Source: Haloplanus salinarum
GTDB lineage: Archaea > Halobacteriota > Halobacteria > Halobacteriales > Haloferacaceae
NCBI RefSeq assembly: GCF_024498175.1
Contig: NZ_CP101823.1
Location: 3,292,987-3,356,986 of the forward strand
DNA: 64,000 nt
Reading direction: 5' to 3'
Shown: piece after piece, positions 1 through 64,000 of the stretch
Position numbering within the stretch: position 1 is the first letter of the stretch
Layout: each line of letters starts with the position of its first letter
The notes under the pieces: generated by a model
Database searches by the model: none
What the model saw: only the letters and a program-made list of their open reading frames with translations
What the model was told of the DNA's origin: nothing
Position numbers and translations under genes: made by a program

Positions 1-776
1 TACTGGAGCAGCGCGAAGGGGGCGAAAAACAGCGCGAGCGTCAGCCCCGTCGCGCCCGGACTCAGATCGAAGACGGACCGGAAATAGAGGGTGCCGACCA
101 GCGAGAAGAAGCCGGCGGTGAGCCGGTCCGCGAAGCCGAAACAGTAGGGGAGCGCGAGCCGCGGCGTCCGGCGGAGGCCGGCGAACGGCGACTCCCGCTC
201 CCCGGACGCGGGCGCCCGATCCACCACGAACGGCACACAGAGCGCGACCAAGAGGAAGACGCCGCTCGCGGCGTACAGGGGGACGAACGGCCCCAGTCCG
301 TAGAGCGCGCCGCCGACGGGAGCGCCGGTGGCCGTCCCGAGGCCGATGGCGATGCCCGCCGCACCCATGTTGCGGCCGTGAGAGCCCTCCAGGTCCATCA
401 GCATCGTCATCGACAGGGAGAAGGCGCCGACGACGGCCGCGCCCTGGAACGCCCGGAGTGCCAGTACGGCAGCGAACGAGAGGCCGAGGGCGCCCGGCAG
501 GACCGCGAGCAGGGCGTAGCCGACGGCGCCGAGGGCCGCCCCCGCGGCCACGAAGGGGACCCGTCGACCCGCGGCGTCGCTCGCCATCCCCCAGGGGACC
601 GCGAAGAGGACGAACGCCGCGAACTCGACGGCCAGAAACCACATGCTCGCGTCGAGGTCCGTCGTGGCGCCGAGCGCGCCGACGAGCGTGTCGATCCCCG
701 GATAGAGGAGCACCTGGGCGAACAGGGTCGCGAACACGACGCCGGCGAGCGCGGCGCGACTGCGGATCCGGGACAC
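1..776 (-). CDS. MFS transporter, N-terminal part (runs off the left edge)
   Basis: The reverse strand is open from a GTG at 776 to the edge of the window, about 258 residues, and the stop lies outside. The protein is almost entirely hydrophobic helices. After the second helix comes GMASDAAGRRVPF, which fits the cytoplasmic motif A of the major facilitator superfamily (G-x3-D-x2-G-R-R), and a glycine-rich helix (GAAGIAIGLGTATGAPVGG) follows as in MFS drug or sugar exporters. Roughly seven helices are visible. The substrate cannot be told. It is divergent from the molybdoenzyme at 973. The frame also stays open upstream of 776 but becomes Arg/Pro-rich and non-protein-like, so GTG 776 is preferred. 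Confidence 0.85.
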   Translation of the reverse strand, partial: MSRIRSRAALAGVVFATLFAQVLLYPGIDTLVGALGATTDLDASMWFLAVEFAAFVLFAVPWGMASDAAGRRVPFVAAGAALGAVGYALLAVLPGALGLSFAAVLALRAFQGAAVVGAFSLSMTMLMDLEGSHGRNMGAAGIAIGLGTATGAPVGGALYGLGPFVPLYAASGVFLLVALCVPFVVDRAPASGERESPFAGLRRTPRLALPYCFGFADRLTAGFFSLVGTLYFRSVFDLSPGATGLTLALFFAPFALLQ

Positions 777-960
777 GACTCTCCGTCGTCGGAACGCGGG
801 CGTCCACCGTCTACTGTCTTTCGGGACGCCGACTTGCGACGAACTCTAGACGGAGTTCGGCCGGACCTTGAAAAACCCATTACCGGGTGGCTCCCCTCGA
901 TCCGGATATGCTCCGACTCGCACGGACCGGTCCGCCAGGACTCGCGCCGACCGACCGCCC

Positions 961-966
961 GGAGGT
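961..966 (+). promoter_or_regulatory. Shine-Dalgarno that decides the start of the molybdoenzyme
   Basis: GGAGGT lies 6 nt before the GTG at 973. The frame is open further upstream to an ATG at 868, but the extra 35 residues are Arg/Pro-rich and unlike protein, so the ribosome site argues for GTG 973. A strong ribosome site is unusual in this window. Confidence 0.7.
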
Positions 967-972
967 GTGCCG

Positions 973-2457
973 GTGATCCCCGCCGCGTGGCGCACCCGCC
1001 TCCCCGCCGCCGCCGTCGCGCTGGCGAGCGGCGTCGCCGCCCTCGCCGGTTCGTACGCCGTCGTCGGCGGCGCGTCCACCTTCGTCGCGGCACCGGTCGC
1101 GAACCTGACCAACACGCTCGCCCCCGCGGCCCTCGTCACGTTCGCCATCACCGTCCTCGGCGACCTGGGGAGCGACTTGGCCTACGCGTCGGGACTGGCG
1201 GCGACGGCCGCCCTCCTCGGCGTCGTCGTCGCCGTCGGCCGGGCCGCCGCGACGTGGGCCGAACGCCCCCTGTTCGCGCCCGCCGCCGTCGGCGTCGCCG
1301 TCGGGGTCGTCGCCGCGGCGCTGACCGGAGCGGCCGACTCGGCGGTCGGCGCGGCCGTCGGCGCGGCGGTGGTGGCCACCGTCGCCGACTTCGGAGCCGG
1401 AACCGGGACCGGAGCCGCCGCGTCCCCCCCCGACGGCTCCCGACGCGCGCTCCTCTCGGGGGTCGCCGCCCTCGCCGTCGCCGCCGTCGGCGTCGGCGGC
1501 CGGCGGGCGTTCGCTCCCGCCGAGCCGGTTCCGACGAGGCCCGTCCCGGAGGACGTGGCCGCCCGCCTCGACGACGCCGCGGCGAAGTCCCTCGACGTCG
1601 AGGGGCTGGAACCGCTGGTCAGCGACAACTTCTACCAGGTCGACATCGCCAACGTCGACCCCGAGCCGTCCCGCGAGGACTGGTCGCTCCGGATCCACGG
1701 CGCCGTCGACGCGGAGACGACCTACGACTTCTCGGACGTCGAGGCGATGAACCACGACCACCGGTTCGTCTCGCTTCGCTGCGTGGGCGAGTCGCTCAAC
1801 GGCCGGAAACTCGACACCGCGCTCTGGACGGGCGTGCCCCTGATGGACTTACTCGACCCCGTCGACCTCCAGGGGGAGTACGTGATGCTCCGGGCGGCCG
1901 ACGGCTTCTACGAGGAGTTCCCCGTCGCGGCGCTCGAGGACGGCTTCCTCGCCGTCGGGATGAACGGCCAGCCGCTCCCCCGCGGCCACGGGGCGCCGGC
2001 GCGGGCGCTGATCCCCGGCCACTGGGGCGAGATCAACGTCAAGTGGCTCACCGAGATCGAGATCCTGGACGAACCGGCGACGGGCTACTGGGAGGAGCGC
2101 GGGTGGCACGGCACCGGCCCGGTCAACACCGTCGCGAAGCTCTGGGCGACCAACCGGCTCGCGGACGGCCGGATCGAGGTTGCCGGCCCCGCGTACGCCG
2201 GCACCCGCGGGATCCGGACCGTCGAGGTATCGACCGACGGCGGCGACACCTGGACCGAGGCCGATCTCTCCGACCCGCTCCCGGGCGAGGACGTGTGGCG
2301 ACAGTGGGTCCACCGCTACGAGGCCACCGACCCCCACGAGGTGGTCGTCCGCGCTGTCGACGACACCGGCACCCTCCAGCCCGAAGACGAGGCCGACGCC
2401 TTCCCCAGCGGGCCGAGCGGGTGGGTGTCCGAATCGATCGACCCCGACTCGCTGTGA
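973..2457 (+). CDS. Membrane-anchored molybdopterin oxidoreductase of the sulfite oxidase/YedY type
   Basis: 494 residues from GTG 973. The first ~150 residues hold four hydrophobic helices, and a further hydrophobic helix at about 155-178 follows an RR pair (SRRALLSG), so the catalytic part is tethered to the membrane and probably faces outside. Residues ~215-365 are the molybdopterin-binding domain (oxidoreductase Mo-binding family): the Mo-ligating cysteine is C270 in SLRCVGE, followed by the typical ALIPGHWGEINVKWLTEIE segment. Residues ~380-490 form an Ig-like Mo-co dimerisation domain (TVEVSTDGGDTW). Members of the family oxidise sulfite or reduce sulfoxides (for example methionine sulfoxide). 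Which applies here is not visible, and no haem or electron-transfer partner is encoded next to it. It is followed after 49 nt by a winged-helix gene. Confidence 0.88.
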   Translation: MIPAAWRTRLPAAAVALASGVAALAGSYAVVGGASTFVAAPVANLTNTLAPAALVTFAITVLGDLGSDLAYASGLAATAALLGVVVAVGRAAATWAERPLFAPAAVGVAVGVVAAALTGAADSAVGAAVGAAVVATVADFGAGTGTGAAASPPDGSRRALLSGVAALAVAAVGVGGRRAFAPAEPVPTRPVPEDVAARLDDAAAKSLDVEGLEPLVSDNFYQVDIANVDPEPSREDWSLRIHGAVDAETTYDFSDVEAMNHDHRFVSLRCVGESLNGRKLDTALWTGVPLMDLLDPVDLQGEYVMLRAADGFYEEFPVAALEDGFLAVGMNGQPLPRGHGAPARALIPGHWGEINVKWLTEIEILDEPATGYWEERGWHGTGPVNTVAKLWATNRLADGRIEVAGPAYAGTRGIRTVEVSTDGGDTWTEADLSDPLPGEDVWRQWVHRYEATDPHEVVVRAVDDTGTLQPEDEADAFPSGPSGWVSESIDPDSL

Positions 2458-2506
2458 GCCGGGCCAACGGTTATCCCCCGCGGACCCAACCACCCTACGG
2501 CCGCCG

Positions 2507-2779
2507 ATGGAGAAGGCACTCTGGTATCTGCTCGCCGGGACGCGCGGCGGAAAGAACCGCGCGCGGATCATCCGCCTCCTCGACGAGCGGCCGCGCAACG
2601 CCAACCAGCTACACGAGGAACTCGGCCTCGATTACAACTCCGTCCGCCACCACCTCGACATGCTCGAAGACCACGACGTGATCGAGAGCGGCGATCAGAA
2701 GTACGGTCGGCTCTACTTCCTCACCGACCGGTTCGACCGACACCGAGACCGGTTCGAGGAGATCACGGACCACGTCTAA
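2507..2779 (+). CDS. ArsR-like winged-helix transcription regulator
   Basis: 90 residues. Positions ~15-70 form a winged helix-turn-helix: RARIIRLLDERPRNANQLHE, then LGLDYNSVRHHLDMLEDHDVI as the recognition helix and wing, then the β-hairpin SGDQKYGRLYFLTD. This is the common one-domain haloarchaeal regulator with an amphipathic C-terminal helix that probably dimerises. No ligand cysteines are present. The next gene begins one base after its stop, and such regulator plus small membrane protein pairs are common in this group. The target is unknown; self-regulation or control of the adjacent molybdoenzyme is inference only. Confidence 0.87.
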   Translation: MEKALWYLLAGTRGGKNRARIIRLLDERPRNANQLHEELGLDYNSVRHHLDMLEDHDVIESGDQKYGRLYFLTDRFDRHRDRFEEITDHV

Positions 2780-2780
2780 C

Positions 2781-3080
2781 ATGGCACCCATGACCCCCAC
2801 CCTGTCGATAGCGAGCGCCCTCTCGGGGCTGAACATCGCGCTACTGGCCGCCCTGCTCGTCGTCTGGTGGCGCAACTACCGACAGTTCGGGACGCCGCTC
2901 ACGCTCGGACTCGTCGCCTTCGCCGTCGTCCTCGCCGTCGAGAACGTCGTCGCTATCGGCTTTTTCTTCAGCTCCGGGATGCTGTACGCCGCCGATCCCA
3001 CCGCCCAGATGGCCGTCCTCACCATGCGCGCCCTGCAGTTCGTCGCGCTCGCCTTCCTCACCTACGTGACGCTGCGGTAG
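2781..3080 (+). CDS. Small three-helix membrane protein (haloarchaeal DUF type)
   Basis: 99 residues with three membrane helices at about 10-30, 41-62 and 77-97 and few charges (WWRNYRQFG loop between helices 1 and 2). It starts one nucleotide after the stop of the winged-helix gene, so the pair is cotranscribed; a second Met at codon 4 is an equally possible start. I recognise it as a haloarchaeal family of unknown function that often accompanies a one-domain regulator (possibly DUF7521, unverified). Its 3' end overlaps the tail of the pseudogene on the other strand by 19 nt. Confidence 0.8.
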   Translation: MAPMTPTLSIASALSGLNIALLAALLVVWWRNYRQFGTPLTLGLVAFAVVLAVENVVAIGFFFSSGMLYAADPTAQMAVLTMRALQFVALAFLTYVTLR

Positions 3081-3721
3081 GACGGTCGCGCTCGGTCGAC
3101 CGACTCGAGCGCCTCGTGGTCCTCGACGTCGATGTCGCGGGTCGTCATCCCGGCGTCCAGCGCCTCCTGGATGTAGTTGCGCACGTCGCCGTCCTCGTCG
3201 AGGAACTCGGCGAAGTACCCGCGGTAGGAGTCGACGTTCCGTTCCGCGGGAGGTTCTCGTCGAGTTTCTCGGCGACGAGCGCACAGATCTCCCCGTCCTG
3301 TTTCGTGTAGTCGGCGGCGCGCCACGCCGAGGCGTCCGAGTCGCTGGTCTGGTAGCCCGTCGTCATCACGTGTCCCGGCGGCAGGTCGGCGTACCAGTCG
3401 CACTCGGTGCACTCACAGCCGCCGGCCCACCCCGTGACGCGTGATCAGGCCGTCGGACTTGCTGGCGTTGAACACGTGGAACCGCTTTTCGTCCTCCAGG
3501 TTCGCCATCTTCTCGGCGATCAGGTCGATGGCTTCATCCCAGGAGACACGCTCGAACTCGTCCTCGCCGCGGCCCTCGGGGCTCGGGTCCTCGGGGTCCC
3601 AGCCCTTCCGGACCATCGGATACTTGATCCGCGAGGGCTCGAACGTGCGCCGGTGGAGCGTCAGCCCCCTCACCTCCCGTCGGTCCGTCATGGTCGAACC
3701 GCATACGTCAACGGACAACAC
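3062..3721 (-). pseudogene. Remnant of a NarG/DMSO-reductase-family molybdoenzyme catalytic subunit
   Basis: Three reverse-strand fragments in different frames line up as one broken gene. Fragment 1 (3413-3691 or 3721) reads REVRGLTLHRRTFEPSRIKY, then FERVSWDEAIDLIAEKM, the start of the Mo-bis-MGD catalytic domain. After a frameshift near 3430 the second frame continues with GGCECTECDWYADLPPGH and TGYQTSDSDASAW, which matches the DWY-DLPP...QT...W segment of NarG-like type II enzymes. It then jumps straight to DGEICALVAEKLDENLP, a late-domain sequence, so several hundred residues are missing. A second frameshift near 3250 leads to the C-terminal tail ending at 3062. The N-terminal Fe-S region is also absent. 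No electron-transfer subunit remains nearby. Confidence 0.75.
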
Positions 3722-3831
3722 GGGAACCGGAAAACACGATACGCGTGATTTCAGCGGCTTGGGACCCTCACGAACCGCTTCGCGAGGGGTTTATGTATTG
3801 GAGGAGGGCGGACGGGGCTGTGGCTCGCCGG

Positions 3832-4011
3832 TCACTGCGTCGGTTCGACCGTCAGGTCGCTCGCGATCCAGCCGTCGGTGTTGTCGGTCTCCAGGAAGAC
3901 GGTGCGGCCGGGACAGCTCTCACAGACCGACACCGTCGGTCGTTCGGGAAACTCCGGCTCGGGCGCCGACTCCGACTCGTCGTCCGTCCCCGACTGCGTA
4001 CCAGTGGGCAT
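3832..4011 (-). CDS. 59-residue CxxC protein, hypothetical
   Basis: A short reverse-strand gene: acidic N-terminus (GTDDESESAPEPEFPE), then VSVCESCPGRTVFLETDNTDGWIASDL in two parts around a C30-x2-C33 pair, ending TVEPTQ. The composition is that of a real haloarchaeal protein. A TATA-like TTTTTATTTTA lies 20-31 nt before the ATG, the spacing expected for a leaderless transcript. A single CxxC could bind metal as a dimer or be redox active. Function unknown. It sits just beyond the 5' end of the molybdoenzyme remnant and has no other operon partner. Confidence 0.75.
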   Translation of the reverse strand: MPTGTQSGTDDESESAPEPEFPERPTVSVCESCPGRTVFLETDNTDGWIASDLTVEPTQ

Positions 4012-4030
4012 TGGGAGTGTTTAGGGGGAC

Positions 4031-4042
4031 CTAAAATAAAAA
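4031..4042 (-). promoter_or_regulatory. TATA-like box of the 59-residue CxxC gene
   Basis: On the reverse strand TTTTTATTTTAG lies 20-31 nt before the ATG at 4011, in a G+C-rich surrounding. The spacing suggests a leaderless mRNA. Confidence 0.6.
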
Positions 4043-4096
4043 GGATGCGGTTCCGGCGGCCACCCCGTCGCGACCGCGACGCATTTGTACCCGTGG

Positions 4097-4402
4097 ATGG
4101 ATGCACCCGACATGTACCGGGACGTGCTCGGCTGGGTCGCCACGCTCCTCGCGGTCACGGTCTTCGCACCGATCTTCCTGTATCTGGTCACCGGCGCCGC
4201 CGTCGGCTTTCTGGTTTCCTGTTCCGGCGGGCCGGCGGGGACGATGGTGGTCGGCGCCTCCGGCACCGAGAGCCTCGAACTCTCCTGTTCGGCGGTCCGG
4301 ACGCTGGTGAAGACCGCCGTCGCGGTGGGGGGCGGTGCCGCGGCGACGGTCGGCGTCGCCATCGTCGCCGTCGGCGACCTCGTTCGAAGCACTCCCCGGT
4401 GA
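4097..4402 (+). CDS. Small two-helix membrane protein, hypothetical
   Basis: 101 residues from ATG 4097 (an ATG at 4112 giving MYRDVLGW is an equally good start, and a TTG at 4085 is possible). Helix 1 spans DVLGWVATLLAVTVFAPIFLY and beyond, and a second helix lies near the C-terminus (KTAVAVGGGAAATVGVAIVA). Between them is a loop with two cysteines and the sequence SGTESLELSCSAVRTL. No family is recognised. It is a single gene between two small reverse-strand genes. Confidence 0.6.
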   Translation: MDAPDMYRDVLGWVATLLAVTVFAPIFLYLVTGAAVGFLVSCSGGPAGTMVVGASGTESLELSCSAVRTLVKTAVAVGGGAAATVGVAIVAVGDLVRSTPR

Positions 4403-4457
4403 CCGGCGGGACGTTTTTGTGTCGGGACGCCGTCACGTGCGCGTGGGGTGATGGCAG

Positions 4458-4574
4458 ATGTCCCTCGTCCCACACGTGCCAGCCGACGAACCGAGGCGCG
4501 ACCGAACACCACCCGACCTCGACGAAATCGTCGAACGGATCGTCCACGGCGAGTCACGACCGGCGCGCGGCTGA
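4458..4574 (+). CDS. Possible 38-residue peptide
   Basis: From ATG 4458 this frame reads MSLVPHVPADEPRRDRTPP and then DLDEIVERIVHGESRPARG, an amphipathic helix with the usual haloarchaeal acidity. The frame starting at the nearby ATG 4451 is Arg/Thr-rich and rejected. There is no homology I can recall and no clear promoter, so this is a tentative call. Confidence 0.35.
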   Translation: MSLVPHVPADEPRRDRTPPDLDEIVERIVHGESRPARG

Positions 4575-4666
4575 CGCTACCGATCGTTCTGGCAGCGTGA
4601 CGGGTCGGGCGGACCGGCGGGCCACCCCGAGTCGGTGTGGCCGCCGGTCACGGGGCCCGCCCGCCG

Positions 4667-4795
4667 TTACGCGGGCGACGGCACCGGATGTACTTCCCAG
4701 CAGTCCGGACACTCCGCGTGCGTCGGCCGTTCGTCCTCCGAGCTGACGATCCGACGACGTGGGATCTTCGTCCCGCAGTTCGGACACCGTGACAT
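4667..4795 (-). CDS. 42-residue zinc-ribbon microprotein
   Basis: Reverse-strand gene reading MSRCPNCGTKIPRRRIVSSE and ending in HAECPDCWEVHPVPSPA. Two CPxC pairs (C4/C7 and C29/C32) separated by 21 residues make a single treble-clef or rubredoxin-knuckle zinc site. Tiny two-CxxC proteins of this kind are abundant in haloarchaea and several have roles in stress or biofilm phenotypes; the role of this one is unknown. It is too short for ordinary gene finding but the cysteine spacing makes it convincing. Confidence 0.8.
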   Translation of the reverse strand: MSRCPNCGTKIPRRRIVSSEDERPTHAECPDCWEVHPVPSPA

Positions 4796-4899
4796 AGGGG
4801 GGTGGGGAGCGTGTGACACGGTCCCCACACGCGGGTACGGACTCCCTAGCGCATAGTTAATCGGTCCTTACCGGATTTCAGGCCGTGACCGAACGGGCC

Positions 4900-5343
4900 T
4901 CAGAGCAGCACCCCGCCGATGACGAGCAGGCCGACGCCCGCGACGGCCGCTGCGGTGAGAAACGGCGTCGCCGCCCGCGCCGGCTCCCGGACCTTCCGCT
5001 CGTCGAGTCCGTCGACGAGCCGTCCCGAGCCGACTTCGATCAGGCCGGTCATGACGAACCAGAGCACCACCATCGTGACGACGAGGTAGCCACGCGAGGT
5101 GCCGAGCAGGCTCTCGGCCGTGTACTGGGTCCCCGCGAGGTGGCCGCCGGTCAGAAAGAGCGCCAGCGACGAGACGCGCGACCACGTCCGGAACCGACCG
5201 ATCAGCGACCGGAGCGGCGCCGCGTCGATGTCACCGTCCCGCGCCGCGGGCAACAGCCCCCGCGCGACGAAGAGCACGCTTCCAGCCCACAGTCCGGCGA
5301 ACAAGAGGTGTGTCGCGTTTATCGCCGTGTCGATGGTCGCCAT
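4900..5343 (-). CDS. CopD-like four-helix membrane protein
   Basis: 147 residues with four membrane helices (about 8-30, 53-70, 82-105 and 124-145). The N-terminal TAINATHLLFAGLWAGSVLF with its membrane histidine, and the second-helix glycine/histidine pair (LTGGHLAGTQYT), resemble the CopD/DUF2269-type membrane domain, whose members are linked to copper or haem-protein assembly. Metal transport is not shown by the sequence. It is monocistronic, with the start 138 nt from the tRNA gene on the other strand. Confidence 0.75.
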   Translation of the reverse strand: MATIDTAINATHLLFAGLWAGSVLFVARGLLPAARDGDIDAAPLRSLIGRFRTWSRVSSLALFLTGGHLAGTQYTAESLLGTSRGYLVVTMVVLWFVMTGLIEVGSGRLVDGLDERKVREPARAATPFLTAAAVAGVGLLVIGGVLL

Positions 5344-5480
5344 GCCCGTCGCTGGGAACGCGGCCGACTTGAATCCGGGGAATCCCGCGAGCCGCCGTCG
5401 GCGACGCCACGGACCGTCGGGATCGACCGCCCGCGGTGAATCGAAACCGATTAAACGCCCGCTCCCCCATCATCGGACGA

Positions 5481-5566
5481 GCCGAGGTAGCCTAGCCCGG
5501 CCAAGGCGGTTGCTTCGAGAGCAACTGTCCGTTCAGGACACATGAGTTCAAATCTCATCCTCGGCG
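5481..5566 (+). tRNA. tRNA-Ser (anticodon CGA)
   Basis: A complete cloverleaf: acceptor GCCGAGG pairs with CCTCGGC (5559-5565) with G discriminator at 5566. The D-arm lies around AGCCTAGCCCGGCCAAGGC. The anticodon stem GTTGC/GCAAC encloses loop TTCGAGA, so the anticodon is CGA and reads UCG. A long variable arm (TGTCCGTTCAGGACAC) marks a class II tRNA, and the T-arm is ATGAG-TTCAAAT-CTCAT. No intron and no encoded CCA. Its 3' 19 nt overlap the end of the OsmC gene on the opposite strand. Confidence 0.96.
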
Positions 5567-6066
5567 CTTCTCTCGAACGTCCACTCGGTAGTCACGTCCG
5601 GCGACTCGACGAGCGTCCGGTAGACGACGCAGTACCGCTCGGTCGCGTCCCGAATCGACGCCGCCGTCTCCGGGTTCAGATCCCCCTGTAGCGTCACGTC
5701 CATCCGGATCGCCTGGAACCCCACGGGCACGTCGGCGACGCCCATCGTGCCCCGGAGGTCCAGGTCGCCGGCCACCTCGACCGACACGTCGGCCTCGACG
5801 CCGAAGTTCTCGATCACCGCCTGTGCGGTCAACTGCGAACAGGCCGCGAGCGCGCCGAGCAACAGGTCCCCCGAACACGCCGCCGTGCCCGATCCGCCCG
5901 CGCCCTCGTGGAGCTGTGCCTCGTAGACGGCCTCGCCCACCTCGACGCTACAGCTCGTCGCGTCCGCCCGTTCGCCCGTCGCCGTCAGCGTCACCTGCGC
6001 CGCCTCGGGGTCCGACTCGTAGGTTTCCTTCAACGGCTCCTGTGTCTCGCGGAGGTCCTCCGTCAT
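5548..6066 (-). CDS. OsmC-family thiol peroxidase-like protein
   Basis: 172 residues. The family places two redox cysteines in two helices of an α/β dimer; here C76 in GALAACSQLTAQ and C146 in ATERYCVVYRTL are both present, with RDATERYC typical of the second helix. OsmC/Ohr proteins reduce organic hydroperoxides in the cytosol; this one is closer to the OsmC/YhfA side than to Ohr. The C-terminal AEDEI and the stop are read from the antisense of the tRNA-Ser T-arm and acceptor, so the gene ends inside the tRNA. No operon partner. Confidence 0.88.
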   Translation of the reverse strand: MTEDLRETQEPLKETYESDPEAAQVTLTATGERADATSCSVEVGEAVYEAQLHEGAGGSGTAACSGDLLLGALAACSQLTAQAVIENFGVEADVSVEVAGDLDLRGTMGVADVPVGFQAIRMDVTLQGDLNPETAASIRDATERYCVVYRTLVESPDVTTEWTFERSAEDEI

Positions 6067-6123
6067 ACGTTGACGTGGGTCACGAGGCGTGAAAAGCGTT
6101 CCCGGCTACGGCGTTGCGGGCCC

Positions 6124-7860
6124 TCACGCCTCGTGGATGGCCTCCCCGCGGTCGAGGCGTTCCGCGATCCGGAAGGTCTGTTCGCCCTCCCGCCGCGTCG
6201 GCGTGTGGGCGGCGAGGTAGCGGGCCGTCGCGACGAGGTGGAGCCGTGCGGCCGCCGGGTCGTCGTCGACGACCGCGCCGTGGCGGGTAAACGCCGCCTC
6301 GACGTTCTGTCGGGGGTGGAAACCGGCGTCCTCGCGGAGCAGAACCTCCCCGAGCGCGCGTTTCAGCCGGGCGGCGTCGCCCCCCGACGCCAGGAACTCG
6401 GCGGTCAGGCGCCCGGCGCGGCCGACGGTGTCGTCGGCCTCGACCTCGAAGGTCTCCAGCAGGTCCGTCAGCGTCGCGTCCGGGTCACGGTCGCCGTCCG
6501 GATCCGGAAGCGGGACCGGCGGCGTGTTGAGAAAGCGGTCGAGGTAGACGCTCACGGCGCCGTCGAAGACGGCCCGGTACGTCTCGGGGGCGTCCGTCCG
6601 TGCCGCCAGCCCGCAGACCGCGTTGGCGTAGGTGTAGGTGTGGTGGACGGTGTTCCAGTCGCGGAACTCGTTGGCCGTGCCGAACTGCGCGACGCGGCGG
6701 GCGGCCGCGCGGGCGACCGTCCGCGCGAGTGCGTCGGCGCTCGCCCCCGCCGCGACGGCGTCGGTCAACGCCGACAGCGCCGCGTGCGGGTCGTCGTCGA
6801 GGAGTCGCTCGACGAAGTCCTCGGGTTCGGTCCAGGTCCGCCCCGCCCCGGCCGCGACCAGGTCCGGCAGGTCGGCGGCGGCGTCCGTGACGAGCCCCGC
6901 CACGTCGATCGGTTGGCGCCACGACGACCGCTCCTCGGCCCGGTCGGCGTCGGCCAGCGCCGGCACGAGCGTCGGGAGGACCCTGTCGGCGTGTTCCCAG
7001 CCGATTCGGTCCAGCAACTCGAAGGCCTTGTTCACGAAATCGAGGCGGTGTCCGGAGTCGAGATACCGGTGGTCGGTCGCCGCGGCGACGAACATCGCCG
7101 CGAGCGTCGACCGGTCGCACTCGGCGACGGCCGTCCGCACCACCCGCTCGGCCCCGTCGGCGTCGCGCAGGTCGATCGTCTCCCGGAACCACTCGATCAG
7201 GCGGTCGGGCGGGACCCGGTCGGTCGCCAGCCGGTCCTGCGCGAAGAACGGCGGTTCGTCCGCGCAGTCGTCCGCGACCGCCCCGAGGCCGACGTAGCGC
7301 GCCCGGCGACGGTCGGCGGGCCGCAGGTCCTCGGCCAGGTTCCCCATCGCGGCGAGGGTCGTCAGCCCGCTTCCCCATCCGTCCCGCCGGTAGTCGGCCC
7401 CGAAGGTCGTCCCGACCGTCAACGGGACGGTCGGCGGCACGTCCGCGCCGTCGAGGCCGAGGGTCGCCTTGGCGATCACGAGGTCCAGGGCCTCCCGGAG
7501 GCCATGTTCGAGGCGTTCCTTCCAGCGGTCGGCCGGCGGCGTCTCGGGATCCGGGTCCGGGTCGACGTACACCTCGCCGTCCCGCACCTCGACGGGGAAA
7601 GTGGGGACGTCGTCGGCGAAGGGGTCGAAGGTGTCGCCACAGGAGAGTTCGAACCGCGCGTGGTGCCACGGGCAGGTGAGGACGCCCGCGTCGACGGAGC
7701 CCTCGCTGAGCGGGAACCCCATGTGCGGACAGCGGTTGTCGACCGCGTGGAACGACCCCTCGTGGTGGAACAGGCCGACCGTCCGCCCGCCGACGCTGAC
7801 GACCTGCGGACTCGACTCGCGGACCGCGTCGGCGGCCGCCACCCGCTCGAAACCGGTCAT
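6124..7860 (-). CDS. Rieske [2Fe-2S] domain fused to a large α-helical domain
   Basis: 578 residues from ATG 7860 (an in-frame ATG at 7887 adds nine residues). Residues ~1-105 are a soluble Rieske ferredoxin: NRCPHMG and LTCPWHHARFEL give the C-x-H...C-x2-H ligands, and the region reads like the N-terminal Rieske domain of dioxygenases. The remaining ~470 residues are helical, His/Arg/Ala-rich and have no Rieske-oxygenase mononuclear iron site that I can see. Repeated conserved-looking pieces are WNTVHHTYTYANAVCGL and LHLVATARYLAAHTPTRR. The second part recalls questin-oxidase-like helical proteins, but only weakly. An oxygenase or an electron-fed oxidase is a reasonable guess, not a finding. 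It is divergent from a flavin/F420 oxidoreductase at 7946. Confidence 0.82.
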   Translation of the reverse strand: MTGFERVAAADAVRESSPQVVSVGGRTVGLFHHEGSFHAVDNRCPHMGFPLSEGSVDAGVLTCPWHHARFELSCGDTFDPFADDVPTFPVEVRDGEVYVDPDPDPETPPADRWKERLEHGLREALDLVIAKATLGLDGADVPPTVPLTVGTTFGADYRRDGWGSGLTTLAAMGNLAEDLRPADRRRARYVGLGAVADDCADEPPFFAQDRLATDRVPPDRLIEWFRETIDLRDADGAERVVRTAVAECDRSTLAAMFVAAATDHRYLDSGHRLDFVNKAFELLDRIGWEHADRVLPTLVPALADADRAEERSSWRQPIDVAGLVTDAAADLPDLVAAGAGRTWTEPEDFVERLLDDDPHAALSALTDAVAAGASADALARTVARAAARRVAQFGTANEFRDWNTVHHTYTYANAVCGLAARTDAPETYRAVFDGAVSVYLDRFLNTPPVPLPDPDGDRDPDATLTDLLETFEVEADDTVGRAGRLTAEFLASGGDAARLKRALGEVLLREDAGFHPRQNVEAAFTRHGAVVDDDPAAARLHLVATARYLAAHTPTRREGEQTFRIAERLDRGEAIHEA

Positions 7861-7945
7861 GGGCAGTGGTAACACACCGAGGGTCATAAGCCTCCGCTCC
7901 CGCTCACTCCCCTCATTTATGCCGTCCCCGCACCCACACGCCGGT

Positions 7946-8923
7946 ATGACCCTCGGACGTGGCGTCGTCGTCCCGGACGGGCCGGTGTCCGACGCCCGCG
8001 AGTTCGCCGTTCGGTGTGAATCGCTCGGCTACGACGCCTGCTGGACCGGCGAACTCTGGGGACGGGACGCCTTCGTCACGCTCACGGCCGTCGCCGACGC
8101 CGTCGACGACCTCGTCCTCGGCACCGCCATCGTCAACGTCTTCTCCCGGTCGCCGGCGACGCTCGCGGCCGCCGCCGCCTCGCTCGCGTCCGTGGCGCCG
8201 GCGGGCGTCCGCCTCGGCCTCGGGCCCAGTACGCGGACGGCGGTCGAGGGTCTCCACGGCCGCGACTACGACCGCCCGGTACGGCGTCTCCACGAGACGG
8301 CCGAACTCGTCGCCGCCCTCGCCGGCGGCACGGGCCGTGTCGACTACGACGGCGAGACCGTCTCCGTCGCCGACGTGCCGGCGCTCGACGCCGACGTGCC
8401 GGTCTACACCGCGGCCCTCGGCCCCGCGGCCCGCCGGGCGACCGGCCGCGTCGCCGACGGCTGGCTCCCCCACAACGTCCCCTTCCCGGAACTGTCCGAC
8501 GCCTTCGAGACGGTCGCCGCGACGGCCCGCGAGGCCGGCCGCGACCCCGACGCCGTCGCCGTCGCTCCCTACGTCCCCGCGGCGGTCGACGCGGACCCCG
8601 AGGCGGCCCGCGGCGCGATCCGCGACCACCTCGCCTACTACGTCGGGAGTGGCGAGGGGTACCGCCGCGCCGTGGCGACGGCGTTCCCCGACGAGGCCGA
8701 GCGGATCGCCGCGGCGTGGGGGGAGGGAGCGCGCGACGCCGCCCGGGCGGCCGTCACCGCCGAGATGGTCGACGCGCTAGGGGTCGCCGGTCGCCCCGAG
8801 ACGGCGCGGGAGCGGTTCGAGGCGGTCGCTAACCTCGACGTGGTGGATCACCCCATCGTGGTCGTCCCGGACGGTGTCGACGACGCGACGGCCGAGCGCA
8901 CCGTCGCGGCGCTTGCCCCCTAG
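7946..8923 (+). CDS. Luciferase-like (LLM) F420- or flavin-dependent oxidoreductase
   Basis: 325 residues of a TIM-barrel oxidoreductase. Markers are the N-terminal AREFAVRCESLGYDACWTGEL, the barrel strand LVLGTAIVNVFSRSPATLA, GLGPSTRTAVEGLHG, and PVYTAALGPAARRATGRVADG followed by WLPH, all usual for the bacterial luciferase family, including F420-dependent reductases such as Mer and glucose-6-phosphate dehydrogenase. Haloarchaea make F420, so either cofactor is possible. The start is the second ATG of the open frame because the upstream part (7922 on) reads PSPHPHAG. Its stop shares a CTAG with that of nob1. Confidence 0.88.
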   Translation: MTLGRGVVVPDGPVSDAREFAVRCESLGYDACWTGELWGRDAFVTLTAVADAVDDLVLGTAIVNVFSRSPATLAAAAASLASVAPAGVRLGLGPSTRTAVEGLHGRDYDRPVRRLHETAELVAALAGGTGRVDYDGETVSVADVPALDADVPVYTAALGPAARRATGRVADGWLPHNVPFPELSDAFETVAATAREAGRDPDAVAVAPYVPAAVDADPEAARGAIRDHLAYYVGSGEGYRRAVATAFPDEAERIAAAWGEGARDAARAAVTAEMVDALGVAGRPETARERFEAVANLDVVDHPIVVVPDGVDDATAERTVAALAP

Positions 8924-9378
8924 GCGGGGTTCTTCCGCGAGAGGTCGCTCCCGCAGATCGGACAACGGTCGCGGTGCTCGTCGAACTCGCGCCCACAGCC
9001 CTGACACTGGAACCGCCACTCGCGCTGTTCGGAGATGCCCTCGCGGGCGATGACCTCGACGACGACGCCCAGGTGTTCCGCGACGTTCTGCATCGCGTAG
9101 TCGTCGGTGACGAGCGTGCCGTCGAGTTCGAAGGCGGCGGCGATCAGGCGCACGTCGGTGTCCGAGAGTTCCTCCGCGTCGCCCGTCTCGGCGGCCGCGC
9201 GCTCGATGGTCTCGACGGTGTTGTCCGCCGGGATGTGGATGTGCATCCCCGCGCCCTCCATCGCGTCGTAGCGGTAGGCGCTCTCGTCTTCGAGTTCCTC
9301 CTCGACGGCGGGGATCGAAGCCATCTCCTCGGCGGTGTGATACTCGTGGATGAACGCAGAAGAGTCGAGGACGTGCAT
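8920..9378 (-). CDS. nob1: NOB1-type ribosome-assembly endonuclease
   Basis: 152 residues in the standard archaeal layout. An N-terminal PIN domain carries LDSSAFI (D5), SDTDVRLIAAAFELDG (D73, D75) and LVTDDYAMQNVA (D92, D93), giving the acidic metal centre. A C-terminal zinc ribbon has CQGCG (C125, C128) and CPICG (C139, C142). NOB1 cuts the 3' end of pre-16S rRNA during small-subunit maturation. The start abuts the stop of the PRC-barrel gene with no spacer, so the two are cotranscribed, and infB starts about 145 nt from the operon on the other strand. Confidence 0.93.
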   Translation of the reverse strand: MHVLDSSAFIHEYHTAEEMASIPAVEEELEDESAYRYDAMEGAGMHIHIPADNTVETIERAAAETGDAEELSDTDVRLIAAAFELDGTLVTDDYAMQNVAEHLGVVVEVIAREGISEQREWRFQCQGCGREFDEHRDRCPICGSDLSRKNPA

Positions 9379-9624
9379 CTACCGGTCGATGACGATGTAG
9401 TCTTTCACGGCCTGCACGCGTGAGACGGGGACGTGGAGCCGTCCCTCCTCGTCCTGCTGGAACCGGGAGTCCGCGGCCGGGAACTCCTCGTTCGGGGAGA
9501 CGAGGAGGTCGTTCAGGGCTCCCGTCTTCAGGTTCATGGTGATGTTGTACAGCATACCGAGTTCCGTCCCGTCGGAGCCCATCACGGACTTCCCCGAGAG
9601 GTTTTCGGCGAGTACGTCGGACAT
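9379..9624 (-). CDS. PRC-barrel domain protein
   Basis: 81 residues from ATG 9624; the frame is open for 17 more codons, but MSDVLAENLSG is the usual start of this family and a TATA-like box lies 24-33 nt before it. The β-barrel reads LSGKSVMGSDGTELGMLYNI and ends VPVSRVQAVKDYIVIDR. Single PRC-barrel proteins in archaea act in RNA metabolism, or as the cell-division proteins CdpB that bind SepF. Position upstream of nob1, stop to start contact, favours a role in ribosome maturation, which is inference. Confidence 0.88.
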   Translation of the reverse strand: MSDVLAENLSGKSVMGSDGTELGMLYNITMNLKTGALNDLLVSPNEEFPAADSRFQQDEEGRLHVPVSRVQAVKDYIVIDR

Positions 9625-9647
9625 GAAAGGGACATTCGCGGGGATGA

Positions 9648-9657
9648 CCTTAAACGC
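9648..9657 (-). promoter_or_regulatory. TATA-like box of the PRC-barrel/nob1 operon
   Basis: GCGTTTAAGG on the reverse strand, 24-33 nt before ATG 9624, supports that start and a near-leaderless message. Confidence 0.6.
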
Positions 9658-9768
9658 CACGGGGTCGTCGGCCACCCACCGAACGCTGGACCTGCCGTCG
9701 GTATGTTGAAAGACTTAACTTCGGTCCACGGCTCTTCGGGGACAAGGAACGTTCTGCCGGGGGATATC

Positions 9769-11571
9769 ATGTCAGATTCGGACACACGCGACCGACCCGA
9801 CGCGCTTCGCACCCCCATTGTCGCCGTGCTCGGGCACGTCGACCACGGGAAGACCAGCCTGCTCGATAAGATTCGCGGCTCGGCCGTCAGCGAGGGGGAG
9901 GCCGGCGCGATCACCCAGCACATCGGTGCCACCGCGGTTCCGCTCGACACCATCTCTAGCATCGCCGGCAGCCTCGTCGACCCCGACGACTTCGACCTGC
10001 CCGGCCTGCTTTTCATCGACACGCCCGGTCACCACTCCTTCTCGACGCTTCGCTCACGGGGCGGCGCCCTCGCCGACATCGCCGTCCTCGTCGTCGACGT
10101 GAACGACGGCTTCCAGCCCCAGACCGAGGAGGCCATCGACATCCTCAAGCGAACGGGAACGCCCTTCGTCGTCGCCGCGAACAAGATCGACACCACGCCC
10201 GGCTGGAATCCACAGGAGGGCGAACCGATCCAGGTCTCCTACGAGGCCCAGAGCGACCGCGCCAGTTCCCGCCTCGACGAGAACCTCTACGAGATCATCG
10301 GTCAGCTCTCGGATTCCGGCTTCTCGGCCGACCTCTACTGGCGCGTCCAGGACTTCCAGGGCAACGTCGGCGTCGTCCCCGTCTCCGCCGTCACCGGCGA
10401 GGGGGTCCCCGACCTCCTGACCGTCCTCATGGGCCTCTCCCAGCGGTACATGAAAGATCAGATGGCCATCGACGTCGAGGGGCCCGGCGCGGGCACCGTC
10501 CTCGAAGTCAAGGAGGAGAAGGGCTTCGGGACCACCCTCGACGTCGTGATGTACGACGGGACGATCCGCGAGGGCGACGAGATCGTCGTCGGCGGGATGG
10601 GCGATCCGATCGTCACCGAGGTGCGGGCGCTGCTCCAACCGAAACCGCTCGCGGAGATCCGGACCGAGAAGCGGTTCGACCGGGTCGACTCCGTCGCCGC
10701 GGCGGCCGGGGTGAAGATCGCCGCGCCCGATCTGGACGACGCCATGGCCGGCGCCCCCGTCCGCGTCGTCCGTGACCGTGACCGCGAACTCGTCGTCGCC
10801 GACGTCGAGTCCGAACTCGCCGAGATCGAGGTCGAGACCGAGGAGGAGGGCGTCGTCGTGAAAGCCGACACCCTCGGCAGTCTGGAGGCGATGGCCAACG
10901 CCCTCGTCGAGGCCGAGGTCCCCATCCTCCGTGCCGAGGTCGGCGACGTGGCGCCCCGCGACGTTGCCGTCGCCAGCACCGCTGCCGAGGCCGAACACCA
11001 GGTCATCCTCGGGTTCAACGTCGACATCCTCTCGAACGCCGCGGACGAACTCGAGGAGAGCGACGTCCGCCTGTTCCACGACGACGTGATCTACCAGCTG
11101 GTCGAGGATTACGAGACGTTCGTCGAGGAGCGCCAGCGCGCCCAACAGGAGACCGTCCTCGACAAGATCATCCGCCCCGCGCGCTTCCGGATCCTCCCCG
11201 ATCACGTCTTCCGGCAGAACGACCCCGCCGTCGTCGGCGTCGAGGTGCTGTCGGGGACGCTGAAGAACAACACCCACGTCGGCCGGTTCGACGGCAACGA
11301 GTTCGAGCGGCTCGGCCAACTCAGCGGCATCCAGAAGGAAGGCGAGGACGTCTCCGAGGCGCGGGCGGGCGAACGCGTCAGCGTCGCCATCGACGGCCCC
11401 ACCGTCGGCCGGGGGATCGACGAGGGCGACGAACTCTGGGTCGACCTCCCCGAGAAACACGCCAAGATCCTGGAACAGGAACTCACCGACGAGATTCCCG
11501 CCGACGAACTGGAGGCCCTCCAGGGCTTCCTCGACAACCACCGCCGGCGGGACCCCTTCTGGGGCAAGTAA
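9769..11571 (+). CDS. infB: Translation initiation factor aIF5B (IF-2 homologue)
   Basis: 600 residues. GTPase domain at the N-terminus: GHVDHGKT P-loop at 22-29, TQHIGA switch I, DTPGHHSF switch II, and NKID for base recognition. Domain II follows (GPGAGTVLEVKEEKGFGTTL), then the α/β domain III and the C-terminal β-barrel IV (RFRILPDHVFRQNDPAVVGV). It joins ribosomal subunits and stabilises initiator tRNA. Length fits archaeal aIF5B, with no intein. Start chosen at ATG 9769 because the upstream open frame is not protein-like. Confidence 0.97.
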   Translation: MSDSDTRDRPDALRTPIVAVLGHVDHGKTSLLDKIRGSAVSEGEAGAITQHIGATAVPLDTISSIAGSLVDPDDFDLPGLLFIDTPGHHSFSTLRSRGGALADIAVLVVDVNDGFQPQTEEAIDILKRTGTPFVVAANKIDTTPGWNPQEGEPIQVSYEAQSDRASSRLDENLYEIIGQLSDSGFSADLYWRVQDFQGNVGVVPVSAVTGEGVPDLLTVLMGLSQRYMKDQMAIDVEGPGAGTVLEVKEEKGFGTTLDVVMYDGTIREGDEIVVGGMGDPIVTEVRALLQPKPLAEIRTEKRFDRVDSVAAAAGVKIAAPDLDDAMAGAPVRVVRDRDRELVVADVESELAEIEVETEEEGVVVKADTLGSLEAMANALVEAEVPILRAEVGDVAPRDVAVASTAAEAEHQVILGFNVDILSNAADELEESDVRLFHDDVIYQLVEDYETFVEERQRAQQETVLDKIIRPARFRILPDHVFRQNDPAVVGVEVLSGTLKNNTHVGRFDGNEFERLGQLSGIQKEGEDVSEARAGERVSVAIDGPTVGRGIDEGDELWVDLPEKHAKILEQELTDEIPADELEALQGFLDNHRRRDPFWGK

Positions 11572-11759
11572 CCCCCCACCCGGCGCCCTCGTTTCACCCC
11601 GCCGTCCATCGATATCGTATTCATATTATTTACAGAGGTTCCGACGTTGTTGGCTCAAGGTTCTCCAGTGGTTCTGCGGACGTTCGTTCGACTCTTTCGG
11701 TACACTCGGGGAAACTTTTTAGTCAGAAGAACGACGAGTACGAAACGAGGTGAGTACCG

Positions 11760-11999
11760 ATGAGCGTTCGAACCACCCCGAGCGAGGGTACCGCCGTGAC
11801 GACCACGCCGACGCGGTACGATCTGTTACTGGTACTGTTGCCGCTCCCCTTGCTCCTCGGGGCGGCGCTCTCGGCGGTCACGTCGGTACCGTTAGAACTG
11901 GGTATCGGCGTCGGGAGCCTGCCGTCGGCGCTGGTGTTCGGTTACGCCATCTGGGTCGCGGCGCCGACCCGTCCGGACCTCAACGGGCGGTCGGCGTGA
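11760..11999 (+). CDS. Small two-helix membrane protein, hypothetical
   Basis: 79 residues with helices at about 22-41 (LLLVLLPLPLLLGAALSAVT) and 46-66, short polar ends and a C-terminal SA. GAGGTGA lies 5 nt before the ATG and a TATA-like CTTTTTAG lies about 40 nt upstream. No family function known; similar short proteins are widespread in haloarchaea. The last 20 nt overlap the convergent gene at 11980. Confidence 0.75.
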   Translation: MSVRTTPSEGTAVTTTPTRYDLLLVLLPLPLLLGAALSAVTSVPLELGIGVGSLPSALVFGYAIWVAAPTRPDLNGRSA

Positions 12000-12363
12000 T
12001 GCCGTCGCCGACGGCATCCATCACCTGCAGGGCGGCGCTGGCGGCCAGCCCGCGGGCGACTTCGTCGCGTTCGTCGGTGCCGATTCCGGCTTCGAGGTCG
12101 TCGATGTCGGGCGTGAAGCCGGCGCTGACCGGGTGGCCGGCCGGCGGGCGGACGGCGACGGTCGCCGTCGGCCCGTTCGAGCCGTAGGACAGTTCCGAGC
12201 CCACGGTGTAACTGTTGGGCAGGTAGGAGCGGGTCTGCGAGACGATCCCCGCGACGGCCCGCTGGAGGGACTGCCGTTGGTCCTGTGTCAGTTCGACGTC
12301 CGTCGACGGCTTGCCGGCGTCGGCGACTCCGGGTGCGCCTCCGTACGGCGTGTTTCCGTTCAT
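11980..12363 (-). CDS. Haloarchaeal conserved protein, DUF5811-like
   Basis: 127 residues beginning MNGNTPYGGAPGVADAG, then a helical segment (LTQDQRQSLQRAVAGIVSQT) and a β-rich part (SELSYGSNGPTATVAVRPPA) ending in an alanine-rich helix. I recall the N-terminus as that of DUF5811, a haloarchaeal family of unknown function; this was not checked. No catalytic motif or membrane helix. It lies 71 nt from the end of PAN on the same strand, with its own TATA-like box upstream. Confidence 0.8.
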   Translation of the reverse strand: MNGNTPYGGAPGVADAGKPSTDVELTQDQRQSLQRAVAGIVSQTRSYLPNSYTVGSELSYGSNGPTATVAVRPPAGHPVSAGFTPDIDDLEAGIGTDERDEVARGLAASAALQVMDAVGDGITPTAR

Positions 12364-12390
12364 CCGAGTCGGTGAGGGTACGCGGAGCCC

Positions 12391-12400
12391 GTGTAAAAAG
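12391..12400 (-). promoter_or_regulatory. TATA-like box of the DUF5811-like gene
   Basis: CTTTTTACAC on the reverse strand, 28-37 nt upstream of the ATG at 12363. Confidence 0.5.
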
Positions 12401-12433
12401 CCGTCGGAGCGTGTGATCCGGTGACAGGCGGCG

Positions 12434-13663
12434 TCAGTACTGGTAGTCGGTGAAGGCCATGACCGGTCCCGAGTCCTCGTTCTCCTCGATTTTCGCCTTG
12501 GCGTCGAGGAAGTCGGTCATCCGGACCTCGGTACGGTCGTCACGGATGGCGAACATCCCCGCCTCGGTGGCGAGCGAGGCGAGGTCGGCGCCGCTGTAGC
12601 CGTCGAGGTCGTCGGCCAGCTCCGCGAAGGCGACGTCGTCGGCGACGTTCATATCGCGGGTGTGGATGCGGAGGATCTGTGCCCGTCCCTCGGCGTTGGG
12701 CTTCGGCACCTCGATGAGGCGATCGAACCGGCCGGGCCGGAGGATGGCCTCGTCGAGCATGTCGAAGCGGTTCGTCGCGGCCATGATCCGGATCTCGCCC
12801 CGGTCGTCGAAGCCGTCCATCTCCGAGAGCAGTTGCATCATCGTCCGCTGGACCTCGGCGTCGCCGGAGGTCTTCGAGTCCGTCCGCTTGGCGGCGACGG
12901 CGTCGATCTCGTCGATGAAGATGACCGCCGGCTGGCGCTCCGCGGCGAGTTCGAACAGGTCGCGGACGAGCCGCGATCCCTCGCCGATGAACTTCCGGAC
13001 CAGCTCCGAACCGGCCATCTTGATGAACGTCGCGTCGGTCTCGTTCGCGACGGCCTTCGCGAGCATCGTCTTCCCGGTGCCCGGCGGCCCGTGGAGCAGG
13101 ACGCCCGAGGGCGGATCGACGCCGACCTCCTCGAACAGCTCCGGCGTCAACAGCGGGTCCTCGACGGCCTCGCGCACCTCGCGCACCTGGTCGTCGATGC
13201 CGCCGATGTCGTCGTAGGTGACCGTCGGCGACTCCTCGACCTCCATCGCCTGGGCGCGGGAGTCCGTCTCGTCGTCGAGGACCGTCTGGACGCTGAAGGA
13301 GTCGTTGACGGCGACGCGGTCGCCAGCCGCGAGTTCCTTGCGGATGCGCGGCGAGGGCTCCGTGAGCACCTCCTGGTTGTTGCCGTGCTGTTTGATGATC
13401 GTCCCCTCGTCGCTCACCTCCTCGACGGTGGCGACGTACAGCGAGGAGGTCTTCAGGACCTCGTTGCGCCGCTTGAGGTGGTCGACCTCCTCCATGAGTT
13501 CCTCGCGCCGGTCGTCGGTCTCGTCGAGTCGCTCCGAGAGTTCCTCGTTGACGCGGACCATGCGTTCGTAATGCTGGCGGATGGCGTCGAGACGCTCCGC
13601 GTCTGACATCTCCGGATCGAGGTCGAGCCGCGGCCGATCCGGCAGCGACGGACTCCGTGACAT
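12434..13663 (-). CDS. pan: Proteasome-activating nucleotidase PAN
   Basis: 409 residues. Coiled coil at ~20-70 (NEELSERLDETDDRREELME), OB domain at ~75-130, AAA+ domain with Walker A GPPGTGKT (192-199), Walker B IFIDEID (248-254), pore loop MAGSELVRKFIGEG and the second region of homology ATNRFDMLDEAILRPGRFDR. PAN unfolds substrates and feeds the 20S proteasome. The C-terminus is DYQY, so a Tyr occupies the last and third-last positions rather than the strict hydrophobic-Tyr-X gate-opening tail. Monocistronic. Confidence 0.97.
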   Translation of the reverse strand: MSRSPSLPDRPRLDLDPEMSDAERLDAIRQHYERMVRVNEELSERLDETDDRREELMEEVDHLKRRNEVLKTSSLYVATVEEVSDEGTIIKQHGNNQEVLTEPSPRIRKELAAGDRVAVNDSFSVQTVLDDETDSRAQAMEVEESPTVTYDDIGGIDDQVREVREAVEDPLLTPELFEEVGVDPPSGVLLHGPPGTGKTMLAKAVANETDATFIKMAGSELVRKFIGEGSRLVRDLFELAAERQPAVIFIDEIDAVAAKRTDSKTSGDAEVQRTMMQLLSEMDGFDDRGEIRIMAATNRFDMLDEAILRPGRFDRLIEVPKPNAEGRAQILRIHTRDMNVADDVAFAELADDLDGYSGADLASLATEAGMFAIRDDRTEVRMTDFLDAKAKIEENEDSGPVMAFTDYQY

Positions 13664-13687
13664 TGGTTGTGCCCCCTAAGAAGCGGG

Positions 13688-13695
13688 TGTAAATG
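13688..13695 (-). promoter_or_regulatory. TATA-like box of pan
   Basis: CATTTACA on the reverse strand, 25-32 nt before ATG 13663; consistent with a leaderless or very short leader transcript. Confidence 0.6.
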
Positions 13696-13775
13696 TGCCT
13701 TTGGGTCGCGGGTCCTCCCGGACGTCCGCCCCTTCGGGCGGAACGCCCATCGCCGCCGCCGGATCCGCCCCGGCG

Positions 13776-15575
13776 TCAGCGCTCGTGGATCAGCCGCTCC
13801 ATCTCGTCCAGCCGCTCGCCGTAAGTCGACAGCGCCGTCTCGATGTATGCGGCGTCGGTCGTGTCGACGCCGGCCCGTTCCAGCACCTCGGCCGGATACG
13901 CGGACCCACCCATCCGCAGGGCCTCGCGGTAGTCCGCCGCGGCGTCCTCGCCCTCGGTCCGGATCCGGTCGACGATGGCCGTCGCCGCGCTGATGCCCGT
14001 GCTGTACTGGTAGACGTAGTAACCGTAGTAGAAGTGGGGAATCCGCATCCACTCGCGGGCGATGCGGTCGTCGACGACCGCCGGCTCGTAGAAGTCCGCC
14101 TTCAGGTCGCGGTAGAGTTCGTCGAAGCGGTCGGGGGTGAGTGCCCCGCCCTCCTCGATCACCTCGTGGATGCGGAGTTCGAACTCCGCGAACATGGTCT
14201 GTCGGAACAGCGTCGACCGGAAGCGCTCCAGGTACTCGTCGAGGACGTGTCGGCGCACCCGTTCGTCGTCGACGGTCTCCAGCAGGTGGTGTGTCAGGAG
14301 CGTCTCGTTGACCGTACTCGCCACCTCGGCGACGAAGATATCGTAGTCGCTGTACTGCCAGGGCTGGCTTTCGTTCGTCAGCTCCGAGTGCATCGAGTGG
14401 CCGAGTTCGTGGGCCAGCGTGAACATCGAGGCCACGTCGTCCTGGTAGTTCATCAGGATGAACGGCTGGGTGTCGTAGGTCCCCGCCGAGAACGCACCCG
14501 AGCGTTTGCCCCGGTTCTCGTAGACGTCGACCCACCGCGAGTCGAGCCCCTCGGCCATCCGCTCCTGGTACGCGTCGCCGAGCGGCGCCACCGCGTCGAC
14601 GACGTGGCCGACCGCCTCCTCGTAGGAAATCTCCGGGGGGTCGCCGGCGGCCATCGGCGCGTAGAGGTCCCACATCCGCAGGTCGTCGACGTCGAGCGCC
14701 TCGGCTTTCAGGTCCGCGTGCCGGTGGAGGTAGTCGAGGTTCGCCCGCACCGTCTCGACCAGGGTGTCGTACGCGTCGACGGGGACGTTCGGACCGTCGA
14801 GAGCCGCCTCGCGGGCCGTCTCGTAGTTGCGTGCGCGGGCGAGTTTCACGTCCTTGATCACGCTCTTTTTCAGCGCCGTCCCCACGCCGTTTCGCACCTC
14901 CGTCCACCGGTCGTAGAAGGCCTCGTGGACCTCGCGCCGGAACTCGCGGTTCGGCCGCTTCTGGAGTTTCGTGAAGTTGCCGAGCGATATCTCCACGTCC
15001 TCGCCGTCCGGGTCCTCGACCGTCGGGAACTCCATGTCGGCGTTCGAGAGCATGGAGTACACCTCGCTCGCCGCGTCGGTCACGTCCGAGAGGTCGGCGA
15101 GCAGCTCCTCCACCTCCTTCGACCGGGTGTGAGGTTTCCCCCGCAACACGTCGTCGAAGTAATGCTCGTACTCGGCCAGCGCGGGTTCGGCCTCGACGAA
15201 CGCCTCGAGGTCGGACTCGTCGAGTTCCTGCAGTTCGGGTTCGACGAAGCTCGCGGCGCTCCGGGCGTCGGCCGCCAGCGACTCCGCGCGGGCCGACATG
15301 GCCTGATACTCGCTCTCGCGGGTGTCCTCGCTGCTCCGGAGGTTGGCGTAGGTCGACACCGTCGCAACGTCCCGGAGGAGGTCCTCGCGCAGTTCGAGCA
15401 GTTCGCGGAGCGTCTCGGGGCTCTCGGTGACCCGGCCCTCGTAGGCCGCGAGGTCGTCGATCCGGTCGCGGACGTCCTCGAAGGCCGCCTCCCAGTCCGC
15501 GTCGGTCGCGAAGATACTCTCCAGCGCCCACTTGTCCTTGGCGTCGATCTCGCCGCGTTCGGGAACCGAACTCAT
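13776..15575 (-). CDS. pepF: Oligoendopeptidase F (M3 metallopeptidase)
   Basis: 599 residues from ATG 15575, the usual PepF length. Zinc site HELGH at 389-393 in MFTLAHELGHSMHSEL, with the third ligand Glu in the following FVAEVASTVNETLL helix. The substrate-pocket signature IPHFYYGYYVYQYSTG is present near the C-terminus. PepF trims peptides of about 7-17 residues in the cytosol, downstream of the proteasome; its neighbour is pan, though each appears to have its own promoter (CCTTA about 28-33 nt before this ATG). The open frame runs 488 codons further upstream only because the opposite strand is coding. Confidence 0.96.
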   Translation of the reverse strand: MSSVPERGEIDAKDKWALESIFATDADWEAAFEDVRDRIDDLAAYEGRVTESPETLRELLELREDLLRDVATVSTYANLRSSEDTRESEYQAMSARAESLAADARSAASFVEPELQELDESDLEAFVEAEPALAEYEHYFDDVLRGKPHTRSKEVEELLADLSDVTDAASEVYSMLSNADMEFPTVEDPDGEDVEISLGNFTKLQKRPNREFRREVHEAFYDRWTEVRNGVGTALKKSVIKDVKLARARNYETAREAALDGPNVPVDAYDTLVETVRANLDYLHRHADLKAEALDVDDLRMWDLYAPMAAGDPPEISYEEAVGHVVDAVAPLGDAYQERMAEGLDSRWVDVYENRGKRSGAFSAGTYDTQPFILMNYQDDVASMFTLAHELGHSMHSELTNESQPWQYSDYDIFVAEVASTVNETLLTHHLLETVDDERVRRHVLDEYLERFRSTLFRQTMFAEFELRIHEVIEEGGALTPDRFDELYRDLKADFYEPAVVDDRIAREWMRIPHFYYGYYVYQYSTGISAATAIVDRIRTEGEDAAADYREALRMGGSAYPAEVLERAGVDTTDAAYIETALSTYGERLDEMERLIHER

Positions 15576-15660
15576 CGCCGCCCCGTACGGCGGCGCCCGC
15601 CGTAAGGGTTCGTACTCCGGCCGGGGTCGAGGTTCGGCGCGTGCCTCCGTGTACCCAACG

Positions 15661-15669
15661 TTTACTATA
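15661..15669 (+). promoter_or_regulatory. TATA-like box of the sugar-acid dehydratase
   Basis: TTTACTATA lies 24-32 nt upstream of ATG 15693, one of the clearest TATA boxes in the window. Confidence 0.7.
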
Positions 15670-15692
15670 CGGGGCGGAGTTCTCGGCATACG

Positions 15693-16928
15693 ATGGTAGA
15701 CCACGCCAGTCTCCGCGACCCGAACGCGGAGTATACGATGCGCGACCTCTCGGCGCCGACGATGGGTCTCACCGCGGACCGTGGCCCTCGCGACGTCGAG
15801 ATCACCGACGTACAGACGACGATGGTCGACGGCAACTACCCGTGGATCCTCGTCCGCGTCTACACGGACGCGGGCGTCGTCGGCACCGGCGAGTCCTACT
15901 GGGGTGGCGGCGAGACGGAGATCATCGACCGGATGAAACCCTTCGTCGTCGGCGAGAACCCCCTCGACATCGACCGCCTCTACGAGCACCTCGTCCAGAA
16001 GATGAGCGGCGAGGGATCGATCGCCGGCAAGGTCATCTCGGCCATCTCCGGGATCGAAATCGCCCTCCACGACGTCGCCGGCAAGATCCTCGACGTACCG
16101 GCCTACCAGCTCGTCGGCGGCAAGTACCGCGACGAGGTCCGCGTCTACTGTGACTGTCACGCCGGCGACGAGTCCGAGCCCGCGTCGAACGCCGCCGAGG
16201 CCGAACGCGTCGTCTCGGAGCTCGGCTACGACGCTATCAAGTTCGACCTCGACGTCCCCTCGGGCCACGAGAAGGACCGCGCCAACCGCCACCTCCGCGG
16301 CCCGGAGGTCGAGCACAAGGTCGACATCGTCCGGGAGGTCTGTGAGACCGTCGGCGACCGCGCCGACGTCGCCTTCGACTGCCACTGGGCCTTCACCGCC
16401 AACTCCGCCCAGCGCCTCGCCGAGGCCATCGAACCCTACGACGTCTGGTGGCTCGAAGACCCCGTCCCCCCGGAGAACCACGAGGTTCAGGAGACGGTCA
16501 CGAAGTCGACGTCGACGCCCATCGCCGTCGGGGAGAACGTCTACCGCAAGTTCGGCCAGCGGACCCTCATCGAACCGCAGGCCGTCGACATCGTCGCCCC
16601 CGACCTCCCCCGTGTCGGCGGGATGCGCGAGACCCGAAAGATCGCCGACCTGGCCGACATGTACTACGTGCCCGTCGCGATGCACAACGTCTCCTCGCCC
16701 ATCGGCACCATGGCTTCGGCCCACGTCGCCGCCGCCATCCCCAACTCCCTCGCGCTGGAGTTCCACTCCTACCAGCTCGGCTGGTGGGAGGACCTCGTCG
16801 AGGAGGACGACCTCATCGAGGGCGGTCGCATGGCCGTCCCCGAGAAGCCCGGTCTCGGCCTGACGCTCGACCTCGACGCCGTGTCGGAACACATGGTCGA
16901 GGGCGAGACGCTGTTCGACGAAGCGTAG
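15693..16928 (+). CDS. Sugar-acid dehydratase (enolase superfamily)
   Basis: 411 residues of the mandelate racemase/muconate lactonising enzyme family. Metal ligands: Asp in VAFDCHWAF, Glu in WWLEDPVPPEN, Glu in PIAVGENVY; the general base His is in YVPVAMHNVSSP. The N-terminal capping domain includes MSGEGSIAGKVISAISGIEI. It closely resembles the haloarchaeal D-xylonate and D-gluconate dehydratases that form 2-keto-3-deoxy sugar acids in oxidative pentose or semi-phosphorylative Entner-Doudoroff routes. Which acid it uses cannot be read off, and no aldolase or sugar dehydrogenase is adjacent. The last codons are the first part of a 49-bp tandem repeat. Confidence 0.9.
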   Translation: MVDHASLRDPNAEYTMRDLSAPTMGLTADRGPRDVEITDVQTTMVDGNYPWILVRVYTDAGVVGTGESYWGGGETEIIDRMKPFVVGENPLDIDRLYEHLVQKMSGEGSIAGKVISAISGIEIALHDVAGKILDVPAYQLVGGKYRDEVRVYCDCHAGDESEPASNAAEAERVVSELGYDAIKFDLDVPSGHEKDRANRHLRGPEVEHKVDIVREVCETVGDRADVAFDCHWAFTANSAQRLAEAIEPYDVWWLEDPVPPENHEVQETVTKSTSTPIAVGENVYRKFGQRTLIEPQAVDIVAPDLPRVGGMRETRKIADLADMYYVPVAMHNVSSPIGTMASAHVAAAIPNSLALEFHSYQLGWWEDLVEEDDLIEGGRMAVPEKPGLGLTLDLDAVSEHMVEGETLFDEA

Positions 16929-17093
16929 CGCCGTCGAGCAAGGGAATCTCCGATTGGCGTCGTTCGACGAAGCGTAGCGCCGTCGAGCAAGGGAATCTCC
17001 GATTGGCGTCGTTCGACGAAGCGTAGCGCCGTCGAGCAAGGGAATCTCCGATTGGCGTCGTTCGACGAAGCGTAGCGCCGTCGAGCAAGGGAA
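16913..17093 (+). repeat. 49-bp tandem repeat, about 3.7 copies
   Basis: Copies run 16913-16961, 16962-17010, 17011-17059 and a partial 17060-17093, and they look identical. The unit starts GTTCGACGAAGCGTAG and ends CTCCGATTGGCGTC. The first copy includes the last codons and stop of the dehydratase, so the array is a repeated duplication of the gene's 3' end. Each unit contains the inverted pair CGACG/CGTCG around the stop. Unit length is not a multiple of three, so any read-through meets a TAG in the first frame. Confidence 0.95.
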
Positions 17094-17165
17094 CGGCGTT
17101 CCGATCCGCGTTGTCGACCGCCACCGGTGGGAAGCTTTTCCAGGCTCCCGCGCCCACGGACGAGT

Positions 17166-17987
17166 ATGCCCTCGCTCGACGATCGGACGATCGCCCGACT
17201 GCGGGCGGTCGTCGTCGCCCTGTTGGTGTCGGGGATCGGCCTCGGTGTCGGCATCGGTCTCGTCCTCGCCCTCTCCCTGCTAACGGTCGGCCTCGGCGTG
17301 GAGCCCTCTCCTTTCGTCCTCCTCGTGATCTCGCTGATCTCGATCCAGGGGATCGCCTTCGGCGGCGTCGCCGTGGGCTATCTCCTCGTCCGTGGGTGGA
17401 CCCCCGACGACCTCGGGGTTCGACTCCCCTCGGTTCGCGACCTCCTGTTCGTCGTCGGGGGGTACGTGACGGCACTCGTGGCCGCCATCTCCGGGGCCCT
17501 CCTCGTCAGCGTGACCGGCGCCCCTGCCGGTGAGAACCAGGTCACCGAGTTCGCCAGCGCCGATCCGAGCGTCCTCCTGTGGCTCGTCCCCGCCTCCTTC
17601 CTGCTCATCGGTCCCGGCGAGGAACTGCTCTTCCGGGGCATCGTCCAGGGCCGTCTCCGCGAGACGTTCGACCCGATTCCGGGTGTCGCCATCGCCAGCG
17701 CCCTCTTCGCCGCGATCCACTTCCTCGCCCTGACCGGCGGGACCGGCGGCCGTCTGGTGACGGTGACCATCCTGTTTTTCCCCGCGCTGGTCTTCGGGAC
17801 CGTCTACGAACTCACCGACAACATCGTCGTGCCGGCGCTGGTCCACGGTGCCTACAACGCGACGCTGTTCTCGCTCGCGTACCTGGCCATCCGGCTCTCG
17901 GAGTCCGGGGGGCTCCAGGAGCCGGGGTCGGGAACGGGGACGGCGGCGGCCGTCCTCGTCGACGGCCTGACCGCGTTGCCGGTGTAG
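17166..17987 (+). CDS. CPBP-family intramembrane metalloprotease
   Basis: 273 residues, about eight membrane helices. Family motifs: [16 protein letters not shown] (EE at 152-153, R157), FAAIHFLAL and [12 protein letters not shown], carrying the Glu and His residues of the CAAX-protease/bacteriocin-processing (ABI, Rce1-type) fold. Archaeal members are of unknown substrate; roles in lipoprotein or membrane protein trimming are suggested for relatives. The ATG at 17166 was chosen over 17127 because the extra residues are Arg/Pro-rich. It begins 72 nt after the repeat array. Confidence 0.88.
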
Positions 17988-18002
17988 GCTGCCGGAACGG
18001 AA

Positions 18003-18010
18003 CCCTTACC
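18003..18010 (+). promoter_or_regulatory. TATA-like box of tgtA
   Basis: CCCTTACC lies 24-31 nt upstream of ATG 18034, just after the end of the CPBP gene. Confidence 0.5.
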
Positions 18011-18033
18011 GCGCCGGCCCGAACAGTGGCGGT

Positions 18034-19524
18034 ATGCGCGACTGCTTCGAGACCCGCGACGGCGACGCGCTCGGTCGGATCGGGGAGTTGACGGTCCCCC
18101 GCGCCGGCCGGACCGTCGAGACGCCGGCCCTGTTGCCCGTCATCAACCCCAACATCCGGACGGTGTCGCCGGCCCGCCTCGAAGCCGAGTTCGGTGCCGA
18201 CGCCCTCATCACCAACGCCTACATCATCCGCGGGACCGACGACCTCCGCGAGCGAGCCCTCGATCGGGGGCTCCACGACATGCTCGAGTTCTCGGGCGCC
18301 ATCGTCACCGACTCCGGCTCCTTCCAGCTGGCCGAGTACGGCGACATCGACGTGACGACCCGCGAGATACTGGAGTTTCAGCGGGAGATCGGTTCGGACG
18401 TCGCCACCCCGGTCGACGTGCCGACACCGCCCGACGCCGCCCGTGAGACCGCCGAGGCGGACCTGGAGACGACCGAGCGGGCACTCGCCGACGCCCAGGC
18501 CGTCGACACCGGCGAGATGCTGGTCAACGCCCCAGTCCAGGGATCGACCTACCTCGACCTCCGCGAGGCCGCCGCCCGCCACGCCGACGGCACCGACCTC
18601 GACGTGTTTCCCGTCGGCGCCGTCGTTCCCCTCATGAACGACTACCGGTACGCGGACGTGGTCGACGTGCTCGCGGCCGCCAAGCGCGGCCTCGGTGCCG
18701 ACCGCCCCGTCCATCTCTTCGGCGCCGGCCACCCCATGATGTTCGCGCTCGCGGCCGCGATGGGCGCCGACCTCTTCGACTCCGCTGCCTACGCCATCTA
18801 CGCCCGCGACGACCGCTATCTCACCGTCCGCGGCACGCGCCACCTCGACGACCTCACGTATCTCCCCTGCGAGTGTCCGATCTGTACCGCCCACACCCCG
18901 GACGACATCCGGGCCGCGGACGACGACGAGCGCGAACGGCTCCTCGCCGAACACAACCTCCACGTCTCCTTCGGCGAACTGCGCCGCATCAAGACGGCCA
19001 TCCGCGAGGGGAACCTCCTCGAACTCGTCGAGACGCGCGCCCGCGCCCACCCCGCGATGCTCGACGGCTACCGCGCGCTGCTCGATCACGCCGCCCAACT
19101 GGAGCGCCACGACCCCGCCTCCAAGGGCTCTTTCTTCTACTGCTCGGCCGAGAGCGCCCGCCGCCCCGAGGTCGTCCGCCACCACGACCGCCTCGACCGA
19201 CTCGACGCGCCCGACCGGCTACTGGTAACCGAGGGGAACGCGCCCTCTGGCGACCGATTCGACGCCGCCTGGCGACTCCTGCCGCCGTTCGGACCCGTCC
19301 CCCGGGCGCTCTCCGAGACCTACCCCTTCACGGCCGAACTCCCCGACCGGACCGACCGGACCGCCCAGGAGGCCGCGGCGCGCGGGGTCGCCCGCCTCGT
19401 CGACGCCAACCCCGAGACGGACGTGACGGTCGCCCACGACGACTGGGCGGACACGGCGCTCGACCGCCTCCCGGCGTCGGTCCGGGTCGAACTCCTCGGC
19501 GCGCGCCCGGATCGAAACGCCTGA
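18034..19524 (+). CDS. tgtA: tRNA-guanine(15) transglycosylase (archaeosine pathway)
   Basis: 496 residues. The catalytic TIM barrel holds D93 in VTDSGSFQ (general base) and D249 in LFDSAAY (nucleophile), with PVGAVVPLM and HLFGAGHP. Zinc site: C279-E-C281-x2-C284 in [10 protein letters not shown], plus a downstream His. The C-terminal ~150 residues are the archaeal C1 domain. TgtA swaps guanine 15 in the tRNA D-loop for preQ0. arcS and the RaSEA gene, whose products finish archaeosine, are also in this window. No C-terminal PUA domain is visible here; the PUA is on ArcS. Confidence 0.96.
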
Positions 19525-19594
19525 CCCCCGTTCGCGCCGCCCACACACGCACCGACGATTGATATGATAGCGGAACGTCAGTTACGCCCGACCG

Positions 19595-19981
19595 ATGATC
19601 GATCAGCCGCGTTCCGACGGGGCGACCGACCGCGAGTCAGGCACACCCTCCGCCGACGGGGCGGCCGACGAACACCGACTCCCGTCGGGGGTCGCCGGGA
19701 GCCTCCGATCGCTCGCCGACCGGATCGACGGGTTCGCCGATGCGCTCCCGATCGGTCCCGCACGCCACCACGCCCGGCGGGCCGCCACGGCCGCCCGCAC
19801 CGCCGCCGACGACGACGCCGACTTGGTCGCCCGGCGCGTCGCGCTCGGCGAACTCGTCACGGCACTCCGCCACGCCGCCGACGAGGCCGAAGCCAGCCGC
19901 TCCCAGTACCGGCTCCTCGAACTCCTGTACGAGGAGGCACTGCCCGTGACCCGCGAGGCGAGCGACGTCATCTACGGCTGA
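19595..19981 (+). CDS. Conserved haloarchaeal helical protein, unknown
   Basis: 128 residues. The first ~30 are polar and disordered (RSDGATDRESGTPSADGAAD), the rest predicted helical: SLRSLADRIDGFADALPIG, then RHHARRAATAARTAADDDAD and a C-terminal helical pair ending TREASDVIYG. No known domain, no membrane helix, no cysteine. It lies between tgtA and arcS on the same strand, 70 nt after tgtA, which makes a link to tRNA modification worth testing but not shown. Confidence 0.7.
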   Translation: MIDQPRSDGATDRESGTPSADGAADEHRLPSGVAGSLRSLADRIDGFADALPIGPARHHARRAATAARTAADDDADLVARRVALGELVTALRHAADEAEASRSQYRLLELLYEEALPVTREASDVIYG

Positions 19982-20076
19982 TCCGTACGGTCACGGATCG
20001 AGCCGACGAAAGCCGCTCCGCAGGGGTCGCCCGGCGGCGGGTGACGCGCATCCGTCGGGCCCGCCGCGACCCCCCC

Positions 20077-20550
20077 CTACTCCGACGGGTCACCCGACGC
20101 CGCGTCGCGCATCCGGTCGGTGAAGTCCCACGAGTAGACGCGCTCGGGGTCGATCCGGATCGCCACCTCGTCGCGGTCCGGGTCGAGCAGCTGCCGGGCC
20201 AGCGCCGAGTCGGTGCCTCCGAGGTAGCGTTCGAGCAACCCCCGCAGCGTCGACTTGTCGTCGTCGGGGACGACGGTCGTCGAGCCACGGCCCCGGACCC
20301 CCCGATACGGCGGCTCGTTGGTCGACACCTCGAAGGCGACGCCGTCGTCGTGTCCGAGATACGCGACGACGTCCGCGTCCGCCGACGTGGCACAGACGAA
20401 CCGGCCGGCGTCGGGGTCGAAGTCGTACCACAGCGAGAGCATCCAGAGGTCACCACCGGGCGTCCGGCAGGCCACCCGGATGGGCACCCGCGCGTCGGCC
20501 AGGAACGCCGCGACCGCCGCCCGGTCCCACTCGCCGGTGTACTCGGTCAT
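20077..20550 (-). CDS. Pyridoxamine-phosphate-oxidase-like (FMN-binding split barrel) protein
   Basis: 157 residues. The β-barrel pattern RVPIRVACRTPGGDLWMLSL, WYDFDPDAGRFVCATSADAD, YLGHDDGVAFEVSTNEPPYR and RGRGSTTVVPD is that of the PNPOx-like/FMN-binding split-barrel family, with the second strand (ivvGxG-type) and the helical insert LERYLGG. Many haloarchaeal members bind flavin or F420 or have no known activity. Start at ATG 20550; the open frame upstream is spurious. It is opposite to the tgtA-arcS genes. Confidence 0.82.
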   Translation of the reverse strand: MTEYTGEWDRAAVAAFLADARVPIRVACRTPGGDLWMLSLWYDFDPDAGRFVCATSADADVVAYLGHDDGVAFEVSTNEPPYRGVRGRGSTTVVPDDDKSTLRGLLERYLGGTDSALARQLLDPDRDEVAIRIDPERVYSWDFTDRMRDAASGDPSE

Positions 20551-20644
20551 GGCCCGCGTTGGAACGCGGGCGGCTAAAGGCCGTGGGTGGCCCGCCCGTT
20601 CCGGGCGGGAAACGACTTTGTCGCCCGGCGTTCGATACCCGGTC

Positions 20645-20872
20645 GTGTTCCCCGCACTCCAGTTCGGCGTTCCGGGTGGTCCGGAACTCCTGATCGTCCT
20701 GTTCATGCTGGTGTTCTCGTTCGCCGTCCCGCTCGTCGTCTCCGTGCTGATCTACCGGGACGCGAAGGGTCGGAACAGCCGCCACGCGCTCGCCTGGGCC
20801 CTCGGTGCCTTCTTCGGCAGCCTCGTGGTCTGGGTGCTCTACTACGTCGTCCGCGACGAGGTCGGTCCGTAG
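20645..20872 (+). CDS. Small two-helix membrane protein
   Basis: 75 residues from GTG 20645. Two helices: LLIVLFMLVFSFAVPLVVSV and ALAWALGAFFGSLVVWVLYY, with the basic loop YRDAKGRNSRH between them, a layout like the N-terminal phospholipase-D-nuclease/cardiolipin-synthase-type membrane pair and common in haloarchaea as a free protein. Function unknown. It lies 93 nt upstream of arcS in the same direction and could share its transcript. Confidence 0.75.
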   Translation: MFPALQFGVPGGPELLIVLFMLVFSFAVPLVVSVLIYRDAKGRNSRHALAWALGAFFGSLVVWVLYYVVRDEVGP

Positions 20873-20965
20873 GCCCGCCGCGGACGCCCGCTGGCCGCGA
20901 GGACCCGCGCACCGAGCGGCGCCCGGGAACGAAACGTAGTTCCGCGCCCCCCTCCACCATCGCCC

Positions 20966-22726
20966 ATGACCGAGTACTTCGAGGTCCACGCGCGGGACGG
21001 GGCCGCCCGTCTTGGCGAACTCCGCCTGCGCGACCCCGTGGCCACGCCCGCCCTCGCCGACGACGTCGTCGTCGACGGCGGGAGCCTCTGGGGGGCCGAC
21101 CGTGACCATCCCGAGGGGAGCGAGGCCGAACTCACGGTCCTCCCACACCGGGCGTTCCCGGCCGGCACCGACCCGACCGTCCAGGACTCCTTCGCCGTCG
21201 ACTACCCGGACGTGGACTACCCGAGCGTCGGCGTCGTCACCGCCGAGACGGCCGCCGACTACGGCTGTGACGCCTACGTGCTCTCGAACGCTCCGGGCGT
21301 CGTGGGCCACGGCGCCTCCTTCCGCGACGAACTGATCGCCGTTCGGGAGTCGATCCCCGCCGACACCGCGCTCTACCTCGCCGGCGTCGCCACGCCCCGC
21401 AACGTCGCGACGCTCGTCGCCGCGGGCGTCGACCTCGTCGACACCAAACTCGCCCGGGTGAAGGGTCGACAGGGTCGCTACCTCACCCCCGAGGGCGAGT
21501 ACCACCTCGACGAACTCGACGAACTCCCCGGCGCCCACCCGAACGATCCGCCGCTCGCGGCGTTCACCCGCGAGGACTGTGTCGCCCACAACGTCGCCGC
21601 CCTCGAGGCCGAACTCCGCACGGTCCGCACCCGGATCCGACGGGGGCGGCTCCGCGACTACCTCGAGGGGCAGGCCCGCCACGAGAACTGGCTAACCGCC
21701 TCGTTCCGCGAGTTCGATCAGCAGTACCGCTACCTGGAGCGGCGGACGCCGGTGATCCGCGATACGGAACTCAGCGCGGCGAGCGAAGATACACTCAACC
21801 GTGTGGAGATCCAGCGGTTCGCCGACCGGGTGACGACCCGCTATCGCAACCGGTTTGCGAACCCGCTCGTGCTCGTGCCGTGTTCGGCGCGCAAGCCCTA
21901 CAGCGACTCCCAGAGCCACGCCCAGTTCCACCGCGCCATCGGCTACCGCGGCCACGTCGCCTCGATGACCTCGCCCATCGGCGTCGTCCCCCAGGAACTG
22001 GAGTGTACGTATCCCGCCCAGCACTACGACGCGGTGGTCACCGGCGACTGGACCGACGGCGAGAAGGCCTTCGTCGCCGCGGTACTGGAGCGCTACCTGG
22101 AGCGCAACGACTACCCGCGGGTGATCGCCCACGTGCCCGGCGAGGGCTACCGCGACATCTGCGAGCGGGTGGCCGACCGGGTGGACGTCCCCTTCGAGTT
22201 CACCGTCGCGGACCACCCCACCACCTCCGAGTCGTTGTCGAACCTCGACGCGGCGCTCGCCGGCGAGCTCAAATACTCGAAGCGTGAGCGCCAGCACAAC
22301 ACGATCCGGGCCATCGCGGACTACCAGTTCGGCGCCGACGCGGGCGACGACCTCTTCCCGGACCTGCAAACGACGAGCCGGCACCCAAAACTCCAGGTAC
22401 GCGACGGCGACGGCGTCCAGCTCGCGGCGCAGGTGCCCCAGTACGGCGTCCTCGCCTTCACCCTCGCGGGTGCCCGCCACTGGGTCGAGAGCGACGCGCC
22501 GACCAAACGGGTCGACATCGACGGCTTCGTCCCCCACGGGAGCGTCCTCGCGCCCGGCGTGACCGACGCCGACGCCGACGTCCGCGTCGGCGACGAGGTG
22601 GTCGTCGAGGGGCCGGCCGCCTTCGGTATCGGCCGCGCGACGATGCACGGCGACGAGATGCGGGAGAGCACCCGCGGCGTCGCCGTCGAGATGCGCCACG
22701 TCGAGGCGACCGAGGACAACGCTTAA
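20966..22726 (+). CDS. arcS: Archaeosine synthase α subunit
   Basis: 586 residues. The N-terminal half is a TGT-like barrel that has lost the transglycosylase catalytic set; residues ~300-320 hold the ArcS signature PCSARKPYSDSQSH with C306; and the C-terminal ~80 residues are a PUA domain (KRVDIDGFVPHGSVLAPGV). ArcS adds lysine to preQ0-15 in tRNA, and RaSEA then releases the formamidino product archaeosine. Length and layout match euryarchaeal ArcS. The AOR-like gene follows after 25 nt, so the two are likely cotranscribed. Confidence 0.95.
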   Translation: MTEYFEVHARDGAARLGELRLRDPVATPALADDVVVDGGSLWGADRDHPEGSEAELTVLPHRAFPAGTDPTVQDSFAVDYPDVDYPSVGVVTAETAADYGCDAYVLSNAPGVVGHGASFRDELIAVRESIPADTALYLAGVATPRNVATLVAAGVDLVDTKLARVKGRQGRYLTPEGEYHLDELDELPGAHPNDPPLAAFTREDCVAHNVAALEAELRTVRTRIRRGRLRDYLEGQARHENWLTASFREFDQQYRYLERRTPVIRDTELSAASEDTLNRVEIQRFADRVTTRYRNRFANPLVLVPCSARKPYSDSQSHAQFHRAIGYRGHVASMTSPIGVVPQELECTYPAQHYDAVVTGDWTDGEKAFVAAVLERYLERNDYPRVIAHVPGEGYRDICERVADRVDVPFEFTVADHPTTSESLSNLDAALAGELKYSKRERQHNTIRAIADYQFGADAGDDLFPDLQTTSRHPKLQVRDGDGVQLAAQVPQYGVLAFTLAGARHWVESDAPTKRVDIDGFVPHGSVLAPGVTDADADVRVGDEVVVEGPAAFGIGRATMHGDEMRESTRGVAVEMRHVEATEDNA

Positions 22727-22751
22727 CACCGTCTCCCGACTACGTGTGGCG

Positions 22752-24614
22752 ATGTCACCGCCCGTTCGACGCGACGTGTTGCGGGTCGACCTCTCCGCCG
22801 GGACCGTCTCCCGCGAACGGGTCCCCGACGGCTGGCGACGCGACTTCCTGGGCGGCAAGGGCCTCGGCGCCCGCTACCTCTACGACGAACTCGACGCCGG
22901 CACCGATCCGCTGGGGCCGGACAATCGGCTCTGTCTCCTCCTCGGCCCGCTCTCGGGCTACCTCCCCGGCGAGTCGCGCTACGCGGCGGTCACCAAGTCG
23001 CCCCTGACCGGCGCCTTCCTCGACTCCTACAGCGGCGGGTCCTTCGCCGACGCCCTCGCCGGCGCCCTCCCCGAGGCCTTCGGCCTGGTGATCGAGGGCG
23101 TCGCCGACGATCCGACGGTCCTCACCGTCCGTGACGGCGAGGCGAAACTGGCCGGCGCGGGCGACCTGTGGGGGGCCGACACCGTCGAGACGGACGCCGC
23201 CCTCGACGGCGCCGTGGCCTGTATCGGCCCGGCGGGCGAACGCCGGGTCGCCTACGCGACGGTCGCGTGTGACGCCGGCGACCACCACGCCGGCCGCGGC
23301 GGCGCCGGCGCCGTCATGGGCGCGAAACGGCTCAAGGCGGTCGCGGTCCACGGCGACCCGCCCGACCCGCCGCCGGCGCTCGCCAACCTCCGCGAGCGCT
23401 ACGGCGCCGCCTACCGCGACGACGACACCGGCCGCTGGCAGGCCGCCGGCGAGACGGTCGAGAGCGTCGACTTCGCCAACGAGGTGGGCGTCCTCTCGAC
23501 CCGGGGCTGGCAGGGCGGCCGCTTCGAGGACGCCGGCGATATCGGCATCGAGGCGGTCCGCGAGGCGGCCACCGGCCGCGAGAACGCGGACGACGCGGTG
23601 CCCGGCGGCTTCCGCGTCGACGTCGAGGACGGCCAATCCGTCCCCCGCGGCGGGGCGCTCATGTCCCTCGGCGCCGGCCTCGGGGTCGACGACTTCGACG
23701 CCGTGGCCCGCCTCGGCGCCGCCTGTGACCGTCTCGGGATGGACGCCATCAGCGCGGGCAACGCCGTCGCCTGGGCCACCCGCGCCGCCGACGACGGGGC
23801 CATCGACCCCGACGTCGACCCGGACCTCGCGTTCGGGGACGCCGACGCGGCCGAGCGACTGTTGTCGGCCATCGCCACCCGATCGACCGACTTGGGCGAC
23901 ACCCTCGCCGACGGCGTCCACGACGCCCGCGAGCGGTACGGGGCCGGCGCCGTGCCGACGGTGAAGTCGATGGCACTCCCGGCCTACGACCCACGGGGTG
24001 CCGCGGGGATGGCACTCGCCTACGCCACCAGCGACCGCGGCGGCTGTCACCGCCGTGCCCGCCCGGTCGAACGCGAGGCCTTCGCCCGCGACGCGTGGAC
24101 GACCGCAGACCGCGTCAGGACCGTCGTCGGCGCCCAGAACGTCCGCTCGACGCTCTGGAGCCTCGTCGTCGACGACTTCGCGGGCGAGACCATGTGGGAG
24201 GACCTCGGCGCCGAGTGGCTGACGGCCGTCGGCCTCGAGTACGACCGCGACTCGCTGGCGCGGGTCGGCGAACGCGTCTGGACGCTCGTCCGCCTGTTCA
24301 ACGTCCGCGAGGGCTTCGACCGCGAGGACGACACCCTACCCGCCCTGTTCGAGGACCCGCTTCCCGACGGGCCCGCGGCGGGCCGCACCGTCGACCGCGG
24401 GGCGTTCGAGGACATGCTCGACGCCTACTACGCGGCCCGCGGGTGGTCGGTCGACGGCCGCCCGACCGACGCGCTCGTCGACCGACTGGACCTCGCCGCC
24501 GTCGTCGACGCCGAGACGCCGCTCGGAAACGCCGCCGACGGGGCGGTCGTCGACGCCGGATCCGGGGACGGGGTCGGCGGACGCGACCGCCACCCCCGCA
24601 GTCGGGAGCCGTGA
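22752..24614 (+). CDS. Aldehyde ferredoxin oxidoreductase-like protein lacking the Fe-S cysteines
   Basis: 620 residues aligning end to end with AOR enzymes: FLGGKGLGARYLYDEL, LGPDNRL, TKSPLTGAFLDSYSGG, AGRGGAGAVMGAKRLKAVAV, and AYDPRGAAGMALAYATSDRG with GCHRRA, the last two being pterin and cofactor loops. Where active AORs have CxxCxxxC (about residues 280-300 here) there is DAVPGGFRVDVEDGQSVPRG with no cysteine, and where the fourth ligand sits (about 461-472) there is AQNVRSTLWSLV. So the [4Fe-4S] cluster cannot be bound as usual. A paralogue at 46470 keeps all four cysteines. The stop overlaps the next gene's start (GTGA). A GTG at 22746 is an alternative start. Confidence 0.87.
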   Translation: MSPPVRRDVLRVDLSAGTVSRERVPDGWRRDFLGGKGLGARYLYDELDAGTDPLGPDNRLCLLLGPLSGYLPGESRYAAVTKSPLTGAFLDSYSGGSFADALAGALPEAFGLVIEGVADDPTVLTVRDGEAKLAGAGDLWGADTVETDAALDGAVACIGPAGERRVAYATVACDAGDHHAGRGGAGAVMGAKRLKAVAVHGDPPDPPPALANLRERYGAAYRDDDTGRWQAAGETVESVDFANEVGVLSTRGWQGGRFEDAGDIGIEAVREAATGRENADDAVPGGFRVDVEDGQSVPRGGALMSLGAGLGVDDFDAVARLGAACDRLGMDAISAGNAVAWATRAADDGAIDPDVDPDLAFGDADAAERLLSAIATRSTDLGDTLADGVHDARERYGAGAVPTVKSMALPAYDPRGAAGMALAYATSDRGGCHRRARPVEREAFARDAWTTADRVRTVVGAQNVRSTLWSLVVDDFAGETMWEDLGAEWLTAVGLEYDRDSLARVGERVWTLVRLFNVREGFDREDDTLPALFEDPLPDGPAAGRTVDRGAFEDMLDAYYAARGWSVDGRPTDALVDRLDLAAVVDAETPLGNAADGAVVDAGSGDGVGGRDRHPRSREP

Positions 24615-24775
24615 CCGGGTCGAACCCAGCCCGGCCACACGACTGTCATCGCTGTGGCGAGACCATCGAACCGGGGGACATCTACGGTGCGCTCGACCTC
24701 CTCGACGCCGACGGCGAACTGCGGGTGTTGCTCTGTCGCTCCTGTTCGGCGGCGCTGCGCGACTTCCTCGAATGA
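24611..24775 (+). CDS. 54-residue zinc-finger protein coupled to the AOR-like gene
   Basis: From GTG 24611, overlapping the AOR-like stop as GTGA. HDCHRCGETIEPGDIYGALD and LLCRSCSAALRDFLE supply two CxxC pairs (C12/C15 and C42/C45) plus a nearby His, a treble-clef zinc site. The tight coupling suggests equal expression with the AOR-like protein; a structural or partner role is inference. The overlapping ATG at 24772 opens a frame that is Arg/Pro-rich and not a gene. Confidence 0.82.
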   Translation: MTGSNPARPHDCHRCGETIEPGDIYGALDLLDADGELRVLLCRSCSAALRDFLE

Positions 24776-24823
24776 GCGCCGACCCGGCCGGAGACGGCGA
24801 CCCTGTCGAGCCGCTGTCGGGAG

Positions 24824-24832
24824 CCTTTTACC
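24824..24832 (+). promoter_or_regulatory. TATA-like box of the coiled-coil gene at 24854
   Basis: CCTTTTACC, 22-30 nt before ATG 24854, marks a separate transcript from the AOR-like operon. Confidence 0.55.
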
Positions 24833-24853
24833 CCTCGCGGGCCACCCGACCGT

Positions 24854-25240
24854 ATGGACGAATTCGACCTCGGCGTTCCCCGACAGATCCTCGACTCGCT
24901 TCCCGACGACGACGACGCGGCCCGAGAGGACATGCAGCGGGCCGTCGTCGGCCTCGAAGGCCGACTCAACGAGGCCGTCGAATCCGCCGACGACGAACGC
25001 GAGGCCGCACAGAACGTCGTCGGTGCCCTCGAACGCCTGGAGGAACAGCTCGAACAGTACGACGAGTTCGTCCCCGAACTCCGCGCGTGGGGGCAGTCGC
25101 CCATCTACGCCATCGCGTGGCGCAACCTGCAGGCGGACCTCATCATGCAGATTCAGGAGGTCGGCTGGGTCGCCGAGCGCATCGACCGTGAGCGCAACTA
25201 CCGAACCGTCGAGGACGGCATCCGCCTGAGCGATCGGTAG
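24854..25240 (+). CDS. Conserved haloarchaeal coiled-coil protein, unknown
   Basis: 128 highly acidic residues. Residues ~22-70 are a predicted coiled coil (REDMQRAVVGLEGRLNEAVE, NVVGALERLEEQLEQYDEF), followed by WGQSPIYAIAWRNLQADLIM, QEVGWVAERIDRE and a short tail. No enzyme motif or membrane segment. It stands between the AOR-like operon and the ubiquitin-like gene with promoter-like sequences on both sides. Function not known. Confidence 0.75.
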   Translation: MDEFDLGVPRQILDSLPDDDDAAREDMQRAVVGLEGRLNEAVESADDEREAAQNVVGALERLEEQLEQYDEFVPELRAWGQSPIYAIAWRNLQADLIMQIQEVGWVAERIDRERNYRTVEDGIRLSDR

Positions 25241-25268
25241 GGCGCCGGCGGCACACCGTGTCACGTCA

Positions 25269-25277
25269 CTTTTTACG
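25269..25277 (+). promoter_or_regulatory. TATA-like box of the ubiquitin-like gene
   Basis: CTTTTTACG, 22-30 nt before ATG 25299. Confidence 0.6.
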
Positions 25278-25298
25278 ACCGAGCCCCCAACGGATGAC

Positions 25299-25583
25299 AT
25301 GGATCTGGAACTGCGGTTTTTCGCCACGTTCCGCGAGGCAGTCGGTCAGAAGACTCTGGAACACGAGTTCGAGGACGGCGCCACCGTCGGCGAGGTTCTC
25401 CTGACTCTCGAATCGGCGTACGACGGCCTGGAAGGCAAGCTGATCGACGATCAGGGTGACCTCCAGCCGAACTTGAACATCCTGAAAAACGGTCGGGAGG
25501 TGCTACATATGGAGGGCACCGAGACGGTGATGGAGGACGGCGACACGCTGTCGGTGTTCCCGCCGGTGGCGGGCGGGGCATGA
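25299..25583 (+). CDS. Ubiquitin-like SAMP/MoaD-family protein, closest to SAMP3
   Basis: 94 residues of β-grasp fold: MDLELRFFATFREAVGQKTL, ATVGEVLLTLESAYDGLEGK, LNILKNGREVLHMEG and GDTLSVFPPVAGG. From memory, Haloferax SAMP3 has nearly the same FFATFRE, LKNGREV and FPPVAGG segments. SAMPs are conjugated to lysines, or donate sulfur, through a C-terminal Gly-Gly activated by the E1 enzyme UbaA. Here the frame adds one Ala after the Gly-Gly (GGC GGG GCA TGA) because the stop overlaps the next start (ATGA). That would block adenylation unless the residue is removed. Two further genes follow in tight coupling. Confidence 0.9.
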   Translation: MDLELRFFATFREAVGQKTLEHEFEDGATVGEVLLTLESAYDGLEGKLIDDQGDLQPNLNILKNGREVLHMEGTETVMEDGDTLSVFPPVAGGA

Positions 25584-25849
25584 ACGACGAGTGGGTTCGT
25601 CGGGAGCGCTCCTTCCGCGGCATCTCGAAGCGGCTGGCGATCCAGTATCTCGAAACCCTCGGCGCCGAGCAGGTGAGCGAGGGCCGCGTCGAGGCCGACG
25701 ACTGGGCGGCCGACCTCTCGGCACAGACGGTCGGCGTCGGTCCGTCGGTGTCGCTGACACAGATCGACTTCGTCTTCGAGGGCGACCCGGACGTCCTCGA
25801 CCCGCTCATCGAACGGTTCGCACAGAAGGCGATGCGCGCGGGTGGCTGA
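25580..25849 (+). CDS. Small protein coupled to the SAMP-like gene, C-terminus Ala-Gly-Gly
   Basis: 89 residues, ATG overlapping the ubiquitin-like stop. Two helices and a β-pair: RRERSFRGISKRLAIQYLET, GRVEADDWAADLSAQTVGVG, VSLTQIDFVFEGDPDVLDPL, then ERFAQKAMRAGG. The fold reads like the small MoaD-related C-terminal domains found next to or fused to MoaD proteins in thermophiles, but this is a recollection. The protein itself ends in Gly-Gly. Its stop overlaps the start of the third gene. Confidence 0.8.
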   Translation: MNDEWVRRERSFRGISKRLAIQYLETLGAEQVSEGRVEADDWAADLSAQTVGVGPSVSLTQIDFVFEGDPDVLDPLIERFAQKAMRAGG

Positions 25850-26216
25850 CGTGTCCGGCCCGGAAGACTCCCCCGTCGACGGCCAGGTGTTCATGCTCGC
25901 GGCCGCCAAGGCGAGCGTCGGCCCCGGACGGCTGTCGGAGCTGCTGACATGCGTCCAGCGCGACCTCGACGACCGCTTCGACACCTACCGCCGCGAGTTC
26001 GAACGCGTCGTCGACGGCGAGGACCGCGAGGTGTTCCTCGTCCCCATGGACCACTGGGAGACGGTCGGCGACCGCCTCGGTCTCGACCGCCGGGAGATCG
26101 AAGCCGTCGCCCGCACCCACGCCGAACAGCTCCGGCGGATCGGCTCCGAGACCGACCGCCGCGAGGAGTTCGAGACGGCCCTCGAGATCCGCGAGGCGGT
26201 CGTCGTCGGTCGGTGA
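25842..26216 (+). CDS. Third gene of the SAMP-like operon, unknown
   Basis: 124 residues from GTG 25842, overlapping the previous stop (a GTG at 25851 is an alternative). Mostly helical: QVFMLAAAKASVGPGRLSEL, TCVQRDLDDRFDTYRREFE, VFLVPMDHWETVGDRLGLDR and AVARTHAEQLRRIGSETDRR. One cysteine. Not assignable to a characterised family by eye; haloarchaeal distribution is likely. The shared transcript suggests a role with the ubiquitin-like protein or in molybdopterin/sulfur transfer. Confidence 0.75.
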   Translation: MADVSGPEDSPVDGQVFMLAAAKASVGPGRLSELLTCVQRDLDDRFDTYRREFERVVDGEDREVFLVPMDHWETVGDRLGLDRREIEAVARTHAEQLRRIGSETDRREEFETALEIREAVVVGR

Positions 26217-26267
26217 TCGCCGTCCGGAACCGAAAGACGGTTGCCGAACCCGGGTCCACGGGCTGAC

Positions 26268-27008
26268 ATGCCCACCGTTCCCGACGGTTTCCTCGACGGC
26301 GTGCGGGCGACGCTCCCCCTCCTCCTCGGGTTGATCCCCTTCGGCCTCGTCGCCGGCGTCGCCGCGGTCGACGCCGGCCTCTCGCCCGCCCAGGCGGTCG
26401 GCCTGTCGGCGGTGGTCTTCGCCGGCGCCTCACAGCTCGCGACCGTCGACCTCCTCGCGCAGGACGCCTCCCTCGCGGTGGTCGTCCTCACCGCGGTCGT
26501 CATCAACCTCCGGATGAGCATGTACTCGGCATCGATCGCGCCCTACTTCGAGGCGCTCCGCCGGCGCTGGTCGGCGGCGTACGCCTTCCTCCTGACGGAC
26601 ATGTCCTACGCACTCGCCATCGCCGAGTTCACCGACGGGGACGGCGACGCCGACTCCACCACCGCCCCGAACGGCGGCTCCACGGGCGAGGACGGGGCGG
26701 TCCGCGACCGGTGGTACTACTTCGGCGCCGCGGCGTTCATGTGGCTCGTCTGGCAGCTCGCGACCGTCGTCGGCGTCGTCCTCGGGGCCAGCATCCCCGA
26801 GAGTTGGGGGGTCTCCTTCGCGGTGCCGCTGGTCTTCCTCTCCCTGCTCGTCCCCGAACTGTCGGACCGTCCACGGATCGTCGCGGCGCTGGTCGGCGGG
26901 AGCGTCGCCGTCGCCGGCGCCGGGTGGCCGCTGAACCTCGGACTGCTCGGCGGGGCGCTCGCCGGCGTCGTCGCGGGCGTCGTCGTCGAGGGGAGGGCCG
27001 CGGCGTGA
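26268..27008 (+). CDS. azlC: AzlC-family branched-chain amino-acid exporter subunit
   Basis: 246 residues. Opening helix GVRATLPLLLGLIPFGLVAG and SAVVFAGASQLATVDLLAQD are the AzlC signature, followed by NLRMSMYSASIAPYF. A polar insert of about 28 residues (TDGDGDADSTTAPNGGSTG region) splits the middle, as often in haloarchaea. AzlC and AzlD form a two-subunit exporter of branched-chain amino acids or their analogues. The stop overlaps the azlD start. Confidence 0.92.
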   Translation: MPTVPDGFLDGVRATLPLLLGLIPFGLVAGVAAVDAGLSPAQAVGLSAVVFAGASQLATVDLLAQDASLAVVVLTAVVINLRMSMYSASIAPYFEALRRRWSAAYAFLLTDMSYALAIAEFTDGDGDADSTTAPNGGSTGEDGAVRDRWYYFGAAAFMWLVWQLATVVGVVLGASIPESWGVSFAVPLVFLSLLVPELSDRPRIVAALVGGSVAVAGAGWPLNLGLLGGALAGVVAGVVVEGRAAA

Positions 27009-27343
27009 CGACCACGCACGGCCCGCTCGCCGTCTGGGCGGTCGTCCTCGTCGTCGGCGCGCTGACCTTCGCCATCCGGTACTCCTTCATCTACCTGCTG
27101 GGCCGCGTCTCGGGGGTGCCCCCGCGGCTCGAACGGGCGCTCCGCTACGTCCCCGCGGCAGTGCTCGCGGCGCTCGTCGCCCCGTCCTTCGTCGACCCCG
27201 GCCCGACCGTCGCCGCGACGTTCCTCGACGGCCGCCTGCTCGCCGGCGTCGTCGCCGCCGGCGTGGCCTGGACGACGGAAAACATGTTCGCGACGCTCGT
27301 GGCCGGGATGCTCACGCTCTGGACGGTGGGGTTCGTCCTGTGA
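27005..27343 (+). CDS. azlD: AzlD-family exporter subunit
   Basis: 112 residues from GTG 27005, which overlaps the azlC stop (GTGA). Three to four helices with the family pattern AVVLVVGALTFAIRYSFIYL, ERALRYVPAAVLAALVAPSF and WTTENMFATLVAGMLTLW. It is the small partner of AzlC. It ends 15 nt before the convergent isocitrate lyase gene. Confidence 0.9.
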   Translation: MTTTHGPLAVWAVVLVVGALTFAIRYSFIYLLGRVSGVPPRLERALRYVPAAVLAALVAPSFVDPGPTVAATFLDGRLLAGVVAAGVAWTTENMFATLVAGMLTLWTVGFVL

Positions 27344-27358
27344 GGCGGCGACCCCGAC

Positions 27359-28423
27359 TCAGTCGTCGTTCGCCGACGGCTCGGGCGCCTCCCCGTCCCC
27401 GCTCGAGATGGGGTCGCTCTCCGTCTCGGTGAACCCCTCCGAGGATTCCATCCGGCGCTTGGCTTCGGGGTCGAACTGCGCCTCGATGTCCTGGTACTTG
27501 CTCACGAAGGAGAGTTCGTGGTGGCTCTCCGTGGGGTGACCCAGATAACGCTCCTCCAGGTCGAACTGCGCCGCCTCGTCCGCGTCGGCGAGGCGCTGGA
27601 AATCCTCGTAGACGGCGTGGGCGCCCGAGTGCAGGCCGAACAGGGTGATGAAGATGTACTTGTAGCCCAGATCGCCGAGTTCGGCGAACGTCAGCGGATC
27701 CGCCTCCTCGGACCACGCGAACGACGAGGAGTAGTTGAAGGCGAGGTCCAGGTCGGGGTGGGTCTCGTGGATCGTCTCCGCGTACTCGACGGCGTCCTCG
27801 CGGGAGGGGTCGGGCATCTCGGGCCAGACGAGGTCGACGCCGGCGTCGGCGTAGATCCGTCCGCGTTCGAGGTGTTCCTCCCAGTCGCCGTTCGCGGAGC
27901 CGTAGGCGTCGGTGCGGGCGATGATCACGGTGTCCTCGCACTGCTTGGCGTCGACGGCCGCCCGGAAGCGGGCCTCGGCGTCTTCGCGGGAGACGATCCG
28001 CTTGCCCGCGATGTGCCCACACCGCTTGGGCGTCGTCTGGTCCTCGATGTGAACCGCCGCGACGCCTGCCTTCTCGTACTCCCGGACCGCCCGGCGGACG
28101 TTGTGGATTCCGCCGTAGCCCGTATCGCAGTCGGCGATCACGGGGAGCGTCGTCGCCTCGGCGATCCGTTTCGCGTTCTCGACCATCTCGGTCATCGTCA
28201 CCATCTCCAGGTCGGGGAAGCCGAACTGGCCGAGGACCGTCGAGTAGCCGCTCATGTAGACGGCGTCGTGGCCCGTCATCTCGGCCAGTCGGGCGTCGAG
28301 CGCGTGATAGAGTCCCGGTGCGAACACGAACTGCTGGTCGGCGAGTCGCTCGCGGAACTCCACGGCCGCCGGGTTGTCGATGTCCCGCGTGACGGTGTCG
28401 GTGTCGAGTTCCTCCGGCGTCAT
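27359..28423 (-). CDS. aceA: Isocitrate lyase / methylisocitrate lyase family
   Basis: 354 residues. Catalytic loop [10 protein letters not shown] with C135; metal site in ADCDTGYGG (D98, D100) and VHIEDQ; active-site lid FNYSSSFAW. The family splits C4/C5 from C5/C6 acids to succinate plus glyoxylate or pyruvate. Size matches haloarchaeal isocitrate lyases of the glyoxylate shunt, but the KRCGH form is also found in methylisocitrate lyases, so substrate is open. No malate synthase is next to it. An acidic disordered tail of ~25 residues ends the protein. The start overlaps the stop of the small gene at 28420 (ATGA). Confidence 0.92.
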
Positions 28424-28671
28424 CGGCGGTCCTCCGTCGGCCGCCGGGTGGGTCGTCCCAGGTCGGGGACCAGCGGCGCCTCCTGAGCCAGTTCGTCGTC
28501 CGCCCGCCGCCGCGTGGCGTCGGTCCTGGGGGGCTGCCTCGTCGCCCGTCGCGTCGTCTCGCCGTCCGCCGTCCGACCGCCGTCCGTCCGGGTGTCGGCG
28601 TGGCCGATGTCGGGGACGAGCGGGGCGCGCTGTGCTAGCTCCTCGTCGGGTCGCTGGATCGTGGGGTCCAT
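28420..28671 (-). CDS. 83-residue protein with a duplicated 15-residue motif, coupled to aceA
   Basis: The sequence holds two copies of one motif: [15 protein letters not shown] near the N-terminus and [15 protein letters not shown] near the C-terminus, joined by an Arg/Thr-rich disordered linker. The two copies differ mainly at synonymous codon positions (Leu CTA/CTG, Ala GCA/GCT, Leu CTC/CTG), which is good evidence for a translated protein under selection. Its TGA overlaps the ATG of isocitrate lyase, so the two are coupled. No family is known to me. The motif could be a short docking peptide. Confidence 0.7.
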
Positions 28672-28766
28672 GTGTGTGGGGTGTCGGTCGTCGGTCCTCC
28701 GCCGATTCGCCTCGCGTCGGTGACGTGGTCGCGTACGTGCATCGCATCCGACCGGTGCACCGGCGG

Positions 28767-28816
28767 GCCAATAAACTTAATGATTGATAATGATAATATT
28801 CGTTAATGACTTTAAT
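28767..28816. promoter_or_regulatory. AT-rich divergent promoter region with direct repeats
   Basis: In a G+C-rich genome this stretch is mostly A/T. It carries CTTAATGATTGATAATG and CGTTAATGACTTTAATTG, so TTAATGA occurs twice about 25 nt apart, and a further TGATAATGATAA run lies between. It separates the aceA operon (reverse) from the ABC exporter operon (forward). A TATA-like TTTATTGG for the aceA side is at its left end. Likely a promoter plus operator; the regulator is not identified. Confidence 0.55.
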
Positions 28817-28886
28817 TGTCGGGTGGTACCAGTACCCACACCCACTTCACGGGGCTTAATTCCGTCCAGCGCGGTGGTTTCGGTAG

Positions 28887-29834
28887 ATGGTAGCCGCCAT
28901 AGAGATCGACGACCTCCGGAAGCGATACGGCGACGTGACGGCGCTGGACGGCGTCTCGCTGTCGGTGCCCGAGGGGAGCTTCTTCGGTCTCCTCGGGCCG
29001 AACGGCGCGGGCAAGACCACGTTCATCAACATTCTCGTCGGCCTCGTGCGGAAAAGCGGCGGCGAGGCGCGGGTCTTCGGGCACGACGTGGAGACGGAGT
29101 ACCGCGAGGCACGGGACCGGATCGGCCTCGCGCCCCAGGAGTTCAACGTCGACCGCTTTTTCCCGATCCGCGAGGTACTGGAGCACAAGGCGGGCTACCA
29201 CGGCATCCCCGCGGACGAGGCCCGCGAGCGGGCCGACGAGGCCCTGAAACAGGTCGGCATCTACGAGAAACGCGACACGCGCTTCGACTGGCTCTCCGGC
29301 GGGATGAAGCGGCGCTTTCTCATCGCGCGGGCGCTGGTCACCGATCCCGACCTGCTGATCCTCGACGAACCCACCGCCGGCGTCGACGTTCAACTCCGCC
29401 ACGACCTCTGGGAGCTGATCACCGACCTGAACGAGGGCGGGACGACGATCCTGCTCACCACCCACTACATCGAGGAGGCCGAACGCCTCTGTGACGAGGT
29501 GGCGATCCTCGACCAGGGGCGGGTCGCCACGGTGAGCACGCCGGACGAACTCATGGACCGCGGCACCGACCGCATCACGGTCACCTTCCGGGAGCCGATT
29601 CGGTCGCCGCCCGACATCGCCACCAACGGGACGGTCGACAGCGTCGGCGTCGAGGACGGCCGTCTCGTCATCTCGGCGTCACGTGGCGGCCTCGTCGCGC
29701 CCGACCTCGTCCGCGAACTCGACGCCGCGGGCTACGAGATCGTCGACCTCGACGTCTCCCGGACTTCGCTGGAGGAGGTGTTCGTCGAGATGACACGGAA
29801 CGGGTCGTCGGTCGCCGACGGAGGGGAAGCGTGA
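28887..29834 (+). CDS. ABC-2 type exporter, ATP-binding subunit
   Basis: 315 residues. Walker A GPNGAGKT (37-44), Q-loop LAPQEFNVDRFF, signature LSGGMKRR, Walker B LLILDEPTAGVD and the H-loop TTHYIEEAERL. The C-terminal ~90 residues form the regulatory domain usual in DrrA/CcmA/NodI-type exporters. It pairs with the permease whose GTG overlaps its stop. Substrate (drug, lipid, polysaccharide or haem) cannot be inferred. Confidence 0.94.
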   Translation: MVAAIEIDDLRKRYGDVTALDGVSLSVPEGSFFGLLGPNGAGKTTFINILVGLVRKSGGEARVFGHDVETEYREARDRIGLAPQEFNVDRFFPIREVLEHKAGYHGIPADEARERADEALKQVGIYEKRDTRFDWLSGGMKRRFLIARALVTDPDLLILDEPTAGVDVQLRHDLWELITDLNEGGTTILLTTHYIEEAERLCDEVAILDQGRVATVSTPDELMDRGTDRITVTFREPIRSPPDIATNGTVDSVGVEDGRLVISASRGGLVAPDLVRELDAAGYEIVDLDVSRTSLEEVFVEMTRNGSSVADGGEA

Positions 29835-30598
29835 GCCGGAGCACCGTCCAGTTGAAGACGCTGGTCCAGCGGGAGATCCTCCGGTTCGTCCGACGGCCGT
29901 ACAACACGTTCCTGCCGCCGATCATCACGAACACCCTGTATTTCGCGGTGTTCGGTGTGATCCTCGGGAGCCGGATCGGCGCCATCGCCGGCGTGAGCTA
30001 CATCCAGTTCGTCCTCCCCGGGCTGGTCGTCCTCGGGGCCATCTCCGACGCCTTCGAGAACGCCTCCTTTTCGATCTTCCACGGCCGGTGGAACAACTAC
30101 ATCGACGCCGTCATCGTCACGCCCATGTCGAATTTCAATATGGTCGCGTCCTACGTGATCGCGAGCGCGACCCGGGGGATCCTCACCGCCGTCCTGATCG
30201 TGGCCGTCGGCCTGATCTTCACCGCGGTTCCGCTCTCGCACCCGCTGTATCTGATCGCCTTCGTCGTCGTTATCACCACGCTGTTCGGCGGGCTCGGCAT
30301 CGTCGGCGGGCTGTGGGCCGACGACTTCGACTACCTCACCGTCATGAACCAGTTCATCCTCCGGCCGCTGGTCTTCTTCGGGGCGGTGTTTTACTCCCTC
30401 GAGGTCCTGCCCCCGCTCTGGCGGGACGTCTCCCTGCTGAACCCGATGGTGTACATGGTCAACGGCGTCCGGTACGGAATGATCGGCGTCACCGAGATCG
30501 ATCCGAACGTCTCGCTGCTCGTCCTCACCGCCGCGACGCTTGCCGTCCTGCTCGTCGATTTCCTCCTGTTCAAGCGGGGCTACGGCCTGACCGAGTGA
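29831..30598 (+). CDS. ABC-2 type exporter, permease subunit
   Basis: 255 residues from GTG 29831, overlapping the ATPase stop (GTGA). Six membrane helices in the ABC-2 arrangement: N-terminal LKTLVQREILRFVRRPYNTF amphipathic connecting helix, then YIQFVLPGLVVLGAISDAFE, and ending NPMVYMVNGVRYGMIGVTE, the conserved segment before the last helix. The homodimer plus the upstream ATPase forms an exporter. Confidence 0.93.
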   Translation: MSRSTVQLKTLVQREILRFVRRPYNTFLPPIITNTLYFAVFGVILGSRIGAIAGVSYIQFVLPGLVVLGAISDAFENASFSIFHGRWNNYIDAVIVTPMSNFNMVASYVIASATRGILTAVLIVAVGLIFTAVPLSHPLYLIAFVVVITTLFGGLGIVGGLWADDFDYLTVMNQFILRPLVFFGAVFYSLEVLPPLWRDVSLLNPMVYMVNGVRYGMIGVTEIDPNVSLLVLTAATLAVLLVDFLLFKRGYGLTE

Positions 30599-30674
30599 CG
30601 ATCTGCCAAGGTACAATCCGCGTTTTCGTCAAGCGAGCTTATTACCCGACGGAGTGGTCAGTGGGGAGTGCATC

Positions 30675-31574
30675 ATGTCGAACAGTCCCGATGGCGGCTC
30701 ACTGACCAAGGCCCAGTCGTACGCCTTGGTCGTGGTCGCCGCCGTCCTGTTGAGCGCGATCCTCGCGCCGGTCGCCTACGACCGGGCGACCCAACCCGAC
30801 GGGACCGTCGCCGTCATCACTATCGAGGGGCCGATCACCTCGAACTCGGCGACGGCCGTCCAGGAGGACCTCCGCGAGGCCCGCGAGAACGAATCGATCG
30901 ACGCGGTCGTACTGAACGTCGACAGCCCCGGCGGTGGCGCGGCCGCGAGCGAACAGCTCTACCTGTCTGTCCAGCGCACCGCGGCGGAGATGCCCGTGGT
31001 CGCGAGCGTCAAATCGACCGGCGCGTCCGGCGCCTACTACGCGATGCTCCCGACCAGCGATATCTACGTCACGCCCGCCTCCATCGTCGGCAGCGTCGGC
31101 GTCCGCGCCGCGTCCCCCGGACCCTCGCTCCCCGGCGAGGTCAAGAGCGGTCCGGACAAGGCCAGCGCGACCGCCGACCAACGACGCGCGCAGGTCGAGA
31201 CGCTCCAGCGTGCGTTCGTCGGCAGCGTCATGAAACACCGGAGCGACGACCTCGAACTCTCCCGCACCGAGGTCGCCCATGCGAAGGTGTACACCGGCGC
31301 CCGCGCCGTCGACAACGGGATGGCCGACGAGATTGGCTCCACCCAGGACGCCATCCGTCAGGCCGCGAACGCGGCCGACCTCGACGACTACGAGGTGTAC
31401 CGCAAGGAGCCGCCACAGACCGGCGGCCTCTTCCTGCTCAGCGCCGACGACGGCGGGGCGGTGGTCGTCGAGCGTAGCCCCGTCGGCTACGAAACCGTCG
31501 ACACCCCGACGCTGTTGATGGTGTACGGAACCGTGCAGACCGAAAGCGAGGTGATCGGTAATGTCAGCGCCTAA
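30675..31574 (+). CDS. sppA: Signal peptide peptidase SppA-type serine protease (S49)
   Basis: 299 residues. One N-terminal membrane anchor (~14-35), then the Clp-like fold: VLNVDSPGGGAAASEQ, nucleophile S118 in TGASGAYYAM, and the candidate general base Lys in VKSGPDKAS (K157 or K162). ALVVVAAVLLSAILAPVAYD is the anchor. The tail after ~240 is longer than in short archaeal SppAs. It degrades signal peptides left in the membrane. The next gene starts inside its last codons (14-nt overlap), so the two are cotranscribed. Confidence 0.92.
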   Translation: MSNSPDGGSLTKAQSYALVVVAAVLLSAILAPVAYDRATQPDGTVAVITIEGPITSNSATAVQEDLREARENESIDAVVLNVDSPGGGAAASEQLYLSVQRTAAEMPVVASVKSTGASGAYYAMLPTSDIYVTPASIVGSVGVRAASPGPSLPGEVKSGPDKASATADQRRAQVETLQRAFVGSVMKHRSDDLELSRTEVAHAKVYTGARAVDNGMADEIGSTQDAIRQAANAADLDDYEVYRKEPPQTGGLFLLSADDGGAVVVERSPVGYETVDTPTLLMVYGTVQTESEVIGNVSA

Positions 31575-32589
31575 GTCCAGACTCGTCGCCGTGTTCGTGA
31601 TCGTCGTCGCCGTCCTCGTCGGCGCCGCGGCCGTCGCGCCGTACGCCCTCGGTACCGGCGGCGACGCCGGCGACGCGGCGTCCCCCGAGAACCAGCAGTT
31701 CCAGCCCGACACCGTCCTCCCCGACGAGGAACCCGAGGACGGCGAGATCAGCATGGCGAGCGCCGAGCGCGGCAAGACCGTCCTCGTGGACGTGGGACAC
31801 AGCAACGACGTCTCGGAGACCGATCTCGAACCCTTGCTCTCGACGCTCGTCGAGAACGGACACGAGGTCCGGTTCTACCGCGGGCAGCGACAGGACCTCA
31901 ACGAATCGCTCCGCTCGGCCGACGCCTTCGTCGTCGCCAACCCACGGGAGCGGTTCACGAACGACGAACTCGCGGGCGTCGAGGCCTTCACCGACGCCGG
32001 CGGGCGCATGCTCGTGATGGGAGGGCCGCCCTCCATTCAGGCCTCCGGCGGCCTGCTGTTCGGCCTCGGTGGGTTCGAACCCACGGCCTCCCGGACGACC
32101 GACCTCGCCTCGACCTACGGCATCGCCTACGGATCGGGCTACCTCTACAACATGGAGGAGAACGACAACAACTACAAGAGCATCTACGCCGAACCGGCGT
32201 CGAGCGGCGGCCTCGCCGACGGCGTCGAGCGCGTCGTGGTCCGGGACGCGGTGCCGATCCGGACCGACGGCGGCACACAGGTCCTCGTCGGGACCGAGGG
32301 CACCACCCTGTCGACGACCCGCGACACCGGCGAGTACGCCGTCCTCGCGCGGAGCCAGGGCGGGAACGTCACCGCGGTCGGTGACACCTCCTTCCTCTCC
32401 CGCGAGAACGCGTACGACGCCGACAACGAGGTGCTGATCGGCAACCTCGCCGACTTCCTCGTGACCGGCGACAAGGCAGAGGGCGCCCCCAAACCACCCG
32501 GCGCCGACGCGCCGAACGGTGGCACCGGTCCCGCCCCCGGTTCCGGCCCGACGGAGCCGCCGCGGGAACCCACGCCCGCCCCCGCCTGA
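31561..32589 (+). CDS. Membrane-anchored DUF4350-like protein
   Basis: 342 residues. N-terminal membrane helix (~8-30), then an exported domain resembling the glutamine-amidotransferase-like DUF4350 fold: KTVLVDVGHSNDVSETDLEP, DAFVVANPRERFTNDELAGV, AGGRMLVMGGP and YAVLARSQGGNVTAVGDTSF. The last ~45 residues are a Pro/Gly/Ala-rich disordered tail. DUF4350 proteins are often found in haloarchaeal membrane operons of unknown purpose. Overlap with sppA by 14 nt points to joint work at the cell envelope. Confidence 0.78.
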   Translation: MSAPKSRLVAVFVIVVAVLVGAAAVAPYALGTGGDAGDAASPENQQFQPDTVLPDEEPEDGEISMASAERGKTVLVDVGHSNDVSETDLEPLLSTLVENGHEVRFYRGQRQDLNESLRSADAFVVANPRERFTNDELAGVEAFTDAGGRMLVMGGPPSIQASGGLLFGLGGFEPTASRTTDLASTYGIAYGSGYLYNMEENDNNYKSIYAEPASSGGLADGVERVVVRDAVPIRTDGGTQVLVGTEGTTLSTTRDTGEYAVLARSQGGNVTAVGDTSFLSRENAYDADNEVLIGNLADFLVTGDKAEGAPKPPGADAPNGGTGPAPGSGPTEPPREPTPAPA

Positions 32590-32673
32590 CCGACCGGCTG
32601 CGACGGTACCGACCGGTCGTCCGGCGTCCCGCTGACCGTAGCCTATTTCCTCGTCGCCCGTCGGTGATACAGT

Positions 32674-34299
32674 ATGCTACCGGCCACCACATCGCGCCGC
32701 CGACTGCTCCGTCTGGTCGGGGCCACGGGTGTCGCCGGTGTCGCCGGCTGTGCGGGCGGGTCCGGCGGGTCGAGCGGCCCGGAACTCGTCGCCACTCTCG
32801 GCGCCGACGTGAAGAACTACGATCCGACGCTGGCGAACGACACCACCTCACGGAAGCTCATCGGCCTCGTCTACGAACCGCTCCTCTCCGTCGACTTCGA
32901 GGGGCAGGTCCGGCCGAGGCTCGCCACCGACGCCGAACGGCTCGACGATCGAACCTGGCGACTCTCGCTTCGCGAGGGTGTCACCTTCCACGACGGGAGC
33001 GACTTTACCGCCGCCGACGTGGTCGCCACCTTCGACCGCTACGAGGGGACGCCCCGCGAGTCCGACGTGTTCCTCTGGTACGACGACGCGACGGTCGTCG
33101 ACGAGCACACCCTCGACGTGAGCCTCAGCGATCAGTATGCCCCCTTCGAGACGTCGCTCGGGGGCGTCCCCATCGTCCCGGAGGCGGCCGCAGCGGGCGA
33201 CATCGACCTCTCGGAGCGACCGGTCGGGACCGGCCCCTATGCCTTCGAGACGCACGAACCCGACCGCCTCTTCCGACTCACCCGCTCCGACGACCACTGG
33301 TACGACGGGTCGGGCGAGGCACCCGCCACCCCACCAATCGAGACGCTCACCTTCCGTATCATCGTCGAGGGATCGTCGCAGGTTGCCGCCCTCCGGGCGG
33401 GCGACGTCGACCTCGCGAACAACCCCCCGGCGGACTCGATCTCCGACCTCCGGGACGACGACGAGATCACCGTCACCGAGCGCCTCGCCGGCGGTTTCGA
33501 GATGCTCGTCTTCCCCCTCGACTCGGACCCGTTCTCGAACCGCGAGGTGCGACGAGGGATCGCCCGGCTGATCCCCCGCGAGGAGATCCTCGATTCGGTG
33601 TTTGCGGGGGTCGGCCGCCCCGCGTACGCCCCCATCTCGCCGCTCCTCGACGACTACTCCTCCGAGTCGTTCCAGGCGGAGATGCGCGAGAAGTACCAGG
33701 GCTACGATCCGGAGCGGGCCCGCGAACTGCTCGCCGACGGTTTCGACGCCCTCGGCATCTCGCCGCCCTACGAGACGAGCATCGTCACCAACGAGACGCC
33801 GGAGCGGGTGCGGTGGGCCCAGCTCGTCCGCGACGAACTCGACGCCACCGACTTCTTCGACGTCACCCTCGACCAGTTCGAGTGGAACACCTACACCTCC
33901 CGGGTACTCGCCGGCGACTCCCACCGCTCGGACTCGATGATGGCACTCGGCTGGACCGGCGGCTGGGACCCCGACACCTTCCTGCGCAACCTCTTTTACA
34001 GCGGGCAGGCCACGCCCGCCTGCTGTAACGCCGCCCACTACGCGGACGACGACGTCGACCGCCTGCTCGACGAGGCGCTCGCCACCTACGACGCCGCCGA
34101 GCGACGCGCGCTCTACGAGGACGCCCAGCGACGGATCGCCGCGGACGCCCCCGTCGCGTTCGTCCGGTTCAGCAAGCGCCTCGACGCCCACCGGTCCGAG
34201 CGGGTCGAGGGCTTTCGCACCTACCCGCTCGACACCGGCGAGTTCACCGCCATCTACGCCCCCTGGGCCGACGCCTACACCACCGTCGGGGGTGGGTGA
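32674..34299 (+). CDS. Peptide-type ABC importer, Tat-exported lipoprotein binding protein
   Basis: 541 residues. Signal TTSRRRLLRLVGATGVAG with a twin-Arg and lipobox VAGC, C26, as in most haloarchaeal binding proteins. Solute-binding family 5 motifs: LVYEPLLSVDFEGQVRPRLA, VTFHDGSDFTAADVVATFDR, VGTGPYAFETHEP, and SMMALGWTGGWDPDTFL. Ligands in this family are di- and oligopeptides, nickel, or sugars; the type cannot be told. It opens a five-gene operon and its stop overlaps the permease GTG. Confidence 0.94.
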   Translation: MLPATTSRRRLLRLVGATGVAGVAGCAGGSGGSSGPELVATLGADVKNYDPTLANDTTSRKLIGLVYEPLLSVDFEGQVRPRLATDAERLDDRTWRLSLREGVTFHDGSDFTAADVVATFDRYEGTPRESDVFLWYDDATVVDEHTLDVSLSDQYAPFETSLGGVPIVPEAAAAGDIDLSERPVGTGPYAFETHEPDRLFRLTRSDDHWYDGSGEAPATPPIETLTFRIIVEGSSQVAALRAGDVDLANNPPADSISDLRDDDEITVTERLAGGFEMLVFPLDSDPFSNREVRRGIARLIPREEILDSVFAGVGRPAYAPISPLLDDYSSESFQAEMREKYQGYDPERARELLADGFDALGISPPYETSIVTNETPERVRWAQLVRDELDATDFFDVTLDQFEWNTYTSRVLAGDSHRSDSMMALGWTGGWDPDTFLRNLFYSGQATPACCNAAHYADDDVDRLLDEALATYDAAERRALYEDAQRRIAADAPVAFVRFSKRLDAHRSERVEGFRTYPLDTGEFTAIYAPWADAYTTVGGG

Positions 34300-35258
34300 T
34301 CGACCGGCCGATGTCGCTCCGACGGTACGTCGTTCGGCGGGCACTGCTCACGCTCCCCGTGCTCTTCGGCGTCTCCGTGCTCACCTTCGCCCTCGTGAAG
34401 CTCCTGCCCGGCACGCCCGTCGACTACGTCCTCCAGTTTCAGGAGGCGACGCCCGAACTCCGGGCGTCGCTTCGCGCCCAGTATCACCTCGACGAGCCCC
34501 TCCACCGGCAGTACGCACTTTGGCTGTGGGACGTCCTCCACCTCGATTTCGGCGAGCGGGTCGTCTCCGACCGGAGCGTCCGCGCCGCCATCGCGGCCCG
34601 CCTGCCCGAGACGCTCGCCCTCGGCGTCGCCGCCCTCCTCGTTGCCCTCCTCGTCGGCGTGCCGACCGGCGTCCTCGCCGCGGTGAACCGGGGCGGACCG
34701 ATCGACGAGGGCAGTCGGGTCGTCGCGCTCGCCGGCATCGCCACCCCGAACTTCTGGCTCGGCCTCCTCCTGATCCTCCTGTTCGGCGTCCACCTGAACC
34801 TCGTGCCCGTGATCCCCCCCGTCGCGCCGCTTCTCGCCCCCGAATCGCTCGCCTTCCTCGCCCTGCCGGCGATCACCCTGGGCACCGCCTCCGCCGCCCT
34901 GTTCACCCGCCTCACCCGCTCGGCCGTCGGCGAAGAACTCCGGAAGGAGTACGTCCGCACCGCCCGCGCGAAGGGACTCGACGAGCGGACCGTCATCGTC
35001 AAACACGTCCTGCGCAACTCCCTGATATCGGTCGTCACCGTCGCCGCCGTCCAGGTTGCCGTCCTCCTCGACGGCGCCGTCGTCATCGAGCGGGTGTTCT
35101 CCTGGCCCGGCCTCGGTCGCCTGCTCGTCCGCGCCATCCTCCAGCGGGACTTCCCCGTCGTGCAGGCCGTCGTGTTGCTGGTCGCCGTCGCCGTCGTCCT
35201 CGCCAACCTGCTCGCGGACGTGGTGTACGCCTGGCTCGATCCGCGGATTCGCTACTGA
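34296..35258 (+). CDS. Peptide-type ABC importer, DppB-like permease
   Basis: 320 residues from GTG 34296, overlapping the binding-protein stop; ATG 34311 is an alternative. Family opening RYVVRRALLTLPVLFGVSVL, EAA loop EYVRTARAKGLDERTVIVKH and a conserved ending VFSWPGLGRLLVRAI. Six helices. A DppC-type permease follows after 70 nt, the largest gap in the operon. Confidence 0.95.
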   Translation: MIDRPMSLRRYVVRRALLTLPVLFGVSVLTFALVKLLPGTPVDYVLQFQEATPELRASLRAQYHLDEPLHRQYALWLWDVLHLDFGERVVSDRSVRAAIAARLPETLALGVAALLVALLVGVPTGVLAAVNRGGPIDEGSRVVALAGIATPNFWLGLLLILLFGVHLNLVPVIPPVAPLLAPESLAFLALPAITLGTASAALFTRLTRSAVGEELRKEYVRTARAKGLDERTVIVKHVLRNSLISVVTVAAVQVAVLLDGAVVIERVFSWPGLGRLLVRAILQRDFPVVQAVVLLVAVAVVLANLLADVVYAWLDPRIRY

Positions 35259-35328
35259 CTATGCCTGGACACACACCCCTCTCCGACCCGTCCACCCCGG
35301 ACACCCGACGTACGCGAGGTGTCCGCCC

Positions 35329-36381
35329 GTGAGCGGCCCGCTCGACGACCGCGGCCGACTGCGCGTTCGGGGCTTCGACCCGACGGACGCGGCCGCCGCC
35401 CGCGACACCGAGGGCGACGGCGACACCGAGACCACGCCCGCCACCTCGACCGACCGCTGGCGACGCGCCTGGGACCGGTTCCGCCGCGACCGGGTCGCCG
35501 TCGCCGGCCTCGCCGTCATCGGCGTCCTGGCGCTCCTGGCCGTCCTCGCTCGCCCAGTCGAGGTCGGCGGCGTCGTCGTCCAGCCCGTCGCGCTGGCGCC
35601 CTACGACCCCGCCGCGTCCGGGGTCGCCGAGTCCTACCTCCCGCCCTCCCCGACCCACCCCTTCGGTACCGACTGGGCCGGGCGCGACGTGTTCTCCCGC
35701 GTCCTCTACGGCGGCCGGTACAGCCTCTCCATCGGCGGCATCGCCGTCGCCCTCGCGCTCGCCGTCGGCGTGCCCCTCGGGGCGCTCGCCGGCTACGTCG
35801 GCGGCTGGGTCGACGAGGCGATCATGCGGCTGGTCGACGTGCTCTATGCCTTCCCCTTTCTCGTCCTCGCCATCGCCTTGGTCGCGACCTTCGGCCAAGG
35901 ATTCTGGAAGCTCGTCGGGGCGCTCGTCGCCGTCGGCTGGATCGGCTACGCCCGCCTGCTCCGGGGCGAGGTGCTGAGCGTCGTCGAACGCGAGTACGTC
36001 CTCGCGGCGCGGGCGCTCGGCGTCACCGACCGTCGGATCCTCGTCCGCCACGTCGTGCCCAACGCCGTCGCGCCGGTCGTCGTCCAGGCGACGCTCAACG
36101 TCGGGACCGTCGTCCTCTCGGCCGCGGCGCTCGGCTTCCTCGGTCTCGGCCTCCCGCCCGGCACCGCCGAGTGGGGGAGCATGCTCTCGGCCGGCCGCGA
36201 CACCCTCGTCGGCGGCGAGTGGTGGGTCACCGTCTTCCCCGGCCTCGCCATCTTCCTGTTCGTGCTCTCGATCAACCTCGTCGGCGACGGCGTCCGGCTG
36301 GCGCTCGATCCCGACGCCGGCGCCGACACCTACCGCGGGCGCGGCGGCGCCCGTCGCGACGACCGGGAGGCCGAACGCTGA
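35329..36381 (+). CDS. Peptide-type ABC importer, DppC-like permease
   Basis: 350 residues from GTG 35329. A long acidic N-terminus (~1-45) precedes TDRWRRAWDRFRRDRVAVAG and the first helix. HPFGTDWAGRDVFSRVLYGG and EYVLAARALGVTDRRILVRH (EAA loop) are diagnostic. The final TGATG overlaps the ATPase start by one base. Confidence 0.95.
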   Translation: MSGPLDDRGRLRVRGFDPTDAAAARDTEGDGDTETTPATSTDRWRRAWDRFRRDRVAVAGLAVIGVLALLAVLARPVEVGGVVVQPVALAPYDPAASGVAESYLPPSPTHPFGTDWAGRDVFSRVLYGGRYSLSIGGIAVALALAVGVPLGALAGYVGGWVDEAIMRLVDVLYAFPFLVLAIALVATFGQGFWKLVGALVAVGWIGYARLLRGEVLSVVEREYVLAARALGVTDRRILVRHVVPNAVAPVVVQATLNVGTVVLSAAALGFLGLGLPPGTAEWGSMLSAGRDTLVGGEWWVTVFPGLAIFLFVLSINLVGDGVRLALDPDAGADTYRGRGGARRDDREAER

Positions 36382-37418
36382 TGGCGCTGCTCGAAGTCGA
36401 GGATCTCGCCGTCCGCTTCTACACCGAGGCCGGCGTCGTCCGGGCCGTCGACGGCCTCTCGTACACCCTCGACCGCGGCGAGCGATTGGGCGTCGTCGGC
36501 GAGAGCGGCGCCGGCAAGACCGTCGCCGCACTCGCCGTCCTCGGCCTGCTCGACGACCCGGCGCGGGTCGAGGGCGACGTTCGGTTCGACGGCGAGTCGC
36601 TCCGGGCGGCCGACGACGACCGACTGCGGGCGATCCGGGGCGGTCGGATCGGCATGGTGTTCCAGGATCCCGAAGCGGCGCTCAACCCCGTCTACACCGT
36701 CGGCGAACAGGTTGCCGAGGCGGTGCGTGCCCACACCGACCGCGACGGCGCGGCCGCGCGCGACCGCGCCGTTGCCCTCCTCGATCGGGTCGGCATCCCC
36801 GATCCGGCGACGCGGGCCGACCAGTATCCCCACGAGTTCTCCGGCGGCATGGCCCAGCGCGCCCTCGTGGCGATGGCGCTCGCGGGCGAGCCCGACCTGC
36901 TGATCGCCGACGAGCCGACGACGGGCCTCGACGTGACCGTCCAGGCCCAGCTGCTCGAACTGCTCGACGACCTCGCGACCGACGACCTCGCGGTCCAGCT
37001 CGTCTCCCACGACCTCGGCGTCGTCGCCGAGTTCTGTGACCGCGTGCTGGTGATGTACGCCGGCGAGGCCGTCGAACGCGCGACCGTGGACGACCTCTTC
37101 TACGAGCCGAAACACCCCTACACCGCGGGGCTGCTGTCCGCCGTCCCCCGGATCGGCGCCGACCGCGACCGCCTCTCGTCGCTGTCGGGGACGACGCCAG
37201 ACCTCTCCGCCCCGCCCCCGGGCTGTCGCTTCCACCCCCGCTGTCCCTACGCCGAGGACGTCTGCACGAAACGCGACCCGCCGCTCGTTTCGACCGACGA
37301 CGGCGACGGCGAGCCCCACCACGCCGCCTGCTTCGCCTACACCGGCGACCTGGACGGCGACCTGTCGTTCTCGGTCGACGTGGTGGACGACACGGACGAC
37401 GGAGGTGCCGACCGGTGA
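36381..37418 (+). CDS. Peptide-type ABC importer, DppD-like ATPase
   Basis: 345 residues. Walker A GESGAGKT (40-47), Q-loop VFQDPEAALNP, signature FSGGMAQR, Walker B LLIADEPTTGLD, and H-loop VSHDLGVVAEF. The C-terminal oligopeptide-family domain has three conserved cysteines in CRFHPRCPYAEDVC and a further AACFAY, likely an Fe-S or zinc site as in its relatives. Its stop overlaps the next GTG. Confidence 0.95.
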   Translation: MALLEVEDLAVRFYTEAGVVRAVDGLSYTLDRGERLGVVGESGAGKTVAALAVLGLLDDPARVEGDVRFDGESLRAADDDRLRAIRGGRIGMVFQDPEAALNPVYTVGEQVAEAVRAHTDRDGAAARDRAVALLDRVGIPDPATRADQYPHEFSGGMAQRALVAMALAGEPDLLIADEPTTGLDVTVQAQLLELLDDLATDDLAVQLVSHDLGVVAEFCDRVLVMYAGEAVERATVDDLFYEPKHPYTAGLLSAVPRIGADRDRLSSLSGTTPDLSAPPPGCRFHPRCPYAEDVCTKRDPPLVSTDDGDGEPHHAACFAYTGDLDGDLSFSVDVVDDTDDGGADR

Positions 37419-38425
37419 CCGACCCCCTGCTCCGCGCCGAGGGGCTCGTCAAGGAGTATCCCACCTCCGAGCGCTTCCTCGACCGCCTGCTCGGGAACCG
37501 TCGGTGGGTGCAGGCGCTCCAGGGCGTCGACCTGACCGTCCGCGCCGGCGAGACGCTGGCGCTCGTCGGCGAGTCCGGCTGTGGCAAGAGTACGCTCGGC
37601 CGCACCCTCGTCCACCTCGAGGAACCGACCGCCGGGACGGTCACCCACCGCGGCGACGACCTCGGATCCCTGTCGGCCTCGGCGCTCCGGGCGCGGCGCC
37701 GCGACCTCCAGTACGTCTTCCAGAACCCCACCGCCAGCCTCGATCCCCGCCTCACCGTCGGCGACGCGGTCGGGGAGGCGCTCGACGCCCACGACCTCGT
37801 TCCGGACGACCGCACTCGTGCCCGGCGGATCGCCGAACTGCTGGAGACGGTCGGCCTCCGCCCCGCGCACGCCACGCGCTACCCCCGGGAACTCTCCGGC
37901 GGCCAGCGCCAGCGGGTCGGCATCGCCCGCGCGCTCGCCGTCGACCCCGAGTTCGTCGTCTGCGACGAACCCGTCAGCGCCCTCGACGTCTCGGTGCAAG
38001 CCGGGATCCTCGACCTGCTCGCCGACTTACAGGCCGAACGTGACATCGCCTTCCTCCTCGTCGCCCACGACCTCTCGGTGGTCGAACACCTCGCCGACCG
38101 GGTGGCGGTGATGTACCTCGGCCACGTCGTCGAACGCGGCACCGTCGACGAGGTGTTCTCGCCGCCGTATCACCCCTACACCTACTCGCTCCTCTCTGCG
38201 ATCCCGGAACCCGATCCGCGGTGGGACGGCGACCGGGTCGTCCTCGACGGGACCGTCCCCTCCGCGACCGACCCACCGGACGGCTGTGCGTTCCACACCC
38301 GCTGTCCGATCGCACAGTCGGACTGCGGGGCGTGGGACGCCCACCCCGACCTCGAACCGGTCGACGGCGACGGCGGCCACGAGATCGCCTGCCCCTATCA
38401 CGACCTGCTGGAGGAATACGAATGA
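37415..38425 (+). CDS. Peptide-type ABC importer, DppF-like ATPase
   Basis: 336 residues from GTG 37415. Walker A GESGCGKS (52-59), VFQNPTASLDPRL, signature LSGGQRQR, Walker B CDEPVSALD and the tail CAFHTRCPIAQSDC/IACPYHD with the same cysteine set as its partner. Together the two ATPases drive the DppB/DppC channel. Stop overlaps the ATG of the BsuPI-like gene. Confidence 0.95.
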   Translation: MTDPLLRAEGLVKEYPTSERFLDRLLGNRRWVQALQGVDLTVRAGETLALVGESGCGKSTLGRTLVHLEEPTAGTVTHRGDDLGSLSASALRARRRDLQYVFQNPTASLDPRLTVGDAVGEALDAHDLVPDDRTRARRIAELLETVGLRPAHATRYPRELSGGQRQRVGIARALAVDPEFVVCDEPVSALDVSVQAGILDLLADLQAERDIAFLLVAHDLSVVEHLADRVAVMYLGHVVERGTVDEVFSPPYHPYTYSLLSAIPEPDPRWDGDRVVLDGTVPSATDPPDGCAFHTRCPIAQSDCGAWDAHPDLEPVDGDGGHEIACPYHDLLEEYE

Positions 38426-38937
38426 CCCGCCCGCCCCGTCGCGTCGAACGGACCGACGCGCTCCGGCGTGACGACGACCCCTCGTCGCCCGCTCCCGCCC
38501 CGAAGGCGACCCGCTCCATCGACGCCGCCAGCGCGAGTCACGCCCTCCTCCCGCGGGCGCTTCGCCGTCGCGCTCTCACCGTCGCGTGCGCGACCGACCG
38601 CGAGCGCTACGCCCCCGACGACCCCGTCGACCTCCGCGTCACCGTCCGCAACCGGTTGCCGATCCCCCTCAGACTGCGGACGACCGCGCCGACCCCGTGG
38701 ACCTGGGCCGTCGACGGCGTGGACCGCGCGTCGACCGCCGACGACCTGCCCCGGGAGACCGGCGCCGTCGCGTTCGCCGCTCGCGAGCGGAAGACGTTCC
38801 ACACGCGGTGGTACCAGCGGTTTCGCGTCGCCGACGACGAGTGGGTCGCCGCCGACCCCGGCGACCACACCCTGACCGCGCGCCTCCTCGTCGACGACCC
38901 CCGACTCGCCGCGTCGACGACCGTCCGGATCGAATGA
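38422..38937 (+). CDS. BsuPI-like β-sandwich protein in the importer operon
   Basis: 171 residues, ATG overlapping the DppF-like stop. The first ~55 residues are basic and disordered; the rest is an Ig-like β-sandwich: RYAPDDPVDLRVTVRNRLPI, TAPTPWTWAVDG, RKTFHTRWYQRFRVADDEWV and DHTLTARLLVDD. This is the arrangement of the intracellular proteinase inhibitor (BsuPI) family, although real inhibition is not established for archaeal members. It has no signal peptide. Its place at the end of a peptide-import operon is suggestive. Confidence 0.72.
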   Translation: MTRPPRRVERTDALRRDDDPSSPAPAPKATRSIDAASASHALLPRALRRRALTVACATDRERYAPDDPVDLRVTVRNRLPIPLRLRTTAPTPWTWAVDGVDRASTADDLPRETGAVAFAARERKTFHTRWYQRFRVADDEWVAADPGDHTLTARLLVDDPRLAASTTVRIE

Positions 38938-38971
38938 GTAGAGCCAAGACGGTCGGTCCCCCACGCCCGCC

Positions 38972-39583
38972 ATGCGCCAGTTCGTCGTCGTGGGACACGA
39001 CGCCCCCACGACCCCCGAGTTCGCACTCGACGACCTCGCCGGCGCGGCCGGTCGCCTCGACGTCCTCTGTCGGTGTGTCACGTCCGCCTTCTTCCTCTCG
39101 CATGCCATCCGCGAGGACGTCCGCGTCCACCTCGTCCTCGACGACACGTTCACCGTCACCTTCGAGGGGGACGACCTCCGCCGGCTCAACCCCGACGAGC
39201 GGAGCACGGCCGCGCTGATCCGGGGCGCCCTGGAGCGCCGCGAGGACGCCATCGGCCACCAGCCCGTCGAGTCGAGCCCCGGCGTCGCCATCCGCCGCCG
39301 CGGCTTCGCGGCGACCCTCGACGCCGCCGTCGACGAGCGCCGCGCCGGGGACGCCACGCTCGTCCAGCTCCACGAGGCCGGGACCCCCGTCGTCGACTAC
39401 GACCCGCCGGCAGACCCCGTGTTCGTCCTCTCCGACCACCACGATTTCACCGGTGCCGAGGCGGACCTGCTGGCCGAGCGCGCGGACGCCCGCGTCCGCC
39501 TCGGACCGCGAGCGCTCCACGCCGACCACGCCGTCACCGTCGCGCACAACTTCCTCGACACCGATGGCTTTCGATCGTACTGA
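38972..39583 (+). CDS. trmY: tRNA (pseudouridine(54)-N1)-methyltransferase
   Basis: 203 residues of the SPOUT/DUF358 family: [77 protein letters not shown] and [14 protein letters not shown]. TrmY methylates N1 of Ψ54 in the tRNA T-loop, so it joins the archaeosine enzymes as a tRNA modifier in this window. It starts 34 nt after the importer operon and ends 49 nt before the tRNA-Pro. Confidence 0.94.
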
Positions 39584-39632
39584 CGCCGGGAATCACAACT
39601 GTTAAACTCGCCGCCGGCGTTCGTCCGACCGC

Positions 39633-39705
39633 GGGCCGGTGGGGTAGCTTGGTATCCTTCGGCCTTCGGGTGGCCGTAACCGCGATTCGAATTCGCGCCG
39701 GCCCA
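39633..39705 (+). tRNA. tRNA-Pro (anticodon CGG)
   Basis: Acceptor GGGCCGG pairs with CCGGCCC (39698-39704), A discriminator at 39705. Anticodon stem CGGCC/GGCCG encloses TTCGGGT, so the anticodon is CGG and reads CCG. The T-arm is CGCGA-TTCGAAT-TCGCG. The sequence from the anticodon arm to beyond the 3' end is duplicated twice downstream. Confidence 0.95.
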
Positions 39706-39734
39706 CTTCTCCCGCGTTCTCACACACCTAGCAA

Positions 39735-39985
39735 CGGCCTTCGGGTGGCCGTAACCGCGTTCTCGTGAGCGAAGCGAACGAGAGCGAGCGAGACGAGCGG
39801 AGCGAGTCTCGCGTGATTCGAATTCGCGCCGGTCCACTTCTCCCGCGTTCTCACACACCTAGCAACGGCCTTCGGGTGGCCGTAACCGCGTTCTCGTGAG
39901 CGAAGCGAACGAGAGCGAGCGAGACGAGCGGAGCGAGTCTCGCGTGATTCGAATTCGCGCCGGCCCACTTCTCCCGCGTTCTCAC
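39735..39985 (+). repeat. Two tandem 131-bp units built from the 3' half of tRNA-Pro with a 56-bp insert
   Basis: Unit 1 is 39735-39865, unit 2 is 39866-39985 (truncated at the right). Each repeats the tRNA-Pro anticodon arm (CGGCCTTCGGGTGGCCGTAA), then a 56-bp GAGCGA-rich insert absent from the tRNA, then the T-arm and 3' acceptor ATTCGAATTCGCGCCGG(T/C)CCA and the downstream CTTCTCCCGCGTTCTCAC. The insert has inverted repeats (CTCGT/ACGAG and GCGAGAC/GTCTCGC). The units lack the D-arm and 5' acceptor, so they are tRNA-derived fragments, not tRNAs. Unit 1 has T for C in the acceptor strand. No integrase lies here. Confidence 0.92.
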
Positions 39986-40038
39986 GCTCGGAGCGACGGC
40001 CGTCGCGCGCCCACGACCGACGCCCGCGTTCCAAGGTG

Positions 40039-40046
40039 ATTTATCC
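40039..40046 (+). promoter_or_regulatory. TATA-like box of the J-domain ferredoxin gene
   Basis: ATTTATCC, 22-29 nt before GTG 40068, supports a leaderless message and the GTG start. Confidence 0.6.
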
Positions 40047-40067
40047 GTCCGTTCCCCTACCCCGAAC

Positions 40068-40712
40068 GTGGACGCTCCGTTCGAGGTTCTGGGGGTCGAT
40101 CCGGACGCCGACGAGTCGGAGATAGACCGCGCGTACCGCCGGCGCGTGATGGAGACGCATCCGGACCAGGGGGGCTCCGCCCGCGCGTTCCAACGCGTCA
40201 AGGCGGCCTACGAGGCGATCATGGAGGGCCGGCTCCACGACGGCGACGGCGACGGCGACGGCGACCGCCGCGAGCCGTCGCGACCGGAGGGCTCCCGGGT
40301 CGAGTATCTCAACTACGCGGTGATCGAGGACCACGGGTGGAGCCTCGACGACGACGACCTGTTCGAGAAGGCGGCCGCGGCCGACCTCGATCCGACGGAC
40401 TACGGCGAGTTCCTGGCCGAGCCGAGCGAGACGCTCCTGCAGGCCGCCGAGAACCGCGGGTTCGCGTGGCCCTACGCCTGCCGGGGCGGCGCGTGTGCGA
40501 ACTGCGCCGTCGCCGTCGTCGAGGGCGAGATGACGGTGCCCATCGATCACGTCCTCTCGACTGAGATGCTCGAACGCGGCATTCAGCTCTCCTGTATCGG
40601 CGCCCCGACGACGGCCGAGTTGAAGGTCGTCTACAACGTCAAGCAGATGCCCGACCTCGACGACCTCATCCTCCCGCCCTACCGGTTCGAGCGGACCCAG
40701 TCGGTCGACTGA
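40068..40712 (+). CDS. J-domain/plant-type [2Fe-2S] ferredoxin fusion
   Basis: 214 residues from GTG 40068. Residues ~1-52 are a DnaJ domain: FEVLGVDPDADESEIDRAYR, and the HPD at 31-33 that activates DnaK. A Gly/Asp linker follows, then a plant-type ferredoxin with C138, C143, C146 and C176 in YACRGGACANCAVAV and LSCIGAP. Haloarchaeal 2Fe-2S ferredoxins carry an N-terminal insertion, but a recognisable J-domain with intact HPD is less usual. It could deliver electrons and recruit Hsp70 for cluster assembly. A 2Fe-2S ferredoxin is the usual electron carrier for haloarchaeal pyruvate and 2-oxoacid oxidoreductases. Confidence 0.9.
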   Translation: MDAPFEVLGVDPDADESEIDRAYRRRVMETHPDQGGSARAFQRVKAAYEAIMEGRLHDGDGDGDGDRREPSRPEGSRVEYLNYAVIEDHGWSLDDDDLFEKAAAADLDPTDYGEFLAEPSETLLQAAENRGFAWPYACRGGACANCAVAVVEGEMTVPIDHVLSTEMLERGIQLSCIGAPTTAELKVVYNVKQMPDLDDLILPPYRFERTQSVD

Positions 40713-40727
40713 TCCCCGGACGGCCGG

Positions 40728-41621
40728 TCAGCGCCGAACGAGGCCGACGGCGAGCAGCGCGAGCAGGGCCGCGACCGGGCCGAACCCGTCGCCGGCGGCG
40801 GGCGTCGTGGGCGTGGCGGTGGGCGTGGCCGTCGGCGTGGCGGTGGGCGTGGCCGTCGGGGTCGGCGCCGCGGTGGGTGTCGGCGCCGCGGTGGGTGTCG
40901 GCGTCGCGGTGGGTGTCGGGGTCGACGTGGCGGTGGCGGTGGGCGTGGCCGTCGGCGTCGCGGTGGGCGTCGGCGTCGCGCCGGCGACCCGGATCGTCGC
41001 CGTCCGGTTGCCGTCCGTGAGTTCGCTGCCCGCGACGGTGACGGTGTATCTCCCCGGCGTGGGCTCCCCGAGTTCGACTGTCGTCCGCTCGCCGCTGGTC
41101 GCGATGGAGCCGTTCCCGACCTCGTTCCCGGCCGGTCCCACGACCGAGACGTCCAGTCGGTCGGCGTCGTCGAAGTTGAACCTCGCCCGGACGTACACCC
41201 GTCGGAGGTCCTCGGGGTCGACCGGGTCGTCGGTGACGGCCTGTTGATCCTCGCCGCGGAGTTCGAGCCGTTCGATCCGGGGCCGGACGACCTGTAGGTC
41301 GGCCCGAATATCGGTGTCGTTTCTGGCGTAGTAGGCGCCGACCGGGACCCCGGTGAAGTTCGCGTCCGTCGGATCGACGGTGAACGAGGGGCCGCCGCCG
41401 ACGGCGACGAAGGTCGTTTCGTTGGTGCCGACCGTTCCGTCGCCGGTGAGCCCCGCCGACGAGATGTCGAGCGTCTCGCCCGCGTACACCCGAACCGGCG
41501 GGCGCGTGTCCGCGGGTTCGTCCCGTGGCTCGCTCAGGGCGACGGCCGTTGGCGCCGTCGCGACGACGAGCACCGCGAGCGCGACAGCGACGGCCGTGAA
41601 CCGTCCGACGTCGCGGGTCAT
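40728..41621 (-). CDS. Secreted surface protein with a Thr-Pro stalk and PGF-CTERM-like anchor
   Basis: 297 residues from ATG 41621. Signal peptide FTAVAVALAVLVVATAPTAVALS, a β-rich domain (RVYAGETLDISSAGLTGDG, NETTFVAVGGGPSFTVDPTD) of the haloarchaeal surface type, then about 65 residues of TPTAT/TPTP repeats that should be glycosylated, and a C-terminal GDGFGPVAALLALLAVGLVRR-like end, read here as GFG, a hydrophobic helix and RR. This tripartite tail recalls substrates of archaeosortase A (PGF-CTERM). A canonical PGF would be P-G-F; here it is D-G-F. Cell-surface attachment after sorting is the expected fate. It is convergent with the ferredoxin gene. Confidence 0.85.
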   Translation of the reverse strand: MTRDVGRFTAVAVALAVLVVATAPTAVALSEPRDEPADTRPPVRVYAGETLDISSAGLTGDGTVGTNETTFVAVGGGPSFTVDPTDANFTGVPVGAYYARNDTDIRADLQVVRPRIERLELRGEDQQAVTDDPVDPEDLRRVYVRARFNFDDADRLDVSVVGPAGNEVGNGSIATSGERTTVELGEPTPGRYTVTVAGSELTDGNRTATIRVAGATPTPTATPTATPTATATSTPTPTATPTPTAAPTPTAAPTPTATPTATPTATPTATPTTPAAGDGFGPVAALLALLAVGLVRR

Positions 41622-41645
41622 CGTTCGGGTGTTGGGAAACCGAAC

Positions 41646-41654
41646 GGATAAACC
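41646..41654 (-). promoter_or_regulatory. TATA-like box of the surface protein gene
   Basis: GGTTTATCC on the reverse strand, 25-33 nt before ATG 41621. Confidence 0.6.
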
Positions 41655-41712
41655 TATACCCGGGTGACCGCCCCTCAGCGACCCTGGACACCGGGGGGGA
41701 GGCTGGGGGAAG

Positions 41713-41720
41713 GCTAAATA
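41713..41720 (+). promoter_or_regulatory. TATA-like box of the zinc-ribbon repeat protein gene
   Basis: GCTAAATA, 23-30 nt before ATG 41743, favours that ATG over an upstream in-frame start. Confidence 0.6.
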
Positions 41721-41742
41721 CGTGGGGCGGAAACCCGATTGT

Positions 41743-42291
41743 ATGGACTGTCCGCAGTGTGACGGGACGCTCGCCACGTACGCCCTGGGCGGACAGGAGG
41801 CGTCCGTCTGCGAGGACTGCGGCTACGTCGGTATCCCCGCCGAACACCGTGGCGAACCCCGCCGGATCGAATCGTGGGACGACGCACTCCGCCGGTTCTA
41901 CCGTGCCCAGGGCGCCGACGCGGAACCCGGCGTCGAACTCCGACCGCCGCTCTCCCGTCCCTCCGAGGGGTCGAGCGACGAATCGTGGGACGACGCCCTC
42001 CGCCGGTTCCACGAGCGACGGACGAGCGACGACGAGAGCGACGCGACCGGTTCGGAGGAGGGAGTCGACGAAGGCGAGAGCGACGCGACCGGTTCGGAGG
42101 AGGGAGTCGACGAAGGCGAGAGCGACGCGACCGGTTCGGAGGAGGGAGTCGACGAAGGCGAGAGCGACGCGACCGGTTCGGACGATTCGGACCGCGCCGG
42201 CGACGCGTCGGCGGAGACGTCGGCTGCGGGGACCGACGGGGACGGCGACGGCGCGGCGACGCGGACTCAGTCCTCGGCGGGCGACTCCTGA
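41743..42291 (+). CDS. Zinc-ribbon protein with an acidic tandem-repeat tail
   Basis: 182 residues. The N-terminal ribbon [26 protein letters not shown] has C3/C6 and C24/C27. Then [10 protein letters not shown] and [10 protein letters not shown] form an internal duplication about 36 residues apart. The tail is a 14-residue repeat ([14 protein letters not shown]) present three times plus a partial copy, encoded by a 42-bp DNA repeat. Haloarchaeal proteins with a CxxC ribbon and a SWDDAL helix are known as conserved hypotheticals. The tail is disordered. The 3' end overlaps salactin by 25 nt. Confidence 0.82.
42034..42182 (+). repeat. 42-bp in-frame tandem repeat, about 3.5 copies
   Basis: Copies at 42034-42075, 42076-42117 and 42118-42159, then a partial to 42182, apparently identical at the DNA level. 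The length is a multiple of three, so copy number can change without frameshift. It encodes 14 residues per unit in the acidic tail of the zinc-ribbon protein. Confidence 0.93.
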
Positions 42292-43295
42292 GCCTGCCGT
42301 TCGTCGCCGTCCTCCTGTTCCTCGTCGGAGCGCGCGGCGACGAGCGCGCCGCGGGCGACGCTGTAGAGCGGTTCGTCGACGCTCTGGACCTCGCTGATCG
42401 AGAACGGGATCGAGGCGTCACGCAGGTGATCCTCGAACAGCTTCTCGAAGCCGCGGGGACTGGACGTGCCGCCGGTGACGACGACCGGGACGTCCAAGTC
42501 CTCCTCGACGTCCTCCTCGTCCACCTCGCGGGCGATGTTCTCGATGACGTAGTCGAGCAGGTTCTCGTAGTAGATGGCGAGCGCGCCCTCGACGCCGCCC
42601 ACGTCGGTGCGGAAGTCGAGTTCGAAGTCGTCCTCCTTGATGGAGGTGACCTTGTCGACGGGCGTGCCCGTCGCCTGAGCGGCCTGCTCGTCGATCCAGT
42701 CGCCCCCGCGGGCGATGGAGAACTTCATGACCGGGACGGCGTAGTAGGACAGACAGACGTTGGTCATGCCGGCGCCGAAGGAGACGCCGAGGCCGGTGAA
42801 GTTGTGGTTGGCGAGTTCGGAGTAGATGACTGCCATCCCCTCGTTGATCGGTTCGGTCTCGTAACCCATGTCGCCGAGCATCGACTCCAGGGTCTTCTCG
42901 TGATAGAGGGTCGAGAGGTCGGAGTCGATGGGGTCCGCGGGCGAGGAGAAGTAGAGACGCTCGCCGGGGTGGTTGGGCTGGCCGACCACCTGCTCGGTGA
43001 TGAGCTTGATCATCGGAATCGCCGACGACTCCTCGGAGGAGAGGATGCCGTGTTGCATCGGGCGGCGGGTCTCCTCGTTGAAGATGTTCGCGAAGTTGAG
43101 GGCGTCGTCGCCGACGACGTACACCTTGTCGTCCTTCCGGATGTGGAGGACGTCGCTCCGCGAGAGCATCTGCTCTGCCATGTCGGAGTACTCGATTTCG
43201 ACGAAGGAGTTCCGCTGCTGGACGAAGACCGTCTCCGTCCCCTCCTGCTGTGCCGAGATGAGATTCATGGTGCCGACGTCTAGGCCTTTAGCCAT
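42267..43295 (-). CDS. Salactin (haloarchaeal actin-family filament protein)
   Basis: 342 residues from ATG 43295. The start [20 protein letters not shown] and the phosphate-1-type loop DVGTMN match Halobacterium salactin as I recall it. Further marks: [15 protein letters not shown], the second phosphate loop [15 protein letters not shown], and the adenosine motif [13 protein letters not shown] of the actin/Hsp70 superfamily. The acidic C-terminal tail is variable. Salactin forms dynamically unstable filaments from the cell poles and affects chromosome partitioning. The upstream neighbour on the same strand is the CdpA-like gene. Confidence 0.88.
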
Positions 43296-43317
43296 ACGCG
43301 TGTGATACCCCGTCGCC

Positions 43318-43326
43318 ATCATAAAC
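43318..43326 (-). promoter_or_regulatory. TATA-like box of the salactin gene
   Basis: GTTTATGAT on the reverse strand, 23-31 nt before ATG 43295; near-leaderless transcription likely. Confidence 0.6.
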
Positions 43327-43356
43327 GTTCGCCCAAGTGTCCGACCGCTTACCTAG

Positions 43357-43374
43357 GTCTGACGGGCGTCAGAC
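43357..43374. promoter_or_regulatory. Perfect 8+8 inverted repeat GTCTGACG-GG-CGTCAGAC upstream of salactin
   Basis: Two perfectly complementary 8-nt arms separated by GG lie 62-79 nt before the salactin start, between it and the end of the CdpA-like gene. It may be an operator, or a terminator-like hairpin for the upstream gene. The same GTCTGACG half-site occurs upstream of the CdpA-like gene and in the divergent region near 57083. Confidence 0.5.
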
Positions 43375-43442
43375 GGCCGAAATCGTCACGTTGGTGGCGA
43401 TCCGCCTCCCCCGAACGCCGGACGGGCCGACGGTCGGACGAC

Positions 43443-44372
43443 CTACCGCGAGAACAGCCCCTTCGCCCGGTCGACGATACTCCCCTCGTCCTCGGTCGCT
43501 ACCTCCTCGGCCTGCTGTTGCTGTTTGAGTTCGGTCAGCGCGGCCGTCTGGTCGTCGACGCCCGTCGAGGAGTCCGTCTTCTGCTCGCGACCCTGGAGCT
43601 TTCGCAGGTTCGAGAGCGCGTCGTCGACGCCGTCCCCCGAGGACCGCACCGTCGTCGCCTCGGCGTTCTCGAACGCCTCGCGGTCGACCTCCACGTCGGT
43701 GTCGGTGTCGAACTCCAGGCGCTTGGTCTCCTTCCGGCTGACGCCCCCCCACGACAGGTCGGCGTCGGCCATCGCCTCGTCGATGTCGCGTCGCACCTGC
43801 TCGTCGGACACCGTCTCCCCCCCAGCCTCCGCGTCCGCGTCGCCCGCCCCGCCCTCCGTCGCGGTGCGCACCTCGGCGGCGCGCTCGCCAGGCGACGCGC
43901 GCTGGACCTGGTGGCCGACCAGCGCCGCGCCCGTCGCCCCGACCACGGCGACGAGGCCGACGGCGTAGACGGCGATGATCTGTGCGCTGTAGTCCGGCGA
44001 CCGCGTGACGTTCCAGTTCATCGGGTACACCGAGACGAACGCCGCGACGGCCGCGAGACAGACGACGAGGCCGCCGACCGCGGCGTACCGCATCCGCTCG
44101 TCGCCCGGCAGGAGGACGACGATGCCGAGCAACAGCACCGGGAACCCGCCGGCCGAGGCGACGACCGCCACCTCCCGGAGCGCGAACGCCGTGTTCCCCG
44201 GGTCGCTGGCGAACGCCGAGAGGAAGAACACCGCGATGCCGACGGCGCCGAGCGCGATGCCGCCGAAGAAGAGCGCGAACCCGAGGTAGACGTCCGTCTC
44301 CGTCTCGGGGTCGCCGATGTATCGACCGTACCACTCGAAGAGTACGTTGTCGGGGGGGTCGTCCGTGCTCAT
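43443..44372 (-). CDS. CdpA-like membrane protein (candidate cell-division protein)
   Basis: 309 residues. Residues ~25-165 have four membrane helices (YLGFALFFGGIALGAVGIAV, SAGGFPVLLLGIVVLLPGDE and later). The remaining ~140 residues are cytoplasmic and mostly disordered, with conserved-looking islands DADLSWGGVSRKETKRLEFD and GVDDALSNLRKLQGREQK, and an amphipathic C-terminal SIVDRAKGLFSR. This layout (membrane domain, long disordered tail, short conserved end) is what is described for CdpA, which tethers FtsZ to the membrane in Haloferax. The match is by architecture and partial memory, not a search. Confidence 0.6.
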   Translation of the reverse strand: MSTDDPPDNVLFEWYGRYIGDPETETDVYLGFALFFGGIALGAVGIAVFFLSAFASDPGNTAFALREVAVVASAGGFPVLLLGIVVLLPGDERMRYAAVGGLVVCLAAVAAFVSVYPMNWNVTRSPDYSAQIIAVYAVGLVAVVGATGAALVGHQVQRASPGERAAEVRTATEGGAGDADAEAGGETVSDEQVRRDIDEAMADADLSWGGVSRKETKRLEFDTDTDVEVDREAFENAEATTVRSSGDGVDDALSNLRKLQGREQKTDSSTGVDDQTAALTELKQQQQAEEVATEDEGSIVDRAKGLFSR

Positions 44373-44415
44373 TGGTGACCGTTACAGGCTCAACCCATTT
44401 GACTGTTGGCGCCCC

Positions 44416-44435
44416 GTCTGACGCGGGTCTGACGC
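44416..44435. promoter_or_regulatory. Direct repeat GTCTGACGC x2 upstream of the CdpA-like gene
   Basis: Two copies of GTCTGACGC at 44416-44424 and 44427-44435 in the divergent region between the CdpA-like gene and the arylsulfotransferase-like gene. The half-site matches the arm of the salactin inverted repeat. Confidence 0.45.
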
Positions 44436-44484
44436 CGTATCCGAAGGCTTATGCGCGAACTTGCCGACGCCGAACGTAGAGCAG

Positions 44485-45792
44485 ATGCCCTCCCGGTTCG
44501 ACCCCGACATCGAGTTCGATATCGGCCTCGGCCGCGGCGACGCTCTCGTCGTCCTCGGCTGTCTGTGCCTGCTCGCCACGGCCGCCTTGGGGGCCGCCCT
44601 CGGCCCCTCCGGCACGGCGGGTCCCGATCCGACCGCCGCCCCGCCGGCCGGCGCCGACGGCGAGCGTACGACCGTCGTCGGCGTCCAGGGCGTCGGGAGC
44701 TACGTCGACGGCGGTTCCGTCCGGATGCTCTCGGGATCCGAAGAGCGGTGGCGGGAGTCCTCGGCCGACGTCTACTTCGACGTGACGCGACTCGACAACG
44801 GATCGGTGCTCGCGGGCTACCTGTCGGGCGGCTACGAGGACTGTGGCCCCTACGAGGCCCCCTGTCACCGCACCGGCTACCGGGTCATCGACCCCGAGCC
44901 CACGCCCGAGGTGGTCGCCGAGTGGTCCTACCCGGTGCGCAACCGGGTCGCCAGCGAAGTCCACGACGTCGAACCCCTGCCGGACGGTGGGTTCGTCCTC
45001 GCGGACATGGAACACGAACGGATCGTGATCGTCGAGGGCGGCGAGGTGACCTGGGAGTGGGAGGCGAGTTCCCGCTACGAGGCCCCCGACGATCCGACGC
45101 GGACCGATTGGCTCCACATCAACGACGTGGACCGCATCGGCGAGGGCCGGTTCCTCGTCTCCGTCCGCAACGCCAACCAGCTGCTCGTCCTCGAACGCGG
45201 CGAGGGGGTCGTCGAGGTGATCAACGCGGACCACGACGACGCCACCGACGACGACGGGCTCGTCGGCGATCCGACCGTCATCCACCAGCAACACAACCCG
45301 CAGTGGCTCGGCGACGGTGCCGTCCTCGTGGCGGACAGCGAGAACCACCGCGTGGTCGAACTCCACCGCACCGAGGACGGCGACTGGGAGCCGGCCTGGG
45401 TCCTCGAAGGCGCCGCCGGACAACGGTTCGACTGGCCGCGGGACGCCGACCGACTCCCCGACGGCACCACGCTGATCACCGACACGCGCAACGCCCGCCT
45501 CGTCCAGGTCAACGAGTCCGGGCGCGTCGTCTGGGAGCACCAGCTCGACTACCGCGCCCTGCCCTACGAGGCCGACCGCCTGCCCTCCGGCGAACCCGTC
45601 GGCGGGCCGACCTACGGCGACGCCGACACGGCCGCCGCGTCCGGCGGGAGCGTCCCCGTCCTCACCCCTCTGCTTCGCCTCGTCAGCGCCGCCGTCCGCC
45701 TCCCCCGCTGGGTCGGCGAGGTCCACCTCCTCTCGACGCTGCTCTCGCTCGGCCTGATCGGCGTCGGTCTGGTCGTCCGGTGGCGGGACTAG
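44485..45792 (+). CDS. Arylsulfotransferase-like β-propeller membrane protein
   Basis: 435 residues from ATG 44485. A membrane anchor near the N-terminus (ALVVLGCLCLLATAALGAAL), an exported propeller with WEWEASSRYEAPDD, WLHINDVDRIGEGRFLVSVR, ADSENHRVVEL and TLITDTRNARLVQVNESGRV, and a C-terminal helix (~408-430). The propeller with DWLHINDV is characteristic of the ASST-type family; true aryl sulfotransferases need a catalytic His and an acceptor, and activity here is unproven. Probably anchored at both ends with the propeller outside. Confidence 0.82.
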   Translation: MPSRFDPDIEFDIGLGRGDALVVLGCLCLLATAALGAALGPSGTAGPDPTAAPPAGADGERTTVVGVQGVGSYVDGGSVRMLSGSEERWRESSADVYFDVTRLDNGSVLAGYLSGGYEDCGPYEAPCHRTGYRVIDPEPTPEVVAEWSYPVRNRVASEVHDVEPLPDGGFVLADMEHERIVIVEGGEVTWEWEASSRYEAPDDPTRTDWLHINDVDRIGEGRFLVSVRNANQLLVLERGEGVVEVINADHDDATDDDGLVGDPTVIHQQHNPQWLGDGAVLVADSENHRVVELHRTEDGDWEPAWVLEGAAGQRFDWPRDADRLPDGTTLITDTRNARLVQVNESGRVVWEHQLDYRALPYEADRLPSGEPVGGPTYGDADTAAASGGSVPVLTPLLRLVSAAVRLPRWVGEVHLLSTLLSLGLIGVGLVVRWRD

Positions 45793-45830
45793 GCCCCGAA
45801 CTTTTGCACCGCCCGGTCGACACACCCCAC

Positions 45831-46427
45831 ATGGACGATCTGACGTGGGAGACGACCGACTCGGCCGTCGACTACACCTGCCCGGGCTTCGACGTGCGCC
45901 GCGACGAGGTCCGCCTGCCCGACGGCACCGAGACCGACTTCCACTACGTCGACGAGCCCGCGGCGGTCGTGGTCCTGCCGTTCACGCCCGACGGCGACGT
46001 CGTGGTCATCGACGAGTGGCGCCAGGCGGTCGGGCGGGTGAACCGCGGGCTCCCGGCGGGGTCCGTCGAGGCCGCCGACGCCACTCTGGCAGCGGCCGCC
46101 CGCCGGGAACTCCGCGAGGAGACGGGCTACGAGGCCGACACGACGACACACCTGTTCTCCGCCGAGCCGACGAACGGCATCGCCAACTCCGTCCACCACT
46201 ACTTCGTCGCCCGTGACTGCGTCCCCGCCGGCGAGCGCGACCTCGATTTCAACGAGAGCATCCGCGTCTCGACGACCGACTACGAGGACCTGCTGGCGGC
46301 CGTCCTCGACGGCGGGGACGCGGATCCGCGGACGGACCGCGCCGGCGGCGTGCGCGACGGCCGTACGGTCGCCGCCGTCACCGGCTACGAACTCCGCCAC
46401 GGCGCCGGTCGCGCACCGTCACCGTAG
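45831..46427 (+). CDS. Nudix hydrolase, ADP-ribose pyrophosphatase type
   Basis: 198 residues. VVVIDEWRQAVGRVNRGLPA precedes the Nudix box, which reads GSVEAADATLAAAARRELRE then ETGYEA. In the standard G-x5-E-x7-REUxEExGU the Glu at position 7 is Asp here; the REL and REE acidic residues that bind metal are kept. The family hydrolyses nucleoside diphosphate linked compounds such as ADP-ribose. It begins 38 nt after the propeller gene. Confidence 0.88.
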   Translation: MDDLTWETTDSAVDYTCPGFDVRRDEVRLPDGTETDFHYVDEPAAVVVLPFTPDGDVVVIDEWRQAVGRVNRGLPAGSVEAADATLAAAARRELREETGYEADTTTHLFSAEPTNGIANSVHHYFVARDCVPAGERDLDFNESIRVSTTDYEDLLAAVLDGGDADPRTDRAGGVRDGRTVAAVTGYELRHGAGRAPSP

Positions 46428-46469
46428 GCGTCGCTACGCGACGTGAAAAACGGAGAAGTCGTCGGGTCC

Positions 46470-48404
46470 TCAGTCGTCCGCCGGAGCCTGACCGCTGGAG
46501 CCGGAGACGCCCGTGCCGGGGCCGACGTCGATGTCGAGACGTTCGAGCGTCTCGTCGGTGACGACGCCGTCCTCCCAGCCGCGGTGGCTGTAGTACTCCG
46601 CCTTCATCGAGGCGAGGTCGCAGAGTTCGCCCTCGGAGCCACCCTGACCGGGGATGGCCTCGTCGTCGCCCTCGACGAACCGACCCGGCAGCGAGTCGTC
46701 GGCGCCGTCGAAGCCGGCGAGGTTGTTGAAGTAGCGTTCGAGGTTGTACACGCGCTCGCCGGCCGTCATGAGCTCCTCCTCGGAGAGGTCACGACCGGTC
46801 ATGCCGTTGTACTGTTTGACGTACTCCTCGATGCCCTCCGCGAAGGCGTTGAACTTGCAGATGTCGAAGGAGTCCGAGATGGCGTGGAGGTCCTGGAAGG
46901 TGGCGCACAGCTCGCCCTTGCCTTCCTCCTCGTACGGGTCGACCTTCTCCGGGATGCCGAGAATCTCGGCGGCCGGCGTGTAGCCGCGCAGGTGGCAGGC
47001 GCCACGGTTCGAGGTGGCGTAGCCGATGCCCATGCCCTTCATACAGCGCGGGTCGTAGGCGGCGATGGTCTGACCCTTGACGTCGAGGCGGCACTCGTGG
47101 CCGTCGACCTCTTCGGCGGCGCGCTCCGGGCCCTTCGCGAGGAAGTCGCCCAGGTCGCTGTTGCGGTGGCCGACCTCCTCGATGAGGTCGATCATGTGCT
47201 CCTCGTCGCCCCAGTCGATCTGGTCGTCGAGGTCGTCGAGGTAACCCTCGTCGCTCATCTCCATCGCCATGGCGAACATGTTGCCCATGTCGATGGTGTC
47301 GACCCCCATGTCGTTACAGCGGTCGATCATGATCGCGATGGAGTCACGGTCGTCGTTGGCGGAGTTGGTGCCCAGGGCCCAAGCACTCTCGTACTCGTAG
47401 GACTCCATCTGGACGTTCATGTCCTGGCCCTTGTGCTTGTAGTTGACCTCGACCTCCTTCTTACAGGCGACCGGACAGGAGTGACAGGTCGGCTCGTCCA
47501 CGAGGATGTTCTCGCGGACGTTCTCGCCGCTGATGCGTTCGGCGACGAGGTCGGAGCCTTCCTCCTCGTTCATCGCGAACCCGGAGGTGTACTGGCCGTT
47601 CTTCGTCGGGTGGCCGTCCATCTCCTCCGTGATGTTCATCAGGACGTTCGTCCCGTACATCGAGAGCGCGCCCTCGTTGGGCGCGGTGACGTCGGACTCC
47701 TGGATGACCTGCATCGCCTGCCGGGCACCCTCGCCGAACGTATCGGAGTCGGCGGGCTTGGGCATGTCCGTCCCCGCTTTCACGACGACGGCCTTGACGC
47801 CCTTGTTGCCCATCACGGCACCGGTGCCACCGCGGCCCGAGGCGCGGTCGTCCTCGTTGACGATACAGGAGTAACGAACCTCGTTCTCGCCGGCCGGACC
47901 GATGGCCATACAGGAGAGGTTCTTGCCGTAGGACCCCTCGACTTCCTCCTCGATGATCTCTCGGGTCTCGTGGATGCCCTTGCCCCAGAGGTGGGAGGCA
48001 TCACGGAGTTCGAGTTCGCCGTCCTCGACGACGGCGTAGACGGGGTCGTCCGCCTGGCCGTCGAAGAGGATGCCGTCGAAGCCGGACCACTTGAGTCGGG
48101 CGCCGGACCAGCCACCGTGGTGGGAGTCCGTCACCGTCCCCGTGAGCGGGGACTTCGTACAGATCGCGATCCGACCGCTCATGACCGCCTGCGAGCCCGT
48201 GAGTGGCCCGGTCATGAACGCGAGCCGGTTGTCCGGGCCGAGCGGTTCGACGTCCGGACCGGCGTCGAAGACGTACTTCACGCCCAGTCCGCGGCCACCG
48301 ATGTACTTTTTCGCGTCCTCGTCGTCGATGCTCCGATACGAGACATCGCTAGCGCCGAGGTCCACGTGCGCTACGTGATCGTTGAATCCGCCTAATTCTG
48401 TCAT
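46470..48404 (-). CDS. Aldehyde ferredoxin oxidoreductase, tungsten/molybdenum-pterin enzyme
   Basis: 644 residues. All four cluster ligands are visible: CHSCPVACKKE gives C307, C310, C314, and C516 is in FDICKFNAF. Pterin regions: YIGGRGLGVKYVFDAG, TKSPLTGTVTDSHHGG, GRGGTGAVMGNKGVKAVVVK and YDPRCMKGMGIGYATSNRGA. AOR oxidises aldehydes to acids with ferredoxin as acceptor; haloarchaeal ferredoxin is 2Fe-2S (one is encoded at 40068). It is monocistronic and far longer in acidic loops than the 22752 paralogue. Confidence 0.95.
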   Translation of the reverse strand: MTELGGFNDHVAHVDLGASDVSYRSIDDEDAKKYIGGRGLGVKYVFDAGPDVEPLGPDNRLAFMTGPLTGSQAVMSGRIAICTKSPLTGTVTDSHHGGWSGARLKWSGFDGILFDGQADDPVYAVVEDGELELRDASHLWGKGIHETREIIEEEVEGSYGKNLSCMAIGPAGENEVRYSCIVNEDDRASGRGGTGAVMGNKGVKAVVVKAGTDMPKPADSDTFGEGARQAMQVIQESDVTAPNEGALSMYGTNVLMNITEEMDGHPTKNGQYTSGFAMNEEEGSDLVAERISGENVRENILVDEPTCHSCPVACKKEVEVNYKHKGQDMNVQMESYEYESAWALGTNSANDDRDSIAIMIDRCNDMGVDTIDMGNMFAMAMEMSDEGYLDDLDDQIDWGDEEHMIDLIEEVGHRNSDLGDFLAKGPERAAEEVDGHECRLDVKGQTIAAYDPRCMKGMGIGYATSNRGACHLRGYTPAAEILGIPEKVDPYEEEGKGELCATFQDLHAISDSFDICKFNAFAEGIEEYVKQYNGMTGRDLSEEELMTAGERVYNLERYFNNLAGFDGADDSLPGRFVEGDDEAIPGQGGSEGELCDLASMKAEYYSHRGWEDGVVTDETLERLDIDVGPGTGVSGSSGQAPADD

Positions 48405-48488
48405 GGTAACGTACGTTAGTTCATAACACCTCCAAGCTGTTAGTCGTTGCTTCGGGAGTGTAACTGCGATCGGTTACGCCGATTCTTT

Positions 48489-48890
48489 ATGTCGCCGGAA
48501 TGTGCCGAAAACGTGTCACGAACCTCCCGAACGTCCATCACGGTCGCCGTCGCGCTCGCGATCCTCGGCGCCTCGGTGCTGAACCCCCGGTGGATCGGCG
48601 CGTCGGGTGCCGACGCGGTTCTCGGGCTCACCGCGTGGTTCCATCTCGTCGGTTACGCCGCCCTCGGCGCCGCCCTCCGCCCCCGCTTCCGTCCGGGGTG
48701 GCGCGGCGCGGCCGTCGCCGTCGCGCTCGCGACCGGGTACGGCGCCGGCATCGAATGTCTGCAGTCCGCCCTCGCCTTTCGCACTGCCAGCCTCGTCGAC
48801 GCCGCGATCAACGGGACCGGCGCGCTCCTCGGCGTCGCGGTCCGGGACGGCGTCGAACGCCGCCCCGGGGCCGGGCGGACGAAGCGCTGA
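48489..48890 (+). CDS. VanZ-like membrane protein
   Basis: 133 residues from ATG 48489 with four helices. SGADAVLGLTAWFHLVGYAA with DK/HxxGY-like spacing, YGAGIECLQSALAFRTASLV and DAAINGTGALLGVAV are the VanZ family signature: an ExxQ helix followed by D-x2-xN-x-G. VanZ-like proteins confer teicoplanin resistance in bacteria; the archaeal role is unknown. It ends 53 nt before RaSEA. Confidence 0.86.
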   Translation: MSPECAENVSRTSRTSITVAVALAILGASVLNPRWIGASGADAVLGLTAWFHLVGYAALGAALRPRFRPGWRGAAVAVALATGYGAGIECLQSALAFRTASLVDAAINGTGALLGVAVRDGVERRPGAGRTKR

Positions 48891-48943
48891 GCGGGCGGTC
48901 CACCCCGAAGCCGCTTTACGCGTCGGTCGGCTACCGGTCGGTA

Positions 48944-50014
48944 ATGAGTCAGCCGAGCCCCGAGGTCTACGAACGGGGGCGGGGAATGGACGCCCACAAC
49001 CAGGTGATGCGGGAGATCCGCTCCCGGAAGGACGAGACGTACGACCCACACGAGCCCACCCGCGTGTGGCTCGACGAGGACAACACGCCCGGTGGTGTGT
49101 ACCGCTCGCTGACGATCATCCTCAACACCGGCGGCTGTCGCTGGGCGCGGGCCGGCGGCTGTACCATGTGTGGCTACGTCGCCGAGAGCGTCGAGGGCGG
49201 CTCGGTCCCCCACGACGCGCTGATGGATCAGATCCAGGTCTGTCTCGAGCACGAACGCGAGAACGCCGACGAGCCGGCCGACCTGATCAAGATCTACACC
49301 TCCGGCTCGTTCCTCGACGAGCGCGAGGTCGGCGCCGAGACCCGCCGGGCCATCGCCGACACCTTCGCCGACCGCGAGCGGATCGTCGTGGAGTCGCTCC
49401 CCGACTTCGTCGACCGGGAGAAGCTCGCCGATTTCACCGACAACGACCTCGCCACCGACGTCGCGGTGGGCCTGGAGACGGCCACCGACCGCGTCCGCCA
49501 CGACTGCGTGAACAAGTACTTCGACTTCGCGGACTTCGTGGCGGCGACCGAGGAGGCCGACGCCGCCGGCGCCGGCGTGAAAGCCTATCTCCTCATGAAG
49601 CCGCCCTTCCTCACCGAGCGCGAGGCGGTCGAGGACATGGTCGAGTCGGTGCGCCGGTGTGCGGAGTACTGCCACACCGTCTCGATGAACCCCTGCAACG
49701 TCCAGAGCTACACCATGGTCGACGACCTCTACTTCGAGGGGGGCTACCGGCCGCCGTGGCTCTGGTCGGTCGCCGACGTCCTCGAACGGACGGCCGACGC
49801 CGACGCCATCGTCGTCTCCGACCCCGTCGGCGCGGGGAGCGACCGCGGGCCGCACAACTGCGGCGACTGCGACGACCGGGTCCAGCGGTCGATCAAGGAC
49901 TTCGACCTCCGGCAGGATCCCGCGGTGTTCGACCAGGTGTCCTGTGACTGCGAGGCGACCTGGGAGACGGTGCTCGACGCGGAGACGAGCTTCGCGATGC
50001 CGCTGACGCGGTAG
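48944..50014 (+). CDS. raSEA: Radical SAM subunit RaSEA of archaeosine synthase
   Basis: 356 residues. Cluster-binding triad C65-x7-C73-x2-C76 in GGCRWARAGGCTMCGY, the longer form used by this family, and a C-terminal set of cysteines (HNCGDCDD, SCDCEATW) near the end. IYTSGSFLDEREVGAETRRA and VESLPDFVDREKLADF are typical of the TIGR01210 family. RaSEA cleaves the lysine-preQ0 adduct made by ArcS to leave archaeosine-15 in tRNA. tgtA and arcS are 27-31 kb upstream on the same strand. Confidence 0.92.
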   Translation: MSQPSPEVYERGRGMDAHNQVMREIRSRKDETYDPHEPTRVWLDEDNTPGGVYRSLTIILNTGGCRWARAGGCTMCGYVAESVEGGSVPHDALMDQIQVCLEHERENADEPADLIKIYTSGSFLDEREVGAETRRAIADTFADRERIVVESLPDFVDREKLADFTDNDLATDVAVGLETATDRVRHDCVNKYFDFADFVAATEEADAAGAGVKAYLLMKPPFLTEREAVEDMVESVRRCAEYCHTVSMNPCNVQSYTMVDDLYFEGGYRPPWLWSVADVLERTADADAIVVSDPVGAGSDRGPHNCGDCDDRVQRSIKDFDLRQDPAVFDQVSCDCEATWETVLDAETSFAMPLTR

Positions 50015-50112
50015 CGCCACAAGAGCTTTCGGCGGCCGTCCGCCAGGTGGCGGTATGTCCCTCTTCCCACCGTCGATCGCGGCGCCGCCGGTCACGACGC
50101 CGGGTGAGTCCG

Positions 50113-52338
50113 ATGGACGACGGTGACCCAACCGGTCTCCGCCGCCGGGCTCTCCTCGGCACCCTCGCCGGCGCGGGCACCGCGTCGCTGGCCGGCTGTC
50201 CCGCGCCCGGCGACGGCGGCGACGGCGGCACCGACACCGACACCGGGACGGCGACCGCGACACCCGACCCGGAGACGGCCCGCCGCTTCGCCGAGCGGTT
50301 CGCGCCCACTTTCGGCTTCGACGCCGCCGAACAGTGGTTTCCGACCGATCCGCGGCCGTACACGGCCGAGCAGGACGACGAGACGGTCGTCGACGGGTTC
50401 GCCGCCCTCGACGGCTACACCCGCGCTGCCGCCGAGGCGGACGCGCCCCCGGATCCCACCGTCTTCTACCACGTCGTCGAGTACGAGGCGTCGCCGCTCA
50501 CGGTCGTCCAGTACTGGTACTACTCGGCGTTCGACCAGTTCACGACCAACTTCCACTGGCACGACTGGGAGGTGCTGCACGTCTTCGTCGACACCGACGC
50601 CGACGAGCCACAGCTGTTCGTCGCGAGCTCTCACTCGTCGCGGGTGCCGAACAACGAGTTCCTCGACCCCCCGCCGGACCGGGTGCCACGGATCCTCTCG
50701 GAGCTCGGTTCGCACTCCAGTGCGCTGTCGCTGAACGACCGCCGAAACAGCTTTCAGCGGCTCCCGCTCGACGACCTGACGGCCGACATCACGAACCGCG
50801 CGGTCGGGCTCGCCGAGCAGCTCGCGGAGCTCCCGGCGGCCTACGGCCTCCCGCGCGACGAGGGGCTGCGGCTCCCCTACGTCGTCCCCGAACTCGACGG
50901 ATCGCCGATCTACGACCACGAACGCCTCCCGGCCGTCGACCGCGACGCCCTCGTCGACGAGACGCTGACGATCCGGTCGTTCGACGCGCTGTCGAATCCC
51001 CCGTCGGACCTCCCGGCCCGCGAGACGGACGTCGTCTTCGGCCCCGCCGCCGACGCGACACCCGACGGCGACGCCGACGTCACCTACGACCTCGTCTCGA
51101 CGACCGAACTCGAGGACATCGCGGCCTTCACCGGCCCGCAGTTAAGCTTCGAGTTCGTCATCCCCGAGTTCGCCGAGGACGCCGTCGCGGGCCACATCAC
51201 GACGGCCGGGACGCCGTGGCAGCAGGACCGCTACGACGACCCCGTCGCGGACATCACCGAGCCGGTCCACCGGGCGGCGCTCGCCGACCGGTACGACGCC
51301 GTCTCCCCGCCCGCCCCGGTCAACGACATCGTGGCGACGGTCACCGAAGTCGTGCAGTCGCCGGACGCCCCCGACAGCGCCGGGGTCACGACGGCCGAGA
51401 CGACCCTGGAGGCCATCGCCCTCCTCCGGAGCGACCCCGTCGCCGCCCCGACCTTCCGCGGCGTGGCGATGCTCCGCGGCGTCGAGACCAGGTCCCACCG
51501 GCTGACGATCAACGGCGCCGGCCTCGCCCCTCACGAGGAACCGGTCGAGGTGGGCAGCGACGGGGACACGCCCGACGACGTGACCACGAGCGGGGGTCCG
51601 ACGCCGACCGTCACCGGCACCGACGACGTCGCCCGGACCGCCACCCTCGCCGGCGTCGACGGCGAGATTCCGCTCGTCCCCCGCGGCGAGGCGACCAAAG
51701 TCGAGGTCGACACCGAGGGCGCCGACACCGAACTGACGGCCCTCGCCGTCGACGACGACTTCGGCGGCCGGCTCTACGAGGCGTCGCTGTCGGGCCCCGA
51801 CGCCGTCTACGTCCACCGGAGTGGTGCCTACACGGCCGAGGTCCGGGACGCCGACGACGCCGTCGGCGCCTTCCGCGTCAACCCCGACGCCGCCGACCCG
51901 GCTCCGGTCCGGATCGACCGCCCGCGCACCGGGAAGGCGTCGCTCGCGTCGTTCGTCGCCGCGATCACCGACGAGACGGCCGAGGGGCTGGCGTCGGTCG
52001 GCGACACCGACGACGACGACGGCTCGCCGTCCGACGACGACGCCTCCTCGGAGCGTGGGGACGGCGGCGGCAGCGAGACCAGTACGCTCGGCGGACTACT
52101 GCGGGCGATGGAGGCGGTCAGCGGGGCCGCGTCGCGGGCCGCCGAGCGGGCCGAACGGGGTGACCGCGGCGGCACTGATCGGGCACTCGACGCCCTGGCC
52201 GCCAACCTCCAGCGTGCGGTCGAGCGCTTCGACGGCCTCCGGGAGACGCTCCCCGAACCCGCCGCCGAAGCGGCCGACCGCCGGCTCCGACAGGCCCAGC
52301 GGCGCACCGAACAGGCCGCCGCGGCCGAGAAGCTCTAA
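50113..52338 (+). CDS. Tat lipoprotein with an NPP1/Vps62-like HDWE domain
   Basis: 741 residues from ATG 50113 (GTG 50104 is possible). LRRRALLGTLAGAGTASLAG plus Cys is a twin-Arg lipobox signal. Residues ~100-170 read FYHVVEYEASPLTVVQYWYY and FHWHDWEVLHVFVDTD, the HxHDWE arrangement seen in NPP1 and Vps62-like extracellular proteins. The long middle is β-rich, and the C-terminus (~640-740) is a disordered DDDD stretch then a coiled coil (RAAERAERGDRGGTDRALDA). No enzyme can be named; it is a surface-anchored protein. Its stop overlaps that of purQ. Confidence 0.82.
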   Translation: MDDGDPTGLRRRALLGTLAGAGTASLAGCPAPGDGGDGGTDTDTGTATATPDPETARRFAERFAPTFGFDAAEQWFPTDPRPYTAEQDDETVVDGFAALDGYTRAAAEADAPPDPTVFYHVVEYEASPLTVVQYWYYSAFDQFTTNFHWHDWEVLHVFVDTDADEPQLFVASSHSSRVPNNEFLDPPPDRVPRILSELGSHSSALSLNDRRNSFQRLPLDDLTADITNRAVGLAEQLAELPAAYGLPRDEGLRLPYVVPELDGSPIYDHERLPAVDRDALVDETLTIRSFDALSNPPSDLPARETDVVFGPAADATPDGDADVTYDLVSTTELEDIAAFTGPQLSFEFVIPEFAEDAVAGHITTAGTPWQQDRYDDPVADITEPVHRAALADRYDAVSPPAPVNDIVATVTEVVQSPDAPDSAGVTTAETTLEAIALLRSDPVAAPTFRGVAMLRGVETRSHRLTINGAGLAPHEEPVEVGSDGDTPDDVTTSGGPTPTVTGTDDVARTATLAGVDGEIPLVPRGEATKVEVDTEGADTELTALAVDDDFGGRLYEASLSGPDAVYVHRSGAYTAEVRDADDAVGAFRVNPDAADPAPVRIDRPRTGKASLASFVAAITDETAEGLASVGDTDDDDGSPSDDDASSERGDGGGSETSTLGGLLRAMEAVSGAASRAAERAERGDRGGTDRALDALAANLQRAVERFDGLRETLPEPAAEAADRRLRQAQRRTEQAAAAEKL

Positions 52339-53027
52339 ACGGTCGCCGCCGGCCGCTCGAAGCCGCGGAGCAGCCCCGCGCCGTCCGTACCGCCGAGGTC
52401 CGGGAGCGTCGCCCGCTCCGGGTGGGGCATCATCACGGCCACGGTCTCCCGGTCGCCGATGACGCCGGCCACGTTCCCCCGCGAGCCGTTGGGGTTGGCG
52501 GCGTCGGTGACCGCGCCGTCGGCGTCGCAGTACCGCAGGAAGATCCGGTCCTCCTCGACCAGTCGGTCGTAGGTCTCGTCGTCGGCCTCGAATCGCCCCT
52601 CGCCGTGGGCGATGGGGAGTTCGAGCACCGCGCCCTCGTCGTAGGCGGCGGTCCACGGCGTATCGGCGTTCTCGACGCGAACGTGGACGCGCTCACACTG
52701 GAAGCGCGCGCTCCGGTTGATCGTGAACGCGCCGGGGGTCAACCCCGCCTCGCAGCCGATCTGGGCGCCGTTGCAGACGCCGAGGACCGGCACCCCCTCG
52801 CTCGCGGCCTCGCGGATCGACTCGACGATCGGTGTGCGGGCGGCCATCACGCCGGCTCGGAGGTAGTCGCCGTAGGAGAAGCCACCGGGGAGCATGACGC
52901 CCGTCGCGTCGGCGGGGAGGCCGTCCTCGTACCAGACGCGTTCGGCGTCGATGTCGAGATGCGAGAGGGCGCGCACCGAGTCCCGGTCGCAGTTGCTCCC
53001 GCCGAACTGGATCACCGCGACCGTCAT
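52335..53027 (-). CDS. purQ: Phosphoribosylformylglycinamidine synthase, glutaminase subunit PurQ
   Basis: 230 residues. Class I amidotransferase: nucleophile C85 in LGVCNGAQIG, and the His/Glu pair in MMPHPERATLPD. IQFGGSNCDRDSVRAL opens the family. PurQ supplies ammonia to PurL in the fourth step of purine synthesis, with PurS as the bridge. It overlaps the purS stop by 4 nt; purL is not in this window. Confidence 0.96.
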   Translation of the reverse strand: MTVAVIQFGGSNCDRDSVRALSHLDIDAERVWYEDGLPADATGVMLPGGFSYGDYLRAGVMAARTPIVESIREAASEGVPVLGVCNGAQIGCEAGLTPGAFTINRSARFQCERVHVRVENADTPWTAAYDEGAVLELPIAHGEGRFEADDETYDRLVEEDRIFLRYCDADGAVTDAANPNGSRGNVAGVIGDRETVAVMMPHPERATLPDLGGTDGAGLLRGFERPAATV

Positions 53028-53275
53028 CGGTCCTCGACCGCGACCTCGTAGTCGTGGATGGTCGGGTTCGCGAGCAGTCGTTCGGCCATCTCGTCGGCGC
53101 GGTCGGCCGCCTCCTCGGCCGACGCCGCGTCGAGGTCGATCTCGAACCGGTCGGCCGACCGGAGGTCGTCGAGTTCGAACCCGAGTCGTTCGAGCGCGCG
53201 CTGGGTCGTCTCCGCCTCGGGATCGAGGACGCCCCGCTTGAGTCGGACCGTGACCGTGGCGGTGTACTCCGTCAT
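53024..53275 (-). CDS. purS: Phosphoribosylformylglycinamidine synthase subunit PurS
   Basis: 83 residues: TVRLKRGVLDPEAETTQRAL, LGFELDDLRSADRFEIDLDA, then the helix and DYEVAVEDR end. PurS forms the scaffold between PurL and PurQ. It starts the two-gene operon purS-purQ. Confidence 0.95.
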   Translation of the reverse strand: MTEYTATVTVRLKRGVLDPEAETTQRALERLGFELDDLRSADRFEIDLDAASAEEAADRADEMAERLLANPTIHDYEVAVEDR

Positions 53276-53369
53276 CGGTCGACCCTGCGCGGCCGCGGGG
53301 GAAAGCCGTTTTGGAGTCGCCGCCGTGCTCGGCCGGTTGCTATACGTGCCTGCCGCCGCTACGGTCGGT

Positions 53370-53501
53370 ATGTCCGTCCACGGGATCGACTGGTTCCACC
53401 ACCTCTTTCTCGTGGTCCTCTCGGCGCTCGCCGCGCTCGTGCTCTACCGGTTCGTGACGCTCCTGATCGCCGGCCTTCCGTGGCCCGCCACGCTCCCCTA
53501 G
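53370..53501 (+). CDS. 43-residue single-helix membrane protein
   Basis: ATG 53370 to a TAG at 53501: [20 protein letters not shown] then [20 protein letters not shown]. One or two short helices after an N-terminal HGIDWFHH. The ends look like a real membrane peptide and the stop shares a CTAG with that of purC. Unknown role. Confidence 0.65.
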
Positions 53502-54511
53502 AGGTCGCGCACGGCGTCGACGGCACCGCCGATGTCCGGCGCGTCGAACCACGCCTCGCCGGTGTAGGCGTTCGCCCCCGCGGTGTACATCTCGGCGACC
53601 GTCTCGACGACGCCGTCGGGGAGCGGCTCCGGATCGACGTCACAGAGCGGCCGCCAGTCGGCCACGCCCCGCTCGTCGGCCGCGGCCTTCGCCGCGCTCA
53701 CCGCGTCGACCCACTCCGGGTGGTAGCGCTTGTAATACTGGCGCACCACCTCCTTGGACACCTCCTGTCCGCCGTACGCGAAGCGGTTCTCGTCGAACGT
53801 CCCGACCACGTCGGCCACCTTCACCGTCCCGTCGACGTAGCAACACTCGATCTTGCCGTCCTCGTGGACGAAGCCCGCCGCTTCGGCCCGTTCGGTGACG
53901 ATCCGGTTCACCTCCCGGGCCAGGTCCGCCAGGGCGTCCACGTCGGCGGCGCCGGCGATCCGGTCCGCTTCCGTGCGGTCGAGGTAGCGGTCCTGCTCCT
54001 CGTACTTCGTCGAGAACTCGACGACCGGCTTCGGGAGGTCGACCGGTTCCCCCGGCCACGTGTCCATCTCCAGCCCGTAGTCGCGTGGCTCCCCTCGCGT
54101 CCGCAGGCTCGATCCCACGGGCACCGTGTTCCGGAAGACGATCTCCAGGGGGATCAGGTAGTTCTCGCCCGCCGCCCCGTGGAAGGCGTCGTAGTCGTAG
54201 CGCCCGTCCCGGAAGGGCAGGTCCGGCACCCGCACGAGTTCGATGGCGAGTTCGCGCGGCGGGTCGTCGAGGTCGGCCAGCGGGACGGCGTCCGGGCCGA
54301 CGCCGCGGTAGTGGGTGGCGACGCCCGCCGACTCCAGCAACTCGAAGTTGAACGCCCCCATCGTACAGAGGCTCCGGCCCTTCTCCGGGATCGCGTCGGG
54401 CATCGGCCCCCAGTCGAACACGGAGTAGTCGTCGGTGAAGGCGAAGCGTCCCCGGCCCGTCGCCGTCGCCGTCGGTTCGCGCTCGACGCGGAACTCCTTG
54501 ACGCTCGTCAT
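53498..54511 (-). CDS. purC: SAICAR synthetase PurC
   Basis: 337 residues from ATG 54511. [60 protein letters not shown] and [18 protein letters not shown] are family regions for ATP and CAIR/aspartate binding. It makes SAICAR in purine synthesis. Longer than bacterial PurC, as usual for haloarchaea. purS-purQ is next on the same strand, with a small reverse-facing gene between. Confidence 0.93.
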
Positions 54512-54611
54512 GGCGGGAGTGGCGCGCGCCGCGGGCAAGAACCTTTTCGAAGCCGCCCGGACGCCGTCGAATCCCCACCGTTATGTCGATCGAATCCCAA
54601 CCCGGGTTTAA

Positions 54612-55232
54612 ATGGGCCTCCTCGAAGACAAGTCCCGGGCGCGGCTGTTCTACAAGTACCTCTCGACGGTGTACGACCGCGTCAACCCGTTCATCTGGAA
54701 CGAGGAGATGCGCGCCGAGGCGCTCGAACTCCTCGATCTCGACCCCGACGACCGGGTGCTGGACGTGGGCTGTGGCACGGGCTTCGGCACCGAGGGACTG
54801 CTCCAGTACACCGACGACGTCCACGGGCTGGACCAGAGCATCCACCAGATGGAGAAGGCCTTCGAGAAGTTCGGGCGCACCGACGAGGTGAACTTCTACC
54901 GCGGCGACGCCGAACGGCTCCCCTTCGCGGACGACAGCTTCGACGCCGTCTGGTCCTCGGGCTCGATCGAGTACTGGCCCAACCCGGTGGACGCCCTCGC
55001 GGAGTTTCGGCGGGTCGTCAGGCCCGGCGGGCCGGTGCTGGTCGTCGGCCCCAACTACCCCAGTAGCACGGTCTTCCAGCGTCTCGCCGACGCAATCATG
55101 CTCTTCTACGACGAGGCGGAGGCCGACCGGATGTTCGCCGAGGCCGGCTTCCCCGACGTCGAACACGTGACGATGGGACCGACGTACAACCCCGAAATCG
55201 CGATCACGACGCTCGCGCGCGCCCCCGAGTAA
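54612..55232 (+). CDS. SAM-dependent methyltransferase of the MPBQ/MSBQ (quinone) type
   Basis: 206 residues. Motif I VLDVGCGTGFGTEGLL, motif II DSFDAVWSSGSIEYWPNP and VVRPGGPVLVVGPNY. The opening DKSRARLFYKYLSTVYDRVN and PTYNPEIAITTLARA are close to methyltransferases of plastoquinone, menaquinone and tocopherol synthesis. A role in menaquinone or another lipid quinone is likely; substrate not proven. The ATG at 54612 is preferred to an upstream one. The stop abuts the convergent gene. Confidence 0.85.
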   Translation: MGLLEDKSRARLFYKYLSTVYDRVNPFIWNEEMRAEALELLDLDPDDRVLDVGCGTGFGTEGLLQYTDDVHGLDQSIHQMEKAFEKFGRTDEVNFYRGDAERLPFADDSFDAVWSSGSIEYWPNPVDALAEFRRVVRPGGPVLVVGPNYPSSTVFQRLADAIMLFYDEAEADRMFAEAGFPDVEHVTMGPTYNPEIAITTLARAPE

Positions 55233-55661
55233 TCAGGCGGTCGCGGACAGGACGACGAGTCGCCGTCCCTCGCGTCGCAGTTCGACGGTCACGCGGTCCC
55301 CGGCGTCGATCGACGGCCGGTTCGTCGACGCGACGCGGAACGACGCCCGCTCGCCGGACCCCCAGGTCGGATCGGCGCCGGCGTTGAACGGCCCGGTCGG
55401 GCCGGGGCGGAACCCCCGTGCCGAAAAGAAGGGTATCGGCGGCTGGTGGGCGAGTGGCGTCCCGTCGACGCGGACGCGAACCGTCAGGCGACGCACGTCG
55501 ACCGCGGCGCCACGGTTGGTGAGGGTGATCCGATCCCCCTCGACCGCGAGGGTCGGGGCGACGGTCGTCGAGTCGGCGGGGAGCGTCCCGAGCGAGACGC
55601 CGACGACGGCGAGGGCGAGGACGACGGCGACGGGAAGCCCCACCGCGGTCCGGACGGCCAT
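55233..55661 (-). CDS. Secreted or membrane-anchored protein, unknown
   Basis: 142 residues. Hydrophobic N-terminus (VGLPVAVVLALAVVGVSLGT) then a β-sandwich-like part: TLAVEGDRITLTNRGAAVDV, RRLTVRVRVDGTPLAHQPPI, SGERASFRVASTNRPSIDAG and DRVTVELRREGRRLVVL. Resembles haloarchaeal pilin-like or surface small proteins, but no pilin signal. It follows the larger secreted protein by 16 nt and is in the same operon. Confidence 0.72.
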   Translation of the reverse strand: MAVRTAVGLPVAVVLALAVVGVSLGTLPADSTTVAPTLAVEGDRITLTNRGAAVDVRRLTVRVRVDGTPLAHQPPIPFFSARGFRPGPTGPFNAGADPTWGSGERASFRVASTNRPSIDAGDRVTVELRREGRRLVVLSATA

Positions 55662-55677
55662 GGGCCGACTGCCCCCG

Positions 55678-57033
55678 TCATCGGGTATGAAGGTCCGCGA
55701 CGGACGTCGTCGCGGTACTCGTCGGCGTCCCGTTGACGCCGTCCCCGGACCGATCGCGCGGCACCACTCGCGGGGGCTCGCCCGGCGCCACGACGGTGCT
55801 GACGTTCTCCCCGCGGGCCTCGACGGTGACGGTGTACTGCCGGTTGGGCGAGAGCGTCCAGAGCGTGCCGTCGCTGCCGGTCGTGCCGATCCGCTCGGGC
55901 GGGGTCGGTCCCGCCTTGACCCGGACGGTCGCGTCCACGGGGTCGCCGGTCGTCGGATCGCTGGCCTGCACCTGCACCGGCCCGCCGGGGTAGGTGTGGT
56001 TGACGACGAGCCTGACGCCGTCGCCGGTCGCTTCGAGGCGCCGGTCCGCGACGACCGCCTCCAGCGGGTGTCGCTGGTGTTCGGCGTAGACGAGCCGGGC
56101 GTCGCTGTCGACGAAGGCCGTCAGGTCGCCACGGCTGTGGCCGATCCTGACGGGGTAGGTCTCGCCGCCGCCGAACACCTGCGTCTGCTCGCGTGTCGTG
56201 TTCCAGATCACGGGATAGCCGTCGGCGACGATGTCGAGGGCGACTTCGAGTTCGATGGCGTCGCCGGCGCCGTTCCGGAGGTCGCCGCGGTACGCCTCCC
56301 GGACGTACGCGTCGTCGACGACGGTCGAGACGACGACGCTCGCGGACCCGGTCGCGACGTAGAACCGGTGCGGGGCGGCTTCCCCGTCGAGGACCGCCCG
56401 AGCGTGTGCCCGGACCGGCCCGTCGAACGCCGAGAGGCGATTGCCGATCGAGGCGAGTCGACCGCGGTCGACGTCGAACCCGCGGGTGTCCGCGACCAAC
56501 GCCTCCAGTCGCGCCCGTCGTTCGCCGAGTTCCTCGCCGACGATGCTGATCCGGACCAGGACGACCAGCAGTTCCCGGGCGGTCAACTCGCCTTGCCCGT
56601 ACGCCTCGACCGCGGCGGTCTGTCTGTCGTCGAGGTCGTCGACCGCCGTCTCGAGGTCGCGAAGCGCCGTCCGCAGGCGCTCGCGCCGCAGTTCCGTCGT
56701 CTCGGCGCGCTGGACGCGCTCGACCATCGCGAGCGTCCGGAAGCGCTCGGTCGTCGCGTTGGCCGAGAGGCCGACCGAGGGCCCGAGGTCGACGTAGTGT
56801 TCGTCGACCCCCGACCGCTCGACCGATCCGGCCGGGACGTCGAGAACGTTGATTTGCCCGGGGGACGATCCGTTGTCGTCGGTCTGGGCGACGGTCGGAT
56901 CGTCGAGCGCCGGCGGTGCGGTTCCGGTCCGGTCGGGTGACCGCTCGACGGCGGCGGTCTCCCCGAGACCGCCCGCGGCCCCGACCGCGGCGGAGAGGAG
57001 GAGGGCAACCACGAGAACGGGGAGGGCTCTCAT
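55678..57033 (-). CDS. Secreted haloarchaeal protein with coiled-coil and Ig-like parts
   Basis: 451 residues. Signal MRALPVLVVALLLSAAVGAA. Residues ~90-190 are helical (ETTELRRERLRTALRDLETA). Middle β-rich part IELEVALDIVADGYPVIWNT, and an Ig-like end (VKAGPTPPERIGTTGSDGTL). Ends in TSVADLHTR with no anchor. Family unknown (a haloarchaeal DUF). Likely outside the cell, in an operon with 55233. Confidence 0.75.
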   Translation of the reverse strand: MRALPVLVVALLLSAAVGAAGGLGETAAVERSPDRTGTAPPALDDPTVAQTDDNGSSPGQINVLDVPAGSVERSGVDEHYVDLGPSVGLSANATTERFRTLAMVERVQRAETTELRRERLRTALRDLETAVDDLDDRQTAAVEAYGQGELTARELLVVLVRISIVGEELGERRARLEALVADTRGFDVDRGRLASIGNRLSAFDGPVRAHARAVLDGEAAPHRFYVATGSASVVVSTVVDDAYVREAYRGDLRNGAGDAIELEVALDIVADGYPVIWNTTREQTQVFGGGETYPVRIGHSRGDLTAFVDSDARLVYAEHQRHPLEAVVADRRLEATGDGVRLVVNHTYPGGPVQVQASDPTTGDPVDATVRVKAGPTPPERIGTTGSDGTLWTLSPNRQYTVTVEARGENVSTVVAPGEPPRVVPRDRSGDGVNGTPTSTATTSVADLHTR

Positions 57034-57055
57034 CGGCCGTCGGTACAGTCGCCTG

Positions 57056-57065
57056 CTACTAAAAC
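57056..57065 (-). promoter_or_regulatory. TATA-like box of the secreted protein operon
   Basis: GTTTTAGTAG on the reverse strand, 23-32 nt before ATG 57033. Confidence 0.6.
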
Positions 57066-57082
57066 CCCGCCTTCCGTCTCAC

Positions 57083-57091
57083 GTCTGACGC
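57083..57091. promoter_or_regulatory. GTCTGACGC motif in the divergent region
   Basis: The same half-site as near salactin and the CdpA-like gene, located between the genes at 57033 (reverse) and 57163 (forward). Confidence 0.35.
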
Positions 57092-57162
57092 CCGCTATCT
57101 CGCCGACAGGGCCTCTCTGACGATGGAAAGCGTTTTCCCGTCTCATCGAGACGCACGAAGTA

Positions 57163-58350
57163 ATGCGGATCGCCGCGTCCCTCCTCGCCCTCCTGATCCT
57201 CCTGTCCGGGGCGTTCCCCGCGGTCGCAGTCGACGGGACCGACGCCCCCGCCGCACCGGGACAGGCGGGTGCCGCCACGCCGTCGCCCGCCGACCGTCCG
57301 GCGCTCGCCGGCCCCGCCCATGCCCGCATCGACAACCCGACCGTCACCGAAATCTACCTCGCCCCCGACCCCGGGGGCGACGCCCGCTGGACCGTCTCGC
57401 TCCGGTACAACCTCTCCTCGGAGGCCGATCGGGCGGCGTTCGACCGCTACGGTCGGGCCTTCGAGGCCGGCGACGCCGGCGTCGGCCTCGACGTCGACTT
57501 CTTCCGGACGCTCGCGGACGAGGCGAGTCGAGCCACCGACCGGGAGATGTCGATCCGGAACCCCACCCGGAACGCCACCGTCGACAACGGCACCGGCGTG
57601 CTCAGCCTCTCGTTCACTTGGACGAACTTCGTCACCGACACCGAGGACGGCTTCGTCATCGAGGACGCGGTGTTGATGCCCGGCGACCGGACCTGGCTCG
57701 CCTCCATCGAACCCTCGCAGCGACTGGTCGTCGAGACACCCACGGAGTATCAGGTCACTGACACGCGGTTCGGCCTCGACAACGGCTCGGTCGTCGTCGA
57801 GGGGCCCCACACCTTCGAGGAACCGCTGACCATCTCCTACCAGCGGACCGCTCCCGAGGAACCGAACGGTCAGTCGCCGCCGTGGTCGCTGATCGGTGGC
57901 GCGCTCCTGGTCGGCCTGGGTCTCGCCGTCGCCGTCTACGTCCGCCGTCGGCGTGACGGGACGTCGCCCCCGACGGCCGACCGCGGGACCGACGGGGCCG
58001 CGGCCGGCGACGACGCCGAGGTCAGCGCCGCCGACACCGAGGCGCCGGCCGAGGACGTGGCCGCGGAGGCCGATACCGACGCCGACACCGCGGACGACGA
58101 CACGGAGGCGTCGGCGGGCGACGAAACGGCCGTCGATCCCTCCCTGCTCTCCGACGAGGAGCGCGTCGAACGCCTCCTGACCGAGAACGGGGGGCGGATG
58201 AAACAGGCCCGGATCGTCCGCGAGACGGGGTGGTCGGACGCCAAGGTCTCCCAACTGCTCTCGACGATGGCAGACGACGGCCGGATCGAGAAGCTCAGAC
58301 TCGGCCGCGAGAACCTCATCTCGCTGCCGGACGATGACACGGAGACGTAA
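57163..58350 (+). CDS. Membrane-bound winged-helix regulator with an extracellular sensor-like domain
   Basis: 395 residues. Signal peptide (MRIAASLLALLILLSGAFPA), an extracellular β-rich domain (EIYLAPDPGGDARWTVSLRY, SFTWTNFVTDTEDGFVIEDA), one membrane helix (WSLIGGALLVGLGLAVAVYV), a ~60-residue acidic linker, and a C-terminal winged helix: SDEERVERLLTENGGRMKQA, RIVRETGWSDAKVSQLLSTM, GRIEKLRLGRENLISLP. The order of parts puts the DNA-binding domain inside. A signal across the membrane would reach DNA directly. Halophile families of this architecture are known (DUF7345/DUF7343 combination, recalled). Confidence 0.85.
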   Translation: MRIAASLLALLILLSGAFPAVAVDGTDAPAAPGQAGAATPSPADRPALAGPAHARIDNPTVTEIYLAPDPGGDARWTVSLRYNLSSEADRAAFDRYGRAFEAGDAGVGLDVDFFRTLADEASRATDREMSIRNPTRNATVDNGTGVLSLSFTWTNFVTDTEDGFVIEDAVLMPGDRTWLASIEPSQRLVVETPTEYQVTDTRFGLDNGSVVVEGPHTFEEPLTISYQRTAPEEPNGQSPPWSLIGGALLVGLGLAVAVYVRRRRDGTSPPTADRGTDGAAAGDDAEVSAADTEAPAEDVAAEADTDADTADDDTEASAGDETAVDPSLLSDEERVERLLTENGGRMKQARIVRETGWSDAKVSQLLSTMADDGRIEKLRLGRENLISLPDDDTET

Positions 58351-58361
58351 CTTCGGAAAAC

Positions 58362-58370
58362 GTTTACACT
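58362..58370 (+). promoter_or_regulatory. TATA-like box of etfBA
   Basis: GTTTACACT, 22-30 nt before ATG 58392. Confidence 0.6.
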
Positions 58371-58391
58371 CCGCCCCGGAACGGATCGATC

Positions 58392-59183
58392 ATGAAGGTT
58401 CTCGTGACCGTCAAGGAGGTCGCCGAAGTCGCCGACGACTTCGAGATCGAGGGGCTGACCATCCCGGAGAAGTTCCTCGAGTACGACCTCAACGAGTGGG
58501 ACGACTACGCCGTCGAGGCCGCGGTCCGGATCGCGGAGGACCGCGACGAGGACGTGGAGGTCGTCGCCGTCACGGTCGGCCCCGAGCGCAGCGAGGAGAC
58601 GATCCGCATGGCCCTGGCGAAGGGGGTCGACCGCGCGGTCCGGATCTGGGACGATTCGCTGGCCGAGGCGGGGCTGGTCGCTCCGACCGCCACCGCCCGC
58701 GTCCTCGCGGCGGTCGCCGAGGACGAGGACCCGGACCTCGTCCTGTCGGGCGTGCAGGCCGCCGACGACGGCTTCGGCGCGACGGGCGTCGCCCTCGCGG
58801 AACACCTCGACTACGCGTGGGCCGCGGTCGTCAACGCGTTGGAACTCGACGACGGGACGGCGTCGGTGCGACGGGAACTCGAGGGTGGTGTCGAGGAACT
58901 CACCACCGTCCCCCTGCCCGCGGTCCTCACGATCCAGACGGGGATCAACGACCCGCGGTACGCGAGTCTGCGGGGGATCAGACAGGCCCAGCGGAAGGAA
59001 CTCGACGTCCGGACGCTCGCCGACCTCGGCCTCGATCCGTCGGTCCTCGACGGCGACCTGACGCTCGCCGGGATGGCGAAACCCGAGAGCGAGTCGGACG
59101 TCACGCTGTTCGAGGGGAGCGCGGCGGAGGCGGCGGCCGACCTCGAGACGGTCCTGCGGGACGCGGGGGTGGGCGCGGAATGA
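58392..59183 (+). CDS. etfB: Electron transfer flavoprotein β subunit
   Basis: 263 residues. MKVLVTVKEVAEVADDFEIE, LNEWDDYAVEAAVRIAEDRD, DLVLSGVQAADDGFGATGVA and the β-subunit signature LPAVLTIQTGINDPRYASLR. Together with EtfA it carries electrons from acyl-CoA dehydrogenases to the quinone pool. The next start overlaps its stop (ATGA). Confidence 0.95.
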   Translation: MKVLVTVKEVAEVADDFEIEGLTIPEKFLEYDLNEWDDYAVEAAVRIAEDRDEDVEVVAVTVGPERSEETIRMALAKGVDRAVRIWDDSLAEAGLVAPTATARVLAAVAEDEDPDLVLSGVQAADDGFGATGVALAEHLDYAWAAVVNALELDDGTASVRRELEGGVEELTTVPLPAVLTIQTGINDPRYASLRGIRQAQRKELDVRTLADLGLDPSVLDGDLTLAGMAKPESESDVTLFEGSAAEAAADLETVLRDAGVGAE

Positions 59184-60139
59184 GCGACGGCGACGTGCTC
59201 GCCGTCGTCGAACACCGGCGCGGCTCACTCCGCCCGGTGAGCTACGAACTGATCGCGGCCGGGAGCGACCTGGCGGCCGACCTGGGCGGCGACCTGCACG
59301 TGGCCGTGATCGGCGGCGACGTCGAGGGCTTCGCCGAGCGGGTGAACCGCGCGGGCGTCGACACCATCCACGTCGTCGACGAGGGTGAGGAGTTCAACCA
59401 CGACGTCTACGCGGCGACGACGACGGCGCTGTTCGAGGCCGTCGAGCCGAGCGTCCTCCTCATGCCGAACAGCGTGAACGGCCTCGACTACGCGCCCGCG
59501 GTGGCGACGCGGCTGTCGGTCCCGCTGGTCAGCGACGCGGTCGACCTGTCGGTCGACAACGGCCTCGTCGTCACCCGGGAGACCTACGGCTCGAAGGTGG
59601 AGACGGACGTCGAGACGACCACGCCGGTCGCCGTGACGATCCGGGGCGGCGAGTGGCCGCCCGCCGAAGACCCGGGCGACGCCGCGGTCGAACCCTTCGA
59701 CGTCGACGTCGACGAGGCGTCGGTCCGCTCGACGGTCCGCGGGTTCGAGGAGGTCGGCGCCGGCGACGTCGACATCGGCGAGGCCGAGTTCATCGTCTCG
59801 GTCGGCCGCGGCATCGAGGAGGAGGAGAACCTCGAACTGATCGAAGAGCTGGCCGACGCGCTCGACGCGACGGTGGCGGCATCGCGGCCCATCGTCGACA
59901 ACGGCTGGCTGCCGAAAAACCGGCAGGTCGGCCAGTCCGGGAAGGTCGTCACGCCGACGGTGTACCTCGCGTTCGGCATCTCCGGGGCGGTCCAGCACGT
60001 CGCGGGCATGAAGGGCGCGGAGACGATCATCGCGGTCAACACCGACCCCGACGCCCCCATCTTCGACATCGCGGACTACGGCGTCGTCGGCGACCTGTTC
60101 GAGGTCGTTCCGGAGCTTATCGAGCGGTTCGAATCGTAG
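59180..60139 (+). CDS. etfA: Electron transfer flavoprotein α subunit
   Basis: 319 residues from ATG 59180, overlapping the etfB stop. FAD domain: SVGRGIEEEENLELIEELAD, RPIVDNGWLPKNRQVGQSGK, YLAFGISGAVQHVAGMKGAE, INTDP-type AVNTDPDAPIFDIADYGVVG. No extra ferredoxin domain, so simple non-bifurcating type is likely, without an adjacent FixCX set. Confidence 0.95.
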   Translation: MSDGDVLAVVEHRRGSLRPVSYELIAAGSDLAADLGGDLHVAVIGGDVEGFAERVNRAGVDTIHVVDEGEEFNHDVYAATTTALFEAVEPSVLLMPNSVNGLDYAPAVATRLSVPLVSDAVDLSVDNGLVVTRETYGSKVETDVETTTPVAVTIRGGEWPPAEDPGDAAVEPFDVDVDEASVRSTVRGFEEVGAGDVDIGEAEFIVSVGRGIEEEENLELIEELADALDATVAASRPIVDNGWLPKNRQVGQSGKVVTPTVYLAFGISGAVQHVAGMKGAETIIAVNTDPDAPIFDIADYGVVGDLFEVVPELIERFES

Positions 60140-60234
60140 CGTCGGAACGTCACGCCGGCCACGGGACCGCGTCGGGTGTTCCGAACGCTGCGATAGCGTC
60201 ACGTACTTGCCGCGTCCGCCCCTTCGACCGGGCG

Positions 60235-61077
60235 ATGGAGTATCTGGATCGGCGAGTCCGCCTGGTGAACGACCGTTTGGAGTCGCTCATCGAAGCGGTC
60301 GAACCGACGGAACTCGCCGCGGAACTCGAACACGTCGCCCTCGCGGGCGGCAAGCGCGTCCGGCCGGCGGTGACGGTGTTGACCTGCGAGGCGGTCGGCG
60401 GGTCGCCGACCGACGCCGTCGAGTTCGCGGTCGGGATCGAACTCGTCCACAACGCCTCGCTGGTGATCGACGACATCATCGACCGGTCGGCGGTGCGCCG
60501 CGGCACCCCGAGCGCGTGGGAGGCGTTCGGCTACGGTCCCGCCATCGTCGCCAGCGACGGCCTGCTCGGCGAGGCCTTCGCGCTCTTTTCGGAGAACGAG
60601 CGGGCCATGCGCATCGTCGCCGAAGCGATGGTCGAACTCGGCGAGGGCGAGGCGACGGAACTGGTCGCCCGCCCGGAGACCGAAGCGGAGTACATGGCGC
60701 TCGCCCGGCGCAAGACGGGGGTCCTCTTCCGGGCGGCGGCGGAACTCGGGGCCGTGGCCGGCGGGGCCGACGCCTTCACCGTCGAGTCGCTGGGCGACTA
60801 CGCCGAGCGGGTCGGCGTCGCGTTCCAGATCCGCGACGACGTGCTCGACGCCACCGCCGACGCGGACGCGCTCGGCAAGCCGACCGGACAGGACGCCGAG
60901 ATGGACCGGCCGTCGCTGGTCCAGGTGACCGACCTCTCGCCGGAGGTGGCGAACGAGCGGGCCCGCCGGCAGTCCGACCGGGCGCTGTCGGCGCTGTCGG
61001 CGGCCGACACCGAGGACGTCGACGCGGTCGACTACCTCCAGGACCTCGCGGAGTTCGTCGTCGTCCGGGAGCGCTAG
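60235..61077 (+). CDS. Polyprenyl (geranylgeranyl-type) diphosphate synthase
   Basis: 280 residues. First Asp-rich motif DDIID (79-83), second DDVLD (201-205), GGKRVRP (38-44) for isopentenyl diphosphate. Five residues before the first motif is Ala74 rather than the aromatic found in archaeal C20 synthases, so longer products are possible. The substrates are DMAPP/FPP plus IPP; the product feeds archaeol lipids or quinone side chains. Its stop shares a CTAG with the DUF373 gene. Confidence 0.92.
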   Translation: MEYLDRRVRLVNDRLESLIEAVEPTELAAELEHVALAGGKRVRPAVTVLTCEAVGGSPTDAVEFAVGIELVHNASLVIDDIIDRSAVRRGTPSAWEAFGYGPAIVASDGLLGEAFALFSENERAMRIVAEAMVELGEGEATELVARPETEAEYMALARRKTGVLFRAAAELGAVAGGADAFTVESLGDYAERVGVAFQIRDDVLDATADADALGKPTGQDAEMDRPSLVQVTDLSPEVANERARRQSDRALSALSAADTEDVDAVDYLQDLAEFVVVRER

Positions 61078-62189
61078 GCGGGGTCGGCACCCGTCGGATA
61101 CCGCGACTCCGCGACGGCGAAGGTGAGCGTGCTGAGGACGCCGAGCAGCGTCCCCACGACGAGCGCGATGGCGAGGTCGGTCAGGGTCAGCGTCGTCATC
61201 CCCTCGATTGGGGGCAACAGGAACCCCGAGACCGCATAGAGGACGACCGCGATGGCGGCGACGTAGAAGGGCGCGTTCAGGTAGCGCCACTTGAACCGGT
61301 CGGCGAGGTACTCGTCGGTGACCTGCCCGAGGCTGCTGGTGATCCCCGCCGCGGCGAACCACTGGATCGCGCCGTTGACGAGGGCCGCGAGCACCGTCAT
61401 CGCCGAGGGCGGCCCGGCGATGCCGGTCTCGACGGTCCGCAACGTCGAGACGCCCTCGGCGCCGCCCACGACCAGGAGCGCCGCGGCCACGACGTAGGTG
61501 ATGATCGTCACCCGGCCGGCGTAGAGGACGTTCCGCACGCGGTCGGCGACCTCGTCGACTGTCGATTCGAGGCCGAGGCCACGGAACAGCGTGTAGAGGC
61601 CGAGCAGCGCGGAGATGAGGCCGAGGACGGCCGCGCCCGGTACGTCGAAGAAGGTGGCGATGGTGACGAAGGGGTAGATCAGGAGGAGGATGCCGAGCGG
61701 AACCAGCAGGGTCCCCCGCGTCTCGGGGTCAGCGAGCACCTGCTTCATCGTGTAGTACATCGACTCCAGGTTCTGGGCCTGCCGAACCACGACCCGACGG
61801 ACGCTGTCGATGGGGACCCGCGAGCGGATGACCGGCAGCACGGACTCGTCCTGTGCGCCGTCGGTGATGACGACCGCGCGGACGGACTCGCCGGTCGACA
61901 GCCCCGCCAGCACGCGGTCGACCTCCTCGCCGACCGCGCGGGTGGCCCGCACCTCGCTCCCTTGGACGCCGGTGACGGCCGCCACCTCCACCTCCTCGCT
62001 CTCCTCCCGACGGAGGTCGTCGAGGACGTGAAGCCCCTGGAACATGACGTTCACGTCGGAGTCCTCGGGGTCCGTCGTGGCGAGGTCGACGGCGGCGTCC
62101 CTGACGGCGTCACGGCCGACCACCGGCGTCTCGACGCCGGTCTTGCGACCGAGGTCGTCGTCGAGGTCCACACAGAGCACCAGGAGCAC
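61074..62189 (-). CDS. DUF373 membrane protein
   Basis: 371 residues. N-terminal soluble part LLVLCVDLDDDLGRKTGVET (an acidic metal-site-like opening), EVDRVLAGLSTGESVRAVVI, QAQNLESMYYTMKQVLADPE, then six helices. DUF373 is a widespread archaeal family of unknown function, with a phosphoesterase-like Asp opening suggested by sequence only. The start could be slightly earlier. The gene is convergent with the polyprenyl synthase. Confidence 0.88.
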   Translation of the reverse strand: MLLVLCVDLDDDLGRKTGVETPVVGRDAVRDAAVDLATTDPEDSDVNVMFQGLHVLDDLRREESEEVEVAAVTGVQGSEVRATRAVGEEVDRVLAGLSTGESVRAVVITDGAQDESVLPVIRSRVPIDSVRRVVVRQAQNLESMYYTMKQVLADPETRGTLLVPLGILLLIYPFVTIATFFDVPGAAVLGLISALLGLYTLFRGLGLESTVDEVADRVRNVLYAGRVTIITYVVAAALLVVGGAEGVSTLRTVETGIAGPPSAMTVLAALVNGAIQWFAAAGITSSLGQVTDEYLADRFKWRYLNAPFYVAAIAVVLYAVSGFLLPPIEGMTTLTLTDLAIALVVGTLLGVLSTLTFAVAESRYPTGADPA

Positions 62190-62221
62190 GCCCCCCCGTA
62201 GGCCATCCGGATATTTGCCTC

Positions 62222-62229
62222 TTCGGGAC
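62222..62229 (+). repeat. 8-bp target-site duplication, left copy
   Basis: TTCGGGAC directly before the IS end; the same 8 bp follow the right end at 62927-62934, as expected for an IS6 family insertion. Confidence 0.8.
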
Positions 62230-62926
62230 GGTCGTGTTCAGATAAGGATTGAAAGGTGAGGCGTAGCGTTTTTTGAGTGCCTATGTCAGAAAACGCTAGC
62301 CTCAGCGGTTGTATCGGCCGAATTGAGTTAGGTTTTGTGGAACGAGAGGCAACACCGCGGCTGTTGATGAAGCTCAGTATTCAGCTCCATCTTGCTGGAC
62401 TATCACTTTCGAATACTGTCTCTATTCTTGAGATATTTGGTGTTGAACGCGCACGATCCACCGTTCATAACTGGGTTCACAAGGCCGATCTACAGCCCGA
62501 AGAGGGTCGACGTCCGGATCACGTTGCGGTTGACGAAACGGTGATCCGACTCAACGACGAGCAGTATTGGCTGTACGCCGCGGTCGATCCGGAGACGAAC
62601 GAATTACTCCATACAAAGCTCGAACCGACGAGAACGAACGTTATCGCTTACTCGTTCTTTCGCGAATTACGCGAGAAACACGACGTTGACGACGCGGTGT
62701 TTCTCGTCGACGGTGCGAAACCCCTGAACGACGCGTGCCGTCGCCACGGCCTCGATTTCAGATATGAACGCCACGGAAATCGGAACAGCGTCGAACGTGT
62801 TTTTCGTGAGGTAAAATGCAGAACTACCAGTTTCTCGAACTGTTTTAGCAACGCCGAAGCAGAAACTGCAAACGAGTGGCTCAGATCGTTCGCCTTCGCA
62901 TGGAATCAACTAATCTGAACACCGTC
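62230..62926 (+). mobile_element. IS6-family insertion sequence, complete
   Basis: 697 bp with one transposase gene. The ends share GTGTTCAGAT (62234-62243) and its complement ATCTGAACAC (62913-62922), inside imperfect terminal repeats; flanked by 8-bp TTCGGGAC duplications. G+C is clearly lower than neighbours. The duplications being intact indicate a recent, unrearranged insertion between the DUF373 and the HVO_0649-like genes. No passenger genes. Confidence 0.88.
62283..62918 (+). CDS. IS6-family transposase
   Basis: 211 residues. A helix-turn-helix at ~35-65 (LSLSNTVSILEIFGVERARS) then the DDE core: D84 in HVAVDETVIRL, D143 in VFLVDGAKPLNDA and E171 in NSVERVFREVKCRT. Size is right for haloarchaeal IS6 transposases of the ISH14/ISH15 type. 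Uninterrupted frame, so probably active. ATG at 62283 (GTG 62277 alternative). Confidence 0.93.
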   Translation: MSENASLSGCIGRIELGFVEREATPRLLMKLSIQLHLAGLSLSNTVSILEIFGVERARSTVHNWVHKADLQPEEGRRPDHVAVDETVIRLNDEQYWLYAAVDPETNELLHTKLEPTRTNVIAYSFFRELREKHDVDDAVFLVDGAKPLNDACRRHGLDFRYERHGNRNSVERVFREVKCRTTSFSNCFSNAEAETANEWLRSFAFAWNQLI

Positions 62927-62934
62927 TTCGGGAC
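62927..62934 (+). repeat. 8-bp target-site duplication, right copy
   Basis: TTCGGGAC immediately following the element; matches 62222-62229. Confidence 0.8.
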
Positions 62935-62975
62935 GATCCAAAGAGTTAACACGTCACTGAGATAACTGGTAACGT

Positions 62976-63176
62976 ATGTCAATGACGAACCGGTCCGGGT
63001 CGACCCCGTTCGGGCGGCTCCGGGCGCACTTCGAGGCGTCACGGGCGGCGTGCCCGGCCTGTGGGTACGAGGACCCCGAGGTCGAGTGGCGGGTGACCAC
63101 CACGGGTTGCCGCGTCGCGTACCGGCACCGCTGTCCGAGCTGCGACGCCGTCGAGGAACACGAGTTCAGCCTGTAA
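62976..63176 (+). CDS. HVO_0649-family-like zinc-finger protein
   Basis: 66 residues: FGRLRAHFEASRAACPACGY, EVEWRVTTTGCRVAYRHRCP, SCDAVEEHEFSL. The two CxxC pairs (CPACG and CPSCD) with a β-hairpin between them form a zinc ribbon. I recall a haloarchaeal family of this name with no known role. It lies just after the IS and overlaps the DUF2070-like gene tail by 11 nt. Confidence 0.8.
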   Translation: MSMTNRSGSTPFGRLRAHFEASRAACPACGYEDPEVEWRVTTTGCRVAYRHRCPSCDAVEEHEFSL

Positions 63177-64000
63177 GGAAGAAGATCAGGACGCTGACCG
63201 CCATCGCGACGATGATGATGATGGCGGCGAGCGCTCCGCCCATCGAGACGAGGGCGTTGGCGTGACTGGCGAGGGTCTCCGTGCGGTCGTTGCCGAACAC
63301 CGTCACCGAAGCCCGTTCGGTCGCCATCCCCGCCGACACCGGTTCGAGGTCGGCGACGGCCTCGTCGAGCAACCGTTCGATCAGCGCGACGAACTCGCCG
63401 TGATCGATGGCCGACCCAACCTGGTTGTCCGCCTCGACGCTGTTGACGATGTGCGTGTCGGTCGTCATCACCTCCACGGCGTCGATCGGTTCGCGGGCGG
63501 TCACCGCGTCGACGACCCGTCCCCGCAGTCCGGGCACCATGTTGTTGCCGTCGACGAGGACGTAGGCCGTGTGTTGCCCCTCGACTTCGGCGACCGCCAC
63601 CCGGATCCCGAGCGGGCCGATGCCGTCGAGCGGGGTCCACGGCGTCCGGTCCCAGGCGACGCCGAGGTGGAGCGCCCCGCGTGGCGCCTCGCTCAGTTGC
63701 CGTCCGGCTTGCCTGGCCGCCGTGATCATGTCGAAGGCGCGCTCGCTGCCGGGCGTGACGTGGCCCAGGTCCTCGCCCTGGAGGCCGTTGTTGGAGTTGT
63801 GCGCGTCGACCAGGAGGACGTCGTCGAGGCCGACGGTGCGGGCCTCGGCGGCCGTCGCGAGGCCGACGCCGTACTCCACGTCATCGGCGAAGCCCGGGGC
63901 GAAGGTGGCCACCAGGAGGGCGTCGTCGCCGAAGGCCTGGCCGAGCATCGACGCCTCGCCCGACCCCGTGCGGACGCTCCGTGTCGCCTCCTCGGCGTAC
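63166..64000 (-). CDS. DUF2070 family protein, C-terminal part (runs off the right edge)
   Basis: Open on the reverse strand from the window edge to a stop at 63166, at least 278 residues. VLLVDAHNSNNGLQGEDLGH, DGIGPLGIRVAVAEVEGQHT and AVEVMTTDTHIVNSVEADNQ are the conserved C-terminal domain of the archaeal DUF2070 family, which also has N-terminal membrane helices (outside the window). A terminal helix (LAAIIIIVAMAVSVLIFFL) is present. Function unknown. The in-frame ATG at 63948 is not the real start, since the frame continues sensibly upstream. Confidence 0.82.
   Translation of the reverse strand, partial: YAEEATRSVRTGSGEASMLGQAFGDDALLVATFAPGFADDVEYGVGLATAAEARTVGLDDVLLVDAHNSNNGLQGEDLGHVTPGSERAFDMITAARQAGRQLSEAPRGALHLGVAWDRTPWTPLDGIGPLGIRVAVAEVEGQHTAYVLVDGNNMVPGLRGRVVDAVTAREPIDAVEVMTTDTHIVNSVEADNQVGSAIDHGEFVALIERLLDEAVADLEPVSAGMATERASVTVFGNDRTETLASHANALVSMGGALAAIIIIVAMAVSVLIFFLTG

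Follow-up and report, generated by a model that had tools for sequence, protein, structure and literature searches.

A haloarchaeal clade of aldehyde ferredoxin oxidoreductase homologues lacking the [4Fe-4S] ligands and its association with formate dehydrogenase genes

The Locus and Its AOR-Like Protein

The window (the whole 64,000-nucleotide stretch of Haloplanus salinarum DNA analyzed here) encodes, on the forward strand at 22752..24614, a protein of the aldehyde ferredoxin oxidoreductase (AOR) family (herein referred to as the clusterless AOR), recognized by its AFOR_N and AFOR_C matches, its orthologues and its predicted fold. The reading frame is intact, running from an ATG at 22752 (with an in-frame alternative GTG at 22746, from which all residue numbers herein are counted) to a stop codon at 24612–24614. 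Upstream lies ArcS, archaeosine synthase alpha (20966..22726, forward strand; NF040592, 808.8 bits), and the stop codon is overlapped by four bases by a 54-residue CxxC/CxxC zinc protein that starts with a GTG at 24611 (24611..24775, forward strand), just as the earlier note on this DNA had described. Farther downstream on the same strand are orf128, a SAMP1/MoaD-like gene, a small protein with a C-terminal GG and orf124 (24854..26216); the last three of these (25299–26216) resemble the Halobacteria-specific arCOG06308/06307/06309 group with its MoaD-like Ubl gene (PMC2948915). A canonical AOR paralogue identified by Pfam and alignment (46470..48404, reverse strand) carries all four cluster cysteines and served as a control.

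Both Pfam domains score far above their curated cut-offs in the clusterless AOR (AFOR_N 215.6 bits, AFOR_C 306.9 bits), and the predicted model (pLDDT 82.4, pTM 0.87) superimposes on 1aor with Z 45.9 and rmsd 2.2 over 575 residues and on 9mqx with Z 46.1; we treated the VIA-align rows that came after the AOR family, at Z 4 or less, as noise. The protein thus resembles AOR/WOR enzymes (1AOR, 8C0Z) in both domains, in the whole fold (Z 38–46 to solved AORs) and in the R, SGG, GRGG and DxxGxD motifs, and with an AOR fold predicted along the whole chain we take it to be a member of the AOR/WOR superfamily by descent. Databases annotate its clade as aldehyde ferredoxin oxidoreductase domain proteins, a label that is probably misleading.

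Loss of the Cluster Ligands and Remodeling of the Active Site

Virtually all (~99%) AOR/WOR sequences keep the four cysteines of a [4Fe-4S] cluster whose edge-to-edge distance to the tungsten cofactor in AOR is 3.5 angstrom (PMC10413684). In an alignment with the Pyrococcus furiosus enzyme (1AOR), the stretch that holds C288, C291 and C295 falls on residues of the clusterless AOR that include no cysteine, and C494 falls on Asp476 (24171..24173, forward strand). A wider alignment shows a deletion of ~11 residues at CxxCxxxC, not a substitution. What remains is a shortened loop at residues 278–288 (23577..23609, forward strand), which ranks with the least certain internal segments of the model (pLDDT below 50 at 274–281 and 283–288). 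Aspartate occupies position 476 in all 139 distinct clade sequences, which were themselves picked by the absence of CxxCxxxC, and cysteine in 20/20 canonical AORs; among the 30 orthologues aligned first, before any sorting, none has cysteine at a ligand column. The claim of the earlier note that an AOR-like frame here had lost all four ligands is thereby borne out, both by the alignment to the P. furiosus structure and by the conservation of the cysteine-free form in haloarchaeal orthologues. The loss is also specific, as the note had argued, the paralogue at 46470–48404 retaining every one of these residues. Nor do other cysteines stand in at the site: the near-invariant clade cysteines (C159, C327 and C434) lie outside the ligand columns and all occur in some canonical AORs as well, and we discarded the idea of a cluster carried by a conserved replacement cysteine.

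The active site, compared using residue roles from the literature (PMC10413684; PMC12096430), is altered more selectively. Where canonical AORs have E-Y/F-E (20/20 at each position), the last residue being the second-shell glutamate (E313 of P. furiosus AOR), the clusterless AOR has R301-G302-G303 (23646..23654, forward strand), and the clade has arginine in 138/139 sequences, glycine in 139/139 and then alanine (109), glycine (26) or serine (4) in all 139, so that the second-shell glutamate of AOR enzymes is found in none. The second-shell histidine and tyrosine (H448 and Y427 of P. furiosus AOR) are retained as H435 (139/139) and Y414 (138/139), and H435 is followed by a new, clade-invariant R436 (139/139; the pair at 24048..24053, forward strand). 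The suggestion in the note that the pterin loops are kept holds in part: R78, the glycines of SGG and GRGG, D333, Y414 and H435 persist near the metal-pterin site, and the second DxxGLC motif, the second-shell glutamate and the pterin-contacting cysteine are gone. Of the pterin-contact positions of P. furiosus AOR (R76, G95, R182, D338, D489 and C494), the clusterless AOR keeps R78 and the SGG glycines; D328 is aspartate or asparagine across the clade, the R182 position (180) is histidine, a residue shared with most sister-clade members, and at D489 and C494, which contact one pterin, stand tryptophan (W471, 24156..24158, forward strand; 139/139 in the clade) and aspartate. Because these one-pterin contacts are lost, the protein may bind the cofactor incompletely or not at all.

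Two of these changes were considered as marks of the clusterless state and set aside, since a tryptophan at 471 already occurs in a cluster-bearing relative (L193, genome G589) and a histidine at 180 in most of the cysteine-bearing sister clade. Judged by the alignments, the clusterless state is therefore defined by the loop deletion, D476, R301-G302-A/G303 and R436. Separately, in four genomes of one genus (G062, G063, G197 and G142; loci L170–L173) the alignment of the protein breaks into two segments near residue 290, as though an insert lay in the former cluster loop, and these copies have a cysteine at position 472.

Origin, Distribution and Selection of the Clusterless Clade

Orthologues at 51–89% identity are found in many related genomes and form one side of a branch with an SH-aLRT of 100, the neighbors in the tree being haloarchaeal AORs with a cluster; on this topology the clade is monophyletic and derives from cysteine-bearing AORs. 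Its closest relatives, a haloarchaeal sister clade (L147–L149, L157–L166) at 41–47% identity, share H180/H181 in most members but keep CxxCxxxC, the fourth cysteine and the glutamate, and their three annotated plasmid loci place them among amidase, polyamine-transport or aldehyde-dehydrogenase genes. Across 391 haloarchaeal genomes the clusterless AOR occurs in 215, a count taken after removing six genomes whose matches were canonical sister-clade AORs; Haloferax gibbonsii (L068) is among the organisms that carry the clade. Outside Halobacteria, with 295 genomes of the phylum sampled, the sole match listed at E <= 1e-170 is that in G589 (L193), a protein that keeps the cluster cysteines, yet has the Trp-Ser-Leu motif of the clusterless clade, and that looks like an intermediate form.

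Within the genus, the gene evolves under purifying selection, with a dN/dS of 0.22–0.25 against 0.04–0.28 for the neighboring genes. The earlier note had entertained a dying gene or degraded allele, and the loss of the cysteines and of the catalytic glutamate, together with a dN/dS somewhat above that of SAMP1, is what relaxed constraint on a decaying AOR gene would predict; such decay is nonetheless scarcely credible given an intact frame, dN/dS values in the range of the neighbors, a derived state that extends across a whole clade in 215 of 391 genomes, and novel residues that have become invariant (R436 and D476) or nearly so (R301, 138/139).

A large clade that is common across haloarchaea and uniformly without the cluster cysteines runs against the 99% rule of the family (PMC10413684). 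In the literature that we searched, with partial coverage, no description of the clade was found, and a text search for AOR pseudoenzymes likewise returned none; the main text of PMC13328260, which distinguishes 92 clades, contains no mention of Haloferax, haloarchaea or Halobacteria.

Association with Formate Dehydrogenase Genes

To describe the gene neighborhoods, the 80 named loci with flanks from one scan were combined with the window (81 loci in total), and their ORFs were compared all-against-all and annotated with Pfam and NCBIfam. A formate dehydrogenase (FDH) alpha gene lies within ~8 kb of the clusterless AOR in 54/81 loci (~27 genera or unnamed lineages), where we estimate that ~1% would be expected by chance at about two FDH-alpha genes per 3.5 Mb, and 63/81 have one or more of the genes for FDH-alpha, FDH-beta, YqeC, TorD and MobA nearby. 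Other recurrent neighbors are polyferredoxin/HdrA-like proteins (28 loci), YqeC (25), NarJ/TorD-type chaperones (21) and MobA (18), with FTHFS near the gene in some loci. DUF7124 is encoded in 28 of the 81 loci at a median gap of −1 base, in many of them directly downstream and often overlapping; this protein (L085:6991–7839 and 27 other loci, in many genera) has a long acidic linker. The adjacent enzymes are varied, comprising Tat-exported FDH with polyferredoxin, NuoF-linked FDH and stand-alone FDH, and in Haloprofundus (L038) the clusterless AOR accompanies MobA and YqeC alone, with no FDH gene adjacent; this variety of architectures argues for a maturation factor rather than a fixed subunit. 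Public annotation of pHTUR02 also places the gene together with a NuoF-like protein and fdhF.

In the window itself the gene is not beside FDH, and the nearest intact FDH-alpha gene found in the genome lies ~0.9 Mb away at 2394898–2397006. The window locus is nevertheless the same chromosomal site as that of Halomarina halobia (L041) and of L062, where ArcS, orf128, the clusterless AOR, DUF7124 and an FDH cluster stand together, and that of L038, where ArcS, orf128, YqeC, MobA, the clusterless AOR and SAMP do so. The same genome has a second FDH-alpha-like stretch with stops, apparently broken (G000:C1:2964115–2964818, L152).

The association extends to gene content. Among the 391 haloarchaeal genomes, 297 have an FDH-like gene (model A3, E <= 1e-200) and 272 have YqeC, and of the 215 with the clusterless AOR, 214 have the former (Fisher p 4e-39) and 214 the latter (p 4e-54), p values in which independence is overstated by the relatedness of the genomes; the two genomes that break the pattern have completeness values of 89% (G333) and 85% (G378). 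The converse does not hold: 83/297 FDH-like genomes, 53 of them with YqeC, lack the clusterless AOR, so haloarchaeal FDH has no general need of it, and it may instead serve particular FDH types or conditions. We are the first, as far as our search of the literature extends, to report this link.

FdhD (PF02634, FdhD-NarQ), the usual FDH sulfurtransferase/insertase, was found in 0/292 haloarchaeal genomes and in 0/60 relatives, and had no match in the genome of the window (G000); a control search matched 8/14 reference genomes, among them Escherichia coli and two methanogens. FdhD is thus missing from the haloarchaea searched although about three quarters of the 391 sampled genomes have FDH-like genes. 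Formate oxidation has been demonstrated in Halodesulfurarchaeum (PMC5437934), and haloarchaeal FDH maturation must therefore be possible without a recognizable FdhD. Together with the FDH link, this absence raises the question of how the haloarchaeal FDH cofactor is sulfurated and inserted.

The Zinc Microprotein Is a Locus Neighbor

The earlier note had coupled the clusterless AOR to the overlapping zinc protein, and a single functional unit of the two would account for the stop/start overlap (24611–24614) and for the linkage of the genes in 11/11 same-genus loci examined. Beyond the genus the pairing dissolves, and we think such a unit very unlikely. Homologues of the zinc protein occur in 21/60 genomes and 10/47 genera; outside the window's genus the gene is found, in most genera that have it, near ArcS (4/9 fetched loci), beside YqeC (4 loci: L186, L188, L191 and L192, three of them also with MobA) or near orf128, and directly beside the clusterless AOR in none of the fetched loci. 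Most genera with the clusterless AOR have no zinc gene adjoining it, and one genome with the zinc gene (G031) has no clusterless AOR. Since adjacency is confined to the window's genus, the overlap is a feature of that genus and not evidence of partnership, and the zinc protein is a locus neighbor rather than a conserved partner; its company elsewhere suggests that it may have an independent role connected with cofactors. ArcS, by comparison, is near the clusterless AOR in other genera too.

A Possible Role in FDH Biogenesis

The earlier note had expected either new chemistry or a regulator. It overlooked the association with FDH, YqeC and MobA, the strongest clue of all, which is found outside the window. 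The clusterless AOR almost never occurs without FDH and YqeC, frequently has MobA as a neighbor and belongs to a class that lacks FdhD, and we therefore propose that it contributes to the synthesis or delivery of the FDH cofactor. Tentatively, and at somewhat less than an even chance, we hypothesize that it is a non-redox AOR paralogue in FDH biogenesis that most likely holds or hands over a metal-pterin. Having lost the [4Fe-4S] cluster and the catalytic second-shell carboxylate, it would no longer be a redox enzyme. Known AOR-family proteins bind metal-bis-MPT (PMC12096430), and its cargo would be either metal-bis-MPT before guanylylation by MobA or the finished bis-MGD, which would place a carrier upstream of MobA or with bis-MGD; it would act with MobA, YqeC and TorD-type chaperones in organisms without FdhD. 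In M. extorquens the metal is inserted by MoeA1, addition of GMP by MobA gives bis-MGD, and FdhD sulfurates this cofactor and delivers it to FDH, deletion of fdhD abolishing both activity and tungsten content (PMC13197769); bis-MGD copurifies with FdhD-type chaperones (PMC6239281), and the function of YqeC is unsettled (PMC11448449). The clusterless AOR would be comparable with FdhD/FdsC solely in the place proposed for it in the pathway, at a late step in the handling of the cofactor of FDH, being an AOR-fold protein and not a member of PF02634. The more specific idea that a retired tungsten enzyme has become a carrier or insertase, passing the metal-pterin between MobA and FDH in place of the FdhD route, we consider unlikely. 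If a role of this kind is true, a catalytic metal-pterin enzyme has been turned into a cofactor-handling protein.

The main rival retains the regulatory half of the earlier suggestion. A pseudoenzyme that regulates the FDH system or assists its assembly structurally without handling the cofactor itself (for instance by sensing cofactor or formate, or by scaffolding FDH with DUF7124 and a small membrane protein) would fit the same FDH linkage, along with the position of DUF7124 directly downstream, often overlapping, in many of its 28 loci, and the fact that the cluster, the catalytic glutamate and the second pterin-binding motif are all gone. We nevertheless regard it as rather unlikely, since H435, Y414, R78, SGG, GRGG and D333 are nearly invariant, beyond what a pure scaffold would need, and since its gene is also coupled to MobA-YqeC at a locus that has no neighboring FDH gene (L038). 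The other half, that the protein is still an enzyme, would have it keep a W/Mo-pterin and perform a formate- or formaldehyde-linked reaction without an internal relay, or dock on a redox partner. The second-shell histidine and tyrosine, kept in essentially all members, point that way, as do the formate-metabolism neighbors, FTHFS included, and the breadth of a family whose reactions extend beyond aldehydes, for example to the reduction of benzoyl-CoA (PMC12096430). E. coli YdhV and the benzoyl-CoA reductase BamB, compared here by description, are likewise AOR-family proteins without the usual second-shell residues (PMC12096430); however, they have an extra cysteine ligand to the metal, and BamB works in a redox complex, whereas the protein studied here has no cluster ligands. 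Compared with AOR/WOR enzymes, too, it shares the second-shell tyrosine and histidine but lacks the [4Fe-4S] ligands, has the second-shell glutamate and second DxxGLC replaced and is linked to FDH. An enzyme is made less likely above all by the missing second-shell glutamate (A/G/S in 139/139, with glycine for the neighboring Tyr/Phe in 139/139), and also by the absence of the cluster and of any new conserved cysteine that could carry one there; we judge it quite unlikely.

Cofactor handling by the clusterless AOR in FDH biogenesis remains our preferred, if tentative, reading. Aside from these considerations, a second FDH-like type made up of two tandem molybdopterin-oxidoreductase genes was observed (G016:C3:187995–193143, L150, and similarly in G040, G027 and G010), and it occurs in some genomes that have neither the clusterless AOR nor YqeC.

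Follow-up and report, generated by a model that had tools for sequence, protein, structure and literature searches.

The best-described relative of the first gene of the module analysed here is a beta-grasp protein of the MoaD/SAMP family from Haloferax volcanii, solved as 2m19, which we take to be SAMP3 (HVO_2177). E1 enzymes need a free terminal Gly. The first SAMP paper reportedly included the neighbouring protein HVO_2178 in its tests of Gly-Gly proteins. Conjugation of SAMP3 in Haloferax through UbaA is published (PMC4500146, PMC7305310). A second relevant family, arCOG06308, is presented in the 2010 article by Makarova and Koonin as a TBP-like haloarchaeal family with a Gly-Gly end that lies beside the MoaD-like arCOG00536 and two small uncharacterised genes, and its members were proposed to act like ubiquitin-like proteins; AOR (aldehyde ferredoxin oxidoreductase) genes beside archaeal MoaD genes were already remarked there (PMC2948915). 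That description, as far as it was accessible, treats arCOG06308 as unique to Halobacteria and contains no fusions, no relation to the Thermus structure 1v8c and no AOR co-occurrence (PMC2948915). For proteolytic processing, the closest precedent is HvJAMM1, which cleaves a SAMP1-MoaE fusion directly behind the final Gly of SAMP1, both in vitro and in vivo, with function restored (PMC4443979).

The module studied here lies in a 64,000-nucleotide stretch of the 3.45 Mb genome of Haloplanus salinarum, hereafter the window; among named relatives, Haloplanus ruber is the closest at this locus (94%). As set out in Table 1, a MoaD-type gene (gene 1) is coupled to a gene for a small partner (gene 2) and to a third gene, and the gene order is identical in genomes that carry a 2m19-like protein. 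The initial annotation had described this three-gene layout with a third coupled gene of unknown function, which agrees with the neighbourhoods looked at; orthologues support the GTG at 25851, rather than position 25842, as the start of gene 3. Searches of Pfam and NCBIfam with genes 2 and 3 returned no convincing match, and the PADLOC and Csm2/WYL matches of gene 3 and gene U were weak and were discarded. Gene U belongs to no known family, has a strongly conserved stretch, DEFVPELRAWGQSPIYAIAWRNL, and moves with the module. Downstream of the module, approximately ten of the genera examined have an AzlC/AzlD pair for export of branched-chain amino acids, a position that is possibly a chance of the locus.

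Table 1. Features of the module and related genes in the window
Feature	Position	Strand	Basis
AOR-family protein, upstream of module	22746..24614	+	PF01314 3e-91; PF02730 7.3e-64
Small protein, 54 aa, two CxxC motifs, zinc-finger-like	24611..24775	+	sequence; zinc-ribbon matches sub-threshold only
Gene U, 128 aa, uncharacterised, same module	24854..25240	+	14/19 genomes; also in a plasmid cassette (L260)
Gene 1, SAMP3/MoaD-type ubiquitin-like protein, 94 aa, end VAGG-Ala	25299..25583	+	PF02597, NF041918, TIGR01687; 2m19
Diglycine codons GGC GGG, extra Ala GCA, stop TGA	25572..25583	+	sequence; similar junction in ~10 genomes of the genus
ATGA overlap, gene-1 stop and gene-2 start	25580..25583	+	sequence; 4-base overlap in 56/97 unfused pairs
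Gene 2, predicted TBP-like/DUF1952-like partner, 89 aa, end KAMRAGG	25580..25849	+	model; 1v8c C-domain; 143/144 end GG
Gene 3, 121 aa, coupled, function unknown	25851..26216	+	after gene 2 in 18/19 neighbourhoods looked at; GTG start by orthologues
AzlC/AzlD exporter pair	26268..27343		
Second AOR-family gene	46470..48404	-	ORF; PF01314 match at genome 3339516-3340709 (window 46530-47723)

Gene 1 belongs to the ThiS/MoaD beta-grasp domain family. It matches PF02597 (ThiS) with 55.7 bits against a cut-off of 22.5 and NF041918 (NCBIfam SAMP1) with 109 bits against 60, exceeds the cut-off of TIGR01687 (archaeal MoaD), and has 2m19 as its best solved relative (E 4.8e-35). The designation as a SAMP3-like modifier is therefore borne out, and the Gly-Gly-Ala end, the ATGA overlap and the neighbour ending RAGG can all be read directly in the sequence: gene 1 ends ...SVFPPVAGGA, and its GCA-TGA overlaps the ATG of gene 2. 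The diglycine thus stands at the end of the domain and is followed by one Ala in the encoded form. While 2m19 and its closest orthologues in one genus (g9) end exactly at the diglycine, others carry long tails or are fused, and an encoded terminal diglycine is a property of the encoded form rather than one that defines the family.

We gathered the locus from approximately 150 genomes, all parsed by one script, and obtained 137 distinct gene-1 sequences, of which 34 stop right after GG, 70 continue in a tail of between 1 and 47 residues and 32 form one protein with gene 2. The extra residue in gene 1 is real and usual among relatives: a base-calling error is ruled out by independent genomes of the same genus that have GGA or GGT at the same overlap (among them L004, L008 to L015 and L017). 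These are also the commonest gene-1 ends in the genus, in which L005/L018 and L016 have GG with the same ATGA overlap. The VAGG diglycine is kept in 136 of the 137 sequences, whether terminal, tailed or internal in a fusion, and its codons include all four Gly codons; since the motif is retained while synonymous change is free, its presence is not due to chance. The sole copy that lacks it (L136) is frameshifted before the diglycine, through either an assembly error or decay.

According to the initial annotation, the extra Ala arises because the overlap displaces the stop. As a tendency this holds, a tail being present at 52 of 56 junctions with a 4-base overlap versus 3 of 26 with no overlap or a 1-base overlap (Fisher 2.8e-13, a statistic that ignores kinship among the genomes). 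As a strict cause it is ruled out, since GGA-TGA provides a GG end and ATGA together in four genomes (L005, L016, L024, L135), and SAMP1 may also be tailed. The comparison of orthologous operons that the annotation had proposed recovers exact GG ends in 34 of the 137 sequences, and in four genomes such an end goes with the same ATGA overlap. The strong tie between tails and the 4-base overlap, along with the mostly small residues after the diglycine (Ala in 34 of 70 tails), would suit a reading in which operon compaction has left a neutral extra residue behind and Gly-Gly-Ala either is functional unprocessed or loses its Ala to an unspecific carboxypeptidase. However, a one-residue trimmer could not deal with the whole domains, or the tails as long as 47 residues, that follow the diglycine, SAMP1 is tailed without any overlap, and the requirement of E1 enzymes for a free terminal Gly is established; we consider this reading quite unlikely.

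On a tree of both proteins, the GG and non-GG states interchange approximately 12 times and the fused state changes approximately nine times, and blocked forms have therefore appeared again and again while the motif stayed intact. Since no tailed or fused form has lost the diglycine, these data argue for trimming and against loss of use, and a maturation cut is the simple reading that we favour for what appears, from the gene sequences, to be a blocked rather than a lost diglycine. The opposite view is that SAMP3 of the tailed species has lost activation, its MoaD domain being only structural and the Gly-Gly of the partner the active terminus. Although the numbers of tailed and fused orthologues and the exact GG end of gene 2 are compatible with this, disuse should bring drift, and the blocked diglycine has instead been kept through the state changes noted above while its codons varied. 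In addition, GG and GGA forms alternate inside one genus and the Haloferax orthologue is conjugated through UbaA (PMC4500146, PMC7305310). Loss of activation is for these reasons very unlikely in our judgement. Of the two options in the initial annotation, a protease step or lost conjugation, the former is favoured by the kept motif and by the JAMM proteins described below, with the qualification that the alternatives are not exclusive and that gene 2 keeps a Gly-Gly of its own.

The genome encodes two JAMM proteins and one E1 over the cut-off, the latter of UbaA type (PF00899, 270 bits). SAMP1-MoaE and the other Ubl-MoaE fusions cut by HvJAMM1 resemble the module in joining a ubiquitin-like protein with a blocked diglycine to a functional partner, in a genome where JAMM is present; SAMP1-MoaE, however, is an artificial fusion in Haloferax, and the partner in the haloarchaeal module is DUF1952-like rather than MoaE. 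SAMP1 of the host genome (2538066-2538341) itself ends VSGGA although no following gene overlaps its stop in an operon, and among the first 55 SAMP1 genes parsed 16 are tailed. Such tails occur in 16 of 47 genomes with a JAMM1-type gene versus 0 of 14 without (p 0.013, ignoring phylogeny, with the 14 genomes drawn from five genera and "JAMM1-type" denoting a gene that resembles the stronger of the host's two JAMM genes). This correlation offers weak support, not proof, and we assume that the second JAMM is unable to substitute for JAMM1. Because JAMM1 is almost universal in SAMP3-bearing genomes, its putative role in SAMP3 maturation leans on the SAMP1 precedent and this correlation. Two further ThiS-like proteins were noted: one (L196, genome 2006207-2006476) has a Cys-Cys end (YPFIFCC), as described for arCOG00539, and a short one (L195, genome 257945-258097) ends SQSPMRE without a diglycine and adjoins a gene for a ubiquitin-like protein ending VVGG (L194).

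Gene 2 ends KA(M/I)RAGG in 144 of 144 distinct sequences, with the stop directly after it in all but one. The three stop codons all occur at these ends, as do the four Gly codons, a freedom of choice that implies constraint on the gene-2 protein and on its free end. Judging from the translated ends, the Gly-Gly of gene 2 is hardly ever extended, whereas that of SAMP3 may be covered. The one copy with an extension past KAMRAGG (L128) is a fused protein with a repetitive tail. A second gene-2 paralogue, also ending KAMRAGG, stands alone with no SAMP3 or AOR gene near it (L186, 5739-6002; genome 1278238-1278501). An alpha/beta-hydrolase-like gene lies immediately upstream of it, and two copies of gene 2 are present in further genomes of the genus as well.

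An AlphaFold model of gene 2, built from five sequences, has a pLDDT of 89 and a beta-alpha-beta4-alpha topology. Foldseek found one clear match to it, the C-terminal domain of 1v8c (E 6.7e-5; the next, unrelated entry is at 0.04), and the model aligns with that domain at a VIA Z of 12.1. A sequence match to the designed protein 8d05 (E 0.007-0.09) was taken as chance. The Thermus thermophilus MoaD related protein 1v8c consists of a MoaD domain and the same second domain in the same order, with an internal VAGG and terminal glycines; it is fused in Thermus, whereas the two parts are split in the window species. A profile of three haloarchaeal fusions with short linkers gave a full-length alignment to 1v8c that spans residues 4-168 (E 3.6e-17, a value that owes much to the MoaD half, the second half being carried by the fold match), and 1v8c ends ...AASRGGG where the haloarchaeal fusions end ...KAMRAGG. 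A fused homologue scores 18.4 bits against DUF1952 (PF09189), below the cut-off of 22, and gene 2 of the window has no match; given the fold and the full-length alignment, we take DUF1952 to be the domain of 1v8c and gene 2. Bacterial MoaD-DUF1952 relatives were sought on plasmids, where the matches were to MoaD only. Gene 2 has the features by which arCOG06308 is known, namely a TBP-like fold (as modelled), a terminal GG, an operon with a MoaD-like gene and occurrence in Halobacteria.

The model and the match to the 1v8c C-terminal domain, together with the absence of a ThiS match, do not support a ubiquitin-like beta-grasp fold for gene 2. The suggestion in the initial annotation that the second protein carries the active terminus is thus right about the exact GG end but unproven, since the modelled fold is not that of ubiquitin. 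A refined version would make the partner a second, non-beta-grasp ubiquitin-like protein or sulphur carrier that is activated by UbaA. The exact GG end maintained with three stop codons and free codon choice, the terminal glycines of 1v8c and the Makarova and Koonin proposal (PMC2948915) all speak for this idea, which is compatible with our preferred explanation; a TBP-like fold with its GG at a helix end speaks against it. In the model the diglycine closes the helix of residues 70-88, whereas ubiquitin-like proteins end in an extended tail; the lack of a long flexible end does not favour E1 activation of gene 2. We regard such a second carrier as unlikely.

We compared the presence of the AOR family, determined by a PF01314 search of the same genome samples, with that of the module genes. 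In the family-level sample, SAMP3 accompanies AOR in 143 of 144 genomes and is missing from all 23 that lack AOR, where gene-1 best matches weaker than approximately 1e-17 were counted as paralogues and three AOR-less genomes were assigned by count; the sole exception, with AOR and no clear SAMP3, is an 82% complete genome (G156). Across the class, comparison of lists by script showed that 223 of the 224 AOR-bearing genomes also have gene 2, which occurs in 0 of the 68 others, the only discrepancy being one AOR-positive genome without gene 2 (G252). The absences are spread over many genera and therefore reflect several independent losses. SAMP1 is kept in AOR-less genomes, and the AOR link is for this reason specific to SAMP3. 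AOR lies within approximately 6 kb of the module in 12 of 19 neighbourhoods, and the second AOR-family gene of the window apparently belongs to the type that adjoins the module in other genera. On the Salarchaeum plasmid pJOR178 (L260), a SAMP3 gene whose product has a ten-residue tail is grouped with gene U, gene 2 and AOR, gene 3 being absent.

Taken together, we think it fairly probable that genes 1 and 2 are the split halves of a MoaD-DUF1952 protein that serves the AOR family, with SAMP3 made as a precursor that is trimmed and activated, and with a partner that docks and needs a free Gly-Gly. In this scheme, SAMP3 would be translated, coupled to gene 2, with its diglycine blocked by one Ala; a JAMM1-type metalloprotease would take off the Ala; and UbaA would activate the exposed Gly-Gly. 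The resulting carrier would deliver sulphur for the tungsto- or molybdopterin of AOR, be conjugated, or both, while the TBP-like partner may dock SAMP3 or its target and would need its own free C-terminal Gly-Gly. Physical contact between SAMP3 and the gene-2 protein is suggested by their fusion and coupling. What the sequences themselves show is the precursor form, the fusions, the invariant ends, the module and its coincidence with AOR. In a bolder form of the proposal, the partner would be a second, non-ubiquitin-fold carrier or modifier whose own Gly-Gly is activated; together with SAMP3 it would make up a single split or fused protein, conserved from Thermus to the haloarchaea and dedicated to the maturation of tungsten-type aldehyde oxidoreductases. 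We consider this form unlikely.

The arCOG06308 family has been known since 2010 and SAMP3 conjugation in Haloferax is likewise published (PMC2948915, PMC4500146, PMC7305310). In the part of the literature covered by our searches we found no mention of the tails, the fusions, the correspondence to 1v8c or the genome-wide AOR co-occurrence, and it is with moderate confidence that we regard the precursor and fused forms of SAMP3, the Thermus link and the near-perfect co-occurrence with AOR as new. Under the explanation that we prefer, SAMP3 would gain a likely physiological job, that of serving aldehyde oxidoreductases. Archaeal ubiquitin-like proteins are commonly encoded in a blocked precursor form, a parallel to eukaryotic ubiquitin, and JAMM proteases may serve in maturation as well as in deconjugation. 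The Thermus crystal structure, for long an orphan, is tied to a haloarchaeal family that shares its conserved terminal glycines.
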